The translations under genes were made by a program, and so were the position numbers. A stretch of 64,000 nucleotides of DNA from Halichondria panicea (lineage: Eukaryota; Porifera; Demospongiae; Suberitida; Halichondriidae): positions 4,526,042 through 4,590,041 of the forward strand of contig NC_087377.1 in assembly GCF_963675165.1 (NCBI RefSeq), written 5' to 3'. The notes under the pieces were generated by a model that made no database searches, had not been told where the DNA came from, and saw nothing but the letters and a program-made list of their open reading frames with translations. Below, piece by piece: positions 1 through 64,000 of the stretch. The first letter of the stretch is position 1; every line of letters begins with the position of its first letter.

Positions 1-129
1 GTATACACATGCATGCATGCACATGCACTGTTCTTTGGGGCTGGCAGTAGTTGGCCTAAGATGCACATAATAATTATTGGTTCTGAATTTGTAGAAATTA
101 TGTGTGTTTTACTTTCTGATTGCAATTAG

Positions 130-3105
130 ACGTAAAAGGTGCAATTATTTCTTGCTTATTAGTTTCTGCGGTAGGATTCTGTGACTACGAGCTTAATGCT
201 GACTCAGCACACGGCATTTACAACTGGAGCGAAACTGAAGTAGGAGACGTAGTCAATCTATCGTGTTTCTATGATAATCAGGATGAAACCACCAATAGCA
301 ACACTGCCGGAGTGTCTAGATTATGCCTTGGGCATCGAAACTGGTCGGAAATTGACATTGGGGAATGTATTTCATTTGTTGTTTTTGGATTTCAACAAGT
401 TAGCATTGCGGTGAGTCTTGTTATTGTATGTCTCTGTTACGTACGTTACAGGCCTCGTTTTTGTGCGCATTCTATGTTTCGGGGCAAATGACGATGAAAT
501 CTACAGCAGCCTCATTGATTTCTTAAGTGTGTGCATTCCATTGTAAAGTGCTATACCAAGGGCGTATAAAGAGAAAGAGGGCATGCAACTCACTATCAAC
601 CCTATGTATGAGCAAAACTAAAGACACAGACTGTATAATTATACTACATGTATATGTACACAAGAATCGAATTTATTTACCGCCCCCTTTAGTTTTTGCT
701 CGCAAGCTGTTGCATGCATGCATGCATGCGATCTCTTTTTATACGCCCTTGCATGGTGCTACTGATTATTGTATAAGTGCATGTGCCTACTGTTGGTTTT
801 GCAAGCTTTGTGAGGATTGCTCATAATTATCATAATGGACCTTTTCTGTATAGTATACGTACTAGTTAGTTATACATGCATGGCATAATTATGAGGTAAC
901 GTATATCTAGCCCCGTTTACACAAGGGATTAATGGGTTGGAATCCAGTTAAACCTCTCCACGTTCTGCCTAATTATCCGGGCTCTAATTCCTTGCAGGCC
1001 TCCACAGTCACAGAGGACAATGCAGGTCTGATCATACCAGAGCTAGCCAGACTAACTGTAGCCGCTGTAGACACGACCGACCAATCAGAAGGCAATCTGG
1101 GTGTCATAGCAACCGTATTCGAGAGCACGGCAGAACTGGTGGAGGGAGGGAGAGGAAACTTTTCACTGAATGAGAATGTGAGTTACTTTTATATCTATTG
1201 ATGCATTATAAAATGTTCCCCTACATGTGTAGATAATCACTAATATAACTACAATCGTCAGTACAATCTCCGAGTGGCCGTCCGATCGGATTAGAGATGA
1301 ATCGTCTGGGGTGGTCCTCTCATACGACAGACTGGCAGAAAGTCTTGTCACACAAGAGAGCTTCTTCAATATTACAATCATTACTCCGAATGTGATCTTT
1401 AGTGGACTGCAGGTAATCTAAAAATGTGTATATACACTTGGAATTTCCAAAATGTACCTATATATGTAATTACACTATGGCAAAATGCTATGGGACCAAT
1501 TAATTTGGCTGTAATAATTATATAGAGGTTGATCGAGTGCTTATTATTATACGTACGGTAGGATGACCAGTATACAATAGACATGTTTTACTAGCTGTAC
1601 ACTGAACTCCTATTACCATGCATGCATGCTAGTAATTAATTATGCGTACTTGCTTATACAGACACTGGCTGTGAGTTTGTCCCAAGATGGCTACAACTTC
1701 AATCTCTACAGCATTCTAGGTGAGCGTGTTTACTCACTGTCACACACACATACAGACCGGTACATGTTTGTTTGAGGGACCACCTCCTGCACAGTAAAAA
1801 GAGCTCTGGACTTAATTTCAGATGATTATAGTGTATACCCACACTTATATTTTCAGGCCACCCTCTATAATACAGCCAGATTAGATGGGCCCCAAAGTCT
1901 CCATAGCAGGGACCTGTGTTAGCAGGCCATCTCTTACTACAGCCAGAGTTGTGCCCCAAGGGCCATCACTATAATATAATTATAGAGACAGGCTTCATGC
2001 ACTGTATATGCATGTACATGCATGCATATAATTATAACTTGTTGAAATTGATTTATGTGGCGCATTCATTTTAGGAGAAGGGGACCTCTTTGCTGACAAC
2101 CTCACACCACAGCAAGCTCAACAGATATCCGTATTTTTACCTGGAGAAGTATTCAGCAACTTTGTCTTCGGCACGGCTACTGGCCTGGCATTCACCGTGT
2201 ACCCGAACTCTGCCCTTTTCCCATTAGACGAAAACTTACAAAACAGCAGTGTTGTTGTTGGAACCCCAGTACTAGGTGTGATTGTGAGCGGGGCTGCGGA
2301 GGTTATAAATCTACAGGAACCAGTTGTGATCACGCTGCCCATCACTGTGGATAGTAATGAGGTATATACGCGTATACAATTTCTGCACTCTATAATTAAT
2401 TTTACTAAACAATGTATTTCTCATACTTTGTATGCAGACATTCACAGAGAGCAACTTCCCTCGATGTGTGTTTTGGAACTTCACTGCAGGTTAGTATACA
2501 ATGGTCATTTACAGTGATGTGCCCAGAATGTTTGAAGTGGTGGCTATTTTCAATCTTCAGCACACAGCATTTGCCTCTTTATAGCTTATATTAACTATGC
2601 ATGTGTAGGCGGATATGTTTCGTTTTAGAGGTGGTTAGTACTGACCACCATGCAACCAGTTAGCTATTATGTTTTGATGGATTTTGACTAGTCTCACACC
2701 TCTGATCTAAGCACAGAATGAATAATTATTGTGGCATGTATATAAGGACCCCCCGAGAAGACATTTTTGGCCCTTATACATACTTGGTGCATGCATGCAT
2801 GGCCTTTGTTGAGGGGTTGTTTTTGTACATGCACAAACTGGGACCTGGCCCTTATATCGTGGTTGATGCATGGCCTTTCTTCAAGCTATAAGGTGCCCAT
2901 TAAGAATGCCGGCTGAAACTGTACATGCATACATCAAGTAATAGTGCCGGCTTCGGGTTAATCTATGCTTTAAATTTGATTGCTGCTCTGATCAGGTCCC
3001 CTTGGTAACTGGAGCGACTCTGGCTGTCGACTGAGAAGCTTTGACACCCCCAACCAAACTGTGACTTGTGAATGTGATCATCTTACTAACTTTGCCATTC
3101 TCCTG
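130..3105 (+). CDS. Extracellular exons of the adhesion GPCR: HormR-like, GAIN, GPS
   Basis: Exons 1-7 in the window. The first (130-410) holds the tryptophan/cysteine pattern of a HormR domain, often placed just before GAIN in adhesion GPCRs. Exons 998-2361 form the GAIN fold, with many N-glycosylation sequons (NIT, NFS, NSS). Exons 2438-2489 and 2996-3105 form the GPS, with four cysteines, two tryptophans and the HLT cleavage site. Introns 2362-2437 and 1178-1232 are very short (about 76 and 55 bp). Confidence 0.85.
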
Positions 3106-6100
3106 GTAAGTACAGTCATGTAAAGGAGTTCTCTCATTATTACACTGTTACTTAGAGTTTTATATAATTATAAGGGGGTACTGTGGGCCTTTGACATTCA
3201 ATCAATGGTTGCATGGAAATTTGGCATTTATGTTAAACATGATTGTATACATGAAATCTAAAGTGAAACCTGCATGTCTAAGCAGGCCACTCTCTCTAAT
3301 ACAGCCACAGGTTATAATGGGCCCCAAACCCCCAATCATAATTATAGCATGTGTTAATTGGACTGTGTTAATTGGCCACCTCTGTAAGCCATGGTCTCCC
3401 CATGCAAGGGCTGCTACTGTATAGCTAGCTACACATACCTCTCTTAACGATAATTATGATGTATTCCACGGTGTATTTATCCTCTATAATTATAGCTACC
3501 CTCCTCTATAATTATTTATACTGCAGGACATAGAGGCACGACTTAGCTCCCCAGAGTTCAGTCTGCCATTGGAAGTTATCTCTTATATAGGATCTGTCCT
3601 CTCCATCACTGGGCTATTACTCACACTCCTCACACTACTGGGATCAGTGTAAGTTAGTTATCACATTCAAAGGTTTCAAAGATCGTTACAATTGCTTGTT
3701 TGGGCCTCGTGTTAATGAATATAGCAGTTCTATTATACAATAGAAGTAAATTCTCGTACTGTACATGTATGCATGACGTACATACCTTTGAGAGCCTGTA
3801 ATTTTGTGTTCAGATTGTCCAATATTAATTTGCTTCGTTCACTCAGGATATAACCTTTCCAATGATGTTAATCGAAATCAATAATAATTATTCTACCTTA
3901 TATTTATCATTCCATTTACATGCAGGAAACTACGATCACTGGATGCCACAAAGTTCCAAGTCCAGTTCTGCATCTCACTGCTCTGTATGCTAGTGGTGTA
4001 TCTGATTGGAGTGACTAGGAACGAGAACGAGATTGTGTGCACACTCATGTCTGCCTTGCTGCAATACTTCGTGCTCTCTAGTATGTTGTGGATGGTGGCA
4101 CAAGGTGTGCTCATGTTCAGGAAACTGGTTCTTGTGTTTGGGATCATCTCAAAGAAGTTCCTTGTCATTGTTTCTCTCCTGTGCTGGTGTAAGCGATGCA
4201 TGTTTATAGTCCAATAGTTATATAGTCAGTCACTTCAAGTGAATGGGGGGGGGGGGCGGGGGGGGCTTCTAGTCAGCTTAAACATTCAACACCCCCCCCC
4301 CACCACACAGTCTGCAAATTTCGAACTATAGAGAGGGACTGGGTAATGTAGCATACACACATTTTCCCCTGGGACCCCCCCCCTTATGCATCCTCTCTCC
4401 CCCTCCCACCAACACAATCAATAAATCCTATAGTCATAGATAGATTATTAGCTAATAGTTGTTATAGCCCAAATGTTATACTTTAATGGTAAGAAATATC
4501 ACTGTACCTGTACAAATTCATGCAGAATGGAAATTGAAGTTACAAGAGTTTGTAATTTGTCTTTTGTGTTTGCTTGTAAGTATACTGCAATGGTATGAAT
4601 GTCTTATAATTATATATACTACTTGATAGTTGGACAGTTTTTATTACCCCTGGTCCAAAGCCTTGCTTTATAGTGGTAAGCAATTTACTCGGAGCTAGAT
4701 AAGCGTAACTGTATATAATTATGCATGTTTTGATTCTTTATACAGTACTGCCACTGCTGTGTGTGGGAGCGGCTCTCAGTACCATAGCAACTGGCACCAA
4801 CACAATCATCTTTAGGAATGAGAATGAGGACATAACAATGTGAGTTTAATTATAATTTATTGGTGCAATGTGACAATGAATGAATGACTGCATGTACTTA
4901 TAATTATGTAGAATATTACTATAATGCAGCTTATAATCTGAGCTGTACATGTATATGCATGACGTTATTCTCCAGATAAGTATAGTTGTATTTAGACTAC
5001 ATTACATCATCTGTAATTGATCTGATTGGCTAAAAACAGTAGATTACGTGGAAGCATAATCTACAAGAAGTTACTTATTCTACAGGAAATGGGCGCATAT
5101 TCTACAGGAAGTGGACACATATTCTACAGGAAATGGACGCATATTCTACAGGAAGTGACAAATAATTTGTAGGAAGTTCTCAAAAGTTGGAATGAAATTT
5201 TTAGTGAAAGTGACAAGAAGATGACAAAAACATTATAAAAAAGACAGAATGCAATAATTTGTTCAGTCAATATCCATTCTTTCCATGTCCACTGTTGCTT
5301 TGTATTGCTTTTTCCAGTTGGGCATGGGCAAGGGGGGCCAGGAAGCATCAAAAACACTTTAGCAGTCGCTTGACACTTTCTATTGAGTTTTCAAGGTTCC
5401 ATGCCGGTCCAGTCTGCTCTATACCACCCTCCACTCCACCACAGAGCTTCATTCTTCTTCTTGTAGTGTTGCAGTCAGTTCTAGCATAGTTCTAGGTTAT
5501 TTTTACTTGTCTGTTCTTTCCAGTATCTTCAAGAAGCGTTTCACAAGCTTTACTAAGTTTTACTGTAGTTTTTCATTGTTTTGAAGCCGTCTTCTTGTCT
5601 TTTTCTGTCAACTGGTGTCTCTCACAGCTCTCCAGCTCGTCCAGCTCGCACAAATTCAATTTCTGTTGCTACGCACCAAACCTGGCTTTTTATAACCACG
5701 CCTCGCGCATGCGCAATGAAGTCCAAGTTAGATAGACCACACCCACTCGTAGAATATGCGTCTTAGTAACCACCTTGGTTACGGTTAGATTCCCTCGGCT
5801 TTGCGCCTCGGGCTAACCGCAACCGCGGAGGTTACGTAGACGCATATTCTACTCTTAGGTGTAGTCTATCCTATACTTAATTATACGTACGCATTAAAAT
5901 TTAATACAAATGTCAGTAACATTACATAATTTTTTCCTTTCATATAGATGTTCCATCAGTGACCTTTATGTTCTTCTGGGTACACTACTAGTTCCCGTGA
6001 TTCTAATGCTACTCATCAATGCGTTCGTATTTGTTGCTGTACTGATTGTCCTCATCCGAAAGATAATAACAGACAAAGAAAGAAATGGAGCCAATTTTAA

Positions 6101-6530
6101 ACTTGTTCTCGGGATTTTCAGTATTAGCATTGTTCTTGGCTTAGCTTGGATATTCAGTGCTTTTATAATTAACGACGCTGCCGTCTATTTCAGATATTTG
6201 TTTGTCATTTGCAACACTTTTCAAGGTTTCATTTTCTTTATTTTTATTGTGATCATTGGTACAGAAGGAAGAGGATTCTGGACAAGTTTGTGTAGACGAA
6301 ACATCAAGAGAGTCAAAAATAGTTTCCGCACTAACAGTACAAGTTTGGAATCTTCACTGAAGATGTTTTCGAATCAATTCCAGAGTGAGCACAAGAAATC
6401 TGATTTAGTGAATGGAGTGACGACAGAAGAATGGAGTGGAGCCGTAGCGTCTGGTAATAGTCGGATAATGAATGTGGTGCCGTGTGGAATTGAAAATGAA
6501 GGATTTGAGATGAAGAATGAGGGGACATGA
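130..6530 (+). CDS. Adhesion G-protein-coupled receptor (5' end outside window)
   Basis: Eleven in-phase exons: 130-410, 998-1177, 1233-1412, 1662-1719, 2075-2361, 2438-2489, 2996-3105, 3527-3648, 3926-4188, 4746-4839 and 5948-6530 (stop TGA 6528-6530), about 736 codons. In order they encode a hormone-receptor-like Cys/Trp motif (two NWSE segments with RLCLG), a GAIN-type region, a complete GPS motif (CVFWNFTA, then GNWSDSGC, then CECDHLTNFAILL) and seven hydrophobic helices. TM6 carries the family-B2 signature GLAWIFSAF. A Ser/Thr-rich tail of about 80 residues follows. Adhesion GPCRs self-cleave at HL|T in the GPS and signal through G proteins when the tethered peptide is exposed; the HLT triad is intact, so cleavage is expected. 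All splice junctions keep frame. The start codon and signal peptide lie left of position 1. The ligand cannot be read from the sequence. Confidence 0.93.
1850..1960. repeat. Dispersed repeat, copy 1 of 4
   Basis: An intronic repeat with the landmarks GCAGGCCA, ATACAGCCA, GGGCCCCAAA and GTCTCCAT. The same landmarks recur in the same order near 3280-3400, 49425-49530 and 58930-59010. It is not coding. No terminal repeats or target duplication were found, so its class is unknown. Confidence 0.55.
3240..3400. repeat. Dispersed repeat, copy 2 of 4
   Basis: Second intronic copy, in the GPCR intron before TM1. It shares AGCAGGCCACT, AATACAGCCA and GGGCCCCAAA with the copy at 1850-1960 and ends with GTTAATTGGCCACCT. 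Confidence 0.5.
3527..6530 (+). CDS. Seven-transmembrane and cytoplasmic exons of the adhesion GPCR
   Basis: TM1 lies on exon 3527-3648 (ISYIGSVLSITGLLLTLLTL). TM2 to TM4 are on 3926-4188, with a conserved Cys before TM3 and Trp residues typical of family B. TM4 and the second extracellular loop cross 4188/4746. TM5 to TM7 are on 5948-6530. The last intracellular segment starts RRNIKRVKNSF and is followed by a polar tail ending NEGT. The intron before the last exon is about 1.1 kb because it holds the foldback element 4978-5878. Confidence 0.9.
4240..4415. repeat. G-run and C-run homopolymer tract
   Basis: Long poly-G runs (4244-4266) are followed by poly-C runs (4290-4300 and 4374-4384) and a pyrimidine-rich stretch, all inside a GPCR intron. 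Such tracts are slippage-prone and can form G-quadruplex or hairpin structures. Confidence 0.7.
4978..5878. mobile_element. Non-autonomous TIR/foldback element, copy 1
   Basis: The ends are inverted: AAGTATAG with TAGACTACA on the left, TGTAGTCTATCCTATACTT on the right. The left part has four tandem repeats of TATTCTACAGGAA(G/A)TG type. The right part (about 5730-5870) is a long hairpin whose arms contain GTAGAATATGCGTC and GGTTACGGTTAG, with a GC-rich loop reading CCTCGGCTTTGCGCCTCGGG. A diverged copy with the same plan lies at 16507-17149. No transposase is seen. The element sits wholly within the last GPCR intron. Confidence 0.65.
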
Positions 6531-6610
6531 CAGGACATTGACGAGACCATATAAAAATCTTATAGTGTGTTACTACTGTATCTGTTTTGTTATGAGCTGC
6601 CTCAATTCAC

Positions 6611-6616
6611 AATAAA
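6611..6616 (+). terminator. Probable polyadenylation signal of the GPCR gene
   Basis: AATAAA lies 81 bp after the GPCR stop codon, a normal distance for a metazoan 3' UTR. The cleavage site itself cannot be seen. Confidence 0.5.
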
Positions 6617-6639
6617 AAACTCAGCGTTTATTAAAACAT

Positions 6640-7010
6640 GCAAGATCACTTCTAGCTCAGTATAGGTATTGACCAACCTCCTGTGGTGCATGGCGAACAT
6701 ATATTTTTTACCGTAATCACCTTGAATTGGGGGATGATTATGAATTAGAAAACGCCCTTTGAAGATTGCATAAAAGATTTAACTCCAAACTCCGTTGTGT
6801 GCATTTACTAATAATAATTTAGGTTTTGCGGATTTTATTGTTGCGAATTGATCAACCATTGCAAAGTTCACAAATTTTTGATGCTCGCAAAACATTCTAA
6901 TAAATACGGTAGTTCGGTGTCCACACACCACCCGAATGTTTTCTATTTGCAATTGAACGCTTCGACGATAACATGGAAAGTAACATAACATGAACGTGTA
7001 TGCATGTTAA
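6640..7010. other. Intergenic, no gene seen
   Basis: Between the GPCR polyadenylation signal and the next repeat I see AT-rich, low-coding sequence. It contains a GCGGATTTTATTGTTGCGAAT-type motif resembling a degraded MITE. No ORF here has conserved protein character. Confidence 0.4.
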
Positions 7011-7012
7011 GT

Positions 7013-7329
7013 TAGTCTCGCAAGCCCAGCCCCTTCACTCACTCAGGGTCTGGTAACAGTGTGCATGTGTGGAGTATTGTGCATTGAGTTGTCGCAGTGG
7101 AATTTAGCATTCACTCTTCAATGCCCACTCTATACTTGGGGCGTGGCAGCTTAACTGCTCAGCCTATCAGCATGCTAATCCATGACATCATGTGGGTGTG
7201 GTTTTATAATATGAGTAGGTTGATGATGACGTTTAACAAATCTACAATCTGATTGGCAGCGCCAAGATCCTGGCGTAGGGGACAACTCCACATGCACACT
7301 GTTTCCAGACCCTGAGTGAGTGTAGACTA
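7013..7329. mobile_element. TIR element with TAGTCT/AGACTA ends
   Basis: The left arm contains CACTCACTCAGGGTCTGG and ACAGTGTGCATGTG; the right arm carries the inverse (CACATGCACACTGT, CCAGACCCTGAGTGAGTG). The ends TAGTCT and AGACTA resemble the TAG/CTA group nearby, but I found no target-site duplication here. Confidence 0.6.
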
Positions 7330-7399
7330 TGGAGCATCTTAGCCATTTTATGAGGGAAGCCAGTCTCTTGTAAACAACTGTTGCTTCCCTGCCTAGCCT

Positions 7400-7643
7400 T
7401 CCCTCTTGTAGCCTCGAGACCAGCCGTTCGTTATCTGAAAGAACGCCTGGTCAAGTTCTAATGTAGCACTCGTTCTATGGTCCAGGAATTTCTTGGACCG
7501 GTAATTGCCCACACAAGGTGTATTACCCATGAATATCATTATAATGCTATAAAACGCTGGCTCAGCTAGACAAGTTGCACATTAGAACTTGACCAGGCGT
7601 TCTTTCAGATAACGAACGGCTGGTCTCGAGGCTATCCCTCTTG
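7400..7643. mobile_element. MULE-like MITE with 9-bp target duplication
   Basis: Element 7409-7634 (226 bp) begins TAGCCTCGAGACCAGCCG and ends CGGCTGGTCTCGAGGCTA. The terminal inverted repeats are about 55 bp and nearly perfect. It is bounded by the identical 9-mers TCCCTCTTG at 7400-7408 and 7635-7643. Long TIRs with 9-bp duplications are the usual signature of Mutator-like elements. There is no coding capacity, so it must be mobilised in trans. Confidence 0.88.
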
Positions 7644-7875
7644 CAGAGAGCACTAAAGGGGTGAATGACGCGTGTTCCACCTCCCTACACTATCCCACGA
7701 GTTGTCTCTAAAATAACGCTAGGAAAATCGGCCTAACACCCACCCACTCTATGTACCACGCTGCGCGCGCACGCACGTGCTGGGTATTCACTTACATCAG
7801 TTCCCAGAGCAGTTCATGTACGTGTGTTGTATTGAGAAGAGTGAGCTAGCAGCTAAGCTGTACATCTATGCCGCT

Positions 7876-9554
7876 ATGGATATTCCACACATGGATACAA
7901 TTGCAAGGTACGTACGAAGACTTTGAGCTTGAGTAAGGAATCCTGGAATCTACTACACAGAGCAGCTATTATAGATAAATATGTTGTGTCACCACCAGCA
8001 TATCATGTATGACAGATCCAAACATCTTTACAGTGCTCAAGCCAAAGAATTGTGGGAGGCTGTAGACAAACGTACTGTTATCAAAGTGAGATCCCTGTTA
8101 GGACAAGGGGCAGACCCAAACCACCAGTTCTACTGCAGTGAAGAGTGGGGTGACAAGGGGCCTCCATTACACAGAGCTTGTTATAAGGGCTACTTTGAGA
8201 TTGTGAAGATACTTATTACCCATGGAGCTCGTACTGATATAGGTGGTGGGAGGTATAATACAACTCCTCTTCACTATGCTTGTGAGGGAGGAAGCAAAGA
8301 CGTGGTACAGTATCTGGTGGAGGAGCTGAAGATGGATCTTGGTGAGATTTAGTGTGCTCTTGTTTTATAGTCTTTTGTTTCTTCTACTAGCTTATTCCCA
8401 GTTGCAATTGATTATCCTGTTAAATCAGATTCTGTGTAACTATTGTGCTTGACTATCCTGTACAGATGCGAGGAACGATGAGGGACAGTCACCACTGGAC
8501 AAGGCTCTTGAACGTCTGTATATAGACTGTATGGATGTTGCCCTCTACCTAATGAGCCGTGGCTGCGGTGGTGATGAGGTCAAAGCCAATTTACTGTGTA
8601 GAGCCTGTTCGAAGGGCAAGATGGTTGTGGTAAAGGAACTGGTTGAGCAACACAAAGTTGACCCTAAGGGTGAGTGCGATAACGTTTTAAATAGCTTAGC
8701 GGAGAAAAGTATACAACACAATCTCCAAGTATAGCACCGTTTTCTTTGCATACTTCAGCATGCCATGTATATATTATAGCTATCGTGTTGGACTGACTGT
8801 AGATGTGAGGGATGATAAGGGACATTCATCGCTGGACATAGCTCTGGGTAATCTAGATGATGATGATTGTATGGATGTTGCTCTCTACCTCATGAGCCGT
8901 GGCTGTGGTGTTGATGAAGAAAAAGCCAAGTTACTGTGTAGAGCATGTCAGAGGGGCAAGCTGGGTTTGGTGAAGGAACTGATTGAGCAACACATAGGTG
9001 ACCCTAAGAGTGAGTGCATGTGAGAATCTATTGTTTACTTTATTCAGTATGGTGTACGTGTTATGTGCAGATGTGAGGGTTAGTAACAACTGGACCCCTC
9101 TCCACATTGCATGCTACAACGGACACAAAGATGTGGTGCAGTACTTGGTGGAGAAGGACAACTGTTTTATCAGTGAGTACAACACAACCCGTGTCCCATG
9201 CAGTGTTATACGTGTTTCTATACTTGTTCAGGTGCAATTTCCGATGATGGCGATACTCCTCTTGACATTGCTACACAGTTTCGTCACACTGAAATTGCTG
9301 ACTACCTCAAGTCTCTACTCATTCCTCCTCCAGTGACCTCTGACCCTCTGTCAGGTCAACAGACACCCAGTGCTGGCAATGAACAACTAGAAACAACTGG
9401 TATAAAGAGATCATTCTATAGTAGATCTCACATATTAACCCATTAACACTTGCATCTTTATTATGTTATAATATTATTGTTACTTGTACACCCTTAGATA
9501 CTCCAAACGATTCCAAGCAACTTCCTTTCACTTCAAAGGATGCCAAAACTTCAA
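7876..9554 (+). CDS. Ankyrin-repeat exons of the Roc-COR-Death gene
   Basis: Seven exons with intact phase. Exon 8034-8341 encodes about three repeats (LLGQGADPNH, PPLHRACYKG, TPLHYACEGG). Exons 8466-8669 and 8803-9009 are near duplicates, each with SPLD or SSLD, DVALYLMSRGCG and a VKELVEQH or VKELIEQH segment, showing exon duplication. 9071-9172 and 9232-9399 carry TPLHIACYNG and TPLDIAT units. 9498-9554 begins a Ser/Thr-rich linker. Internal introns are phase 1, which allows exon shuffling. Ankyrin repeats bind partner proteins; the partner is unknown. Confidence 0.88.
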
Positions 9555-12500
9555 GTGAGTATAGCCATTCCTGTTACTTGCCATAAAATTATGTCACAAA
9601 TGTACTAATGAAACCTCGAAAAAGGTATACACAGTGGAACCTCCGAATAGCGGACAAGTTTTTGCAGGAGGTTTTGTCCGCTTCAGAGTCATTAATTTTA
9701 ATCGATGGTATACTTATAAGGTTACTTTACTCCAAATGTGTTTGACAATAACAAGTAGAAGGGGGGTTAGTTAGAAAAAAGAAGATAGCGGTAGCGCAGC
9801 ACTGCCGCCCAGGGGGAGTGTACAGAAGGTTTTACTGTATTAACACTGTATTGACTTACTCAGCAGCCTGAAGTTGCTTCAAGTATGCAAGCATTGTATT
9901 TATGTACTAGAGTACCTGATCTAAACCTTATTTTGCAATACAATTATTATCAGTGTTATCTATAGACACTTGCTACTATCAAGAGTATATGATAGAGAAG
10001 AGAGTATCGAACGTAGGCATACTGTACATCAGATGTATGCGGAGAATAACGTGACTTCCTGTATCTGTTACAAGCTTGGAATTTGCACACTGACCAATCC
10101 AAGTGTGGGTGATGTAATCTATCAAGAAAGTAGATTACATCATCACCCACACTTGGATGGGTTGATAGATTACATCACCCACGCTTGGATTGGTCAGTGT
10201 GCAAATTCCAAGCTTGTGACAGATACAGGAAGTCACGTTACTCTCCGCATACATCTGATGTACAGTATGCCTACGTTCGATACTCTCTCTCTATCATATA
10301 CTCTTGCTACTATACAGACTATAGAGATTCAGCTTACTACAAGTTCAACAACTAATTCCAATACTGAACGAACTATATACACGTACATAAAATAGAATCA
10401 AATCAGACAGACAATTATCTCAGGCCGTTTCACAACTGATATAGGCCATAAAAAAAGGGTGCATTTTGCAGTCTATTCATTGTCATTGTGTAATTATGGT
10501 GACCTTTTTATTCGGGATTCATATTAGATACATAAAATGGATCAGGATGATAACACCGTTGCCATGGTTACTGCCTTGTTGTGTACATTAACTTGCTATT
10601 TACTTTAACCAAAGAACGCTGCCTCCAATAATCACTTTCATGGTTCAATCTTATAGTATCAAAAGAAAGCTCTTGTTCTTTATATCCGAATTCTTTCCTT
10701 TACAGTCAATATTCAAAACCGAAGTTACTTGAAAAAACTGGATGAGTTGATGGCCGACAAAACTACTACGATTGAGCTCCACTACCTCAATATGCACTTC
10801 ATTGGTCCTTCGGGTGTTGGCAAAACGACCACTCGACAACGGCTTGTTCGATCAATTGCTAACCTGTCTTTACTGCCTGAAGATCAAAGGAAACGTTGCA
10901 GTACATTGCTTGCCGAGTGTGAACAAGTATATTGGCTTTTGTAGACAAATCTGGAACAAAGCTTGAATTCAAAGCAACTTCAAATCTGGAGGAAGAAACA
11001 CAGTTCATCTTCTCTTACCTTATGTCCTGTGAACCTATTGAAGATAGCACTGTCAGTAATAAAGTTATTAATCCGCCTGAGGAACACCCCACCCTCCCTT
11101 CAAAAGAAACAACTGACCTAGAGAAGCAACCTCTTAAGAGTAATGAAGCAGCTACTGCACAAAGCACTGTCTCACCAACAACTGAGCCTTCACCAGACCA
11201 TAACAAATTCGTGAATGTAGTACTGTAGATGTTGGAAAGGTTGTCTCGAGACTCCGGAGTATTGTGGGTTCAGGAGAGTACACTAAAGAGCTGCTGAACA
11301 AAGTCCTACTCAATATGGTCGATATAGGTGGGCAGCCTGGATTCGTGGAAATGTTTCCATTCCTAAGCAAAGGGGCAGGGATTTTCCTGGTATTCTTTCG
11401 ACTGGACAAAGACCTCGATGACATGTGTCAAGTATCCTACGAACGAGGAAAAGACAAAATCACACCATACGATTCAACGTACACAAGCAGAGAAACGCTC
11501 TCTCAAATACTCTCAGCTATCAGCCACCATGCCAAAATTGAATCAGATATTGACAGAGAGCTGTGCAGTAAACTGGGAAATCTAGGCTCCGTTAAGCCTG
11601 TTGCTACTCTCCTAGGTACCTTCAAAGATGAAATTGCAATGCAAATCAAGGTCAATCTTTCTTCTGTACGAGAAATGTTGTGCCGCGAGAAAAGCTACCA
11701 ACAGCGATGACAGTACGACCCCTGAAAAGATAAATCATAGCAGCAGGGAGCACGAACAAAAGAAAGCGATTCGACTGAATTTGACCCCCAAGAAGAGTGA
11801 TGAGCAGGCGAACGTCAGTACAAATGACATGGCTGCCATTCAGCAAACAGTCAGCCAACACCTCAACTCAGATGCTTTCAAGAAAGATCGTTTAGAGCAA
11901 ATGTTGGCAGAGAAAAACGAAACCGTGAGCACGATTACCAGCAAGTTTGAAAACTTACTTTCTAATCCAAAAGACAAGAAGTTCATAGCAGTCGATAACT
12001 ATGAAGGCACTGATTCTGATATGGAACCTCTTCGTGAACATCTTCATGGTTTGTTCAGTAGCTATTTCAAAGATGCCAAACTTCGAATTCGCCCACAACA
12101 GCTTTTGTTCGGAGTTGTGCTGAGAAAAGAGTTTGACATTGCGTCTATGGAAGACTGCATTCGTATCGGTACCGAGGGGTTAAAGATGAGCAAGCCTAGG
12201 AGGTTCGATTCACCGTTTGGTACCTGGATCGGTATACGTTGGAGCTTTGATCTATCATCCAGAGATCAAGGATAAAGATGGTTGGTTTGGGAACTTTGTC
12301 ATTTGCAACCCCCAAGTCGTATTCAACAGTCTCAGTATTCTCGTTGTCAAGCCGCTACTGGAGCTCCATTCTGAAGAGAGCAGTATTCAGTTTAAGGAAG
12401 CTGAGAGAAGGAATTGGATGCTCAAAGGACAATTCTCAATGGAAACAATGACTCGATGCCATTTGGAGGAAAACCTGGACGTGAAGAAACACCAGTTGAT

Positions 12501-15500
12501 TCCTGTTGACAAGCTGCTGATACTACTCGAGCATTCCCACCTTTTGGCCACAATCACTACAGTGGAGGAAGACCATACTATAAAGGACGAAATAATGTAT
12601 TTCATCCCCGCAATTCTCAAGTGTGCATCTCACGAGGAACTAACAAAACCACCCCCCACTGGCATTGATACACCTTCTCCAATCAAGATCACATTCAAAC
12701 CTGAATACGTTCCCATTGGAATATTCTGTGCCATGATCAGTGAATTGGTCTCAAGGGGGAGTAAACGCATTCTGGGCATGACATGGAAACTTGCCGCTGA
12801 TACCTCGGTAAAGAGAAACCTCGTTTCCTTTCATATTGACGAATCTTCCAGACATTTTGTTACCCTGATTTCTCACGTTGATTGCTACGAGATACGGATC
12901 ATTCGACAGGACAGGGACCATACGATGCACGAGCTCTGTTCTTATGTCCTCTCAACCCTCCTCTTTGCATGAAAGATATTAGTCCACTACTCACTCCGAT
13001 CATCGCTTTCGACTGCTACTGTGGGAAACATGAAGATGGTTCCAAGCTTTGCCTCGATCCTCACACCTGGAGTGGATCCCTGCTTTATCTGCACACGAAA
13101 AATATATCTGAGCCTCCACCAAGAATGCTGGTTTGCAAAAGTAAAGTATATATACCAAATTTTAAAGTAGTATGCTTTTTTCATGCATTGACCTATTGTT
13201 TCTGTGTACAGGAAGTCAGCCTGGGAGATGATGTTACTCTCCTTGCCCTGCCCTTTGCTGAGGACCTAGAGCCAAGCCTCTCCTTCAAGTGGAGGAAGAG
13301 AAGTCCGAGACTTAGCGGTAGGGAAAATGAATTGGAATTCAAGGCTTCGTCAAATTAATGGTCACTTCAAGGGAATTATTAGATGCGAGATTTCCAAGAA
13401 CCAGACGCCTTACTTTACCGTGTACCACTGCCTGAAACAAAGTAGTGTTGGTAAGAGAACATTAATTGATGCGTGTAACTTTTAACCTGCATGTGTACTG
13501 TAAATTGTTGTTTTTAGCTTCTAATAAAATTTTTACAGAGGATACCTCCAGCTCTGAAACTGATCTGCTGTTTACGGATGTGAAGGAAGTGATCAAAGAG
13601 ATACGCTCTGACTGGTACAGCCTGGCTATAGAACTGGATATTGACTATGCAACTAGGAAGGTGATAATTTAAGAATGTATATATAACTTTAATTTAAGAC
13701 CAATATGCATCCTGGACCGTGTTCGACTGAGCATATCCAGTTCTATGGAAACTGTTGTACCAAATAGCAAAGTTCTTAATTCCCACACGCAGCAGTGGTC
13801 ACCATTAATTTATTCACATACATTGATAGTAGCCTGGTCGTAGAAGGCTATAGCTTTCCATTGGCTAGACCTGCACACACGTAAATTAATGGTCTGTGAA
13901 GATGTCAATTTAGGAATGTGTTTGAATGTGTACCCATCTCTCTTGAGTATTCACTTTCTAGTCCCCTCTTTATAATTATGCTTGACTGTGCACTATCACT
14001 ATTTCATTGACTGCTGTTATGTATACGGTGGCCAAGAAAGGTCACCCGCTACCACCACAATTAACTGCGCGCGGAGGTTTTTGTTAGCCGCACGGTACGA
14101 AAGGACACAACACACCCAAATTAAGTCAAGTCGTTCAGTCTGCACAACGTCAAAGGTTAATGAATCCCTGCTGGCATTCTAATTAACGCAACGTTAAACC
14201 TTTGCTGAATTGACCATCGAGGCACAGTGCAGGTGCATGAGTTGGATTTGGTCCTAGAGCTATTCTCTTGAAGAGAATCACTATATAGTGGGAACAGATT
14301 CAACTCACCTGCATCGATAGCTAATTCGGAAAACGTTATATACAGGGATTCATTGACCTTGTGCAGACTACTTAATTGGCTCGATTTGGACGATTATTTA
14401 TTTAACCGCGCGTTGACCATAACTCAAGTGCTAACTCTTTAAGTGCGTACATGCAGCTTTGTTAGTTTTTGTACCCGGTTAATTGTGGCGGTAGGCGGTA
14501 GTACATGTAGGTGACTTTTCTCGGCCTGTATTATTGTAATGGCTGAACAGTCAGTGGTATAATTATATAATTATGCAGTTCCAGTGTACGTGACTATAAC
14601 CACCCACACTGGTATATATAAATGCTGACTCTTCATATTAATTTTGGTGTGTATATGTATATTTTTATAACAAATTTGACTCCTTTAATTATATCCAGAG
14701 TCTTGAGAAGGACTATCGATGGGTTGAGCCGTGCTTTGAGGCCATGCTGACACACTGGGTGAAGCGCTCCTCTCCTCCCGCCTCCTGGTCTGCCCTTGTT
14801 AGAGCACTAGAGTCTCCGGCCATTGCTCGTGGAGACATTGCAACAAGCATTAAGGTTGGCAACAATTATTGCATATAAGTCTTTACAGTATACATGCTGA
14901 TGCATCCTATATTATGTATAAACACAAGTATAATACTTGATTTCTATTTACAGACAAAAGATACCAGCAACACCTCCGAAATTTGCTTTCTCACCCACTA
15001 CATGTGGTAAATCTATATACATGTACACAGTGGATCGAGGTACATTTTAGCTGAAAATTAGTCAATACACACAGTTTACTTCTTTGAAATTTTGATGCGG
15101 TGTCTCTCCCTTCCAGAGCGACTGAGTGTGAATCATCATTTGAGGGTAGTGAGGACAGCTGCCTGGGAGGTGAGGGGAACATGGCGTCCTTTGGGAGTGC
15201 AGTTGGGTGTCAATGAGGGGACACTAGATGTGAGTGCTCTGCTGTGTGTGTACAATACTAACTTAACACTGTATAGCAGTACATCCAATGTATACAAATT
15301 GCCCTGTGGTCATGCATCATTGGTTAACGAATGCATGTGCGAGCATTACTGCATGATATTTTCCAATTGTGTGGTGATTAACTGCCTATAATTAACTTGA
15401 CTCCAGTGCGTGTCTAACGGGAGATATGGGGGGCTTGAGCACCCCCCTGGCATCCCAGAAAACCATGAAACTAATCCAGCTATCATTCAGCATGCATTGT

Positions 15501-17711
15501 TTTAACTCACTGAGCAGCTCTTAATGCACATTGGCTCGTATTACAAGTCATGATCAGGCCCAATTGAGTATATACACAATCCGCAGTATTGGCAATGTTA
15601 TTATGCCTCGGTGCGCATGCGCAAGCGAGGTATACGGTAGTACAGTGTGTTTGTGTGTCTGTGTGTGTGTGTGTGTAGACCGCTACAGCTGCTCAAGGAT
15701 GAATCAAGTGCAAGTAAGAGTTTCTATAGGCTAGGCTTCTAGTCATGTTTACTTGGATTTTAATTCGTGGATTTGCAAAATAATGCTTCGTTCTCGAGTT
15801 ATGCCTAGTTTTGCTTACTTGGAATGCCATTGCAGCCTTTTCAGAAGAGCACGTAGCCAAACTTGTTTACCGAGTGTTACTACTCTACTTAGTAGTTAGC
15901 TCTGTACTAGAACGCTAGCTATTGGTAGCTGCAAGAGTGAGGATGAGAGCTGCAAGGCTCTGCTGATGTAGACTCGCCAGTCAGCCCTTGAGAAAGGGAC
16001 TGGTCAAACTCCGTGTAGAGACTCGTGTAACGTTTGCCACGATATTTGTGGCAACTAACCGCATGCGGTTACCGCAAGATCAATGATAGTGACGTTTCAC
16101 TAGAAAACTCTACGTATCACATGCAGTATACTGACGTCACGAAAACCGCAGCCACTTAAAATATTTTCTGATATGCTGATTGTGCAATACAAGTCTCAAC
16201 ACGGAGTTTGACCAGTCTACTGTTCGCCTGCAACAATGACGGCATGCGAGTCTACTGCTGATGGCAGCCATTAATTTTAGAATTGAACTTTTGGCATCGA
16301 TCGTTTTTAACAACAATCATGGTCGATCATTACCCATTCTTTGAGTTTGCATGCAGCAAAATAATTATTGCAAAAATGTTCATCAGCTATTAGTAGCTTT
16401 ATGTTATGTAGCTTTGGCATCTCCACCGAGGCATCAGCACCTGCAGTGCTTTCATTATGTACATGATTGTAATGCAGCGACTTAATTCCTGATTAATCAA
16501 TCATGAGATATAGCTACATTATACCACACTTACGTCACCACAAATTGATCTCATTGGTCAACAGCTGTAGGATATATATAGAATATTAGCATACAGCCCC
16601 AGGCATGCACAGTTTTTCAAGTTGTTTTTTAGTTTTTTCATTTGTTCAAGAAAGTAAGCAAAGAGAAAAGAGCCATGCTTGACGGTACTAAGACTCAAAG
16701 CGACGGCAGAAACACGGAAGGTGCTCTCCAACAAGATGGCTAAGCTTCCATGGGTCCATGGGCGCGGTTTAGATACATTTTATCCAAGAAGAGCTTGCAA
16801 CTCCAGTAAGGGACGTCGAATGGTCAACGCTTGGACCAAGGAAGCTCTTGAGCATCTGTAGGAGTCAACATGTTGCTCAACTAGCTCTTTGACAGCTGCA
16901 AAATTCGGCATAGTCTCGTTCTTTTTTGCAGTCTGCATCGTGATTGAATTGTTGCTAGGGGGAGGTCCTTTTATAGTGCTGCGGTCACGTGGTATAAGTC
17001 AGATATGCCACATCTACTTGGAGGATATGCACCCTATATATCCTCCTCTACCGTGGTTACATACCCCTCGGCTCTGCCTCGGAGTAACCACGGTAGCGGA
17101 GGATATATGGGTGCATATCCTCCTCTTAGGTGTGGTATATCCTATACTTGTACTTTTAAATAACAGTTAACCTTGAAATTCTCCTGCTTCAATTTCATGA
17201 AACTCCCCTGGCCAACTCACGCTATTCCGGCTCTGTTACTTATATATAGCTAGATGTTTACTGCACAAAAATCGCCCTCAAATGTGTGGCCATGCACTAC
17301 TGGCTGCCCCAAACTACGGCCAGATATATACAACGTTTTGGGTGCGGTTTGGCAGAATTAGAGAGCATACATATTATGATTCACTATTACTTTGGGATAG
17401 ATCCGTCATTATATAGATTTGAGTTAAGGTCTCTTTTTAGCCGCGGCTGTTTTCTGAAATTCGATCAGTCCGAGAGTCTATAATAATACTGCACCCATGC
17501 ATGCACACACACCCATACACACATACTATGTGTTCAGGCCATCAAGAGGGACTATCAGAATGAGTCTGGTGTGTGTTTCACTAAACTACTGGAGCAATGG
17601 TTGACACGATCCACCCCCGCCCCCACACTAGGAGCACTCATCCATGCACTCAAGTCTCCTGTTATTAGTCGTGGAGACTTTGCCAAAGAAATAGAGCATA
17701 AACTAACCTGA
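7876..17711 (+). CDS. Ankyrin / Roc-GTPase / COR / Ig-like / double Death-domain gene (frame-damaged)
   Basis: Exons: 7876-7907 (ATG in the only phase that fits), 8034-8341, 8466-8669, 8803-9009, 9071-9172, 9232-9399, 9498-9554, 10706-13140, 13212-13450, 13539-13660, 14699-14854, perhaps 14954-15006, 15117-15229 and 17538-17711 (stop TGA). Order: ankyrin repeats, Ser/Thr linker, P-loop GTPase (GPSGVGKTT, DIGGQPGF), COR-like region, Ig-like segment, two Death domains. ROCO GTPases couple a Roc-COR module to binding and signalling domains; Death domains recruit partners in apoptotic or inflammatory signalling. It is predicted cytosolic: no signal peptide or TM is seen. The GTPase/COR exon needs several frame changes to read through and the exon at 14954 does not splice in phase, so the present copy is probably inactive. 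The role is inferred from domains only. Confidence 0.75.
9632..9838. mobile_element. Mariner/pogo-like MITE (CAGTGGAACC end)
   Basis: Starts CAGTGGAACCTCCG and ends GGTTTTACTG followed by TA, in the intron after exon 9498-9554. The related element at 25235-25482 lies in a different intron of the paralogous gene, so the insertions are independent. CAGT..ACTG ends next to TA are typical of Tc1/mariner-superfamily MITEs. Confidence 0.55.
9969..10313. mobile_element. Long near-perfect palindrome flanked by an 11-bp direct repeat
   Basis: Two arms of about 150 bp are nearly perfect inverse copies. Matching blocks include AGTATCGAACGTAGGCATAC, ATCAGATGTATGCGGAGA, CAAGCTTGGAATTTGCACAC and GGGTGATGTAATCTATCAA, with a short asymmetric centre. 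CTTGCTACTAT occurs at 9969-9979 and again at 10303-10313, consistent with a target duplication of 9-11 bp. It lies in the intron just upstream of the GTPase exon. Apparent ORFs inside are artefacts of the palindrome. Confidence 0.8.
10706..13140 (+). pseudogene. Large Roc-GTPase/COR exon with multiple frameshifts
   Basis: The exon enters in frame from 9554 and encodes the P-loop GPSGVGKTTTRQRL at about 10805-10850. The frame breaks at about 10927 (a doubled TA; stop at 10942-10944), about 11200-11220, about 11690 (A-run), about 12197, about 12230 (TA again) and about 12960. Between breaks the protein stays recognisable: a switch/Walker-B motif DIGGQPGF, then TLLGTFKD where a G4 N/TKxD motif would be expected, then COR-like blocks (GALIYHPEI, VICNPQVVFNSL, LISHVDCYEIR, IIAFDCYCGKHEDGS). 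The long exons of the neighbouring genes show no such breaks, so sequencing error is a poor explanation. Low stop density between breaks suggests recent loss. Confidence 0.75.
13212..13450 (+). CDS. Ig-like segment exon of the Roc-COR-Death gene
   Basis: Reads SLGDDVTLLALPF and LSFKWRKR, then, after one more frame change near 13340, GHFKGIIRCEISKNQTPYF. This is the Val/Trp/Cys pattern of an immunoglobulin-like beta sandwich. It sits between the COR region and the first Death domain. An Ig-like fold in a cytosolic ROCO-type protein is unusual, so the assignment is tentative. The acceptor is TACAG at 13211 and the donor GTAAGA at 13451. Confidence 0.5.
13539..14854 (+). CDS. First Death domain (exons 13539-13660 and 14699-14854)
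   Basis: The first exon encodes VIKEIRSDWYSLAIELDI, the helix 1-2 motif of Death domains with its key Trp. The phase-0 partner exon encodes EKDYRWVEPCFEAMLTHWVK, then SWSALVRALES and GDIATSIK, matching helices 4-6. The intron holds the palindromic element at 14049-14497. Death domains assemble into helical oligomers with other Death-fold proteins. Confidence 0.8.
13661..14698. other. Intron within Death domain 1, with foldback element 14049-14497
   Basis: The arms of the foldback share CTACC(A/G)CCACAATTAAC, a TTTTTGTTAG-type block (inverse: CTAACAAAAAC), AGTCTGCACAA(C/G)GTCAA and AATGAATCCCTG in inverse orientation. The centre contains a second small inverse pair, GCAGGTG and CACCTGC. No target duplication was resolved. 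The rest of the intron shows nothing recognisable. Confidence 0.6.
15117..17711 (+). CDS. Second Death domain and C-terminus (exons 15117-15229 and 17538-17711)
   Basis: Exon 15117-15229 reads AAWEVRGTWRPLGVQLGV then NEGTLD, the first half of a Death domain. Exon 17538-17711 reads FTKLLEQWLTRS, TLGALIHALKSP and RGDFAKEIEHKLT, followed by TGA. It resembles Death domain 1 in exon layout and sequence, so the two likely arose by internal duplication. The 2.3-kb intron between its halves was inflated by two repeats (15602-16457 and 16507-17149). Confidence 0.8.
15602..16457 (+). mobile_element. Dispersed element 'CCTCGGTG', copy 1, interrupted by a MULE-like MITE
   Basis: Begins TGCCTCGGTGCGCATGCGCA and GCGAGGTATACGG, has a GT-rich stretch, and ends CCACCGAGGCATCAGCACC plus a small GCACC..GGTGC hairpin. 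The end motifs TGCCTCGGTG and CACCGAGGCA are inverse. Copies lie at 26335-26830 and 33920-34697, in the same orientation. This copy is split at 15969-16254 by another element. No coding region is seen. Confidence 0.75.
15960..16263. mobile_element. MULE-like MITE nested in the 'CCTCGGTG' repeat, 9-bp duplication
   Basis: Element 15969-16254 begins TAGACTCGCCAGTCAG and ends GGCATGCGAGTCTA. Subterminal arms GACTGGTCAAACTCCGTGT and ACACGGAGTTTGACCAGTC are inverse. It is bounded by CTGCTGATG at 15960-15968 and 16255-16263. The copy of the host repeat at 33920-34697 shows the unoccupied site as a single CTGCTGATG just after 34503, proving insertion. Confidence 0.9.
16507..17149. mobile_element. 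Non-autonomous TIR/foldback element, copy 2
   Basis: Same plan as 4978-5878. The left end has TATACCACACTTACGTCACC and TTGATCTCATTGG. At right is a long hairpin (about 16990-17145) with arms GGAGGATATGCACCC and GGGTGCATATCCTCC, ACCGTGGTTAC and GTAACCACGGT, and loop CCTCGGCTCTGCCTCGG. It ends GGTATATCCTATACTT. Arm sequences differ from copy 1 but changed on both sides together, so pairing is kept. Confidence 0.65.
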
Positions 17712-18599
17712 TCATAATAATTATAGACGTGTGTCATAACTGTTACAGTATATAGCTAGTTAGATGCAGGTACCTATATATATATACGTACTTTGCTACG
17801 TTAATTGTTACTGTAGACTATCTATTTTATTCACTAAAAGGCCCCGACCACTGTCTGCTATACCGGACTGAATCAAAATATCTATACCGCAACGGTGATT
17901 CCTTTGTTTCGCTGGCTCCTGTACTATACCTATTGATGTTTTATATAATTGAAATCAATAATGACTATACTGCATGTCATTGCCTTCGATTCTCCATGTT
18001 TTTGTGCACTGCCACCCATGCCGGCATACTTTATAGCTAGATATGGCAATAATAAAGGTGATGCCAGAGGTGTTCAATTTTCTTTTAGTTCCAGCTTTCT
18101 AGAGTTTAGAGACCTTAAAGTTCCTCCTACTCAAGATCACCCATGCACGTAGACTATGCACGTATAGACTATAATAATAATGATGCCTCATGCAGACTTG
18201 GTGTACGGATGTATCATGCATGACACATTATTCAATTTCGTGTAGAAAAAAAGTTATACTTTATTGGGGTCATCAATGCCGGTTCATTTTAAGCCCATTC
18301 TACATTGTAACAGAGGTTCTGCTAGGCTACAATGCAAACTTCGTCTTGGAGAAAAAAAGTGGACGACGACGACGACGACGACTCGACGACGTCGGACACA
18401 ATAGGACTAGTGTTGCTGCAGACTGTAAGTGCGTAACGGTTCGACTTCAAAGTTGGAGGACGTGTTAGTGATTGTACTGAGGATACTTGAGCTCCATTCT
18501 ACAGCTCAGAAGGCCCTTTTTCAAGCGTTCTGCTCATAAGCTAGACAATGGTTAGATTGACGATTCGTGACATTTGGATCATTACCTACAATCCAGAGG
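17712..18599. other. Intergenic, no gene seen
   Basis: Downstream of the Death-domain gene. Contains AATAAA at 18051 (possible polyadenylation signal, about 340 bp after the stop) and a short GAC/GAC-type trinucleotide run at 18363-18383. ORFs here lack conserved features. Confidence 0.4.
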
Positions 18600-18713
18600 A
18601 GGTACGACATCCGCGTGTCAAAGGAAACGTTTTTGACACACATTCCTTACAATAGGTCAAAGTTCGGAATGTGTGTGTTAAAGACATGCGGATGACACGT
18701 GGATGTCGTACCT
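18600..18713. repeat. Palindromic foldback, 114 bp
   Basis: Begins AGGTACGACATCC and ends GGATGTCGTACCT. Arms of about 46 bp also share TGACACACATTCC (inverse GGAATGTGTGTGTTA), with a short spacer. No target duplication was resolved. Confidence 0.65.
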
Positions 18714-18801
18714 TCTCTGCCTATACAATCAGAGCTACAATTATGATTTTAGCTCCGCCCAGCTACCTCTGACACACCAAACAATCTGGATCAGAGTGAT
18801 C

Positions 18802-19416
18802 CAGAGGAGGGAGGACACTAATTAGCTAATTATCGCGACCTTTTAATGATGAACGATTCTTTCTTTATAACCTCTACATATTGGGACACACAGAAAGTAC
18901 TGTAGTATGAGTGACAGGCAATTCTTGCAGGCACAGAGCAACTATAAAAATAAAGGGGTGCTAGAAGCTGAGACTGTTAGTGTCATTGATGTTCTTTATG
19001 TTGGAGACACTCTGAACTAAACAATTCCACGTTGGAGCTTTATCACAGAGACTGGGGTGCTTCTTACAGGGATCTTGGAGACAGGAGTGCCTGGGGTGTT
19101 CCTCATAGGGATTCTGGAGACAGGATCAAGAGTGCTTCTCACAGAGACAAGATCAGAGTGCCTGGGATGCTTCTCACAGGGATCTTAGAGATAGGAGTAC
19201 TTGAGGTGCTTCTTATAGGGGTCCTATTACCTTCAGGTCCTGACAACTTGGCCATAGGGGTACCAGTAGGAGAAAAGGCTTACGTACTTTGCTCTAGCTC
19301 AATATGTAGAGGTTATAAAGAAAGAAAAGATGAATCGTTCAAAGATTAATTAAAAGGTCGCGCGATAATTAGAAACATGCTAATTAATTAAAGGTTAATT
19401 GTGTCCTCCCTCCTCT
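18802..19416. mobile_element. TIR element carrying an internal minisatellite
   Basis: Terminal repeats start CAGAGGAGGGAGGACAC and continue TAATTATCGCGACCTTTTAA, then TTCTTTCTTTATAACCTC and TACATATTG; the right end is the inverse with small indels. Inside, 19040-19225 holds about five diverged copies of a roughly 40-bp unit containing GGGATCTTGGAGACAGGAGT and GGGGTGCTTCTCACA. An ORF spans the minisatellite but is only repeat-driven. Confidence 0.7.
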
Positions 19417-19741
19417 GAGATCAGTGAATATGTGTATAGCGTAGTTAATTAAGTCAAGTGGTACATCTATATACAACTTGAAGAGAACAGTTGAACGAGA
19501 CTCTACGTGCATGTGCTCATTTAGGCTACCGCTGTCTCACACATGCCATGGACACAAGGTACTAAAATTACTGAATAGCAATAGATAAGTCTATAGTCTT
19601 AGATCTATTATTTTTAGCCAGGGGAATCACATCAGCTAGATGCTAATTATAAATTGCTGGTCTGAAAAATGAACATAGCCATGACTCAGGAACTTGAACA
19701 AAACAATCCTATAAATTAATCAATTAGTAATTACCGTAATT

Positions 19742-20100
19742 GATGTAATTATATACAGCGCCAGAAAAAATTAATTCCACTTCTGAGTGGCGCATCTTTA
19801 GAACGCAAAAAATTGCGTTCAGCTCAAGCTGGCGCCTAAATTATGGTGGCGCTTATGTTCTACAGCTATAGTGTAGAATTTTTAGAGAAATGGGCGTGGT
19901 CTAGCTTAGTTTCATTTGCTAGCTGCACTGTTGGGAGCTGAGTGACTCGTGAACAAAATTCAGTGACTGTAGCTATGGGTTAGACAACTGTTTAGAAGTG
20001 AAGGAAGTCAAAGATGCATGCAGGATGATTGTCTTAATGTCTCAAACAAGCCTTTTTATAAGCGCCAGAAAAAAGTAATTCCAGCAACGCGTAAAGACTC
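19742..20100 (+). mobile_element. Dispersed 'GCGCCA' element, copy 1
   Basis: Marked by TACCGTAATTGATGTAATTA, CACTTCTGAGTGGCGCATC, CAGCTCAAGCTGGCGCC, TAAATTATGGTGGCGCT and CTCAAACAAGCCTTTTTATA. An inverted copy lies at 60585-61010. The ends carry CAGCGCCA/TGGCGCT motifs. No transposase is seen. Confidence 0.65.
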
Positions 20101-20181
20101 TAAACTAAAAGCCTATAATTATTATACATATTCATCAGTCAAGATAGAGCAACCATGTCACAGAGCTCCTTTTGCCTCGAC

Positions 20182-20245
20182 GTCAACCAATAGTCGGGCG
20201 GTGACCGTTGCTCAACGGTAGAGGGCAGCGGTGCTAGTCAACCAA
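20182..20245. mobile_element. 46-bp micro-element with 9-bp target duplication
   Basis: Element 20191-20236 begins TAGTCGGGCGGTG and ends GCAGCGGTGCTA. It contains the hairpin ACCGTTG..CAACGGT and little else. It is bounded by identical 9-mers GTCAACCAA at 20182-20190 and 20237-20245. Its end shares the CTCTACCGTTG motif with the 346-bp element at 34157-34502, marking it as a minimal relative. Confidence 0.8.
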
Positions 20246-20804
20246 TACCATGACCGCCACAACTAGGACCTGAACATAACCTCGCTTTGCTCAGATTTAA
20301 TAATAATTTACCACACCAATTGTTTCATGGGGTCATATTTTAATTTGCAGAATGCCCCAAAAAATTAATCAATTAGTGGTCCAGGTCAGAGGTCAGAATA
20401 ACCACGTGATCTAGCAAAACGTTGTAATGCTTTGCTAAAGTGACTTTTTGTGGTGACTTGTGACTCTGTTTGTGGTTTTATAATGATATTCATAATTTTT
20501 TTCTTTTTTTGCCTGCCACCCTGGTCTGTTTTGGGAGATTAAAGTCCGTGAAACTTATTTGGTGTGGGTCTTTATTATGTATCTTTTTGCCAATTTGTGG
20601 TCTCTGCAGCACGCATGTAGATCTAAATGTATATATATAGGTCTTTTCTCCCAATTTTATAAGTGTCGCAAAGATAATTATTGTCTAGATAATGATTCTT
20701 GCTGATAGAATTTTCCAGCCAAGCTCACACCTCAGCTGGTTGAGTTCTATTTGTTATTATTATTGTTCGACTCTGAGCTACAGTATAAGGAATTAAGCAA
20801 TTAT

Positions 20805-21000
20805 TGTATACCGTATACATAGCGGATAATTTTTGTTGGTGAACATTTTCGTATCAGTTATACCCATTTAAATATTTCGTATTTCAAAATTTGTACAGTA
20901 TAGTGACGTTTATCTATTGAGGTAGAATAATTTCGTATGATACTGTTCAATACGAAATATATACACGAACATTTCCACCATACGAAAGTAACTCGCTATT
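20805..21000. mobile_element. MITE with 'AGCGGATAA/TAACTCGCTA' ends, copy 1
   Basis: Left end TATACATAGCGGATAATTTT, middle TAGAATAATTTCGTA, right end AAAGTAACTCGCTAT. It shares the middle block and the right end with the copy at 49868-50042. It lies immediately upstream of the first ankyrin exon of the paralogous gene. Confidence 0.5.
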
Positions 21001-21055
21001 ATTAATAATACAACTGCTTGAATTATAATTATAGTAAACCGTCTATTTTGTACAG

Positions 21056-24000
21056 TGCTCAAAATAAGCTGGCCTATGACTTATGGAATGTAAGCTATCA
21101 TGATGTCGTCAAAGTGAAGTCCCTTTTGGGACAGGGGGCAGACCCCAACCATCAGCTATACTGGAGTGAGAAGTGGTATTGGGAACCTCCGTTACACACA
21201 GCTTGTAAATGGGGTCGCCTTGAGATTGTAAAGACGCTTGTTACCCATGGAGCTCGTACTGATAAAGGTGATGGTGGCGATAACATGACTCCACTTCACT
21301 GGGCATGCAGGGGAGATTGTATAGAGGTGGTGAAATACTTCATCCGGGAGGTTGGATGTAGCATTGGTAAGTGTAATTATAGTCGTTGTAATTCCGTACC
21401 GAGGGCAATGTTTGAAGGTCCAATTTTCAGGATTTTTGTGAATTTTGCATATCATTTTCACTTTGTATAGTATCTGCATGTTCCAACAGATGTGAGGGAT
21501 AAGTATAACAAGACTTCTCTTCACTTTGCTTGTTTGGGAGGAAGTAAAGACGTGGTACAGTATCTGGTGGAGGAAATGAGGATGGATGTTGGTGAGATTT
21601 AGTGCGATTTTGTAGTCTCTGTATTTTGTTTCCATGCATAGCCTCATTGCTTCTGCCCCATCTCAGTCCAGTCCTACATGTTAGATCAGATTTATTGTTT
21701 GACTGCACATTTGATATGTATGTATACATGCAGATGTGATCGATGATTTTGGACAGTCACCACTGGACGATGCGATTGGTAATATGTTAGTCTCTAAAGT
21801 GTATGTGGATGTTGTCCTCTACCTGATGAGCCGTGGTTGTTGTGGTGATGAGGACAAAGCCGATTTACTGCGGGGAGCATGTTTCTGGGGCCAGCTGGGG
21901 GTGGTGAAGGAACTGGTTGAGCAACACAAAGTTGACGCCAAGAGTGAGTGTGGTAATGTACCAATTAAGTCATTATACTTCTCCTAAACTGCTTTTCTAC
22001 ACACTATAGCTCAATTAACAGATGTGAGGGATGTTAAGGTCTTAATTTACCATACCCAAGCAGAGGATATAGCACTTGTCCTATGCTAATTAAGTTATAG
22101 TATGTGCATGTGCGAGGCAAGCTGGGTGTGGTGAAGGAACTTTGAACACAACCCTAAAAGTGATGTATTATTTTCTTTTAAGCTTCGCTATGGTATAATA
22201 GTGTGGTTATGTTCACTTAGTATAATTATGGTATTGTATGGTATACATGTATAATTATGTGCATGCAGATGTGAGGAGCATTGACAAGACTCCTCCTCTT
22301 ATCAATGCCTCTGGACACAAAGATGTGGTCCAGTACTTGGTGGAAAAGGCCAACTGTGATATCAGTGAGTATACACACCCCATAATATCCTTGGTACTAA
22401 CTGTTTGTTTGTCTCTGCCATGCAGTTGATTAAACAGCAGTCATGCATGTTATAATACCGTGTAAGTAGCAATGTATATACAGATGTTCGGGATGATGAG
22501 GGACAGTCACTATTGGACAGTGCTTTGGAACGTCTGGGGTATGAAGATGGCTGTTTGGATGTTGCCCTTTACCTAATGAGTCGTGGCTGTAGTGATGAGG
22601 ACAAGACCAAGTTACTGTGTAGAGCATGTGAGTGTGGCAAGCTGGGTGCTGTGAAGGAAATGGTTGAGAAATACAAAGTTGATCCCAAGAGTGAGTGTGA
22701 TGATAATTATGTATACCAACCTATACTATATATAGGCAGGGTGTCATACAGGATTTTGAAGTAGAGGGGGAAATAAGAAAAGTAACTAGAAAATTTTGCT
22801 AAAAAAAAGGTCAACTGTAAATTATTTCAATACCCTGTTAGTATATTAAATTTCCAGCTATGGATCCCAACTGTATATAGTACCTGAATGCAAATTTTAG
22901 GGGGGGGGAATTGGAACTAGAGGGGATACCCCCCTCCCCCCTGTATGACACCCTACCAATTAAGACACAAGTAAATCCTTATTCGAAGGTATTTTTATGT
23001 AATTTGCTTGACGCGCAACAAGGAGGAGTTGGTTTTAATCGCGATACTTATTATTACTCTTTGTGACATTATCACTATAGGGCAGCTATATTCTGCAAAC
23101 AATATCATACAAACTCAACACAATAGTTGTTATGCCCAAACAGTATAAGGTAGTTGATAGTATACTTTTCTCCATGGGGTACAATTCTAGTCTTCATGCA
23201 CATCGTATACACACTGACAGCGGTGTCTGTTATACAGATGTGAAGGACAGTGAGGGACAGTCACCACTGGACAGAGCTTTGGAATTTCTGTATGAATATG
23301 ATGACTGTGTGTATGTTGCCCTCTACCTGATGAACCGTGGATGTGGTGGTGATGAGGACATTAAAGACGACTTACTGTATGCAGCATGTTGTAAGGGAAA
23401 GCTGGAGCTGGTGAAAGAACTAATTGAGCAACACGAAGTTAACCCCATGTGCAAAAGTGAGTGCATGTCATAATCATTTCTAACCTACTTATATATTATT
23501 ACAGTCGGCCATGGCCAGCAATTATTAGTACTGCACCACATGCATATTTGTGTCCCTCATGCATGCAGCTCACATTTCCTTATAATTATACAATACATCA
23601 CTATTGGAGTGTTTTCATCACATGCATGCACCCATTCTCGAGACAGTTGTATAATTATTTAATATGCATGTATACATACAGTAGCCCTCATATAAAAGTT
23701 CCCGTTCCGTACCGTTCAATTGCGTAAAACGGTTTGCGTAGAAACAGAACAAAACGGAAGTCTAGCTCATTAAAATTTAATACGGTACGGAAAATACCCG
23801 TTTTCACGTGTATGTAGCTGCATGATTCGCTCGGTAGCTAGCTGGCTATAATAGTGTTCCAAGAAATCAACCTGGTGAACTGTTCTACTAAGCAAAGAAT
23901 CCTCATATCCTTCACAGACAGCTACAGAGCAAGTATTATACATGCAAAACCCCTATAAGGAGCAAGGTCAAGGCGAGTTAGATCTATAGTTAGAGTACTG

Positions 24001-25579
24001 ACATTCAGTTTGAACATTTATATTATTAGCACTGCATGTACATGAATTTGTTATTCTTACTGATAGCTACAGGACATGGTACCATTGTGTGTAATTTGTA
24101 ATGAAGTGTACAACAAAAGTATAATAATACAATCAGATCATAATGTAGCTATTAGTAAGCTGCATGTATCTAAGATTCCAGAGGTCCGGTTGATTTGCTA
24201 CTGCCAACTTTCTCATCTTCTTCCAGCCTATAAGTTCTGCAGTATTCCCAGTACTATTCGTATGCATGCCCCTCGATTATACTAGAGAAGTTAGTACATT
24301 TGTAGCTTTCTTAGTACGTACAAATTATTATTGCTAACTCAACAAATTCCACCCGTTTTTTCCTCCGTAGAATGGTATACGTAATTACGGTGCGTTTATA
24401 GATAGCGGTTTTTTGACTCCGTAAAAACGGAACGTTATGCATGTGCAACGGAAATGCAACGGGAATTTTTTATGAGGGCTACTGTAATTCTACACTGGTC
24501 AGCTTAACCGTTGATTGAGCACAAACTCTTGTTCAGGAACTTACGATAATGGCAAGACTCCTCTTGACGTTGCTACCGAGTGGCGTCACACTGAAATTGC
24601 TGACTACCTCAAGTCTCTACCACGACAATGTAAGCTCACTACGATTATGAATACACCAATTAACATGATACGGCTGTCTATACAGCTGCTCTGACTGAAG
24701 ACAGTGATTCCAAGAGTGGGGAGAATAGACCATCATCAAATGGTAACTTGCTTTTAACCAAAGGAGGCTGAAATCACTTGACCTTAAGGTCACTAATCGA
24801 ACTTTTCTTACAGACTACTTCAAGCCTAGTTTTTAATTCATTTTACTGGGGCAGGGATCAAATTTTATTTTCGCTAATTTTGCTCAGAAGCAAGTACAAG
24901 TCAGTGCATTTGTTGAGCAAAATAAATTTGACCCACCCTGTAAAATAACTTTTTAAGCTTACAGGCACTAAAACAGCTTGATGTAAAATAAGTTTGTAAG
25001 GTCAAGTTGTTCCTCCCTCCCTTCACATGTACATTATCAGGCTAACATATCTCATTCCTCCTCAAGCGACCTCTGACCCTCTCTTCAGTCAACAAACACC
25101 TAGTGCTCTACCAGAAACAACTGGTAAGAGACTCTAATTATATAGCTATATAGTAATATTATTATGCCTGGTATATAGATTTTACCTGTTTATACATGCA
25201 TGCATGCACCTGTCTACAAATTACTATGTATATACAGTGAAACCTCCGGACAAGGAGGTTTTCTCCGCTATTTGGAGGTGTCTTTTATTGGGAGGTTATA
25301 CCTATAGGTTACTTTATCCTAACATTTAATGTGTAGACAATAATGAGACAATAATAACTTGTTTAGAGGTGTTCGCTATTCAGTTGCAAGTACACTATAG
25401 AAAGCAGTTGGCACAAGGCATGCTGTCCCACTACAACAGAGGGATCCGCTATTTAGAGAATCCGTTATAAGACGTTCCACTGTATACTTTGACATAGCGT
25501 TATATTTGTACACCCTCAGATTCTCTAAATGGTTCCAAGCAACTTCCTTCCGTTTTAAACGATGACAAAACCTCGCCAA
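21056..25579 (+). CDS. Truncated ankyrin paralogue of the Roc-COR-Death gene
   Basis: Exons in frame: 21056-21366, 21490-21591, 21734-21943, 22269-22364, 22484-22690, 23238-23456, 24537-24629, 24686-24742, 25067-25123 and 25520-25579. The encoded ankyrin repeats match the 7876-9554 region in sequence, exon order and phase (LLGQGADPNH, YLMSRGC, KDVVQYLVE, EIADYLKSL), ending in the same linker (NGSKQLPSVLNDDKTSP compared with NDSKQLPFTSKDAKTS). No first exon with ATG was found before 21056. The GTPase exon that should follow 25579 is absent before the next recognised sequence. It is either a partial tandem duplicate or a short ankyrin-only gene. No frame breaks occur in these exons. Confidence 0.75.
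22015..22170 (+). pseudogene. Decayed ankyrin exon copy
   Basis: Starts like its sister exons (acceptor CAG then ATGTGAGGGATG) and ends with GGCAAGCTGGGTGTGGTGAA, GGAACTTTGAACACAACCC and CCTAAAAGTGA. The middle is lost or rearranged and the frame is broken. It is the remnant of an extra copy of the DVALYLMSRGC..VKELVEQH exon type. Confidence 0.7.
22735..22957. mobile_element. TIR element, GGGTGTCATACAGG ends
   Basis: Starts GGCAGGGTGTCATACAGG and ends CTGTATGACACCCTACC, with G- and C-runs near the right end. Intronic in the ankyrin paralogue. The ends resemble hAT-type MITE termini, but no 8-bp duplication was found. Confidence 0.6.
23679..24484. mobile_element. 806-bp TIR element flanked by TA
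   Basis: Starts CAGTAGCCCTCATA and ends TATGAGGGCTACTG, flanked by TA on both sides. The subterminal arms contain GTTCCCGTT and AACGGGAA. This is the Tc1/mariner-superfamily pattern with no transposase ORF. It accounts for most of the long intron before exon 24537-24629. Confidence 0.7.
25235..25482. mobile_element. Mariner/pogo-like MITE flanked by TA
   Basis: Starts CAGTGAAACCTCCGGA and ends GACGTTCCACTG, with TA on each side. Related to 9632-9838. It sits in an intron that is only 98 bp in the intact paralogous position (9400-9497). Confidence 0.6.
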
Positions 25580-25769
25580 GTGAGCTAGTGATTTTAATTT
25601 CGAGTGTTATATAGAGGCGCAATTACGTATTATATGAATTAATGCACCTTTGTACCAAACATGTCTGGGAAGTATCAGTATTATCACATGCAGATACCAT
25701 GCATTATGGGCATGTCCTATATAAATAGTAACTGAATTGAAAGTAGGATAGCGTATATTATATAGGTAC

Positions 25770-25915
25770 AATACAAAGTTATAAATGTTTGCAGTTTCGC
25801 TGATAAGTATGCATATACCGCGAACAATAATTATCGCATGCTGTAAAAAGCTGCTATTCTGTGAAATTTAAATCCGCCAAAACTTTCGAAGTATTATACT
25901 CCGCTATAATTATAA
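25770..25915. mobile_element. MITE fragment 'CCGCGAA', copy 1
   Basis: Contains TTTCGCTGATAAGTATG, CATGCTGTAAAAAGCTGCTATT and TTTAAATCCGCCAAAACTTTCG. These blocks match the element at 47455-47640 in order. Confidence 0.45.
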
Positions 25916-25918
25916 TTA

Positions 25919-25962
25919 TGTGACAGGCTCTGGGAAAACCAGACTTTTGGAGCAGGCTAAAA
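25919..25962. repeat. Solo terminal repeat of the TGTGACAGG element
   Basis: TGTGACAGGCTCTGGGAAAA followed by CCAGACTTTTGGAGCAGGCT matches the arms of the complete element at 35030-35186; no second arm is found here. Confidence 0.6.
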
Positions 25963-26334
25963 TGTTGGTGATTTGTGTACCAAATGATAGAGCAGAGCAT
26001 CGCCTACACAATGATACTTATGCTTAGTGTTCACATACCTAGTTTCACACCCGAGTTATGCGCGTTGGAAACTCGAAGCCATGAAATGTAGAGTCGAGAA
26101 AAACACCTCTCACACATTACTCAATAAGGTTATAGCGAAAGTTTGGACGAAGCGCTTCGATGGAAAGAGTTGGATTTAGATCATCAGATTTTATACAGAG
26201 AGGTAGTAGAAGGACTGTAGATACTTATATGCCAATAACATAAATTTCAAACATAGACAATCCATGCTGGTATAGAAAGATGTATGCACCCAAAACTCAG
26301 TCTTGAAGCTTCAGAATGTTGTGTTATGTTAATG

Positions 26335-26373
26335 CCTTGGTGTGCGCATGCGCAAGCGAGGTATATATATGGT

Positions 26374-26462
<89 letters not shown>

Positions 26463-26830
26463 ATGTGCGTGTGCATGTGTGTGTGTTTGTAGAGTGTTAC
26501 AGCTGCTCAATGATATAAAGTAAGAGTTTCTATATAGGCTTCTATAGTCAGGTTTTCTTGGCCGGATTGCAATTAGTGCATGGATTTATAATAAAGCTTC
26601 GTTCTTTTTTGAACTTTCGACACCTTTTTAGCCACAATCATAGTCGATCATTTCCCACTCTTTTTTACCATTTTGTACTCTGCATGCTTGCATGTCATTT
26701 GTCATCTTTGTATAATTATTGTAACTGCATGTACATGTCATGTGTGTATTTAGTACTATAGCTTCATTGCCATAAAGCTTTGGCTCCTCGATCCACCGAG
26801 GCATCAGCACCCGCGGTGACGCTTTCATTG
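26335..26830 (+). mobile_element. Dispersed element 'CCTCGGTG', copy 2, with expanded GT tract
   Basis: Begins TGCCTTGGTGTGCGCATGCGC and GCGAGGTATATATATGGTAG. A (GT)n of about 75 bp fills 26380-26460, where the other copies have a short GT-rich stretch. It ends TCCACCGAGGCATCAGCACC. Internal sequence is shorter than in copies 1 and 3. Confidence 0.7.
26380..26462. repeat. (GT)n microsatellite
   Basis: About 40 uninterrupted GT units inside dispersed element copy 2; ORFs on both strands here are repeat artefacts. Confidence 0.95.
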
Positions 26831-27389
26831 AATATTTGGCACAGGCCTATATACCACCAAGGCATCAGTGTTTTCATTAGGTTAGCACTTCAGTGCTCTA
26901 TAGTTACACTATTTGTTGTGTGTATATCTTCATTCTATGCATGTATATATACCTGCAGGCAAAGACTGAGAGTCGCCAAGCAATTGAGAGTTTGGGACAG
27001 GCCAAAGAATAGCAAGATTAAACTATTATAGCAATTATTGTACACTGTACAATCATGTAAACGACAGATTATCTCATAGATGGTAATTACTGCGACGTTT
27101 TCCTAGATATTTAGGGTTATAGGTGAAATGATGCATATATAATTATACTGACGTCTATATACCTATATATAACTATGAAATAACCTTCCTTTAGCAAGCT
27201 TGTTGTGTTAGTTAATTTATTTACTTCTTCGAAACCGGTATGCAGTATATATATACGTTAGCGGAAGATGAATGCAAAAAGCTACTCGTTATCGATATAT
27301 AGAGCTGACATTGCTGAGGACCTGAAGGGGAAGATTGCAAGTAAAGAACTGACTCAGCTGATTCTGTGCTAACAATGTCGTCTAGCCGT

Positions 27390-28555
27390 TATAATTGTAA
27401 ACTATGAATGTTTGTGTTATAATTCTTGCATGCTGGAGATACTTGTCTTAAAGTTTGGTGATTTTTCCTAGCCTCCTTCGCAGGCCTTCCTTTTTCAGTT
27501 TTAAACAATGTTAACACCATACAGGAATAATTGGAGGAGCAAAGAAAGAAAAAAGGAAGCCTCTTGGACGGTTCGTTCTTTCTTTCTTTGTTCCTCCAAT
27601 TCTTACCGTATTTTATCTTATTGACCGTGTGACAAAGAACAGAAAAAGGAGAGGCTGTGAAGGAGGCTAGATTTTTCCATGCATCGTCGGCATACCATGT
27701 ACCACGCAGATGAAACTGTTTAATGTCATCCAAGGAGTATATACATGCATGGCTCAGGTTCCTAATGAGAGGGATTGAGGCAAGGGCGTATACATTGGCA
27801 TTGCAAGTATAGGTCCCCTTGCGTGGTTCCTTTTTGTGAGTACAGCACATCCCCATTAAGTAACATCATGACATAAATTATATGCATGCATGTGTTGATG
27901 AGAACTGTAGCACAGTCTCCTGATGTTGTGCAGGGCAGTTCGTTGGTTCATGGCTTGCGTCTATCAACAAAGGTTTGGACGGTGCATGCATGTGGACTGC
28001 TGCTTTTGTACCAGCGATCTGGCTAGCATAGTTGTATGGATCCAACAGTTTCTTGCATATAATTATCTTTCCTTGATAATGCGCGCGCCTTGCTGTGTCC
28101 CCTATATATGGGTCGAACACCCGGGTTCTTGTTGCATGAGGGCAATCAGTCTGCTGGCCATTATAGTGGTGTTGTAGTTTCTGTGTCAATTAACCAGGAC
28201 AGTACAAAGGCGTTTTCCATTTGAGGCAAAGGACCAGCATTATAGGTCGAGGATGCTGATTTGAAGGCGGTGTACAGAGCCTTCTCCATGCGAGTGAGTC
28301 GAGTCCTGTGAAGGCCCAGCGGAGCCACTTGTTTTTAGAGCAGCGGATCTTATCATGGCTGCGTCCAGTGATTCGGAATGAATGTCGATGTGGGTTTTCA
28401 TTATAATGATGGTGTTAGGGGGGGTATACTGCTTTGCCTGGAGGGTGTTTTTCAATCAAACTTTTTTCCTTCATCAACTTGATCATCCAAGTGTAGAACT
28501 CCTCCGTTGCTTTGATCGGAGAGTAGGTGAAGTGCAGCCTTTGTGATTACATAAT
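27390..28555 (-). pseudogene. Degenerate retroelement reverse transcriptase, interrupted by a MITE
   Basis: Reading the minus strand from about 28555 downward in several frames: an EEFYTWMIKLMKE segment, then KHPPGKAVYPP, LDAAMIRSAALKTSGSAGPS, RLCTAFKSAS-like, QIAGTKAAVH, LLIDAS, YALASIPLIRNLS and WYADDAWK. The order and the YADD catalytic motif identify a reverse transcriptase of a type common in cnidarian and sponge genomes. Frames are broken and stops occur. A 202-bp MITE (27469-27670) interrupts it just after the YADD motif. The retroelement class (DIRS-like or other) cannot be fixed from this piece. Confidence 0.7.
27460..27679. mobile_element. MULE-like MITE inside the RT pseudogene, 9-bp duplication
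   Basis: Element 27469-27670 starts TAGCCTCCTTCGCAGGCC and ends GTGAAGGAGGCTA. The arms pair over about 80 bp, including the purine/pyrimidine blocks GGAGGAGCAAAGAAAG and CTTTCTTTGTTCCTCC. It is bounded by GATTTTTCC at 27460-27468 and 27671-27679. Its ends match those of the micro-element at 63579-63631. Confidence 0.88.
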
Positions 28556-28557
28556 TA

Positions 28558-29113
28558 TCCGACTAGAAAAACATTTGCAATGTGAAAAATTGCTAGGATT
28601 GGCCAGGGGAACCACAAAAAAGCATGGAAACAAGAAATCAGACGAGAGCATAACTCCAATCCGTTACAACGTCAATCACATGTACTGGTAGTTTCCCCAT
28701 GTTTTCCCAGCCAATATGCCACACAATTTTTACTGGTGGAGTGATGACTAATCCCTATATATTTATATTATCCATTTTGGAATGTGCGGCACATAATCAT
28801 GATGATTTGTGATGAATTGATGTTCCTAATACATGCAGTGTTGAGCACAGGTATACACACAGTCCATCCATGCGTAGTAACATGCACGGACCGTACTGCA
28901 TGGTGACCTGCATGGAAATGATGTGGTGGATGGAAGCTGGTAGATGGATCTGGAACACTGTCTATTATTTAATATACTATGTATTGTACATGTTCATGAC
29001 GTTGTAACGGATTGGAGTTATGCTCTCGTCTGATTTCTTGTTTCCACGCTTTTTTGTGGTTCCCCTGGCCAATCCTAGCAATTTTTCACATTGCAAATGT
29101 TTTTCTAGTCGGA
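28558..29113. mobile_element. Foldback element with ~115-bp terminal inverted repeats
   Basis: Left arm 28558-28675 starts TCCGACTAGAAAAACATTTG; right arm 28996-29113 ends CAAATGTTTTTCTAGTCGGA. The arms match almost base for base (for example GGATTGGCCAGGGGAACCAC and its inverse), implying recent insertion or gene conversion. The spacer of about 320 bp has no ORF. No target duplication was recognised. Confidence 0.8.
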
Positions 29114-29959
29114 TTCCCTTTCTTTTTCAGTACAGTTTACGTATCATGACATGCATAAGTGGAAAGTCTAGAGGCAGTACAGAAGTTCAAGAAGAGAAGA
29201 CAGGACTAATCAGATATCTTCTCGAATATCTCTGGACTAATAATTAGCTATAATAATTATAGTAATGAGTAATATTGCTTGATATGTTGAATTTGTGAAT
29301 CAGTATTAATTAAATGACAGCCATTAAGAGCATGATATCTAGCCAGTGCATGTAGCATGCCTGTCAGAGAAAGGGAGCTAGAGCTGAACAGTGTGAAGAA
29401 AAGCAACACCTCAGGCTCTGGAAAAGCACTGCACTGATTTTAGGACGGTTTATTAGCCACGCCTATCTATTACTAATTGGCCACAACGCAATTGCTGAGT
29501 CATTAAAGATGGCGGAATTGTCTAGGTAAGAGAAATAGAGACTGAGAGGTCATCTGCCTCGTGGAAGCAATCGCAAATCTGAAGAAGCGCTTTTTAATCC
29601 AGGTTGTAGTCGTTTGGAAACCCTGTGCAGAATGTCCTGGAGATGGCTGTACTTGGAGCAAATGCTGGGCAAGAAACTTACTTACTTACTTAGTCAGTCA
29701 GACAAAGAGCGGTGAAATGTAGAAATAGTACAATTTTTAAAATGACAATATTCATTTATTAAAATGGTCATGGATTATGAAATGAGAGATACAAAGAGAG
29801 AAAAGGCTAAATAAACTATCTGTCTAGCCAGTTTCTTGATGTGGCCTTTCCCTGCAGAGATAGAACAGTTTGAACATGAGTCAAAATAATTGAAATATTG
29901 CTAAACACGGGCAAACCCACTGCCAATCCTATGTAAAACCTACTGGTTTTACTAATATT

Positions 29960-30062
29960 ATACATTACGGTGATTAAACTCATTACAGTGATTACAACCG
30001 ATTATGGTGATTATACAGTGATTACGTCCATGCAGTACGGTGATTACACCCATTACAAATGT
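29960..30062. repeat. Minisatellite of GTGATTACA units
   Basis: About six imperfect copies of a unit like CATTACGGTGATTACAC. Related units recur at 30535-30575 and 63668-63690. Confidence 0.7.
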
Positions 30063-30534
30063 GTACTATAGGCAAAAATATAGTGTTATATTATACATAA
30101 TTATGTAGTTCAATGTTCTGACCTTTGGCGGCTATAGTCGTTTGTAGAACGTTGTTCCTTCCTTTCCCATGCTGCCTGTAGTTGAGAAGACGAGAGGTGT
30201 ATAAGCACACCTATGTTTTGAGCTTTTTGATTGTATTCTCTTTTTTGGCTGCCTTATGTTGCTTGTTGGATGGTGATGGTGTCTTCGGAGCGATAGCAGG
30301 GAGCATTTGGTTAAACATGAATACTCACATCAAAGAATGCATCCTGTTTTGGGTTCCAGAAACCACATGATTTGATGTCAAGGCGAGTCTCATCACCAAC
30401 AATCACTAATCTGTATATAGGTGAAGGTTTATCCACACAGAAGCTGCAGGGGAAGTTCTGTTGCCACATTATGACAGACTTAATTGAGATGGCAGATTTG
30501 CAGTTAAGTCTCTGATTTCATTATGTCTCATAAC

Positions 30535-30845
30535 ACATTACGGTGATTACACCATTACAGTGATTACAGTGATTCGTGACTACATTACAATAATTATGAC
30601 ATCATTCTCTTAGTGCTCTCACTTTCTATGATTCACTTTACAGCCCACTACCCAAAATTGAGGCCAGTGGGTGTTAGCTTGTTGCAGAAATCTGCACATG
30701 AATTATAATGCAAAATAGAAGCACTTTCATTTTACATACTTATTAGATCTACCCATTTTGATAAGTTCTTTCGAACGCATACGGCAACAGTGTTAGCTAG
30801 TGGTAGGGATGCCATTGTCCATCACGTGCACTTGCATGGGTGTAT
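30535..30845 (+). repeat. Dispersed repeat, also at the right edge of the window
   Basis: Shares long blocks with 63668-64000 in the same orientation: GTGATTACAGTGATTCGTGA, ACATCATTCTCTTAGTGCT, CAGCCCACTACCCAAAATTG, GCAGAAATCTGCACATGAAT and GTAGGGATGCCATTGTCCA. It is noncoding; its class is unknown. Confidence 0.7.
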
Positions 30846-31248
30846 CATGTTATTGTAGTGACACTGTAGTCTTGCAAGCTTGCTAATTAAAGCTTTCCTC
30901 CTGCATATTGCACTTGGCAACAACTTGTGACGTAGCAACGGGATAATTATATTAAGTATAATTACAAAATAGATGCCATAACAAGTATTTTCATTTTACA
31001 CTCTTATAAGATCTCTATTGTTAAAAGCTCTCCTCCTTCTTCCTTGTTTGCTATACTTCCAATTTAATACCAGGTTACCTATGTTTGCTCCAGCTATGCA
31101 GCTATGCAGCAATTATGGGTACATTATTATTAACACCTCTTCTATCCTATACAAACAGGATACAGCAAAGCTGTATATAAGTAGTAGCTAGTTTTGGAGG
31201 TGATATAATTTTTTCAAGCTTCATGTACACTGTGCTCTCTGAGGTGGC

Positions 31249-31312
31249 ATGAAGATAGCTGCATTCATATTTGGCGTCTTGTTCCTGTGGTCATGGCAAC
31301 CAGCCAGCGCAA
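31249..31312 (+). CDS. Signal-peptide exon of the giant gene
   Basis: ATG starts [17 protein letters not shown] followed by PASA, a textbook signal peptide with cleavage likely after ASA. The donor GTAAGT at 31313 is in phase 1, which fits the phase-1 exon at 36399. The intervening intron is 5.1 kb, so the link to the downstream exons is by phase and context only. Confidence 0.7.
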
Positions 31313-34300
31313 GTAAGTAAAATGCTCTACATGTCAATGCTAAACATTTTTTACCAGTTGAAATAGACACGTCTAATGTGTTTGTACCGTATTAGTATCC
31401 GTATAAATTATACTGTAACAAAATACGTAACTAGAATGACACTGTACAGGCCTGATTACATTTTTATTCACATGCTGTCCTTAATTTATGTGAGTTTTTT
31501 GTCGATCTAAGCAAAAACTCGCAATTCGCAATTCGCGCCCAATCTGAGTAGTCAAGAATTAGAGAGACTGAAGAGTTTCAGACTACCGATAGCTCTATAA
31601 TTATAATTACACTGTGCACAAAATAATGTCAATTGCACGTGCAATTGATGATGTTTAATTGCGCAAGCTTGCACATCTATAAGCAACAAACATAATTTTT
31701 AAATTGTGAGTAACGAGTGTAAGTGAAGAGGTTCAATCCGCTAATTTTGATTTGTTGCGTAAACAATTAAAGCTTTCCATCTCTGTACTTAACTTAGTCT
31801 CTATGCTGCTACGTAGGATATTTTATTACAAGCTTTTACATTCATTCGGCAATAATTTTGCGCACAGTGTAGACTACTTTTCTAACTCAAGCTTCTTTCC
31901 CTCACTCAGTCTATGAAAACAGGTTTCCATCGAATAGATTTGGTTCCTATACTCTTGCAACCTGAACAAATTATCTTGGTACGTGTCTCATGCATGCATG
32001 GATCAGCCCCTCCTTCTCAGGAGGGGGCTGATCCATGAGACCGCTAGGTACGTGCATGGTGATAGAGCATTTGATTACAAGTGCATTTTCTATAAGTTTC
32101 TTTCTGAAATCAAGTCAATTGTTGTTCACTACTCTTTAATGTTGGGGCCGTAATTTATCATTTCTCGGCTTTGGACCATGCATGCTTTTATGGTGTGCTA
32201 AGATAAATGCGATTCTAATAGCCGTATATAGTTTTTGCATGGCCTTTGCTTTTCTATTTCTCTTTTTACCCCTATTTTAATTATGTTGGTACGTTGATAG
32301 GTTTTAGGAGTGCATGTGAATCTATTGCACTTTAATTTTAGGTTTCTTTCCGTGTGAATCTTTAATCAAGTCAATCGTTTACTACTCTTAAAATGCGAGT
32401 GCATGCATTTTCTAAGTTTCTTTCCGTATAGTATTAATTGGCCTTTGCTTAATTCAGGTTTCTGTTTGTTCCTGTACTCTTTTTATTTTATTTTATAGGT
32501 GATAGGTTTTAAGAGTGCACTTTAATCTGGATTATAAGTGTATTTTCTAAGTTTCTTTCCGTGTGAATCTTTAATCAAGTCAATCGTTCATTACTCAGGG
32601 GTATTTAGCCAACGTCACATACATTGAAAAGTATTATATTAAACATAGTAATTGCACAGTCATGTTGTTTTGTCATAGTATCTTTAAATGAAAATAAAGA
32701 TCATGTGACCATCATGTGACCAATTAACATGAAATTTCCTTGTAAAAAAAAGTATTTGTTCCAGCTTACTAATAGTTAGATCCTGGAATCCTAATGTACA
32801 TATCATATAGACTGATGAAACCCTGCTGCGCAAAAGCAGATTCATATAGGTAATCATGGTCTACACAAACAACATGCTAAGATTTACTTGAATTGTCCCT
32901 GAGATCTCCTCCTAACTTTATTGTTTGGCTGCACTCTGTCTTGCGCAGCAGGAAACAAGTTCTCTACTATCTAGTTAAGGCCTTTAATAGCTACTAGGTA
33001 GCCTACAACAAATCCATTTTCAGGGTTTTACTCGATCAAATAGCTACGTCAACTTCAGTAAGTTAAACCATAGATAATAGAGCACAGAAATCAGGCTTCT
33101 ATTGGTTCCTATACTCTATAATTATACGTGATATGTTATAGGAGTGCTCTTGAATCTAGATTAAAAGTGCATTTCCTAAGTTTCTTTCTGTGTGAATCAA
33201 TCCTTGTTGGTACTTGATAGGCACTTGAATCCAGATTACATGCATGCAAGTGCATTTTCTAAGTTTTCCATGTTAATCTGAATCAAGTTGTTTCAATGAT
33301 ACTCTTCAGTGCGAGTGCATTTTCTTCTGTATATAATTATAGGTATTTGCTTAAATCAGGTTTCTGTTTGATAGAGTAACGGTATAGGTTCCTACTCTTT
33401 AATTAACCAAACTATGTTGGTTTGTAAAAGGTGTTACGAGCAAGTGCTTGTTATACCATACTGAGTGGGTGCATGGTGTGATTGATGCATGGAGTAATCT
33501 ATTTCTAGGAACGTGAGAGATGCTTATGGAATGCATGTAGCCTGACTACACCCTAATTTGGTAGTGTGTGTGAAAATACAGTGTGCATGTACATGCAGAA
33601 CTATAGTAAGGAAAAATTAAGTTTGAAATACCACTATTAATAGTGTAGGTATTGCATAGACGGTTTTCTGGTACAGTTTTCCTTTTGACATCCGACCTTT
33701 ATTATCAAACGAAGACTTTTGTAAGTTATGAGCTACATAATCAATTAGACACTGTTTAGGAAGTTTCTACATGATTTAAAAGCCCAAAGGCTAGTTGTAT
33801 AGTATCCCCGAATGTAGTGTAGCCCTGAGGGCTTCTAAATTATGTGCAAACTTCCTATAAACAGGAACATGCATTTTACATAGCAACCATGATTTGATTT
33901 TCTAAGTGAATTACATGATTATGCTTCGGTGCGCATGCGCAAGCGAGGTATACGGTAGTGTGTTTGTGTGTCTGTGTGTGTGTCTGTGTAGACTGCTACA
34001 GCTGCTCAAGGATGAATCAAGTGCAAGTAAGAGTTTCTATAGGCTTCTAGTCATGTTTTCTTGGATTTTAATTCGTCGTACTTAGTAGTTAGCTCTGCGC
34101 TAGAATGCTAGCTATTGGTAGCTGCAAGAGTGAGAAGAGAACTGCAAGGCTCTGCTTAGTCGGGCGCTGCCGCCCTCTACCGTTGCCCGGAAGGAGGTCG
34201 GGAATCAAGCCTATCCACAGTTTTGTTCTGTTGTTGGAATTCCAACAATTCCACCAGCTCCAATCAGATTGCAGTATCTCTCAAGGGGATTGATCACACC

Positions 34301-37300
34301 CACTCAACTGTACCACGTGTGAATTTTGCACACGTTGGATTGACTGAGAGGCGAGGCCAACACCCACTTTAATTCATCGCTATTGGTTAGCACCCACATA
34401 GAATGAATGATATTCATGATACTATTGCGTAACAGGCCAGAACAAAACTGTGGATAGGCTTGATTCCCGACCTCCTTCAAGGAGGGCGGCGACGCTCGAC
34501 TAGGCTCTGCTGATGGCCATTAATTTTAGACTTGAACTTTTGGCATCGATCGTTTTTAACAACAATCATGATCGATCATTACCCACTCTTTAAGTTTGCA
34601 TGCAGTAAAATAATTATTGCAAAAATAAGCTATTAGTAGCTTTATGTTATGTAGCTTTGGCATCTCCACCGAGGCATCAGCACCTTCGGTGCTTTAATTC
34701 ATTTTAAAAGTAAGTACATGATTTTCTAAGTTGAATAGAACACTACCTTTAGCCAATCAGATTGCAGTATTTATGGATTATTGTCAGTTAGACCATGGAT
34801 AAGAGGGATTAGAAACGAAAATGTTTGCGTGAAACACTCCGCGTTATTGGGTGTGGCTAAAACTACAAAGGATTATATTTATAGTCAGCATTCTCATTAC
34901 CTGTCTTGCTGCCATACTATGTGCTGTACATAGAAATGGTGAAATTGATGTTGATTATTCTAAAAAGTAAAAAGTAAAGAGAATCTAGCTCTAAAAGGTC
35001 GACTAAGCAACGCAGCCACTATTACTAAATGTGACAGGCTCTGGGAAAACCAAACTATTGGAGCAAAATTTATAATATTGAGCTACAGCTAAATTTATGC
35101 CTACAGTATAAAATCTCAAATAAAATGTTATTGGTGTATACATTTTAGCCTGCTCCAATAGTCTGGTTTTCCCAGAGCCTGTCACAAATAAATAAATGCT
35201 ATACAAGAAGGAATAGCTCTTACTATGAAGTCGTGGGAGGTCAAGACCCGTGGTGTCTCAAAAAGTATACTTGAAGGACTATATACTTTATGAACAGTAC
35301 AGCTTATCCATAGCATGAAAAGAATCCTATATAATTATAGCACTTAGATACATAATAACCAATTGCAAGTCAAGCAATGTCCTTTGCTGTTTCGGCTTCA
35401 CAAGCAGGGAAAGAGAAAAGTTAACATGGAGTATTTCAAGCTAAACTCAATAAAAAGTATAAAAACAAAGTAAAGACAACGGACTTAGAGCTTGTCAGTG
35501 GTGTAAACTTACTTCTCTAGAGTACCTCCTAGATCCTGAGTGATCGCTAGTTGATAAGAGAGCTAGAAACAGTTGAAATACAACCTTAGTATGGTAAAAA
35601 CTAAAATATTCGCAAGCGCGAAATCATATCGCGGAGTGTTTCACCCGTTGACACAGGGCGGCTTGGTCGTTTCCAATCCTTTTTCTGTTCTATCTATGGT
35701 TTAGGAAGTTTCTACATGATTTAGAAGCCCAAAGGGCTGGTTGTAGTATCCCGAACGCAGTGAGGGTTCTACTAGCCCTGAGGACTTCTAAATCATGTGG
35801 AAACTTCCTAAATAGTGTCTAAGCCCCTGATATAAATTATGCTTTTTTTCACCCATTATTCTATTCAGTCTTTAATTCTTGAAAATGTGCCTATTATTCT
35901 CATAAAAAATCAGATTATTCTCATAAAAGTGCAAAAAAATGCGACATATTAATTATAGACAAAATTAAAACGTAGACATAAACACAGCACATGTACACAT
36001 GCAACTGACACATGACATAATTAATATAATCATGATTTTCAGTGTTATCTTGCTGACTTGAACTGATCTAACTTCAGCATTTTTTGATGAAAACGTCTTT
36101 ATGCAAAACTTAATGTAATGATCTTTACCAAAAATGGACATTAATTTGTGCCCAATTATTTTAAGACTAGCTAAAATAAAATTATTCCGAGCATAATTTA
36201 TCAGGGCCTAGTCTAAGCATTTAGATCATAGAGCAACCATGAGTATTTAGCCACTCCTGTTCTTATCTAATCTTTGCTACATAATTTTCTAAGTGAAGTA
36301 GCTAAGTACATGATTTTCTAAGTTGGATAGAACACTTCCTTTAGCCAATCAGATTGCATGGCAAACATGATCTAACTCTTGTTTAGTTACCCCCTCAGGT
36401 ATCGACGAGTGTGTTACTTGCATGGACAACTGCGATGAAAATGACTGTGTTGTTGGTGAGTGGGTGTAGGTGTTTTTGGCAGGGGACCATAATTATAACT
36501 GTATGTACAGCGCATATATATAGAATGCCCTTTTTATCTTGGTTGGTTAAAATTATTATTCTCATAAAAAATGATCATAAAAAATCCGATTTTTTCCCAA
36601 AAAATGTAACATAATTATATTGACCACTACCTGCAACTCTTCGAATTAATGAGGTTGTAAACTTAATGAATATACAACCTCTTAGTCTAAAGCATCGATT
36701 ATGATTATGTATTATGACACAATCAAAACTGCTATAGCTATATACCATGTACTGTACTATGTTATACAGTAGACTCTCGTTAATCCGGTCACCCTTGGGA
36801 CCATGCAGCTTGGCCGGAATAGTGAGGTGGCTGCAGCTCAGGAAATAGCCGCGGCTTAAAAACGACCTTACCTCGAATCTAATGACTACTTTTGCGGTTC
36901 TTGTCTCGAGGATAATGTAGGATAATAAATTATTCTCTTCTCTATTTAAGTGTAATCCAATTTTATTTGGTAAACCACACCCAAAACGTCATATCCGGCC
37001 GTAATACACGTATAAATTACATTGAAAACCTTGTTTGGGACAGCCAGCACTGGCCGGTAAACAGAATAGCGAGTGGCCGTACTTCAGGGTGAGTTTTGTG
37101 CAGTAAACATATAGCTAGCATTCCGTGCCAAGCCAAATGGCCGGTATATCGAGGTGGCTGTACTTCAGAGAGCCGGAATAGCGAGAGTCTACTGTAATGC
37201 ATTAACCTAAATAATAAATTATTATTGTGACTTGTGCTCTCTCTCCTTTATTAATAGGCTCCGTATCAGTCGACAGAGTGGAGTTCTTCTACACCTATGG

Positions 37301-40300
37301 TGGTGTCTACATGTACATCTACTTCAACAACTTGATGGAGAATCCATTCTACAATGATGAATCCTCCTTCTTCGAGCCATTTGATAGTGTGTCTGATGTA
37401 CCATGTATTTTGAACCAACTTGTTTTCAGAAACACGGACACGAACGCAACATTCCAGGCTGAATACCAGGGTGCTTGTACTTCCTTCGGTAGTAACTTGA
37501 TTTTAATCCGCATGAATCCTAGAGATTTTCTCAGGCTGCTTTCTAACAAGTTTATTGACACCAACTCAACTACTACTGTCCCCTTGGAGATGTACACTGC
37601 AGATATGCTTGGAACTCCTTTCAACCTTCGAATAGAACCAGACAACCCGTTTGAGTTTGACGTGAGAGTTATCCTATCCTCCAATGTAGGGGTTAATGAC
37701 CTAGATTATTGGATCAATGACAGTATTCTTTTGATTCATTTCAATGCTTTCATTGAGGTTGCTACCGTCAATGCTAGCAAGCTATCACTCTCTCTCAGTT
37801 TCAACCAGGATAATGCAAATAACACTGTTAACATTACGAATGGTGAAGTACTGAACCACTCTCCTGGCTTAACATCATCTGTAGCTATTAGACTGTCTTC
37901 TAATGATCAAGATCTGCTCGCAAGCAAAGGAATATGCATTATCATTCAGGACTGTTACCTTGGCATAGAAGAAGGATTCGCTGCTGCATATTTTGGAGAA
38001 GAAGTTTCTCCGACTACTAGCTACAGAGTTCGTAATATCCGGAGAGCCCCCACAGGTGAACAGAATGCATGCATGTGGTAGTAGAAATGACTGTATTACA
38101 GGTATTCTTCATTCCTGTGCCCATGCATATCTATCTATATTTCCCACCTACTACACTTTTGCCATGTAGTCTAGTGGGGTTTAACTGTCATAAATTGGCA
38201 CCTCAGGGCTACAAGGGAAAATATGGCTCATAAATTGGCACCTCAAGCATATGCAACAAAATAAAAATAATGATGTTTTCGATGAATGAAGATGAATGAA
38301 ATGTCTTGCATGAGAAACAAAATGTCATAAATGAAAACATGGAGTCGGGTGTAGTCTGTAGACTAGTCCATCAAAAATTCTGCTGTGTGAGGAGCTGCTT
38401 TAGAGACACTCTGGGAGAGGGCTTGGGCTCAGGCTGAGCTTTTTGCTCACTAGCACTAGTACTGACTGCACGCACTGCACTGGGCCTGTTCAGCAAAGAA
38501 AAAGGAAGCCGTTTTAATAATAATAATTATAAGAGTGGCTATTTTAAGCTTACCTTTGCTTGCCTACTAGCCTGGCATATAGCTGAAGAGAGCTGGTCAG
38601 CCTGTCTAGAGCTAGCTGTGTTGTTTCTTCTGGCTGGTTGCTGCGCAGTAAATGGAGGGAGGGGCTGACTAATTGAACAGAGAGGGGGAGTGGCTCTGTA
38701 CCGTTCGCTTGGAGGGAGGGGCTGGCTGCTCATATTTTGTCCCAGCTGCGCAAGGCTTTGAGTATGGACAGCAGCCCTGGTGTGGACGAGCTCTCTTTTC
38801 CTAGTTGTCTTCTTGTTTGAAAAGTGTTGCTATGTGGTAGTCATGTAAGCTTATATAGGCTGGATGCATAGCAACCAGCCAGCCAATCAGATGGGACATA
38901 TATCAATTAATGCACAGTGCCTCGGGTTTATGACAGTAAACCACACCTCCCACTCGGGCTACGCCCTTGTAGTCGGGAGGTTTACTGTCATAAACCCCTC
39001 TACACTGTACATTAACTAATACATAATCGGTGTATGAATTTAGTTAGCCTGTGCAGAGCAAAATTAATCAGGTCAGTTGTAGGTACAGATGATCACTACC
39101 CAGAAAAAATTAACACTTCTCTATGTTGGCTTTGATTGTTGTTATAATTATTATACGCAAAGCGCGAACGTAATTTGGTGATTATTAATAGTATATGGCT
39201 AAGAGTGCAATGTGGGATTAATAGCACGAGTAGCTATCAGAGCCTCCAAGTAGAGACTTTTCTTTTCAGTATTAATCAGCTCATTTTTCCGTATTTAATG
39301 ATAATCTTTAGTACAAAACATGGAAATGAGATGAAATGCTGTTTAGTGGCTTTTTAATTGCCCTGCCCCTTCAATAAAGGGGCGTGGCAAGCGAGACTTG
39401 GCTTTACAAGATAAATTCAGTATAGCTGTCTTTCAGTATCAGACTCACTACCAGTATAGGGCATAGAGCTACTACAGCTGTTATGGATGCTACTAGATCA
39501 TTCACTGTCAACTATAAGGCCAGTTAACTTATTCTGTAAGCTGACAAAAGGTCACTTCTAGTCTTCTAGATCTACATGTATATCCGTATTTTTGCAGTTA
39601 ATTCCGTATAACCGTATTAGAAGACAGAAATCCGTATAAATACGGAAAAAACCGTATACTTGGAGGCTCTGAGCTATACTATTGATTGTTAATCGTTTGT
39701 GATGCAGTTTTAAGGACATTTTTAGCTGCAGTTTCAGTAAAAAAATTAGCCGCGGCCGTTATTCAAACGTGCAGTCGTCAAGGCAGTAATTGCACGTGTT
39801 TAATGATGACGTGCAATTACTGCAATTACTGCCTTGACGACGTGCAATTACTGATACGAGATTAATCACTGTACGAATCACAGTGAATAATATAGGACAA
39901 CGTATTTATATAATAATTATACTCCAGATTCTGAGCCAGTGACTATGTCTATTCAGCTGGACTACGTTGACGGGTTGGCTTTGAACTTAATTCTCAACCT
40001 GGGTCAACCATTCACAGTTCGATCAACTTCTATCGGGGAGAGGATTATCAGGTTAGGCATGAGACAAAGAAATAGAGCCTTATAATTTAATAAAGAGTTT
40101 GCTTGTATAACATAAATTATAATGTGTCTATTTATTATGTAATTGTCAAAGTAATGCCTCACCTCCCCCTACCAGGGATAGGTGGGGATTAGTTGGGGAT
40201 TAGACTTGAAGTTGCTCCCCTACCTATAGGGGACTTAGACAGATTACCTGATCCATGCATTGGGTCAAAGATCAATTTAAGATCGATCACATGATGTCAA

Positions 40301-43300
40301 TCAGTTATCTTCTCGCCATGAAGAATTGTATGATACAGGTCTATAATTCCCACATAACCCCATGTTGTACTAGGGGCTACCAGGGGGTTAGACCAAATAA
40401 CATGCCCAAAGGTAGGGGTATTAGATCATGTGATTTGTCTAATCCCCGGTAGGGGGGAGGGTGGGGCATTAGATTGACAAGTGCATTATGTGTACATGTG
40501 TGTTTATATCTGTGTGTATTTGCACAACACTCTCATCCATACAGTGTGACATGTACAAGCAGGGACACTAACAAACACGTGAACCCTACACTAGAGATTG
40601 ACAATGGTGCAGTGCCTATTCCTCCTAACTACATCCATAATGATTGGCCCAGCTCCACCACCTTGAATGCATCCAGAGGGCTATACGAGTCTGGTTTGCA
40701 AGGTTACCATACGTGCAGGACAGAAGGTGACACTTTCTTCAGCCCTCACCTTCTGCATCCCAGTAAGTATAGAGCACGTACAAAGCTTACATGTAATTGT
40801 ATGTCCGTCCAGCAGAAAAAGATTGCATTTTCTACAGAACTGCCTATAACCTGTTCTCAACTTAGGCAGTATACTTTAGAAAATACAATATAATACTTTC
40901 TCTGCCTGAATTACCTCCATTATACGTGAAGTGTATATATACTAATTACCTTCGATGTGTTAAATTTGCTTTCTCTCCATTCACGACAGGTAATGGTCGC
41001 ATCTTTTTCTATCAAGGATCCTCTATTTCGGTTGATGTATATGAGGATATTGTACTCCGCTTTGCACATTCCGACTTTAATGGAAATTTTGAACTTAATT
41101 GGTTCGATGTATATAGATCTACTAATTTTGATACACCACCTTTTGAGTTCCGTTTTGAAATAAACACACCATTCCCGTACCATGCTGAACTGCACATCAT
41201 CAGGACCCGGTTTGACTATCAGGGAGAGTATTTTATCAATTACCATGGTAGTCTATGGCCAAACTTCATTATCACTGTCAACGGTATGTATACTTTAATA
41301 GCAACTCTGACCATAATTATATTCATGTGTTTAGCTATCACTTCATAATGATTTAAAATTATTGCAAGCATAAAGTCTACATGCATAATCATTATTTTTT
41401 CCCACAGATCCTGAACTCACTATCTACCCACCGGTCCTGACTGTGCTCAGCTCTGACCCTCCTGATACAACCGCCTCTCTCACTTGTACCTCTGACAATA
41501 CAAATGTTCCTGTGCTCTTCCCTGGAGATTACACCTCACTAGGCATTACGTCTACCTACTTGGATGATACCAACAGCTCTGTAAGATTGGATTTTGAGCT
41601 GAACAAAAGCCTTATTAGCATGCTAGAGGGGGTGGAGTTCATCTGTGAGGCTAGGGACCCAGATGATTTTAACTCCATTGTATCAACTGCCAGTTCTGTC
41701 TTCAGGAAAGTGTCAGGTATTAATAGTAGTCCCTCAGGGTGCGAAATAGTACTTCTATAATGATTAATCCCAACTAACTTCGATTGTGCATGTGTACGTT
41801 ACTGCAGCTCCTCTGTCTCTCTATGCAATTGAGCCCGACAGTAGTCGTAATCAAGTTATGGATGGTGCAATGATCAATACAACCAGCTCGTTTGAATGCC
41901 TGTGGTATATCAATTCCACACAAACGGATATTGAAGTTATCACTGATGCCTTGTTCTGGAAAATCAACACCCTGCAGCCCCCAGAAGAATTCGAGTTCAC
42001 TTCAGAATTTAGTGACGAGAATTTTGTAGTCACTACACTCGAGAATAGTATCACACTGAATATTCTTGGCGGTTTCATTGGAAGTGTTTCTTGTATATAT
42101 GGCGACGACAGTATACAGATCAACGTTTTCACTCAAGGTAAGTGTGTAGATGCAATACTTTGCTCTGTAATTTGCGTGTGTAAGAGTTAATAAAAAGTGG
42201 TCGTGACAGCTATATAGTACCGTATGATTTGATCCAGAATCAATACGCCTATCTAAGTTGAAAATATCCACTCTACGTATTTCTCTCTCCTCAGCTCTGG
42301 TGTTGGGTGTTGACTTCATTCCTCCATTCTTCCCTGATGATGCTGTGGAATTGTTTGGTAGTGATGATGGTTGTTCACAGCGAATTTACTCAAGCACTGG
42401 AATTCCGTTTGGAGCTGCAACACAACAATACGTTCATGTGAGTTGAAGTTACGTTGGTATAATTTTCATTAATTAACTTGATCCACATGACACAAACACA
42501 CACACACACACATATATACACTCACTTACACAATGACTGCTCTAAAATGACTGTAATAATTATAGTGTTTCTTTCCTCTTGCAGGTCTGCACGAATGGCA
42601 TGCTGACTGTTGGCACTCCCCCACTCTTTCTCGGTACAGCATCAGAACGATTCCCTACATCTGATATCAGGATCAGCCAATCAAATTTGCTTGCTCCATT
42701 CTGGAATGACCACGACGGCCGTGACCTCACCTCTAGTGTAAGGTACAGAGTGTACAATGATGCTGCTGGTGACCCTGATGGTTTTATGAACATCGTGAGC
42801 TCTTTTATATCAACCCGTATCGATGCTGAAATATTTGGTACATTTGTTCCCACTTGGATGCTAGTAGCCTCTTGGAGGGACGTTCCTCCCTATCCTCACA
42901 CTGCAATAGACAGAGGAAGAGTGAGTGCTGTGTGTGTGTGTGATTGTGTGTGATTTTATGGAGGGTATATACTGCATAAAAATGTGCCTATAACTATGTG
43001 TGCATGTGTGTGTGTGTGTGTGTGTAATTAAGTTATATAACTATAATTATTATATAGGCTAATTAAATTTGAAACTCGAAGTAGCAAAGTTTTCAAGCCT
43101 CAGAATTAAGGCACCCACTTCAAGGCCTATATATATAGGTGTCATTGTAGTAATCGTATGAACCATTCTCTTTCACATTTCCAGAATTCGTTTGAAGCCA
43201 TTATCATAACTGATGGTGTAGTAACCTTTGCTGTCTACACGTATAACTGTGATGATCTGCAATGGGGTCAGTCGCAGGATAGTGACTATTCTACCATCGG

Positions 43301-46300
43301 CTACAACATCAATCCAGCCTCATTTTTTGGTAGTGATCCCCGAAATTTGTCTGCTTTCCAAGATCATCGTCTTTCAAACCTTCCCATGAGCGAGATGATT
43401 GCATGTTCCAGCCTTGCTAGAGGATCACGTTATCATAATGAGGTGTATTATATCGGTCAATCCATGGATACCACACAATTGGCACGTGCAGAATGTACAA
43501 GCACTATAAACAATGATACAGTGTATAGTGACATCATCAACGAAACAACACTAAGGGATGGATGCCCTTGCAACTTGGCTCAGGCTTCAAGAGACTTTGC
43601 TTATAGTTTCATTGATATGTTTGCTTTGACATTGGATCCTGTGTATGACAGGCAGTTCTGTGTGACTCCAAGATTTCTCCAGACAGACACCATTCTCTGT
43701 TGCTATGGGTGAGAGAATTACGTATGTATCAGTGTATGGCTTGTGCCTTTATATATTACGCTCAACCTTTTATTTGTTCTCCCCACAGGCTAAATGACGG
43801 TGGGGCACTCAACAATGCTAGTGGTATCAGTGGAGTGGTGGCGTACAGTCCTAGCTTCTTCCCAAGAGAGTTCCTTGATAACGATTACAACTTACGTCGC
43901 AAATGCAGCATAGGAGGTGAAGTTGACACACTGTACAGGACTAGAAGACCTCCAGTGACCTGTGCCATTTATCAGCCTCCAAGAAGAAGTGAGTGTTGAT
44001 GGCACTTGTGAAATTTTATAGCTACTTATCACATAATTATTAGGAATTATCTTAATTTCCACGTTGTCAACATGGGCTAAACTCTAGGTGTGATATAAGT
44101 ATACATGGCCCCTCAAGTTCATCCGCCTCATATCACATATTAAACATGCCCAGTTCATAAGATCATGGCAGGCAGGAGTACAAAGATGTTTAGAAATTCG
44201 TTTCTCATTATTTAGTACGCGTAAAATGTCATTACCATCGCGGTTTGTCTTTGACACCACAGAAACAGAACACTTGTGATAAAACTTCAATATCCTGGAC
44301 AAAGTTGCTGCTACCAGAATATAGACAATTTAATAACAATGAATGTGTGAAAAAATTATACCTTCACCAACAAGTTTGCTTGAGTTCTATCGCTAAGCGA
44401 AAAGGCACCCAAAAACCTGATAAATTAAGTTTGGGTACTTATGTAAACTATATGAAATCTAACCTCGATCCTAGGCCGCATTTCCTCGAAGAGTGAGGGA
44501 AGGCTAGTGAAGGAGGCTTTACGAAATCATGCATACTTGTGTTAGCTAAGCTATTCAGGAGGGTTATGTCAGAGTTCCAAACCTTAGCCGACAACGATTG
44601 GTCTTTCGATTGTCCACTATAAAAAAATCTTGCTGTTTACCACATACCCACGTCACACAATCTTTGGTTGCTATGGAGAGCTTTTTGGATTGCTTTATAT
44701 CATTCTTTTACCTAGACAATGGTATCAGTAGTATTTCTTTGTTACGCAGAACCTATAACTACTTTTCATTTCACAGAAACTGGGCGATAACCCAACTTGC
44801 TTTGATACTCGACAGGAGTAAGACATTGTAGTAAACAGAAGTATACGGCAATCCCATAACATATCTATTATCTGCAGATTAAACTGATCTTTAACTAACC
44901 ATTAAGCAACAGTACATGTTTTCTGTCAGTATATATCGTGCAGCTACAAAGCAGTATCTATTCTGCATGTAAATGTTCTGTACACATACATGCACACAAA
45001 ACACACACACACACGCCAACACACATGCACACACACAGCCTTCTGTACTGGTGATCCTCATCTCACTAATCTTGATGGAACTAAGTTCACATTCAACGGT
45101 TGGGGAGAGTACATTTTACTGGAATTGGAAACAAATGACACCACATTCTGGGTGCAAGCTCGTATGCAACCACTCGTAAATTCTAGCGCTACTGAACTAG
45201 GTGGTTTTGCTTTTGCTATGAGCAGGGACACTCCTGTAGAAGTACGTAAGAAGAATTGAATATGTGGTTTGAAATGTTTGGGAATTAAGATTGCCAGTTA
45301 TTTTAATCATTATCCCTCTAACAGATTCGCCTGAATGCAACTAGACAGCTTGAGATTCTAATCAGTGGAGACGATGTAACAGACCAATTAGTCAACGTAA
45401 GCTCTTCTATATCCACTGACTTCTACTCTGTGTCTCGAAGCAGTTCCAATTCCATTCTGGCCACGTTCCCGAATGGAATGGGGTTAATGGTGACTCTCTC
45501 GAGCATGCTCACCTTCACAGTTATCATCCCTGATGCCTTCCGTGGATTAACTAGAGGTATATATACATGACGTTCATAGCTTTTTGCACGCGAATAAGAG
45601 CACTTCAGGAGCTTTCTTTTGAACACCTTGCGCTTTAAACTTAATGTGTTGTGAACTTAGTCATTTGTTAGAGGTATATGTATGTACTATATAGGGTACG
45701 TATTTTCAAGCTTAAAATTACGTAGATACATTTGTACAGAGTGATGCATGACCTCATATTAAAGACCCTGCAATTTTATGGGTTTTTGTAATTTTATAAG
45801 TGTTGGTAAAATTTGCTATGTGATACAAATGCTGGTATAATTATGTGTAAAGTGTCCCTCTGGTTATTGATTAATGGTTGATCCTCTTGCAGGAATGGTT
45901 GGAAATTACAACGGTGATGTCACTGATGATGTCAGATTCCGAAACGGAACTTTAGTGCCTCTTTCTGAATTTTCCTTTCGTATACTACACCAAGTGGGAC
46001 TATCATGTGAGCTATATTAACCCTGAGTACACTGCTACTGCCAAATGGCCTGTGTGTGCTGACATCATTATAGATTGTAATATATATACATACAGTCTCG
46101 TACGTATACATTGTACGTATAATTGTTGCATTTTGAGTGGGCAGATCAAAGGAAACACTGTGCCAATATCTGCCATATGGCACAGGTCAAGCCTTGAACT
46201 GTGCCACTATCTAGATACTGGCATAGTATGGCTGAAGTTACCTAAAGCCCACCCTCTGCCCAGTAACCTGAAACGGTCCCTTTTATAGTATAACACTGTT

Positions 46301-49300
46301 AAACAGATTCAGTGGTAGGCAGAAAACGTTTTTCATGCGTCTGGTGCATTCCACAGCCACCACAAGTAGTTGAAACTAGTTGTCCTATAAAAGGAGTGAT
46401 GTGTACACGGAAAGGAATGCACAAGGAATGCAACAAATCAGTTGTTACACAGCTCACTCGTGCACACATTGGATATATTGGCTCAGTAGTGCACTTGCCC
46501 TCGAGGCATTTCAGTTATTGCGTATCCTGAGTAAATAACGTATATAAATTATAAGTGTACGTACCTTGAGATGTTACATAATACTGACTATATTATTGTT
46601 TGTACTCGCAGGGCAACTAGATGCTTCAGAGTCTCTCTTCACTTACCCTGAGGGCTTGACTGCCGCAGACTTTGCTGTCCTTGACCATGATCCACCCTAC
46701 CTGGATGAAGTGGTAGCAATGGCATCAGCAGAAGTGCTTCAGGCGTGTGGAGATAATGTCGAGTGTATTTTTGACACTATGGAAACAGGAGACATCAACA
46801 TCGGCCTAGAAACTATGACGATGATTTCAATAATTGACGAAGATGAGAGGCTAGCATGTAAGTTAATTATCAGTTTCAATGAAATACGTAAGTGATGCCC
46901 TGTGAAGCTTTGTACGTATAGTGTACGTAGTCTTTACAAGTTGTGTGTACTTCAAATGTGCCGAGGTATTGCTCATGCCCGAACATTATTAAGGCAACAA
47001 CGCACTGTCTTACTATACTAATTGTCAACTTCATGCAACTACAGCCAACTTCCCTCCCATGATCAACGGCCCTGACACTCTCTATGTGATGCTGGGGGAA
47101 GAGGCTGAACTAGTGTTCAATGTGACTGATGATAAGGGCAATGTCAATGTTACAGTGGTGGATGGACTGCCAGCTGGGGCCACTCTACTATCTGCCCCCA
47201 TTGACAACTTTACGGTGGAGTATACATTCAAATTGCAGCTTGATACGATTGCTGATATTTCTCTTGTGTTTTTGGCCATTGATGAGCTGGACTCTGGGTC
47301 AACTCTGGAAGTGCAGGTAAAGATGGTTCAAACTGTAAATTGATTTGACCAGGGTGACATGGTACATTTGGAGCGTCAGTGAATTGATCACCACAATGTC
47401 ATGCATGGATATACATCGCTTTGAGATTTCAATTACCGTATTATAGCAGGGATATTTCTGAGGGTATAATTATATTATGTCCGCGGTTTCGCTTATTAAG
47501 TATGTACCCCTAACATTTATACTGACGAATTTAATATTGCATGCATGCTGCAAAAGGCTGCTATTCCACAAAAATTAAATCCGCGAAAACCTCTCTAACG
47601 GTCATTCCGCGAAAGTTTATACCCTCGAAACATACCCGCTGTAGTTTATAATATACAGTGTATAGTATAATTGTATACGTACTAGAAGTACTTGTAGAGG
47701 GTACTTAGATATTTCTTGGAGGGTTTTCTGATAATTGTATATATTATAGGTTGTGATTTGTGCTTGTGTGAACAATGGCAACTGCACACTGGAGGGAGTA
47801 GTGGATCAGAGTGCCAGTACTGTCGTCTCAAACTGTCTATGCCCTCAAGGTATACATATACATGTACATGTTTTGTCTTCTGGTTAGTCTATAAGATTTG
47901 TAGCTGTCAATCGTACACAAGATATTATAGTAGAAGTACAAACTGTGTATACACGGTACACTGCTTCAGGTTGGGAGGGTGACTTCTGTGAAGATGACGT
48001 CGATGGTTGTGCCAACTTTGACTGTTTCATGGGTGTGGATTGTGTGGATGTCCCTGCTCCAGGAGTGGGGGCCATGTGTGGTCCATGCCCTGACGGGTAT
48101 CGTGGAGACGGGTCAAAGTGCGCCGGTAAGATCCCTATATAGCAATAAATTATGTATTGTAATAATTATTATCATGGTACGGTAGCTATAATGTGTATAG
48201 ATTTTAATTATGTGTGGTATAGGCTTTATAGGAGCATAGTTTAGACGCCTACAATTGTAGTGTTCATGCATTTAAATATGCATGGCTTGCTTTGGTATAT
48301 ATATAATTGCAATTAAGCTATTAATCTCCTCAGATATCAACGAGTGTAACGGTACCCACGGCTGTGCTCACTTGTGTGTTAACCAACCGGGAAGCTTCGA
48401 GTGTGCCTGTTACCTTGGTTATGAGCTCGTTAACCAAACAGAATGTAGAGGTACTTATTATGTGGATGAGCTGTTGCAGTAGCTATCTTTGATGGCCGAT
48501 ATAACTTCAGTTATAGCGATGTCCAAATACAAAACTGAGTATGAATGTATAGCTCTTTGAGAGACCTGTAATTATTAAAATCATAGTTATTGTTTTCGAA
48601 TTTCAGACCCAATGCAAATCTTCAATTGCTACTTTACATTAATTTTCCCGTTTGAAAATTCTTTCAGACATAAATGAGTGCTTGTTGCTCAATGGTGGTT
48701 GTCATCAGGTCTGTAACAACACAATCGGAGGGTTTGGTTGCAGCTGTGAGGAAGGTTACACCATCAACACTGACAACGAAACCTGCCAAGGTACGACCAT
48801 CCATGCACTATACCATAAACCTCCTCTATACTGGTTAAAATTCTCTCTCTGCCAATTTATTCCCCTCTACATTTATTTCTACAGTTGACCCAGTAGCGAT
48901 GTGTAATGCTAGTAACAGTTGTGCACAATCTTGTGTGAGATTATTTGGTGTTGAAACCTGCGACTGTCTCCCTGGTTACAAACTGGCATCCAATGAGATG
49001 GACTGCACAAGTACGTTAGAGCATCTGAATTACCTTTTTTATTTCGAGCCAGAATTTCAAACATGTTAACGTTTACACAATTGAGTATTTAAAGCGTGCA
49101 AATGCTTCCATTAAGAATGCATGTCCATTGTAGACCTCTTTGGAGATGGTTCTCTATGCTTATCAATAGAAGACTCCACTATAATACATGTATGTATTGT
49201 TTGCTTCTTCCACCCCTCACAGATATAAATGAGTGTCTGGAGGATCCATGTGAGCAGATCTGCACTGACTTGGAGGGAGGTTATGAATGCTCGTGTCGGG

Positions 49301-52300
49301 AGGGATACCAACTGTTGTCTGGTGGGAGATGTACCGGTGAGAATAGAAAAAAGACAGATCATTTACAGCTAGCCATTGAAGTCTATTGTGGTCACCCATG
49401 CACCCTCTGTTATTAAAGCCAAGTTAATGCATGGGCCTCATGCAAAGTCTCCATAACATGTGTTTGGACCTGTGTTAGTAGCTATAGGCCACCTTTTTAT
49501 TACAGCCACTGTTGGTTTGCCCCTATATAATAATATAGATGATCGCTATATTGACAGGTTCCTCACTGTGTATACTTTAGGCTTTAGGTATTCTGTGTAA
49601 TAAAATACAACTGAATTCGATGTTATAAAACCTATAAACTATATGTAGTTGTGCATGGCTTCAATCATCTCCTTATTAATGCACAGATATCAACGAGTGT
49701 TTGGTGGCAGCTATGGACATATTTGCCCCTGACCTTTGTGGACCCTCCATGTTCTGTGTGAATGTTGAGGGTAACTACAGCTGTGAGTGCCTGGCCGGTA
49801 CACTACTAATGGATGGAGTGTGTGAAGCTGGTAAGTGCTAAGCAATTAATTATTTTGGTCTGTTTTCGAACTGCTATCGTATAGCAGGTAATTTTCGTTG
49901 GTTCAAATTTCGTACAATTAATATTTGTACAGCTCATGCAGGATATTTAGAACGTATTGCGATAGAATAATTTCGTAGACAAGTTAAATTTTGTTGTGAT
50001 GCTCTATATATAATAAGAAAATAACTCGCTATATACAGTATGTATAATCATGCAGAAATTGCACCGCGAGCGGATATTATATAATACTAAGTTTAGCACA
50101 GCACAAACAGATATACATGTCATATTACCTACACCCACATGGAATCTGAAAACATGCCGGTGGTCAGAAAAATCTGAGCTAGTGTATCTTAAATCATTTC
50201 TTATACTGTATCGCGTGTGACCCTTGTTACTCTGGTGATGGAACTGAGTACATGGGTGAGTGAGTGTAGTAATACCATGCATGCAATAGATGCATGCATG
50301 TGGTCTTACTTAATGAGTGCTGTTTTTCTGAAACTGAGTATAATAAGATTGAGAATTTACAACTACATGTATAGTTTAGTTTCACGTTTTACTCGGTTAT
50401 TCTAAAATGAGTCATTAATAGTGAAGTATTTAATTGTACCTGTACGTAGATCGAGGTCAAATATTAACACAAGGTACAGTAAATATATACCGTTACTCTA
50501 CCGAGATTACGCCCACGTCCGAAATTACGCCCATCCCCACTTTTTAGTGCATAGGCTAATTTGTCTCGAGAATACACCCACCAGAAAGTATTTGTCAGTG
50601 CATGCACTGACAAAGAAAAGGTTTACCGTCTTGTTCGATTCTGGAAATGGTCCACATTTGGAACGACAAAAAAATTAAGAATTGGTTCTTAGAATAGGGT
50701 AGAGCTAACAAAAAGAACGATTATAGTGACAAGATTGCCTCGAATATAGCCGCTCAAAATTTCAAGACCTCAAACGTTTGTGATATTAGCTATATCTGCA
50801 CTCTAAGTAGTATTCTATCGAATGTGTATCATCAACAGCAGCATTTATAACTGAGCATGGATTGTAGAATAATTAATAATTATGTGCTTTGAACTGTATT
50901 TTATAACCGAAGGTTGTTGGTTATGGTCGTGCTAACTAATTAACTAAGCACCACAATAAAATGGAAATGGTTCATAAATAGAACAAAAAGTAACTGCGAG
51001 TTGGTTCTTCTATCGAGTGGTTTCGTAATTAGAACAAAGGCGGCAGTTTATTGGAATAATTATAGTTAGATCCAGGCCAATAACTTACTCATATTTGCAA
51101 GTATAAGAGACCGAGACAAGGACAGTCTTCTCTGAATCTCTTGTTGAAGACTCTGAAAGTGACAAGGACTGATGCAGAATCTTGACTCTTTATACCCATG
51201 CATTAATTACCATTGTTGTACATGTATATTGATGTATTTATTGTATTTCAAGAGCTGGCAAGCCTCAACGCAGACAGAAAAGACTCAGTTTCTTAATGAG
51301 TGGGCTTAATTTCGAGGCAAACACGTTTTGAGGCAAAACTACTGCTTTCGAAATTAAGCCCATCCCACCTGTAGCGCTTTGTAGCATGCAATTAGGGTGG
51401 GCATAATCTCGGTAGAATACGGTACGTTGAATCAGGAGTACTCCTGGTTGCATGTACGCACACCAGGCATTATGCGTATAACTTCTCTAATGTCATGCAT
51501 TTATCGCTCTGCTAGAAATAAAACACTCGTATGCATGCAGGTACGTGGTGGTTAGTATACCAACCACGTCTTGCAAAAATAACTATATACCTCTTACTAC
51601 TATATAGTTTAGCTGTTGCATTCAATAAAGGATCCAAATGGCTACACATGATTGTACAGATATAAACGTAAATATAACCTAACTCCTTACTTGCCCACCT
51701 CCTAATGATACTCTTGCCCCGTCCCCTTTCATCTCAGATATTGATGAATGTGATGATAATCTGGATAATTGTGCTGAGGAAAATGCCGAATGTACTAACA
51801 CAATAGGCAGCTTTACTTGTGCGTGTTATCCTGGTTACTCTGGTGATGGAACTGTGTGCATGGGTAAGTGTCTGTGAGTATACTCTGTCGTGGGTGTGGT
51901 TTTACGTAATGGATCTGGAACTAAATAACTTAGTCTATAAGCATAGCCTCGTTCCCAGCTAAGTTGTCTCTAAAATAACGCTAGGTCGCCTAGGCTTGGT
52001 ATTGATTGTATCCAGGCGTGGTTAGAACAAAAAACGAGATTTTGCAATTAAGGTCAACACACCTGTCGATAAGGAGAGAGGCAGTGTTGATCCTACCTAC
52101 TACCTTGTAGTCCATCACAAATGGTAGTTTCATGTTTACTCGGCTGTATCCTCGTGCACGGAATCTCAATCAATAGTGCATGGTGTTAATAGTGAAGTAT
52201 CCCAGGGTTTGATGGTCGTAGAGGTACACACTTGTACTTGTGTTGGCAGTGCTAACACATAGTGCAGTAAATATATATACATGCCAGTGTATGCACAACA

Positions 52301-53220
52301 TCTCCAGGCATCATTGCTACATAATTATAACGTATAATTTATAATTCTTTTTTTCAAATTGTTTGTCGCTCTGTTATATACAAACTGCTATAACTTTTAT
52401 TAGAACACTCAGGTAAAATTGATTGGGTTTCTTGTATACCTATACTCTCAAAAACGGACGTATCAAAAATATTGATGCACTATGATTGATTATAATTATT
52501 CCGCCCCTTTTATCTCAGATATTGACGAATGTGACGATAATCTGGATAATTGTGCTAAGGACAATGCCGAGTGTACTAATACAATAGGCAGCTTTACTTG
52601 TGCATGTGACCCTGGTTACTCTGGTGATGGAACTGTGTGCATGGGTGAGTGAGTATTATATATATACAATTTCATGGATGTGGTCTCATGTAAATATGGG
52701 TCTGGGTTCTCCGGAACCAATTGTATTAGAGTGTACTAATATACAATAGGCATGCATTAACTGTAAAGTATTGCAATGATTGTCGTAGAGGCATGTGCAC
52801 ACATATGTATACTCATGCGTACATCACACGAGAATAATATTATACCGGGGGTATTGCACCATTGCATGTACAGAGCATGTGCTACTATTTCATTCCCATA
52901 CAGACACGGACGAGTGTGCCGCCGGACTGGACAACTGTCACGTCAATGCCACCTGTTCTAACTCTGTCGGCAGCTTCAGTTGTGTCTGTGATGATGACTT
53001 TTTTGGAGATGGCATCATTTGTATGCCTGGTATGTATACTGCTATCTGATTAGCAGGGCATTTGTAGCGTTTTTATATTTTCACTTCTACGTTCCCTGTT
53101 AATTGGTTCTCCAAGGATGTCCTCTACTATAGTAGAGGACATGCTTGGAGAACGCTACATTTACAGCTTACTGAAAGGAACTCCTTCAACTTATACAGCG
53201 TACTTATGTCACACATTCAC

Positions 53221-53290
<70 letters not shown>

Positions 53291-54729
53291 TGTTCAGTTA
53301 AGCCTTGTCCCGGACCGATACAGTGTACTGGAGGGAGAGTCACTTGACGTCACTATGAATGTGTACAACCCAAGCAATGAAAATATCACGGTGTCTGGAT
53401 GCTTCCACATCTCGAGTGAGTAGCGGTTAATTAGTGACAGGGCATCCTCATTGATGAAGTTAATTAGTGTAGGGCATCCCCTTTGACGACACAGGGGCAT
53501 CTGGTACAACAATACTGAAAACAGAAAGTGCATGGTTTTTAATTTTTTGAAGGGTTGTTTTGTACGCAAACTGTTGATTTTAGACCTGGCCTTTTAATGG
53601 CTAAATTTCTTCAAGAGGTGGCACTATAATTATAATAAGTGAGGTTCTATGCTTGCACTGCTATTAGTTCAGTGTGCCCAACTATACAGAAACCCACTCA
53701 CGCAGTAACCATGATGATTTTGTTCCGCCCACCCCAGAAATCGAGCTTTACGTATCGTATTCTTTTGACGTGCACGCTGGAGCCATGTTTGTCCAAACGG
53801 AGACCATCATGTTTCCTGGTGACGACATACTAAACGAAATGGAAAAAATGAACGTGGAATTGGTATTGGAATCAGACAGTAATTTGGTGACAATTATGGA
53901 TGGATACAGTACCGCCAACGTTATTGTTGTCGACGATGATAGTAAGTCTACAAGTGTGAATGCTATGTGTATCATGTTGCGATATTATGAGAGTGAGATG
54001 TCTGATTGGCTAACTAGAGTTAACAACACAACACGACATGCACATGATCATTCATAGTAGTTTTGTATCCTCAATATAGGAATAGTTCACACTCTAAACA
54101 CATAATCTCCACCATGCAGTTGTCGATGTCGGCTTCACTGAGACGGAAGTGTATGTACTCGAGAGTGAGGGTGTGGTGCATGTGTGTGTGGAGCTCCTCC
54201 AAGGGTCAGGCTGTCAACGCCCCATCGTGCTACGTGTGAACACAAGGAAACATTCTGACGCCACCTTCCCTGCCAATAGTGAGTGCAGGCATGGTGTGAG
54301 GTGTTTGGGTGGTGGGGTTATGAGAGGTCACACTTGGAGTGCAATAAAACGTTCCAAATAAAATAAAATTAAGGATAAAAACGGGTTGATACTAATTTTG
54401 GCTCTTTACTTCTGCTGTGTCGGATATTATTATTATGTACTTGTGGTGCTTCAATGTCAGTTTCGTACTTTCTATATATATAAGTGCTGCATAATTATTA
54501 TTATCCGGAGAACTGCACATAAATAATCTAAATTGTTGATTTGGCGTTCTTATAGTATTCAATTTGAAAGCTATTTGCATGTGCTGAGACATATACAGAA
54601 CATTTATTTGTATAGTGTGCTCATTTTTATTCGAGGCTGCGTGCATGGTCTACAAAATTAGTACTCTCTTATATACTTATATACAGCCTCTGATTGCTCT
54701 GCGTTCTAATCCTCCTCTCCCCCTGGCCT

Positions 54730-54775
<46 letters not shown>

Positions 54776-57700
54776 GGCCTCCACACACACACACACACAC
54801 ACACACACCACTGCAGAAGGTGATGACTTCGAAACCTTACGAGAGATTGGCTCGATCAACATCAACGCTGAGGAGGGCCAGACAGAATGTTTCTACGTGA
54901 ATATCGTGAACGACGATTATTATGAACAAAATGAAACATTTAAAATCATGTTGGACGTCGTGGACGCTAACGTGTTTGCACTGGTTGACATGGTAATCGT
55001 AACCATCATTGATGACGACATTGCTCCTAGTAAGTACAGAGTGCATGCATCACACTTCGTGACCTATATACTACATACTATACATATAATAATACTATAC
55101 ATTATAATAATAATGAGGATATACCGTATAGTGGGGAACATATTTAAATTGCCAATTATACACTTCAAAATACAATCTCCTCATGCGCAAATTAATAATC
55201 GCTGCATGTTAGCACTTTGTTACTCAGTCTATAGCTATAGGAGTTGCCTATAATATCTATAACTGATTGTTTTGTTAATGTACTTTCTATCCTCTCTCCA
55301 CCTGCCCCTCTGCCTCCCTCTATAGTTTTCTGTCCTGAACTCAGCATTGAAAATGGTGAAGTCACAGTAATGGGAGAACAGACACCTGGAACCACCGCCC
55401 ACTACAGGTGCGAGCAAATTCATATACTATACTTATTAATACAAGTTTGCTTAATCGTGAAATCCCCTAAGCTAAAAAAATTGACACTTCTGTACGTTGC
55501 TACAGTTGTGACGAGTTCTACGTACTGAGTGGGAATACGTACCGAACCTGTCAGGAGAATGGAACCTGGACTGGAGAGGATCCGGAATGTGAACGTGGAC
55601 GTAAGCAGTATAATTATATTCATAAAATACAATGCTCACTAAACTGAGCATCAAAAGTACATTTATATAGCTTACGAAACAGCAACTTTTGGGAGAACAT
55701 TTAATCCTATTGATAGACCTTTCACCAACCATTAAATTTATACAGTTTCACATACCAATTAAGGAAAACTGAATGCTATGGTGTAGAACTGGCACAGTAC
55801 AATATCTTAAAACATGTTCTTATCAACCTCCCCACTTCCAGCTTTCACTGCCTCGTGCCTGTCCTCTATGGATAGCATCACTGGGCCTCTGATTATCAGC
55901 TGTAGCACTGTGGGACCTGCCGCCATCGTCGACATATCATGTGACTTTGATAATGGTGTTCGCGTTAAGGAATGCAGTGAGTAGCCAGTCACACACGACG
56001 CTTGTTCCACTTCATTTATTATCTGCATTCTTAACTATAATACAGTTTAGTAATTCGGCTTTCTGTATATCACGCAGCTTCTCTTCTGAGCATCGACTTC
56101 CTTGACTTTGATGCTGGAATCCATACACTAGTCATCACCTTCACTGATGCGGACGGAATTGCGGTTCAATCGAGCTTCTCCTTCAGTGTACCCTGTGAGT
56201 GTGTGTGTGTGTGTGTGTGGGTGGCGGGCGGGCTTACGAACTGTTACAATGTGTGGGAGTATGGGGCGTGGTATAAGTGGATGGGTGGTGTGTGTGGTGG
56301 GTGAGGGCTTACGAAATTCCCAGCTTACTCTTTAATATTGTCATGACATGCATACAATAATAGAATATATAGTCAGTCTACATGCACACAAGTTGGGATA
56401 ATGCGGCCATTGCAAATTCAATTAACTGTACAGTATATACCAGAGTCACATGACTGTATGTATATAATTATGTACACGGCGTGCATGCACGTTTGTCTGC
56501 CCTGTGTTCTTATATACGCCACTGTGTATCATCAAGTGACATAGGTAATTGTATAATTATGCAATGAATCATGATGTAATGCCTTCTCTTCTCTCTAGTT
56601 GTGTGCCCGAGCCTGAGCATTGGAAACGGTGATGTGGATATCATGGGTACAATGTTCAAAATAGGATACCTGGCTGGGGCCATCGCTAACTACAGGTGGG
56701 TGTACTTATGGTGATGGGAGAGTTTCAGTAGGTGCCTTAATTGAGTAACTTTTTTTACAGTATAGGTTTACGAGTGGACTATATAGTTCAACTATAAATT
56801 GATGAATGAAATAATTATTATTGTTACATTCTCAATACTGTGTCATATTTTTTGCACTAACTTCATGTTCAGTTGTGACAACTTCTTCATACTGACTGGG
56901 AATGAGTTCAGGAATTGCCAGGCGGATGGAACCTGGGATGGAATGGATCCGGAATGTGAACGTGGACGTAAGAGCAACTATATAATTTTATTCCCGTTTA
57001 CACGAGGCCTTCAATTCGGATTGGGTTCGTGTAAACAGGCCTTTTGACCCTTTAGTCAGACATGCAAGTGTTAGTTGTGAGTAAATACAAAGCTCAAATG
57101 CAGAGGCGTTTTACACATTTTCCAGCCCACTGTTGCACAAATGCAATTTGTGGTAATTTTCACTCTCAGACTGCTGCTATACTCAGACCCAGATTCGACC
57201 TTAGTCGATTGGCCTCGTGTAAACGAGGCTTGTTCTTCGTATACACGTAGAATGTTTCAAGTCTAACAAACACAGCACAATTTCTACCAGATACTTGTTT
57301 TGTGTACATCTTAATTTACTTTATTATAGCTACTTTGTACACGCATATATAATTATGAATGTACGTATTTCAACTACCATGCATGATTTTCCCCCCCTCC
57401 CTATCCCCATCCACAGCTATCATGCTGGACTGTGCCTCCTCCCAGACCAGCCCTGCAATGCTACCTGACCTTAGTTGTACGGCAGTGGGTCCGTTCTCTA
57501 TCGTCAACACTATCTGTAACTTCGACGACGGAGCATATAATATCACGGAGTGTGGTAAGTAACAATCTAGTGTAGCCTGCTTTCAATTTTATTGGCCTCT
57601 GATTACATGCATCGTCACGTGTACCGTATACATACCCCCAGATCTTGCGGCACCACTGAAGAGTCCAGTTGTAGGCCAACTGGGTGCAGGTAACCACACC

Positions 57701-60050
57701 CTCTTGCTCACCGTTACGGACAGCGATGGCGAGATGGCCAAATTCATATTCAATTTCTTCATTCCTCCACCACTTGGTACGTGTAACACCGTGTATATAA
57801 GATGGTGTGTGAAATATACAGTTTGCCAGGGACTATATGTCCACGTCATACAGCTGGTCTGTATATACTAACCACATCTAGACAAAAAATAACCGTCTCA
57901 CTATAACCCTTACTACTATCTAAAAGATTGACGACTTTCTGTTAATTTTGGGCATATCCCATAGCACTTTCTAGACAGGACACAGGACAGAGTATCCAAA
58001 TCCAGGACAACTCCCGGGACAGTTGGCACCTATAAAATTATGCACTGTCTACCACTTAGATAATTCTGCATGGGCACATGCACTTTAAAACATGTTAAAT
58101 GAAACGCATCTTTTGAAATTTCATGTAGAAATGACATAAATTACTGCCATTTTAACACTAAAATACGATGATGCATCTCATAATTATAACATAAGTGTTT
58201 TTGCTGTATAACTGGTTATAGCTATCTGATCATAATGATTTACATTGGCAATGCCCTATATATCTGTATACAATCAGCATAATATTATGCGTCTCTCCGA
58301 AAGTTCTATATTAGTGACGTAGTTGTTACAGTACTCAAGACATGCATGCACATGACAACACATGTACACCTGCATGTATTTTCCTGTCTGATATATTTAA
58401 TATGTAATTATATTATAGCCATGCATGTATCAGAAGAAGAATCGAGGCTATCTTATTTTATGGCCAGCTACGTATGTGAGCATTCTATTTACGTAGCTTA
58501 TATAGTATATATACATGTACGTATATGTATATGTGTGCGTGTATATATACGCATCATTTTACCGTTTCTCCAGGACTTGCTTGTGTGGAGGTGGAGTTCA
58601 ACCCGTTCTTGTATAGATTAATGTGCACAGCTGACAACAGTTTATCGAAACCTCTACTATGTGAGGCAGCCTCAAGTCTCGGCTCTTTCACAGTCGATTG
58701 TGAGTGAAATACTTCCAATTTAGTAACAGACATAATGTACATAACACGTACTGTCTATATATAGTGGTCACCCTTCGGCAGACTGACAGTGGTTGTAATA
58801 AAAAGGTGGCATGCATTATACGTACAGTGAAACGTGATAGCAAGAAGGTTTATGTGCTGCCAAATGCAATGTAGCTATATCATTAGAAGACTATTAGGAG
58901 CATGACTTTATATAGTGTCTAGGTGCATGCATGGTAGCCCTATAAACAGGCCACCTTCCATAATACAGCAAGGTACGTTAATGAGCCCCATGCAAAGTCT
59001 CCATTGCATAATTAATTGTTTGGCTAACCGTTATAAAAGCGAAAACTCGGCCTGGGATCAAGGCTAGCATGGGTATATAATTCATGAGTCTAACTGCTGA
59101 ATAACAGTAACAGATTATACTTGCTATATATTATATTATCATCCTCTAAACTTCCAGGAATCCAATCGTTTGTGTGTTGAATTGGTATAGGGAATAATTA
59201 TATTGATTGACAATTCTTATATATACGATTCTTCTCTACAGGTGGCCAGCTGGATGTAGTCAACACCATCGATGCACCACCTCTCGTGGGTGATGTTGCG
59301 TACACCCTTACGGTATCAGCTGTGGATATCTTTGAGCAGCAAGAATCCGATGTGCTGATGTTCATTCTCCCAGGTATGTGAGTAGGGTTCTATCCAATGG
59401 GGAGGGAGGGGGCAGTACACCATGTATTTATGAAATATAATTATTGCACTTCCTTTATACATTCACCAGAATGTGTCCTGCTGCATGTTTTACCCAGACT
59501 ATAACCATCCCCCCTCTACAGACCCACCCACCCTAGAGCTGCAGTTTAATGATAACACTCCTGATGTCGATGGCAGCAATATTAGAGTCTCCTTTGTTTC
59601 AAACAATCCCCTGGAATCAGCTGTCTGTGCTATCAATGGTCCCAATCCAATCAGTGGATCATGTATGTTCGCACCTCTCAGTTTACTGTCCCACTCGCAG
59701 TGCCACTATATAAACCTCCCTAAAAATTGAGACCGGCCACTTGTATATATATGTAACTGTTGAGACCACTTAGCACTGTCTCTAGAACGTTAACACTATT
59801 GACAACCTCCCTAAATATCTTCAACGCATGACCATCTTTCCTATATACAGGCGATCTCGCTATGGATGGATTCTCTGGTAGTTTTGTCCTTACTCCAGTG
59901 AACAGAGTTACTGCTCGATACATTACTATCACGGCTATGTCTGCAAACAGCCAGACAGCCTCACTAATCAGAGGCGTTCGTTCAGGTATGGTCAATTGTG
60001 TAGTTAACACACACACATGCACACACACACACACGCACACACACACGCAC

Positions 60051-60099
<49 letters not shown>

Positions 60100-61234
60100 G
60101 GCGATTACACAGTGTTCCGCTCATCTCATCAACGAAGGGGTGGTTATCAGCGGCAGCAGTGTAACCGTGGAGTTCACAGTCACTGGGCTAGCCAACTTGG
60201 CTTCAAGTATCTGCATCCTCGGCTCACAAGTGGTGGATCCTTGTAAGCTACATATGCCCAGATATAATTATACTCAGTTAAGCGCATGCATGCATGCACC
60301 TTGTGATACAAGCGTGTTAGATCCTCGCTAATTAAGCCGAGTACTTTGGAGTAAAAATTGTAATCTTTAGCCTTAAGACTAAGACGTACAATAAAGATTG
60401 TACATGACATGCACTGTACAGTGACATGTACAGTGTAATGTCACACCAAATTTTGACCCATGTGTTCATAGATTTTTAATTTAGTGCCTGCGCTCTTTTT
60501 TTGACAGCTCTCTTTATCTTTAGACAAATTCCTGGGTATAGGTACCATACATGCATAGACAGGATAGTGAAAGTCTGAAGGGTACCGTAATTGATGTAAT
60601 TACAGCGCCACCATAATTTAAGCGCCACGTCAGCATCAGCATAATTTTTGAGGCCCTAAATGAAGCGCCTACTGTTGCTGTAATTTTTTGGGCACTTATA
60701 AAAAGGCTTGTTTGAGACATCAAGGCCATCATCCTGCATCTTTGACTTCCTTCACACTTCTGAACAGTTGCATGTCTAACCCGGAGCTACATTCAATATA
60801 TTGTTCACACGTTACTCAGCTTTCAAGGGTGCAGCTATAGTCTAGCAAGTGAAACTGAGCTAGACCACACCTATTTCCTCTACAAATTCTATACTAGCTG
60901 TAGAACACAAGCACCATAATTTAGGCGCCAGCTGGGCTGAATGCACTTTTTTTGTGTTCTAAAAGATGCGCCACTCAGAAGTGGAATCTTATTTATTTTT
61001 ATGAGGGTCTAAATTAACGTGACAGTATATACTCACGTTATATTAATTGTATTAGTCAAATATTATAATTATATACTCTCCACATGAACTTCCTTCCTCC
61101 CACACTCAGGTACGAGCCCAGTAACATTCGATAATGTGATCCAAGCAGAATTCCAGGGAGGGTTAGTTATTCGGCCTAATGACCCTGATCGTCTCTGCAG
61201 CAGGACCATAAGTCGTTTGGTAACGCTCGTCTAA
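31249..61234 (+). CDS. Giant secreted Ig / NIDO-AMOP-VWD / EGF / Calx-beta / Sushi protein
   Basis: About 45 exons and about 2,700 codons; every predicted GT-AG junction I checked keeps frame, from ATG 31249 to TAA 61232-61234. Order: signal peptide; short Cys-rich exon; unknown N-terminal region; tandem Ig-like regions; NIDO; AMOP; VWD; a spacer domain; EGF-like domains including eight symmetric exons; two Calx-beta; two Sushi/CCP units each followed by a related beta-rich module; Cys-rich C-terminus. NIDO-AMOP-VWD is the core of MUC4/SUSD2-type proteins; Calx-beta repeats occur in sponge aggregation factors. No transmembrane helix is seen near the C-terminus, so secretion into the matrix is likely. 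Numerous NxS/T sequons. Function in adhesion, barrier or recognition is inference. The single-gene model rests on phase continuity; transcripts could split it. Confidence 0.8.
31978..32054. mobile_element. 61-bp hairpin element with 8-bp direct repeat
   Basis: Element 31986-32046 carries the stem GGATCAGCCCC / GGGGCTGATCC and outer TCTCATG..CATGAGA, ending CCGCTA. It is bounded by GGTACGTG at 31978-31985 and 32047-32054. The left end lacks the sequence matching CCGCTA, so the element may be truncated. Confidence 0.55.
32060..33340. repeat. Diverged tandem repeats of about 200 bp
   Basis: The block AGTGCATTTTCTAAGTTTCT, then TTCCGTGTGAATCTTTAATC and AAGTCAATCGTTCACTACTC-type sequence, recurs near 32075-32140, 32330-32420, 32510-32600 and 33130-33330, each with a GATAGGTTTTAGGAGTG-like lead. 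Noncoding. Confidence 0.65.
33755..33868. repeat. AGGAAGTTTC foldback, copy 1
   Basis: Starts TTTAGGAAGTTTCTACATGA and ends in an inverse copy (AAACTTCCTA). Between lie paired GAAGCCC/GGGCTTC-type blocks. The same structure with better arms is at 35701-35820. Confidence 0.6.
33920..34697 (+). mobile_element. Dispersed element 'CCTCGGTG', copy 3, interrupted by a MULE-like MITE
   Basis: Begins CTTCGGTGCGCATGCGCAAG and ends CCACCGAGGCATCAGCACC. Internal blocks match copy 1 (GTTAGCTCTG, ATTGGTAGCTGCAAGAGTGA, TTGGCATCGATCGTTTTTAA). Split by 34157-34502. Confidence 0.75.
34148..34511. mobile_element. MULE-like MITE nested in dispersed copy 3, 9-bp duplication
   Basis: Element 34157-34502 starts TAGTCGGGCGCTGCCGCC and ends GGCGGCGACGCTCGACTA. 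Arms also pair over GAGGTCGGGAATCAAGCC and CTATCCACAGTTTTGTTCTG. It is bounded by GGCTCTGCT at 34148-34156 and 34503-34511. Copy 1 of the host repeat (near 15957-15964) shows the unduplicated site. It lies only a few bases from the site used by the other nested MITE. Confidence 0.9.
35030..35186. mobile_element. 157-bp foldback element with TGTGACAGG ends
   Basis: Begins TGTGACAGGCTCTGGGAAAA and ends TTTTCCCAGAGCCTGTCACA. Arms of about 36 bp are nearly perfect. No clear target duplication. Confidence 0.7.
35701..35822. repeat. AGGAAGTTTC foldback, copy 2
   Basis: Arms TTTAGGAAGTTTCTACATGA and TTAGAAGCCCAAAGGGCT pair with AGCCCTGAGGACTTCTAA and CATGTGGAAACTTCCTAAA. Both copies are in the same intron. 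Confidence 0.7.
36399..38055 (+). CDS. N-terminal exons of the giant gene (Cys-rich plus unknown region)
   Basis: Exon 36399-36455 encodes [18 protein letters not shown], a small cysteine cluster. Exon 37258-38055 is the longest of the gene, 266 codons, with several N-glycosylation sequons and alternating hydrophobic strands ([29 protein letters not shown]), ending RRAPT. I do not recognise a named family for this exon; it may be two beta-sandwich domains. Confidence 0.8.
36765..37196. mobile_element. Pogo/Tigger-like MITE, TA duplication
   Basis: Element 36767-37194 begins CAGTAGACTCTCGTTAATCC and ends GGAATAGCGAGAGTCTACTG, with TA on both sides. Inner repeats of GTGGCTG and TGGCCGG occur near both ends. 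No transposase ORF. Confidence 0.8.
38375..38830 (-). CDS. Possible small antisense gene, two exons
   Basis: On the minus strand an open stretch (38830 down to about 38560) encodes a Ser/Pro/Gln/Arg-rich peptide with [22 protein letters not shown] and [13 protein letters not shown]. It ends at a good donor (AAAG|GTAAGC) near 38557. About 65 bp further, after TTGCTGAACAG, a second open stretch has similar composition ([20 protein letters not shown]) and ends with a stop near 38374. The two do not join in phase with the simplest sites. It is embedded in an intron of the giant gene on the opposite strand. It could be a lineage gene or chance. Confidence 0.22.
38925..39005. repeat. Hairpin, GGTTTATGACAGTAAACC arms
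   Basis: GGGTTTATGACAGTAAACC pairs with GGTTTACTGTCATAAACCC across a loop that contains a smaller hairpin. Similar in plan to the hairpins of 4978-5878 and 16507-17149 but unrelated in sequence. Confidence 0.7.
39755..39850. repeat. Palindrome, CGTCAAGGCAGTAATTGCACGT arms
   Basis: The block CGTCAAGGCAGTAATTGCACG (20-21 bases) has its inverse 40 bases on, and part of the motif (GTGCAATTACTG) is repeated again. Intronic. Confidence 0.6.
39928..42137 (+). CDS. Tandem Ig-like exons of the giant gene
   Basis: Exons 39928-40051, 40545-40762, 40990-41283, 41408-41716 and 41808-42137. Each domain has the Ig pattern of paired cysteines and C-terminal YxC or Fx[36 protein letters not shown] (cysteines replaced); [38 protein letters not shown]. 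Four Ig-like domains are therefore likely, one without the disulphide pair. N-glycosylation sites are frequent. Likely ligand-contact or spacer domains. Confidence 0.72.
40134..40478. mobile_element. TIR element, TTGTCAA ends
   Basis: Left TTGTCAAAGTAATGCCTCAC and CTCCCCCTACCAGGGATAG; right CTAATCCCCGGTAGGGG and GGTGGGGCATTAGATTGACAA. Arms of about 38 bp. It lies between two Ig exons. Confidence 0.65.
42295..43988 (+). CDS. NIDO and AMOP domains of the giant gene
   Basis: Exons 42295-42437, 42585-42920, 43185-43708 and 43789-43988. [40 protein letters not shown], then [17 protein letters not shown] and GYNINPAS, the nidogen-type order. AMOP follows: [46 protein letters not shown] and AMOP next to VWD define the MUC4/SUSD2/ISM-like adhesion module. 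All expected AMOP cysteines that I can place are present. Confidence 0.88.
43989..45038. other. AMOP-VWD intron with a 60-bp micro-element
   Basis: About 1 kb with no exon. It contains the micro-element at 44460-44519 and ends in a CA-rich tract that runs into the acceptor at 45037-45038. A short open stretch at 44245-44496 has no recognisable family. Confidence 0.45.
44451..44528. mobile_element. 60-bp micro-element with near-perfect 9-bp duplication
   Basis: Element 44460-44519 starts TAACCTCGATCCTAGGCCGC and ends GTGAAGGAGGCTT. Flanks are TATGAAATC (44451-44459) and TACGAAATC (44520-44528), one mismatch. It is the same element as 63579-63631, with different flanks, so it moved in this minimal form. 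Confidence 0.75.
45039..47316 (+). CDS. VWD domain and following spacer domain of the giant gene
   Basis: Exons 45039-45241, 45325-45556, 45893-46006, 46612-46857 and 47045-47316. [23 protein letters not shown], then [18 protein letters not shown], a clear GDPH start and GNYNGD end. VGLSW across the 46006/46612 junction and SLFTYPEG follow, as in SUSD2/MUC4. The last exon encodes [20 protein letters not shown] and a cadherin- or Ig-like strand pattern. VWD domains commonly mediate disulphide-linked multimerisation. Confidence 0.85.
47455..47640. mobile_element. MITE 'CCGCGAA', copy 2
   Basis: Left GAGGGTATAATTATATTATG and TCCGCGGTTTCGC; right ATTCCGCGAAAGTTTATACC then CTC. The ends GAGGGTATA and TATACCCTC are inverse. 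A partial copy lies at 25770-25915. Confidence 0.6.
47750..53029 (+). CDS. EGF-like domain array of the giant gene
   Basis: Exons 47750-47849 and 47970-48125 form a degenerate EGF-like pair ([26 protein letters not shown]). Eight symmetric phase-1 exons follow, each one EGF domain: 48334-48450, 48668-48790, 48885-49010, 49223-49336, 49687-49830, 51738-51863, 52519-52644 and 52904-53029. Seven start with the calcium-binding motif D-I/T-N/D-E-C; the third (VDPVAMC) lacks it. 51738 and 52519 are nearly identical. Calcium-binding EGF arrays form rigid rods that hold adhesion domains apart. Confidence 0.9.
49425..49530. repeat. Dispersed repeat, copy 3 of 4
   Basis: GGGCCTCATGCAAAGTCTCC, GACCTGTGTTAGTAG and TAGGCCACC match the copies at 1850-1960 and 58930-59010. 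Intronic. Confidence 0.5.
49868..50042. mobile_element. MITE with 'TAACTCGCTA' end, copy 2
   Basis: Shares GATAGAATAATTTCGTA and AATAACTCGCTATA with 20805-21000. It lies between EGF exons. Confidence 0.45.
50208..50262 (+). pseudogene. Remnant of a duplicated EGF exon
   Basis: GTGTGACCCTTGTTACTCTG then GTGATGGAACTGAGTACATG and the donor GGTGAGTGAG match the second half of exon 52519-52644. The first half, including the DIDEC start, is missing, and the last cysteine is changed to tyrosine (TGC to TAC). It is skipped in the intact reading frame. Confidence 0.75.
50488..51424. mobile_element. ~0.94-kb TIR element between EGF exons
   Basis: Left TACCGTTACTCTACCGAGAT then TACGCCCA; right TGGGCATAATCTCGGTAG and AATACGGTA. 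Secondary inverse blocks include TTTCGAAATTAAGCCCA near the right end. No coding region is seen. Confidence 0.65.
53110..53157. repeat. Hairpin, TTCTCCAAG arms
   Basis: TTCTCCAAG and ATGTCCTCTAC pair with GTAGAGGACAT and CTTGGAGAA, forming a stem of about 21 bp with a 4-6 base loop. Intronic. No flanking duplication. Confidence 0.7.
53222..53289. repeat. (CA)n microsatellite ending in a splice acceptor
   Basis: About 32 CA units run directly into the acceptor CACAG|A of exon 53290-53415. Confidence 0.9.
53290..55029 (+). CDS. Two Calx-beta domains of the giant gene
   Basis: Exons 53290-53415, 53738-53941, 54120-54278 and 54817-55029. Domain 1: [19 protein letters not shown], ending [14 protein letters not shown] and VIVVDDD. 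Domain 2: [59 protein letters not shown], ending VIVTIIDDD. The terminal DDD and D-xx-xE-xNE motifs bind calcium in Calx-beta domains. Calx-beta arrays are known from sponge aggregation factors and integrin beta-4. Confidence 0.85.
54730..54810. repeat. Two (CA)n tracts separated by CTGGCCTC
   Basis: Two CA runs (about 54731-54772 and 54782-54808) are each preceded by a CTGGCCTC(CA) motif, i.e. a duplicated unit. They end next to the acceptor of exon 54817-55029. Confidence 0.9.
55326..57776 (+). CDS. Two Sushi/CCP units, each paired with a beta-rich module
   Basis: Unit 1: Sushi exons 55326-55407 and 55506-55600 ([44 protein letters not shown]), then 55842-55976 and 56078-56194. Unit 2: Sushi exons 56599-56695 and 56873-56967 ([25 protein letters not shown]), then 57417-57554 and 57642-57776. 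The partner modules match each other ([14 protein letters not shown] with [28 protein letters not shown] with [12 protein letters not shown]), so the whole Sushi-plus-module unit was duplicated. Four exons per unit with the same phases. Confidence 0.85.
56987..57240. mobile_element. TIR element with GTTTACACGAGGCC ends
   Basis: Left CCGTTTACACGAGGCCTTCA; right GATTGGCCTCGTGTAAACGAGG. A related single motif (CCCCGTTTACACAAGGGATT) is at 911-930. Intronic. Confidence 0.6.
58574..61234 (+). CDS. C-terminal exons of the giant gene
   Basis: Exons 58574-58699, 59242-59373, 59522-59662, 59851-59985, 60099-60242 and 61110-61234. Beta-rich, with cysteines about once per exon ([44 protein letters not shown]). 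The pattern resembles the module after the Sushi domains but I cannot name a family. No hydrophobic anchor; ends [10 protein letters not shown] then TAA. The last acceptor is CACTCAG|G at 61109. Confidence 0.7.
58930..59010. repeat. Dispersed repeat, copy 4 of 4
   Basis: CAGGCCACCTTCCATAATAC, AGCAAGG and GAGCCCCATGCAAAGTCTCC match the other copies. Intronic. Confidence 0.5.
60007..60098. repeat. (CA)n microsatellite ending in a splice acceptor
   Basis: An imperfect CA tract of about 90 bp ends in the acceptor CACAG|G of exon 60099-60242. ORFs through it on both strands are repeat artefacts. Confidence 0.9.
60585..61010 (-). mobile_element. Dispersed 'GCGCCA' element, copy 2, inverted
   Basis: Inverse of 19742-20100: TAAAAAGGCTTGTTTGAGAC, GGCGCCAGCTGGGCTGAATG and GATGCGCCACTCAGAAGTGG. 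The left end keeps TACCGTAATTGATGTAATTA and CAGCGCCACCATAATTTAAG. It fills most of the last intron of the giant gene. Confidence 0.65.
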
Positions 61235-62500
61235 GAGAAACTGTGAACTAGCTAGAATTATCATTACAATCATTATAGAGTTAGTTGTATATTGCAGAAC
61301 ACAGCTGTATGGTAGAAGAACAACTGGTATAGATTTAGATCATTTTTATTCTCATCCTTGTAACATTTTAAAAGTGTGCTTCTTAAAGTCATAATAGTAG
61401 TATTATTACATGCATGCATGTTATACATACTATAATCTCATTAAATACTAAGTTATAATTATAGGGAAGGAGATCATCAAACAAATATAAATGAGCTATA
61501 AATAAATTTTTATCCTGGGACTGCGTCCTGAAGATCACAATATTACTCCATTACTTAGCGCTACAGCACAGCAGAGAGGATATAATTATATATATTCGAC
61601 AAATTCGTGGCACTATACATGTACAATTTAATTTGTATAGGGTATATGCTGGCTTTCAGATGAGTCCATACGCTGTAGTATCTTATAGTGTCATCAGCGA
61701 AAAGGTATAATTATACTTGGGTTGGCTATATAATTATATACATGTCCAGTATAGGTACGTCGACGTCATTCACATCCATAATTATAATAGGTCTGAAAAA
61801 GCAGAGGTCCAAATACACATCCCTGCATGCATGTGGTACACTGAAATCACAGGCCTGGGCAAATTAGCTAGGTTGTTAAAACTATAGTAATTATATAAGG
61901 TGGCACTGGGTATACGGCCACTTCGATGACCTGAATTCGAACCAGAACCACAAGTATATAATTATATAAAATACCCATGCATGCAGTTATACCTATGAGC
62001 CAAAGCTTAAAGTATATATTTAGTATAATTATGACTATATATATATGGCTGAGAGGAATGAGAGCATTGAATTTGGGATAAACTGGATCTGTTCTTCAGA
62101 AAACAAAATTGTTGCTTGTTCATAATTATTATTTAGACGAATAAAGGTGTTATACAAAAGCCTCAAGGACTTTTGAAAGAATTGGTATAGAAGAGATATT
62201 CATTCAAGGGTTCAGCTAGTACATCCGCACACACTTTAAGGTTCTTTTACACAACTGCTTGCTGTTTTGGGACTTGTGGTGTTTTCCTTCAGTGCATTCC
62301 TCACAAAATTCAATATCAGTGGATACAATCACACTGCAGACCATCGACTAGCTTTCTTTGAGCTAACTTTTGGTGTCCAAACCTTCGATGCCAAAGTGTC
62401 TGAGATAGTTTCTAACTTGTCCAATTGACCTGTTCTCCACCTGCTCATCAAATCTTACAACTCAAATAGTAGAGGTTTCCTACTTTTGAGGCTACAGCTA
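61235..62500. other. Intergenic, no gene seen
   Basis: AT-rich sequence after the giant gene with frequent ATAATTATA motifs. A possible AATAAA lies at 61501, about 265 bp after the stop. I recognise no ORF or structured RNA. Confidence 0.4.
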
Positions 62501-62559
62501 AAATTCGTTTCGTTGTTCCGAAAATCCGACATTCGCTATTATCAAATTCGACTGTATTT

Positions 62560-63215
62560 CTTCTTTCAGCAGCTTTTTGAAACACTCAGTAAATTATGAG
62601 ATAAACCTGGAACATACAGGAAGACAGCTCAAAGTCCTTCGCACTGACAATGGTGATGAATTTACCTCAACCGAGTTTGAGAGATAGAGAGTATCAAACA
62701 TGAGAAGACTGTATCGAAAACCCCGGAATAAAACAGAGTTGCTGAAAGACAAAACAGAATTCTAGTTGAAACTATTTGATACATGTTAGCAGATTCCAAG
62801 TTACCACACAAATTCTGGGCAGAAGCCCTATCTACTGCTGCTGCGTAATTGCAGTCCAACAAGAGCTCTACCAGGAATAACCCCCTATGAAGCCTGGATG
62901 AACACAAAGCCCAACGTCAAACATTTGCGTGTAAAATTTAGTTGTGATGCTTTCTCTCACGTGCCCAGAGACGAGATACAGAAACTAGACTCAAAGTCAA
63001 GGAAGTTGGAAAAGAAACCAAAGGATATCGACTGTACGATATCAAACGGGGAAATGTCGTCTTTAACGAGAAAAACGAGCCGAACAGCAAGTAGTCGAAG
63101 TCGAGAACAGGAGACATTTTGTAGAACTTGAATTATGTGATGACACAGACTTTGCTCCTGAATCAACAGAGGAGGTAGAACCTGTACCAGCTGAACCACC
63201 TCTTAACAGATAATT
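62560..63215 (+). pseudogene. Ty1/copia-type retrotransposon integrase fragment
   Basis: In two or three plus frames: LRTDNGDEFTSTEFE, then FWAEALSTA-like and PTRALPGITPYEAWM segments, NTKPNVKHLRVKF, VPRDEIQKLDSKSRK, a DCTISNGEMSSLT-type segment and ESTEEVEPVPAEPP. These are the integrase core and C-terminal landmarks of copia-group pol. There are in-frame stops and frame changes. Reverse transcriptase, RNase H and clear LTRs are not seen, so it is a truncated, inactive copy. Confidence 0.8.
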
Positions 63216-63569
63216 TATGTTGACAAAGTGACGCAATCGAGATCAATTTGAGAAACTTCGAAACATGGCAGGACTCAGAATCATACCTGATCTTGAACAT
63301 TCTGATCAAAATGAGGAGGAGTGTTGCTGTTGTTGGAACTATACGCTTTATCATAATGGAACTGTATCTGTACCTGTACTAATAGAACTGTACCTGTACT
63401 GTTTATGTGTGCTATAGACATAACTGTAGATAACTGTAGGTGTTATAGGTAGAGAAGTGTACAATAACTATAACTGTTTAGTGTCTTATTCTATATAATG
63501 GTTCTGTTCTGTAACATGTTTTAGTCTGGTGCATTTGTCTTTTGACGTAAACTTAAAGTTCTTGAACTA

Positions 63570-63640
63570 GCTTATGCTTAGCCTCAATCCCAGGCCGCAC
63601 TTCACTTAGGGAAGGCCGGTGAAGGAGGCTAGCTTATGCT
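63570..63640. mobile_element. 53-bp micro-element with perfect 9-bp duplication
   Basis: Element 63579-63631 begins TAGCCTCAATCCCAGGCCGC and ends GGTGAAGGAGGCTA. It is bounded by GCTTATGCT at 63570-63578 and 63632-63640. Its right end is the inverse of the left end of the 202-bp element 27469-27670 (TAGCCTCCTTC), and it is the sister of 44460-44519. Confidence 0.85.
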
Positions 63641-63667
63641 ATACGCATTGTATAGTTGCTCTGCAAC

Positions 63668-64000
63668 AATTATAGTGATTACAGTGATTCGTGACATCAT
63701 TACAAAGACATCATTCTCTTAGTGCTTTCACTTTCTAGATACACTTTGCAGCCCACTACCCAAAATTGAAGTCAGTTTGTGACATGCAGCTTGTTGCAGA
63801 AATCTGCACATGAATCGGGCGAGGTAGAAGATATCAAAATTTTACGAGAATCATTCAGCTAAATGTGTAGAACGCAAAATAGAAGCCAAAACAAGTGCTT
63901 TCATTTTACACATCTAGATCTATACCCACAAACTTTTATAAGTTCTTTGAACGCACACAGCAACAGTGTTAGTGGTAGGGATGCCATTGTCCACTTGCAT
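63668..64000 (+). repeat. Dispersed repeat, second copy, cut by the window edge
   Basis: Same blocks in the same order as 30535-30845, with an extra internal piece of about 45 bp (ATCGGGCGAGGTAGAAGATA). It continues past the right end of the window. Confidence 0.7.

Follow-up and report, generated by a model that had tools for sequence, protein, structure and literature searches.

Elements of 42–60 bp in the genome of the sponge Halichondria panicea are very probably non-autonomous cut-and-paste DNA transposons (MITEs) that have been reduced to their two ends. In a typical element, TAGCCTCGATCCCAGGCC... at the left and ...GGCC..GTGAAGGAGGCTA at the right are joined by a short middle. Judged by sequence comparison, the short form itself appears to have moved, with full-length relatives demonstrated for forms of 52 and 56 bp.

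Short elements and larger MITEs in the window

Within the 64,000-nucleotide stretch of DNA analysed here (the window), all three of the tiny elements named in the initial annotation were found (Table 1), and the direct 9-mers said to flank them are exact at 20191 and 63579 and agree at 8/9 positions at 44460. The termini are TAGCCTC/GAGGCTA for 63579–63631, which has an exact GCTTATGCT duplication, and TAACCTC/GAGGCTT for 44460–44519, between TATGAAATC and TACGAAATC. Family A, which includes both, carries the terminal inverted repeats of a MITE, consisting of a 7-bp outer TAGCCTC plus an inner GGCC; the two ends of 20191–20236 match each other at only 4/8 bases. The elements at 44460 and 63579 had been described as sisters. 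Their alignment agrees in 44 of 60 columns and their middles differ, which rules out sisterhood and makes them relatives only; the nearest relative of 44460 among the matches listed lies at C1:8005640 (L002), and agrees with it in 53/60 columns. The proposal that the 46-bp element is mobile at its present size was not borne out either. A genome search for its relatives, which skips very common words, found itself alone; there is therefore no sign that it moved at 46 bp, and it may be the relic of a larger element.

Table 1. Short elements, their target duplications and larger MITEs in the window
Feature	Position in window	Strand	Remarks
226-bp TAGCCTCGAGACC MITE	7409..7634	+	target-site duplication TCCCTCTTG
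286-bp TAGACTCG MITE	15969..16254	+	target-site duplication CTGCTGATG; lies in a copy of the host repeat of 34157
46-bp element with exact GTCAACCAA flanks	20191..20236	+	end parts resemble family B
201-bp TAG..CTA MITE	27469..27669	+	target-site duplication GATTTTTCC; ends resemble the family A right end
346-bp family B MITE	34157..34502	+	target-site duplication GGCTCTGCT
Left target duplication of 44460 element	44451..44459	.	TATGAAATC; 8/9 against right copy
Micro-MITE, 60 bp, family A, TAACCTCGATCCTAGGCCGC...GTGAAGGAGGCTT	44460..44519	+	
Right target duplication of 44460 element	44520..44528	.	TACGAAATC
Left target duplication of 63579 element	63570..63578	.	GCTTATGCT
Micro-MITE, 53 bp, family A	63579..63631	+	five paralogous empty sites
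Right target duplication of 63579 element	63632..63640	.	GCTTATGCT

A scan of the window for elements of 30–600 bp with an exact 9-bp duplication and TAG..CTA ends agreeing at ≥3/8 positions returned six (7409–7634, 15969–16254, 20191–20236, 27469–27669, 34157–34502 and 63579–63631), versus two in total over 20 first-order Markov windows, or 0.1 per shuffled window. The 44460 element falls outside this count because its duplication has one mismatch. When the ends were required to agree at ≥5/8 positions, five elements appeared with duplications of 9 bp, three with 6 bp and none with 7, 8, 10 or 11 bp; sorted by terminal trinucleotide under this stricter rule, TAG accounts for five in the window and every other trinucleotide for at most one.

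MITEs of 200–350 bp had also been noted in the window as MULE-like. Larger MITEs do exist there, the second half of the description being unproven, as the readable MULE ends differ and Merlin-type domains are present too. Relatives of 34157–34502 number 196 candidates in the genome, of which 40 places were scored; ten copies were read, and seven carry an exact 9-bp duplication, two (with identical flanks) agree at 8/9, and one has none flush with its ends. The 108-bp right arm of the 27469 MITE (27562–27669) belongs to a large family: a first look across the genome gave 652 candidates, and the 40 places scored are 92–100 % identical, mostly without the window's left half. Beyond the window, a 777-bp TAGACTCG MITE (701–1477 of L004) has its own exact 9-bp duplication and lies 24 bp from a 54-bp micro-element (1502–1555). 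The window additionally holds two large hairpins, 9999–10288 and 28557–29114, with arms of 127 and 129 bp that are 98 and 97 % complementary; TAG ends were checked for at both hairpins and are absent. Some open frames contain what we take to be ankyrin-like repeats.

Target duplications across the genome

The 131-Mb assembly (39 contigs) was searched with the end pattern CCTCNATCCNAGGCCG-N(10-40)-GAGGC, using the same pattern reversed as a control. The result, 181 + 197, is 378 matches, with nested and palindromic sites counted more than once; the reversed control gave 0. The listed places came from about the first 100 of the 378, and those read are not a random sample: they comprise 30 loci, some of which are one and the same site, 20 picked places (mostly ending GAAGGAGGC) and 20 further places, together with loci from a separate search and sites met incidentally. 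All listed places read lie before C3:2,361,735, except two beyond. The DNA read contains 67 distinct sites, from which ten with a common host left flank were dropped; 55 of the remaining 57 had a right end in range and were scored, mostly on contigs C1–C3.

The genome-wide check for 9-bp flanks that the initial annotation had called for bears out the expectation, with a duplication, exact or with one mismatch, present at 37 of the 55 sites versus 0.28 % for swapped flanks. This figure comprises 27 exact 9-bp duplications, three exact 10-bp duplications and seven with one mismatch, leaving 18 sites with none, at some of which (L049, L092) the duplication looks by eye to be shifted or damaged. 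Swapping left flanks between sites (16,186 trials) yielded 0.24 % exact and 0.04 % one-mismatch duplications. For elements of ≤66 bp the corresponding counts are 23/47 exact and 7/47 with one mismatch, and L011, at 42 bp, and L039, at 43 bp, are the shortest sites with an exact duplication of their own. Duplications of constant length, as MITEs produce, are accordingly the commoner state (37/55, with 18/55 lacking one), and, where flanks were read, the copies are many, dispersed and set in unrelated surroundings.

It is highly improbable that the short elements have spread mainly as passengers inside larger repeats, rather than by movement of their own. Such carriage is indeed true of L007/L008, of the 49-bp copies L028/L036/L040/L041/L043, of a 36-bp element in group-1 MULEs and of a 59-bp element that forms part of a tandem array with a 239-bp unit. 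Against this as the main route, sites with a shared left flank were removed before the count, and once the three shared-host pairs still inside the 55 sites (L007/L008, L059/L091 and L100/L102) are discounted, 24 distinct exact 9-mers remain. Of these 9-mers, 21 have a purine in first position (P = 0.0003) and 18 a pyrimidine in last position (P = 0.02), or 39/48 when pooled (P = 1.5e-5); the target preference is mild and symmetric. The 59-bp micro-element recurs every 239 bp in its tandem repeat (L017, L105; C1:3148183 and C1:17375407–17376177).

Precise empty sites, a further mark of MITEs, are present for two insertions in eight empty copies. The joined flanks of the 63579 element match straight across the junction at nine other genome places, and the five read (L111–L115) contain GCTTATGCT once with no insert, followed by ACG, 0–4 more bases and then the host CATTG. 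The element of L007/L008, 52 bp long, has seven such matches across the junction, and the three read (L116–L118) have ATACTGCGC once and no insert. Amongst the larger MITEs, 15969–16254 (CTGCTGATG) and 34157–34502 (GGCTCTGCT) were inserted 4 bp apart in different copies of a single host repeat, so that each shows the other's site unoccupied.

Movement in the short form

Three pairs of sites carry short forms that are identical or one base apart. L026 and L038 have the same 52-bp sequence and different duplications (GAACTGACC vs GAAATCTGA), and their flanks agree at 20 and 15 positions out of 60. L055 and L057 differ once in 56 bp, and L020 and L106 once in 54 bp, the duplications again differing within each pair. 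The initial annotation had argued from 44460 and 63579 that the minimal form moved rather than shrinking in place; the conclusion holds through these three pairs, not through the pair on which it was based.

Genome searches broaden this picture. With L026 as the query (the element extended by 6 bp of native flank at either end), all 40 scored places, from 174 candidates, match the element whole, apart from one without the first 3 bases. Identities range from 85 to 100 %, with eight places, the query itself included, at ≥95 %; the matches include length variants of about 49–65 bp. The 56-bp L057 drew 285 candidates; of the 40 places scored, 27 span it completely or to within 3 bases, and ten, itself included, do so at ≥95 %. 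Three of the 27, all on C7 and equal in identity, may stem from a single copied site. Length variants over both searches run from about 49 to 66 bp. Amongst the 52- and 56-bp matches, distinct duplications are known for L026, L038, L055 and L057. At the other 13 L057 places only the 40-bp left arm matched, at 98–100 %; from these alignments the L057-type short form is read as the fusion of a 40-bp left arm with a right end of 16 bp, and this form would then have multiplied. Nearly all L026 matches end within a few bases of the element termini, and the L057 matches nearly all stop there too, which further argues against carriage within larger repeats.

The same evidence bears on the possibility that the short elements are deletion relics, i.e. 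full-size insertions that lost their interior in place, so that the short forms never moved. This account would explain why middles mostly differ in the read set, why the palindromes of L029, L096 and L119/L120 that extend into the flank look like in-place repair, and why 20191–20236 found itself alone. It is nevertheless an unlikely explanation for the group, given three site pairs with short forms identical or one base apart, different duplications and unrelated flanks, and given the 40/40 and 27/40 places that match the 52- and 56-bp forms whole or nearly so. For loss in place to have produced these forms, deletion would have had to hit one pair of breakpoints again and again.

Remodelling and the 36-bp form

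As most middles differ within the read set, short forms seem to have originated on many occasions. At L096, L029 and L119/L120 a left-end palindrome runs into 4–11 nt of flank, in inverted form. At L029 and L096, each bounded by a direct 9-bp duplication that is intact, it then switches to the right end. The pattern at these four sites fits hairpin-primed repair in place, indicating that remodelling after insertion also occurs; L119 and L120, whose flanks are alike, may represent one event. An 11-nt inverted copy of the flank is seen at two unrelated sites, L096 and L119/L120.

The shortest form, TAGCCTCTATCCCAGGCCGGCCTTGAATCGAGGCTA, is 36 bp long and consists of two 18-bp ends with nothing between, flanked by GGAAGTTGC. 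It is carried by the group-1 MULE copies L059 and L061, and by L091 and L098 as judged from 11-nt flanks, with one base changed at L064. Because the flanks are common to the copies, the 36-bp form is one insertion that was copied with its host. The initial annotation had proposed that such minimal elements set a lower bound on what the transposase needs. At single loci, perfect duplications do reach down to 42–43 bp; full-length relatives at many sites are demonstrated for 52 and 56 bp, and the 36-bp form is a single insertion multiplied with its host. L064 (reverse strand, near 2912; C17:4152032 region) harbours three GGAAGTTGC copies, separated by one element of 36 bp and another of 57 bp; the latter, the second element, occupies precisely the first one's target duplication.

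Proposed mechanism

Under the MITE reading, a DDE transposase supplied in trans would recognise about 18–26 bp at each end, excise the element and insert it with a 9-bp stagger. New short forms would arise from longer relatives by internal deletion or hairpin-primed repair, some of them then multiplying. Several findings count against this reading: the 18/55 sites without a duplication, the signs of in-place rearrangement at L029, L096 and L119/L120, the length variants among the full-length matches, and the absence of an autonomous TAG..CTA element from the loci read. In addition, the persistence length of DNA is about 150 bp, as stated in the available part of one paper (PMC3464196), and the reading does not account for the joining of both ends of a single 36–60-bp rod, since such lengths are far below this value. 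No helical period was seen in 28 element lengths (P about 0.5; low power).

If one rod is too stiff, the elements might instead have moved as single-stranded hairpins, or by pairing the ends of two copies. Six of seven folded micro-elements form one near-full-length hairpin (calculated with RNA parameters; 20191–20236 does so partly), and left/left palindromic forms occur at 8/55 sites. This route is unlikely: its single-stranded intermediate is hypothetical, and inverted ends bounded by a clean 9-bp duplication are what staggered DDE integration usually leaves behind. A bolder proposal is that the reproducing unit has shrunk to two 18–26-bp ends back to back, which at 42–60 bp would be too short and stiff to loop as a duplex and would have to move via single-stranded hairpins, strong bending or cross-copy pairing. 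We regard this as doubtful. Staggered integration of MITEs reduced to two ends is the reading retained in what follows.

Transposase candidates

The genome contains 31 matches to PF10551 (MULE transposase domain) and 24 to PF12762 (Merlin-type DDE domain). A MULE transposase with matching terminal repeats had been suggested as the partner. Among the 31 PF10551 matches, those with readable ends have different termini: ...CACAGCG for group 1, GGGATTG for group 3 and ACAAGTGG at C2:979312. L076 has a GGGATTG end with an apparent 10-bp duplication. No TAG..CTA ends, and no autonomous element bearing them, were found among the MULE loci read, a partial search in which several loci yielded no ends at all.

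Three candidates were rejected individually. The group-3 MULE at L065 is preceded by TAGTTGGG, a stretch present in L065 alone; the part common to L065 and L067 starts at GGGATTG and excludes it. The TAGCCTC of the group-1 MULE is the inserted 36-bp element with its GGAAGTTGC flanks, the MULE's own end being ...CACAGCG. The 809-aa MULE at C2:979312 ends in ACAAGTGG, not TAG..CTA. This last element, which resembles the Rehavkus type, has long tandem-repeat arms and an exact 9-bp duplication, GTGTTTTAG, so MULEs making 9-bp duplications do exist in this genome. Its locus is covered by L069 with L088/L089 (C2:972500–986500), and a second copy (L087; C8:3132500–3142000) is 98 % identical over 7.3 kb.

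The MULE label is unproven, because no partner with matching ends was found among the loci read and both MULE and Merlin domains are present. Our first guess at the partner is a MULE and our second a Merlin. Merlin duplications are 8–9 bp long, and the mixture of 9-bp with some 10-bp duplications suits a MULE somewhat better. It falls within the 8–10 bp given for MULEs in the available text of one report (PMC5225508).

Comparison with known systems

The micro-elements are MITEs whose length reaches or falls below the customary 50-bp limit, and annotation geared to longer elements could miss them. They provide natural mutants for defining the minimal substrate of a eukaryotic transposase, with dozens of 52- and 56-bp relatives as well as single units of 42–43 bp, and the synapsis of two ends so close together becomes a directly testable question. 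A literature search, limited to open-licence papers, yielded no recognisable account of these elements, which is weak evidence.

Amongst known systems, Merlin (IS1016/IS1595-type) MITEs share duplications of 8–9 bp, and PF12762 is present in the genome, whereas exact 10-bp duplications occur here too. MULE MITEs are alike in their inverted ends, absence of coding capacity and 8–10-bp duplications, and MULE domains are encoded in the genome; in contrast, no MULE with TAG..CTA ends occurs among the loci read, and the elements described here span 36–66 bp compared with the 50–800 bp typical of MITEs in the accessible portion of a published account (PMC12550479).

Very short DNA elements do have precedents, in introners and in the IESs of Paramecium. 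Introner families, as described in part of one paper (PMC9860276), have median lengths of 30–654 nt, and some possess target-site duplications of 3–9 bp and terminal inverted repeats, resembling the present elements as very short mobile DNA. Paramecium IESs are at least 26 bp long, with 93 % below 150 bp and a 10-bp size period, in the available sections of their description (PMC3464196); no such period appears in the 28 lengths considered here. The same sections present IESs as unique-copy, decayed elements cut from the somatic genome, whereas those of Halichondria are multi-copy. What is unusual in the sponge is a dispersed group of 42–60-bp elements with clean 9-bp duplications, empty sites and many close relatives.
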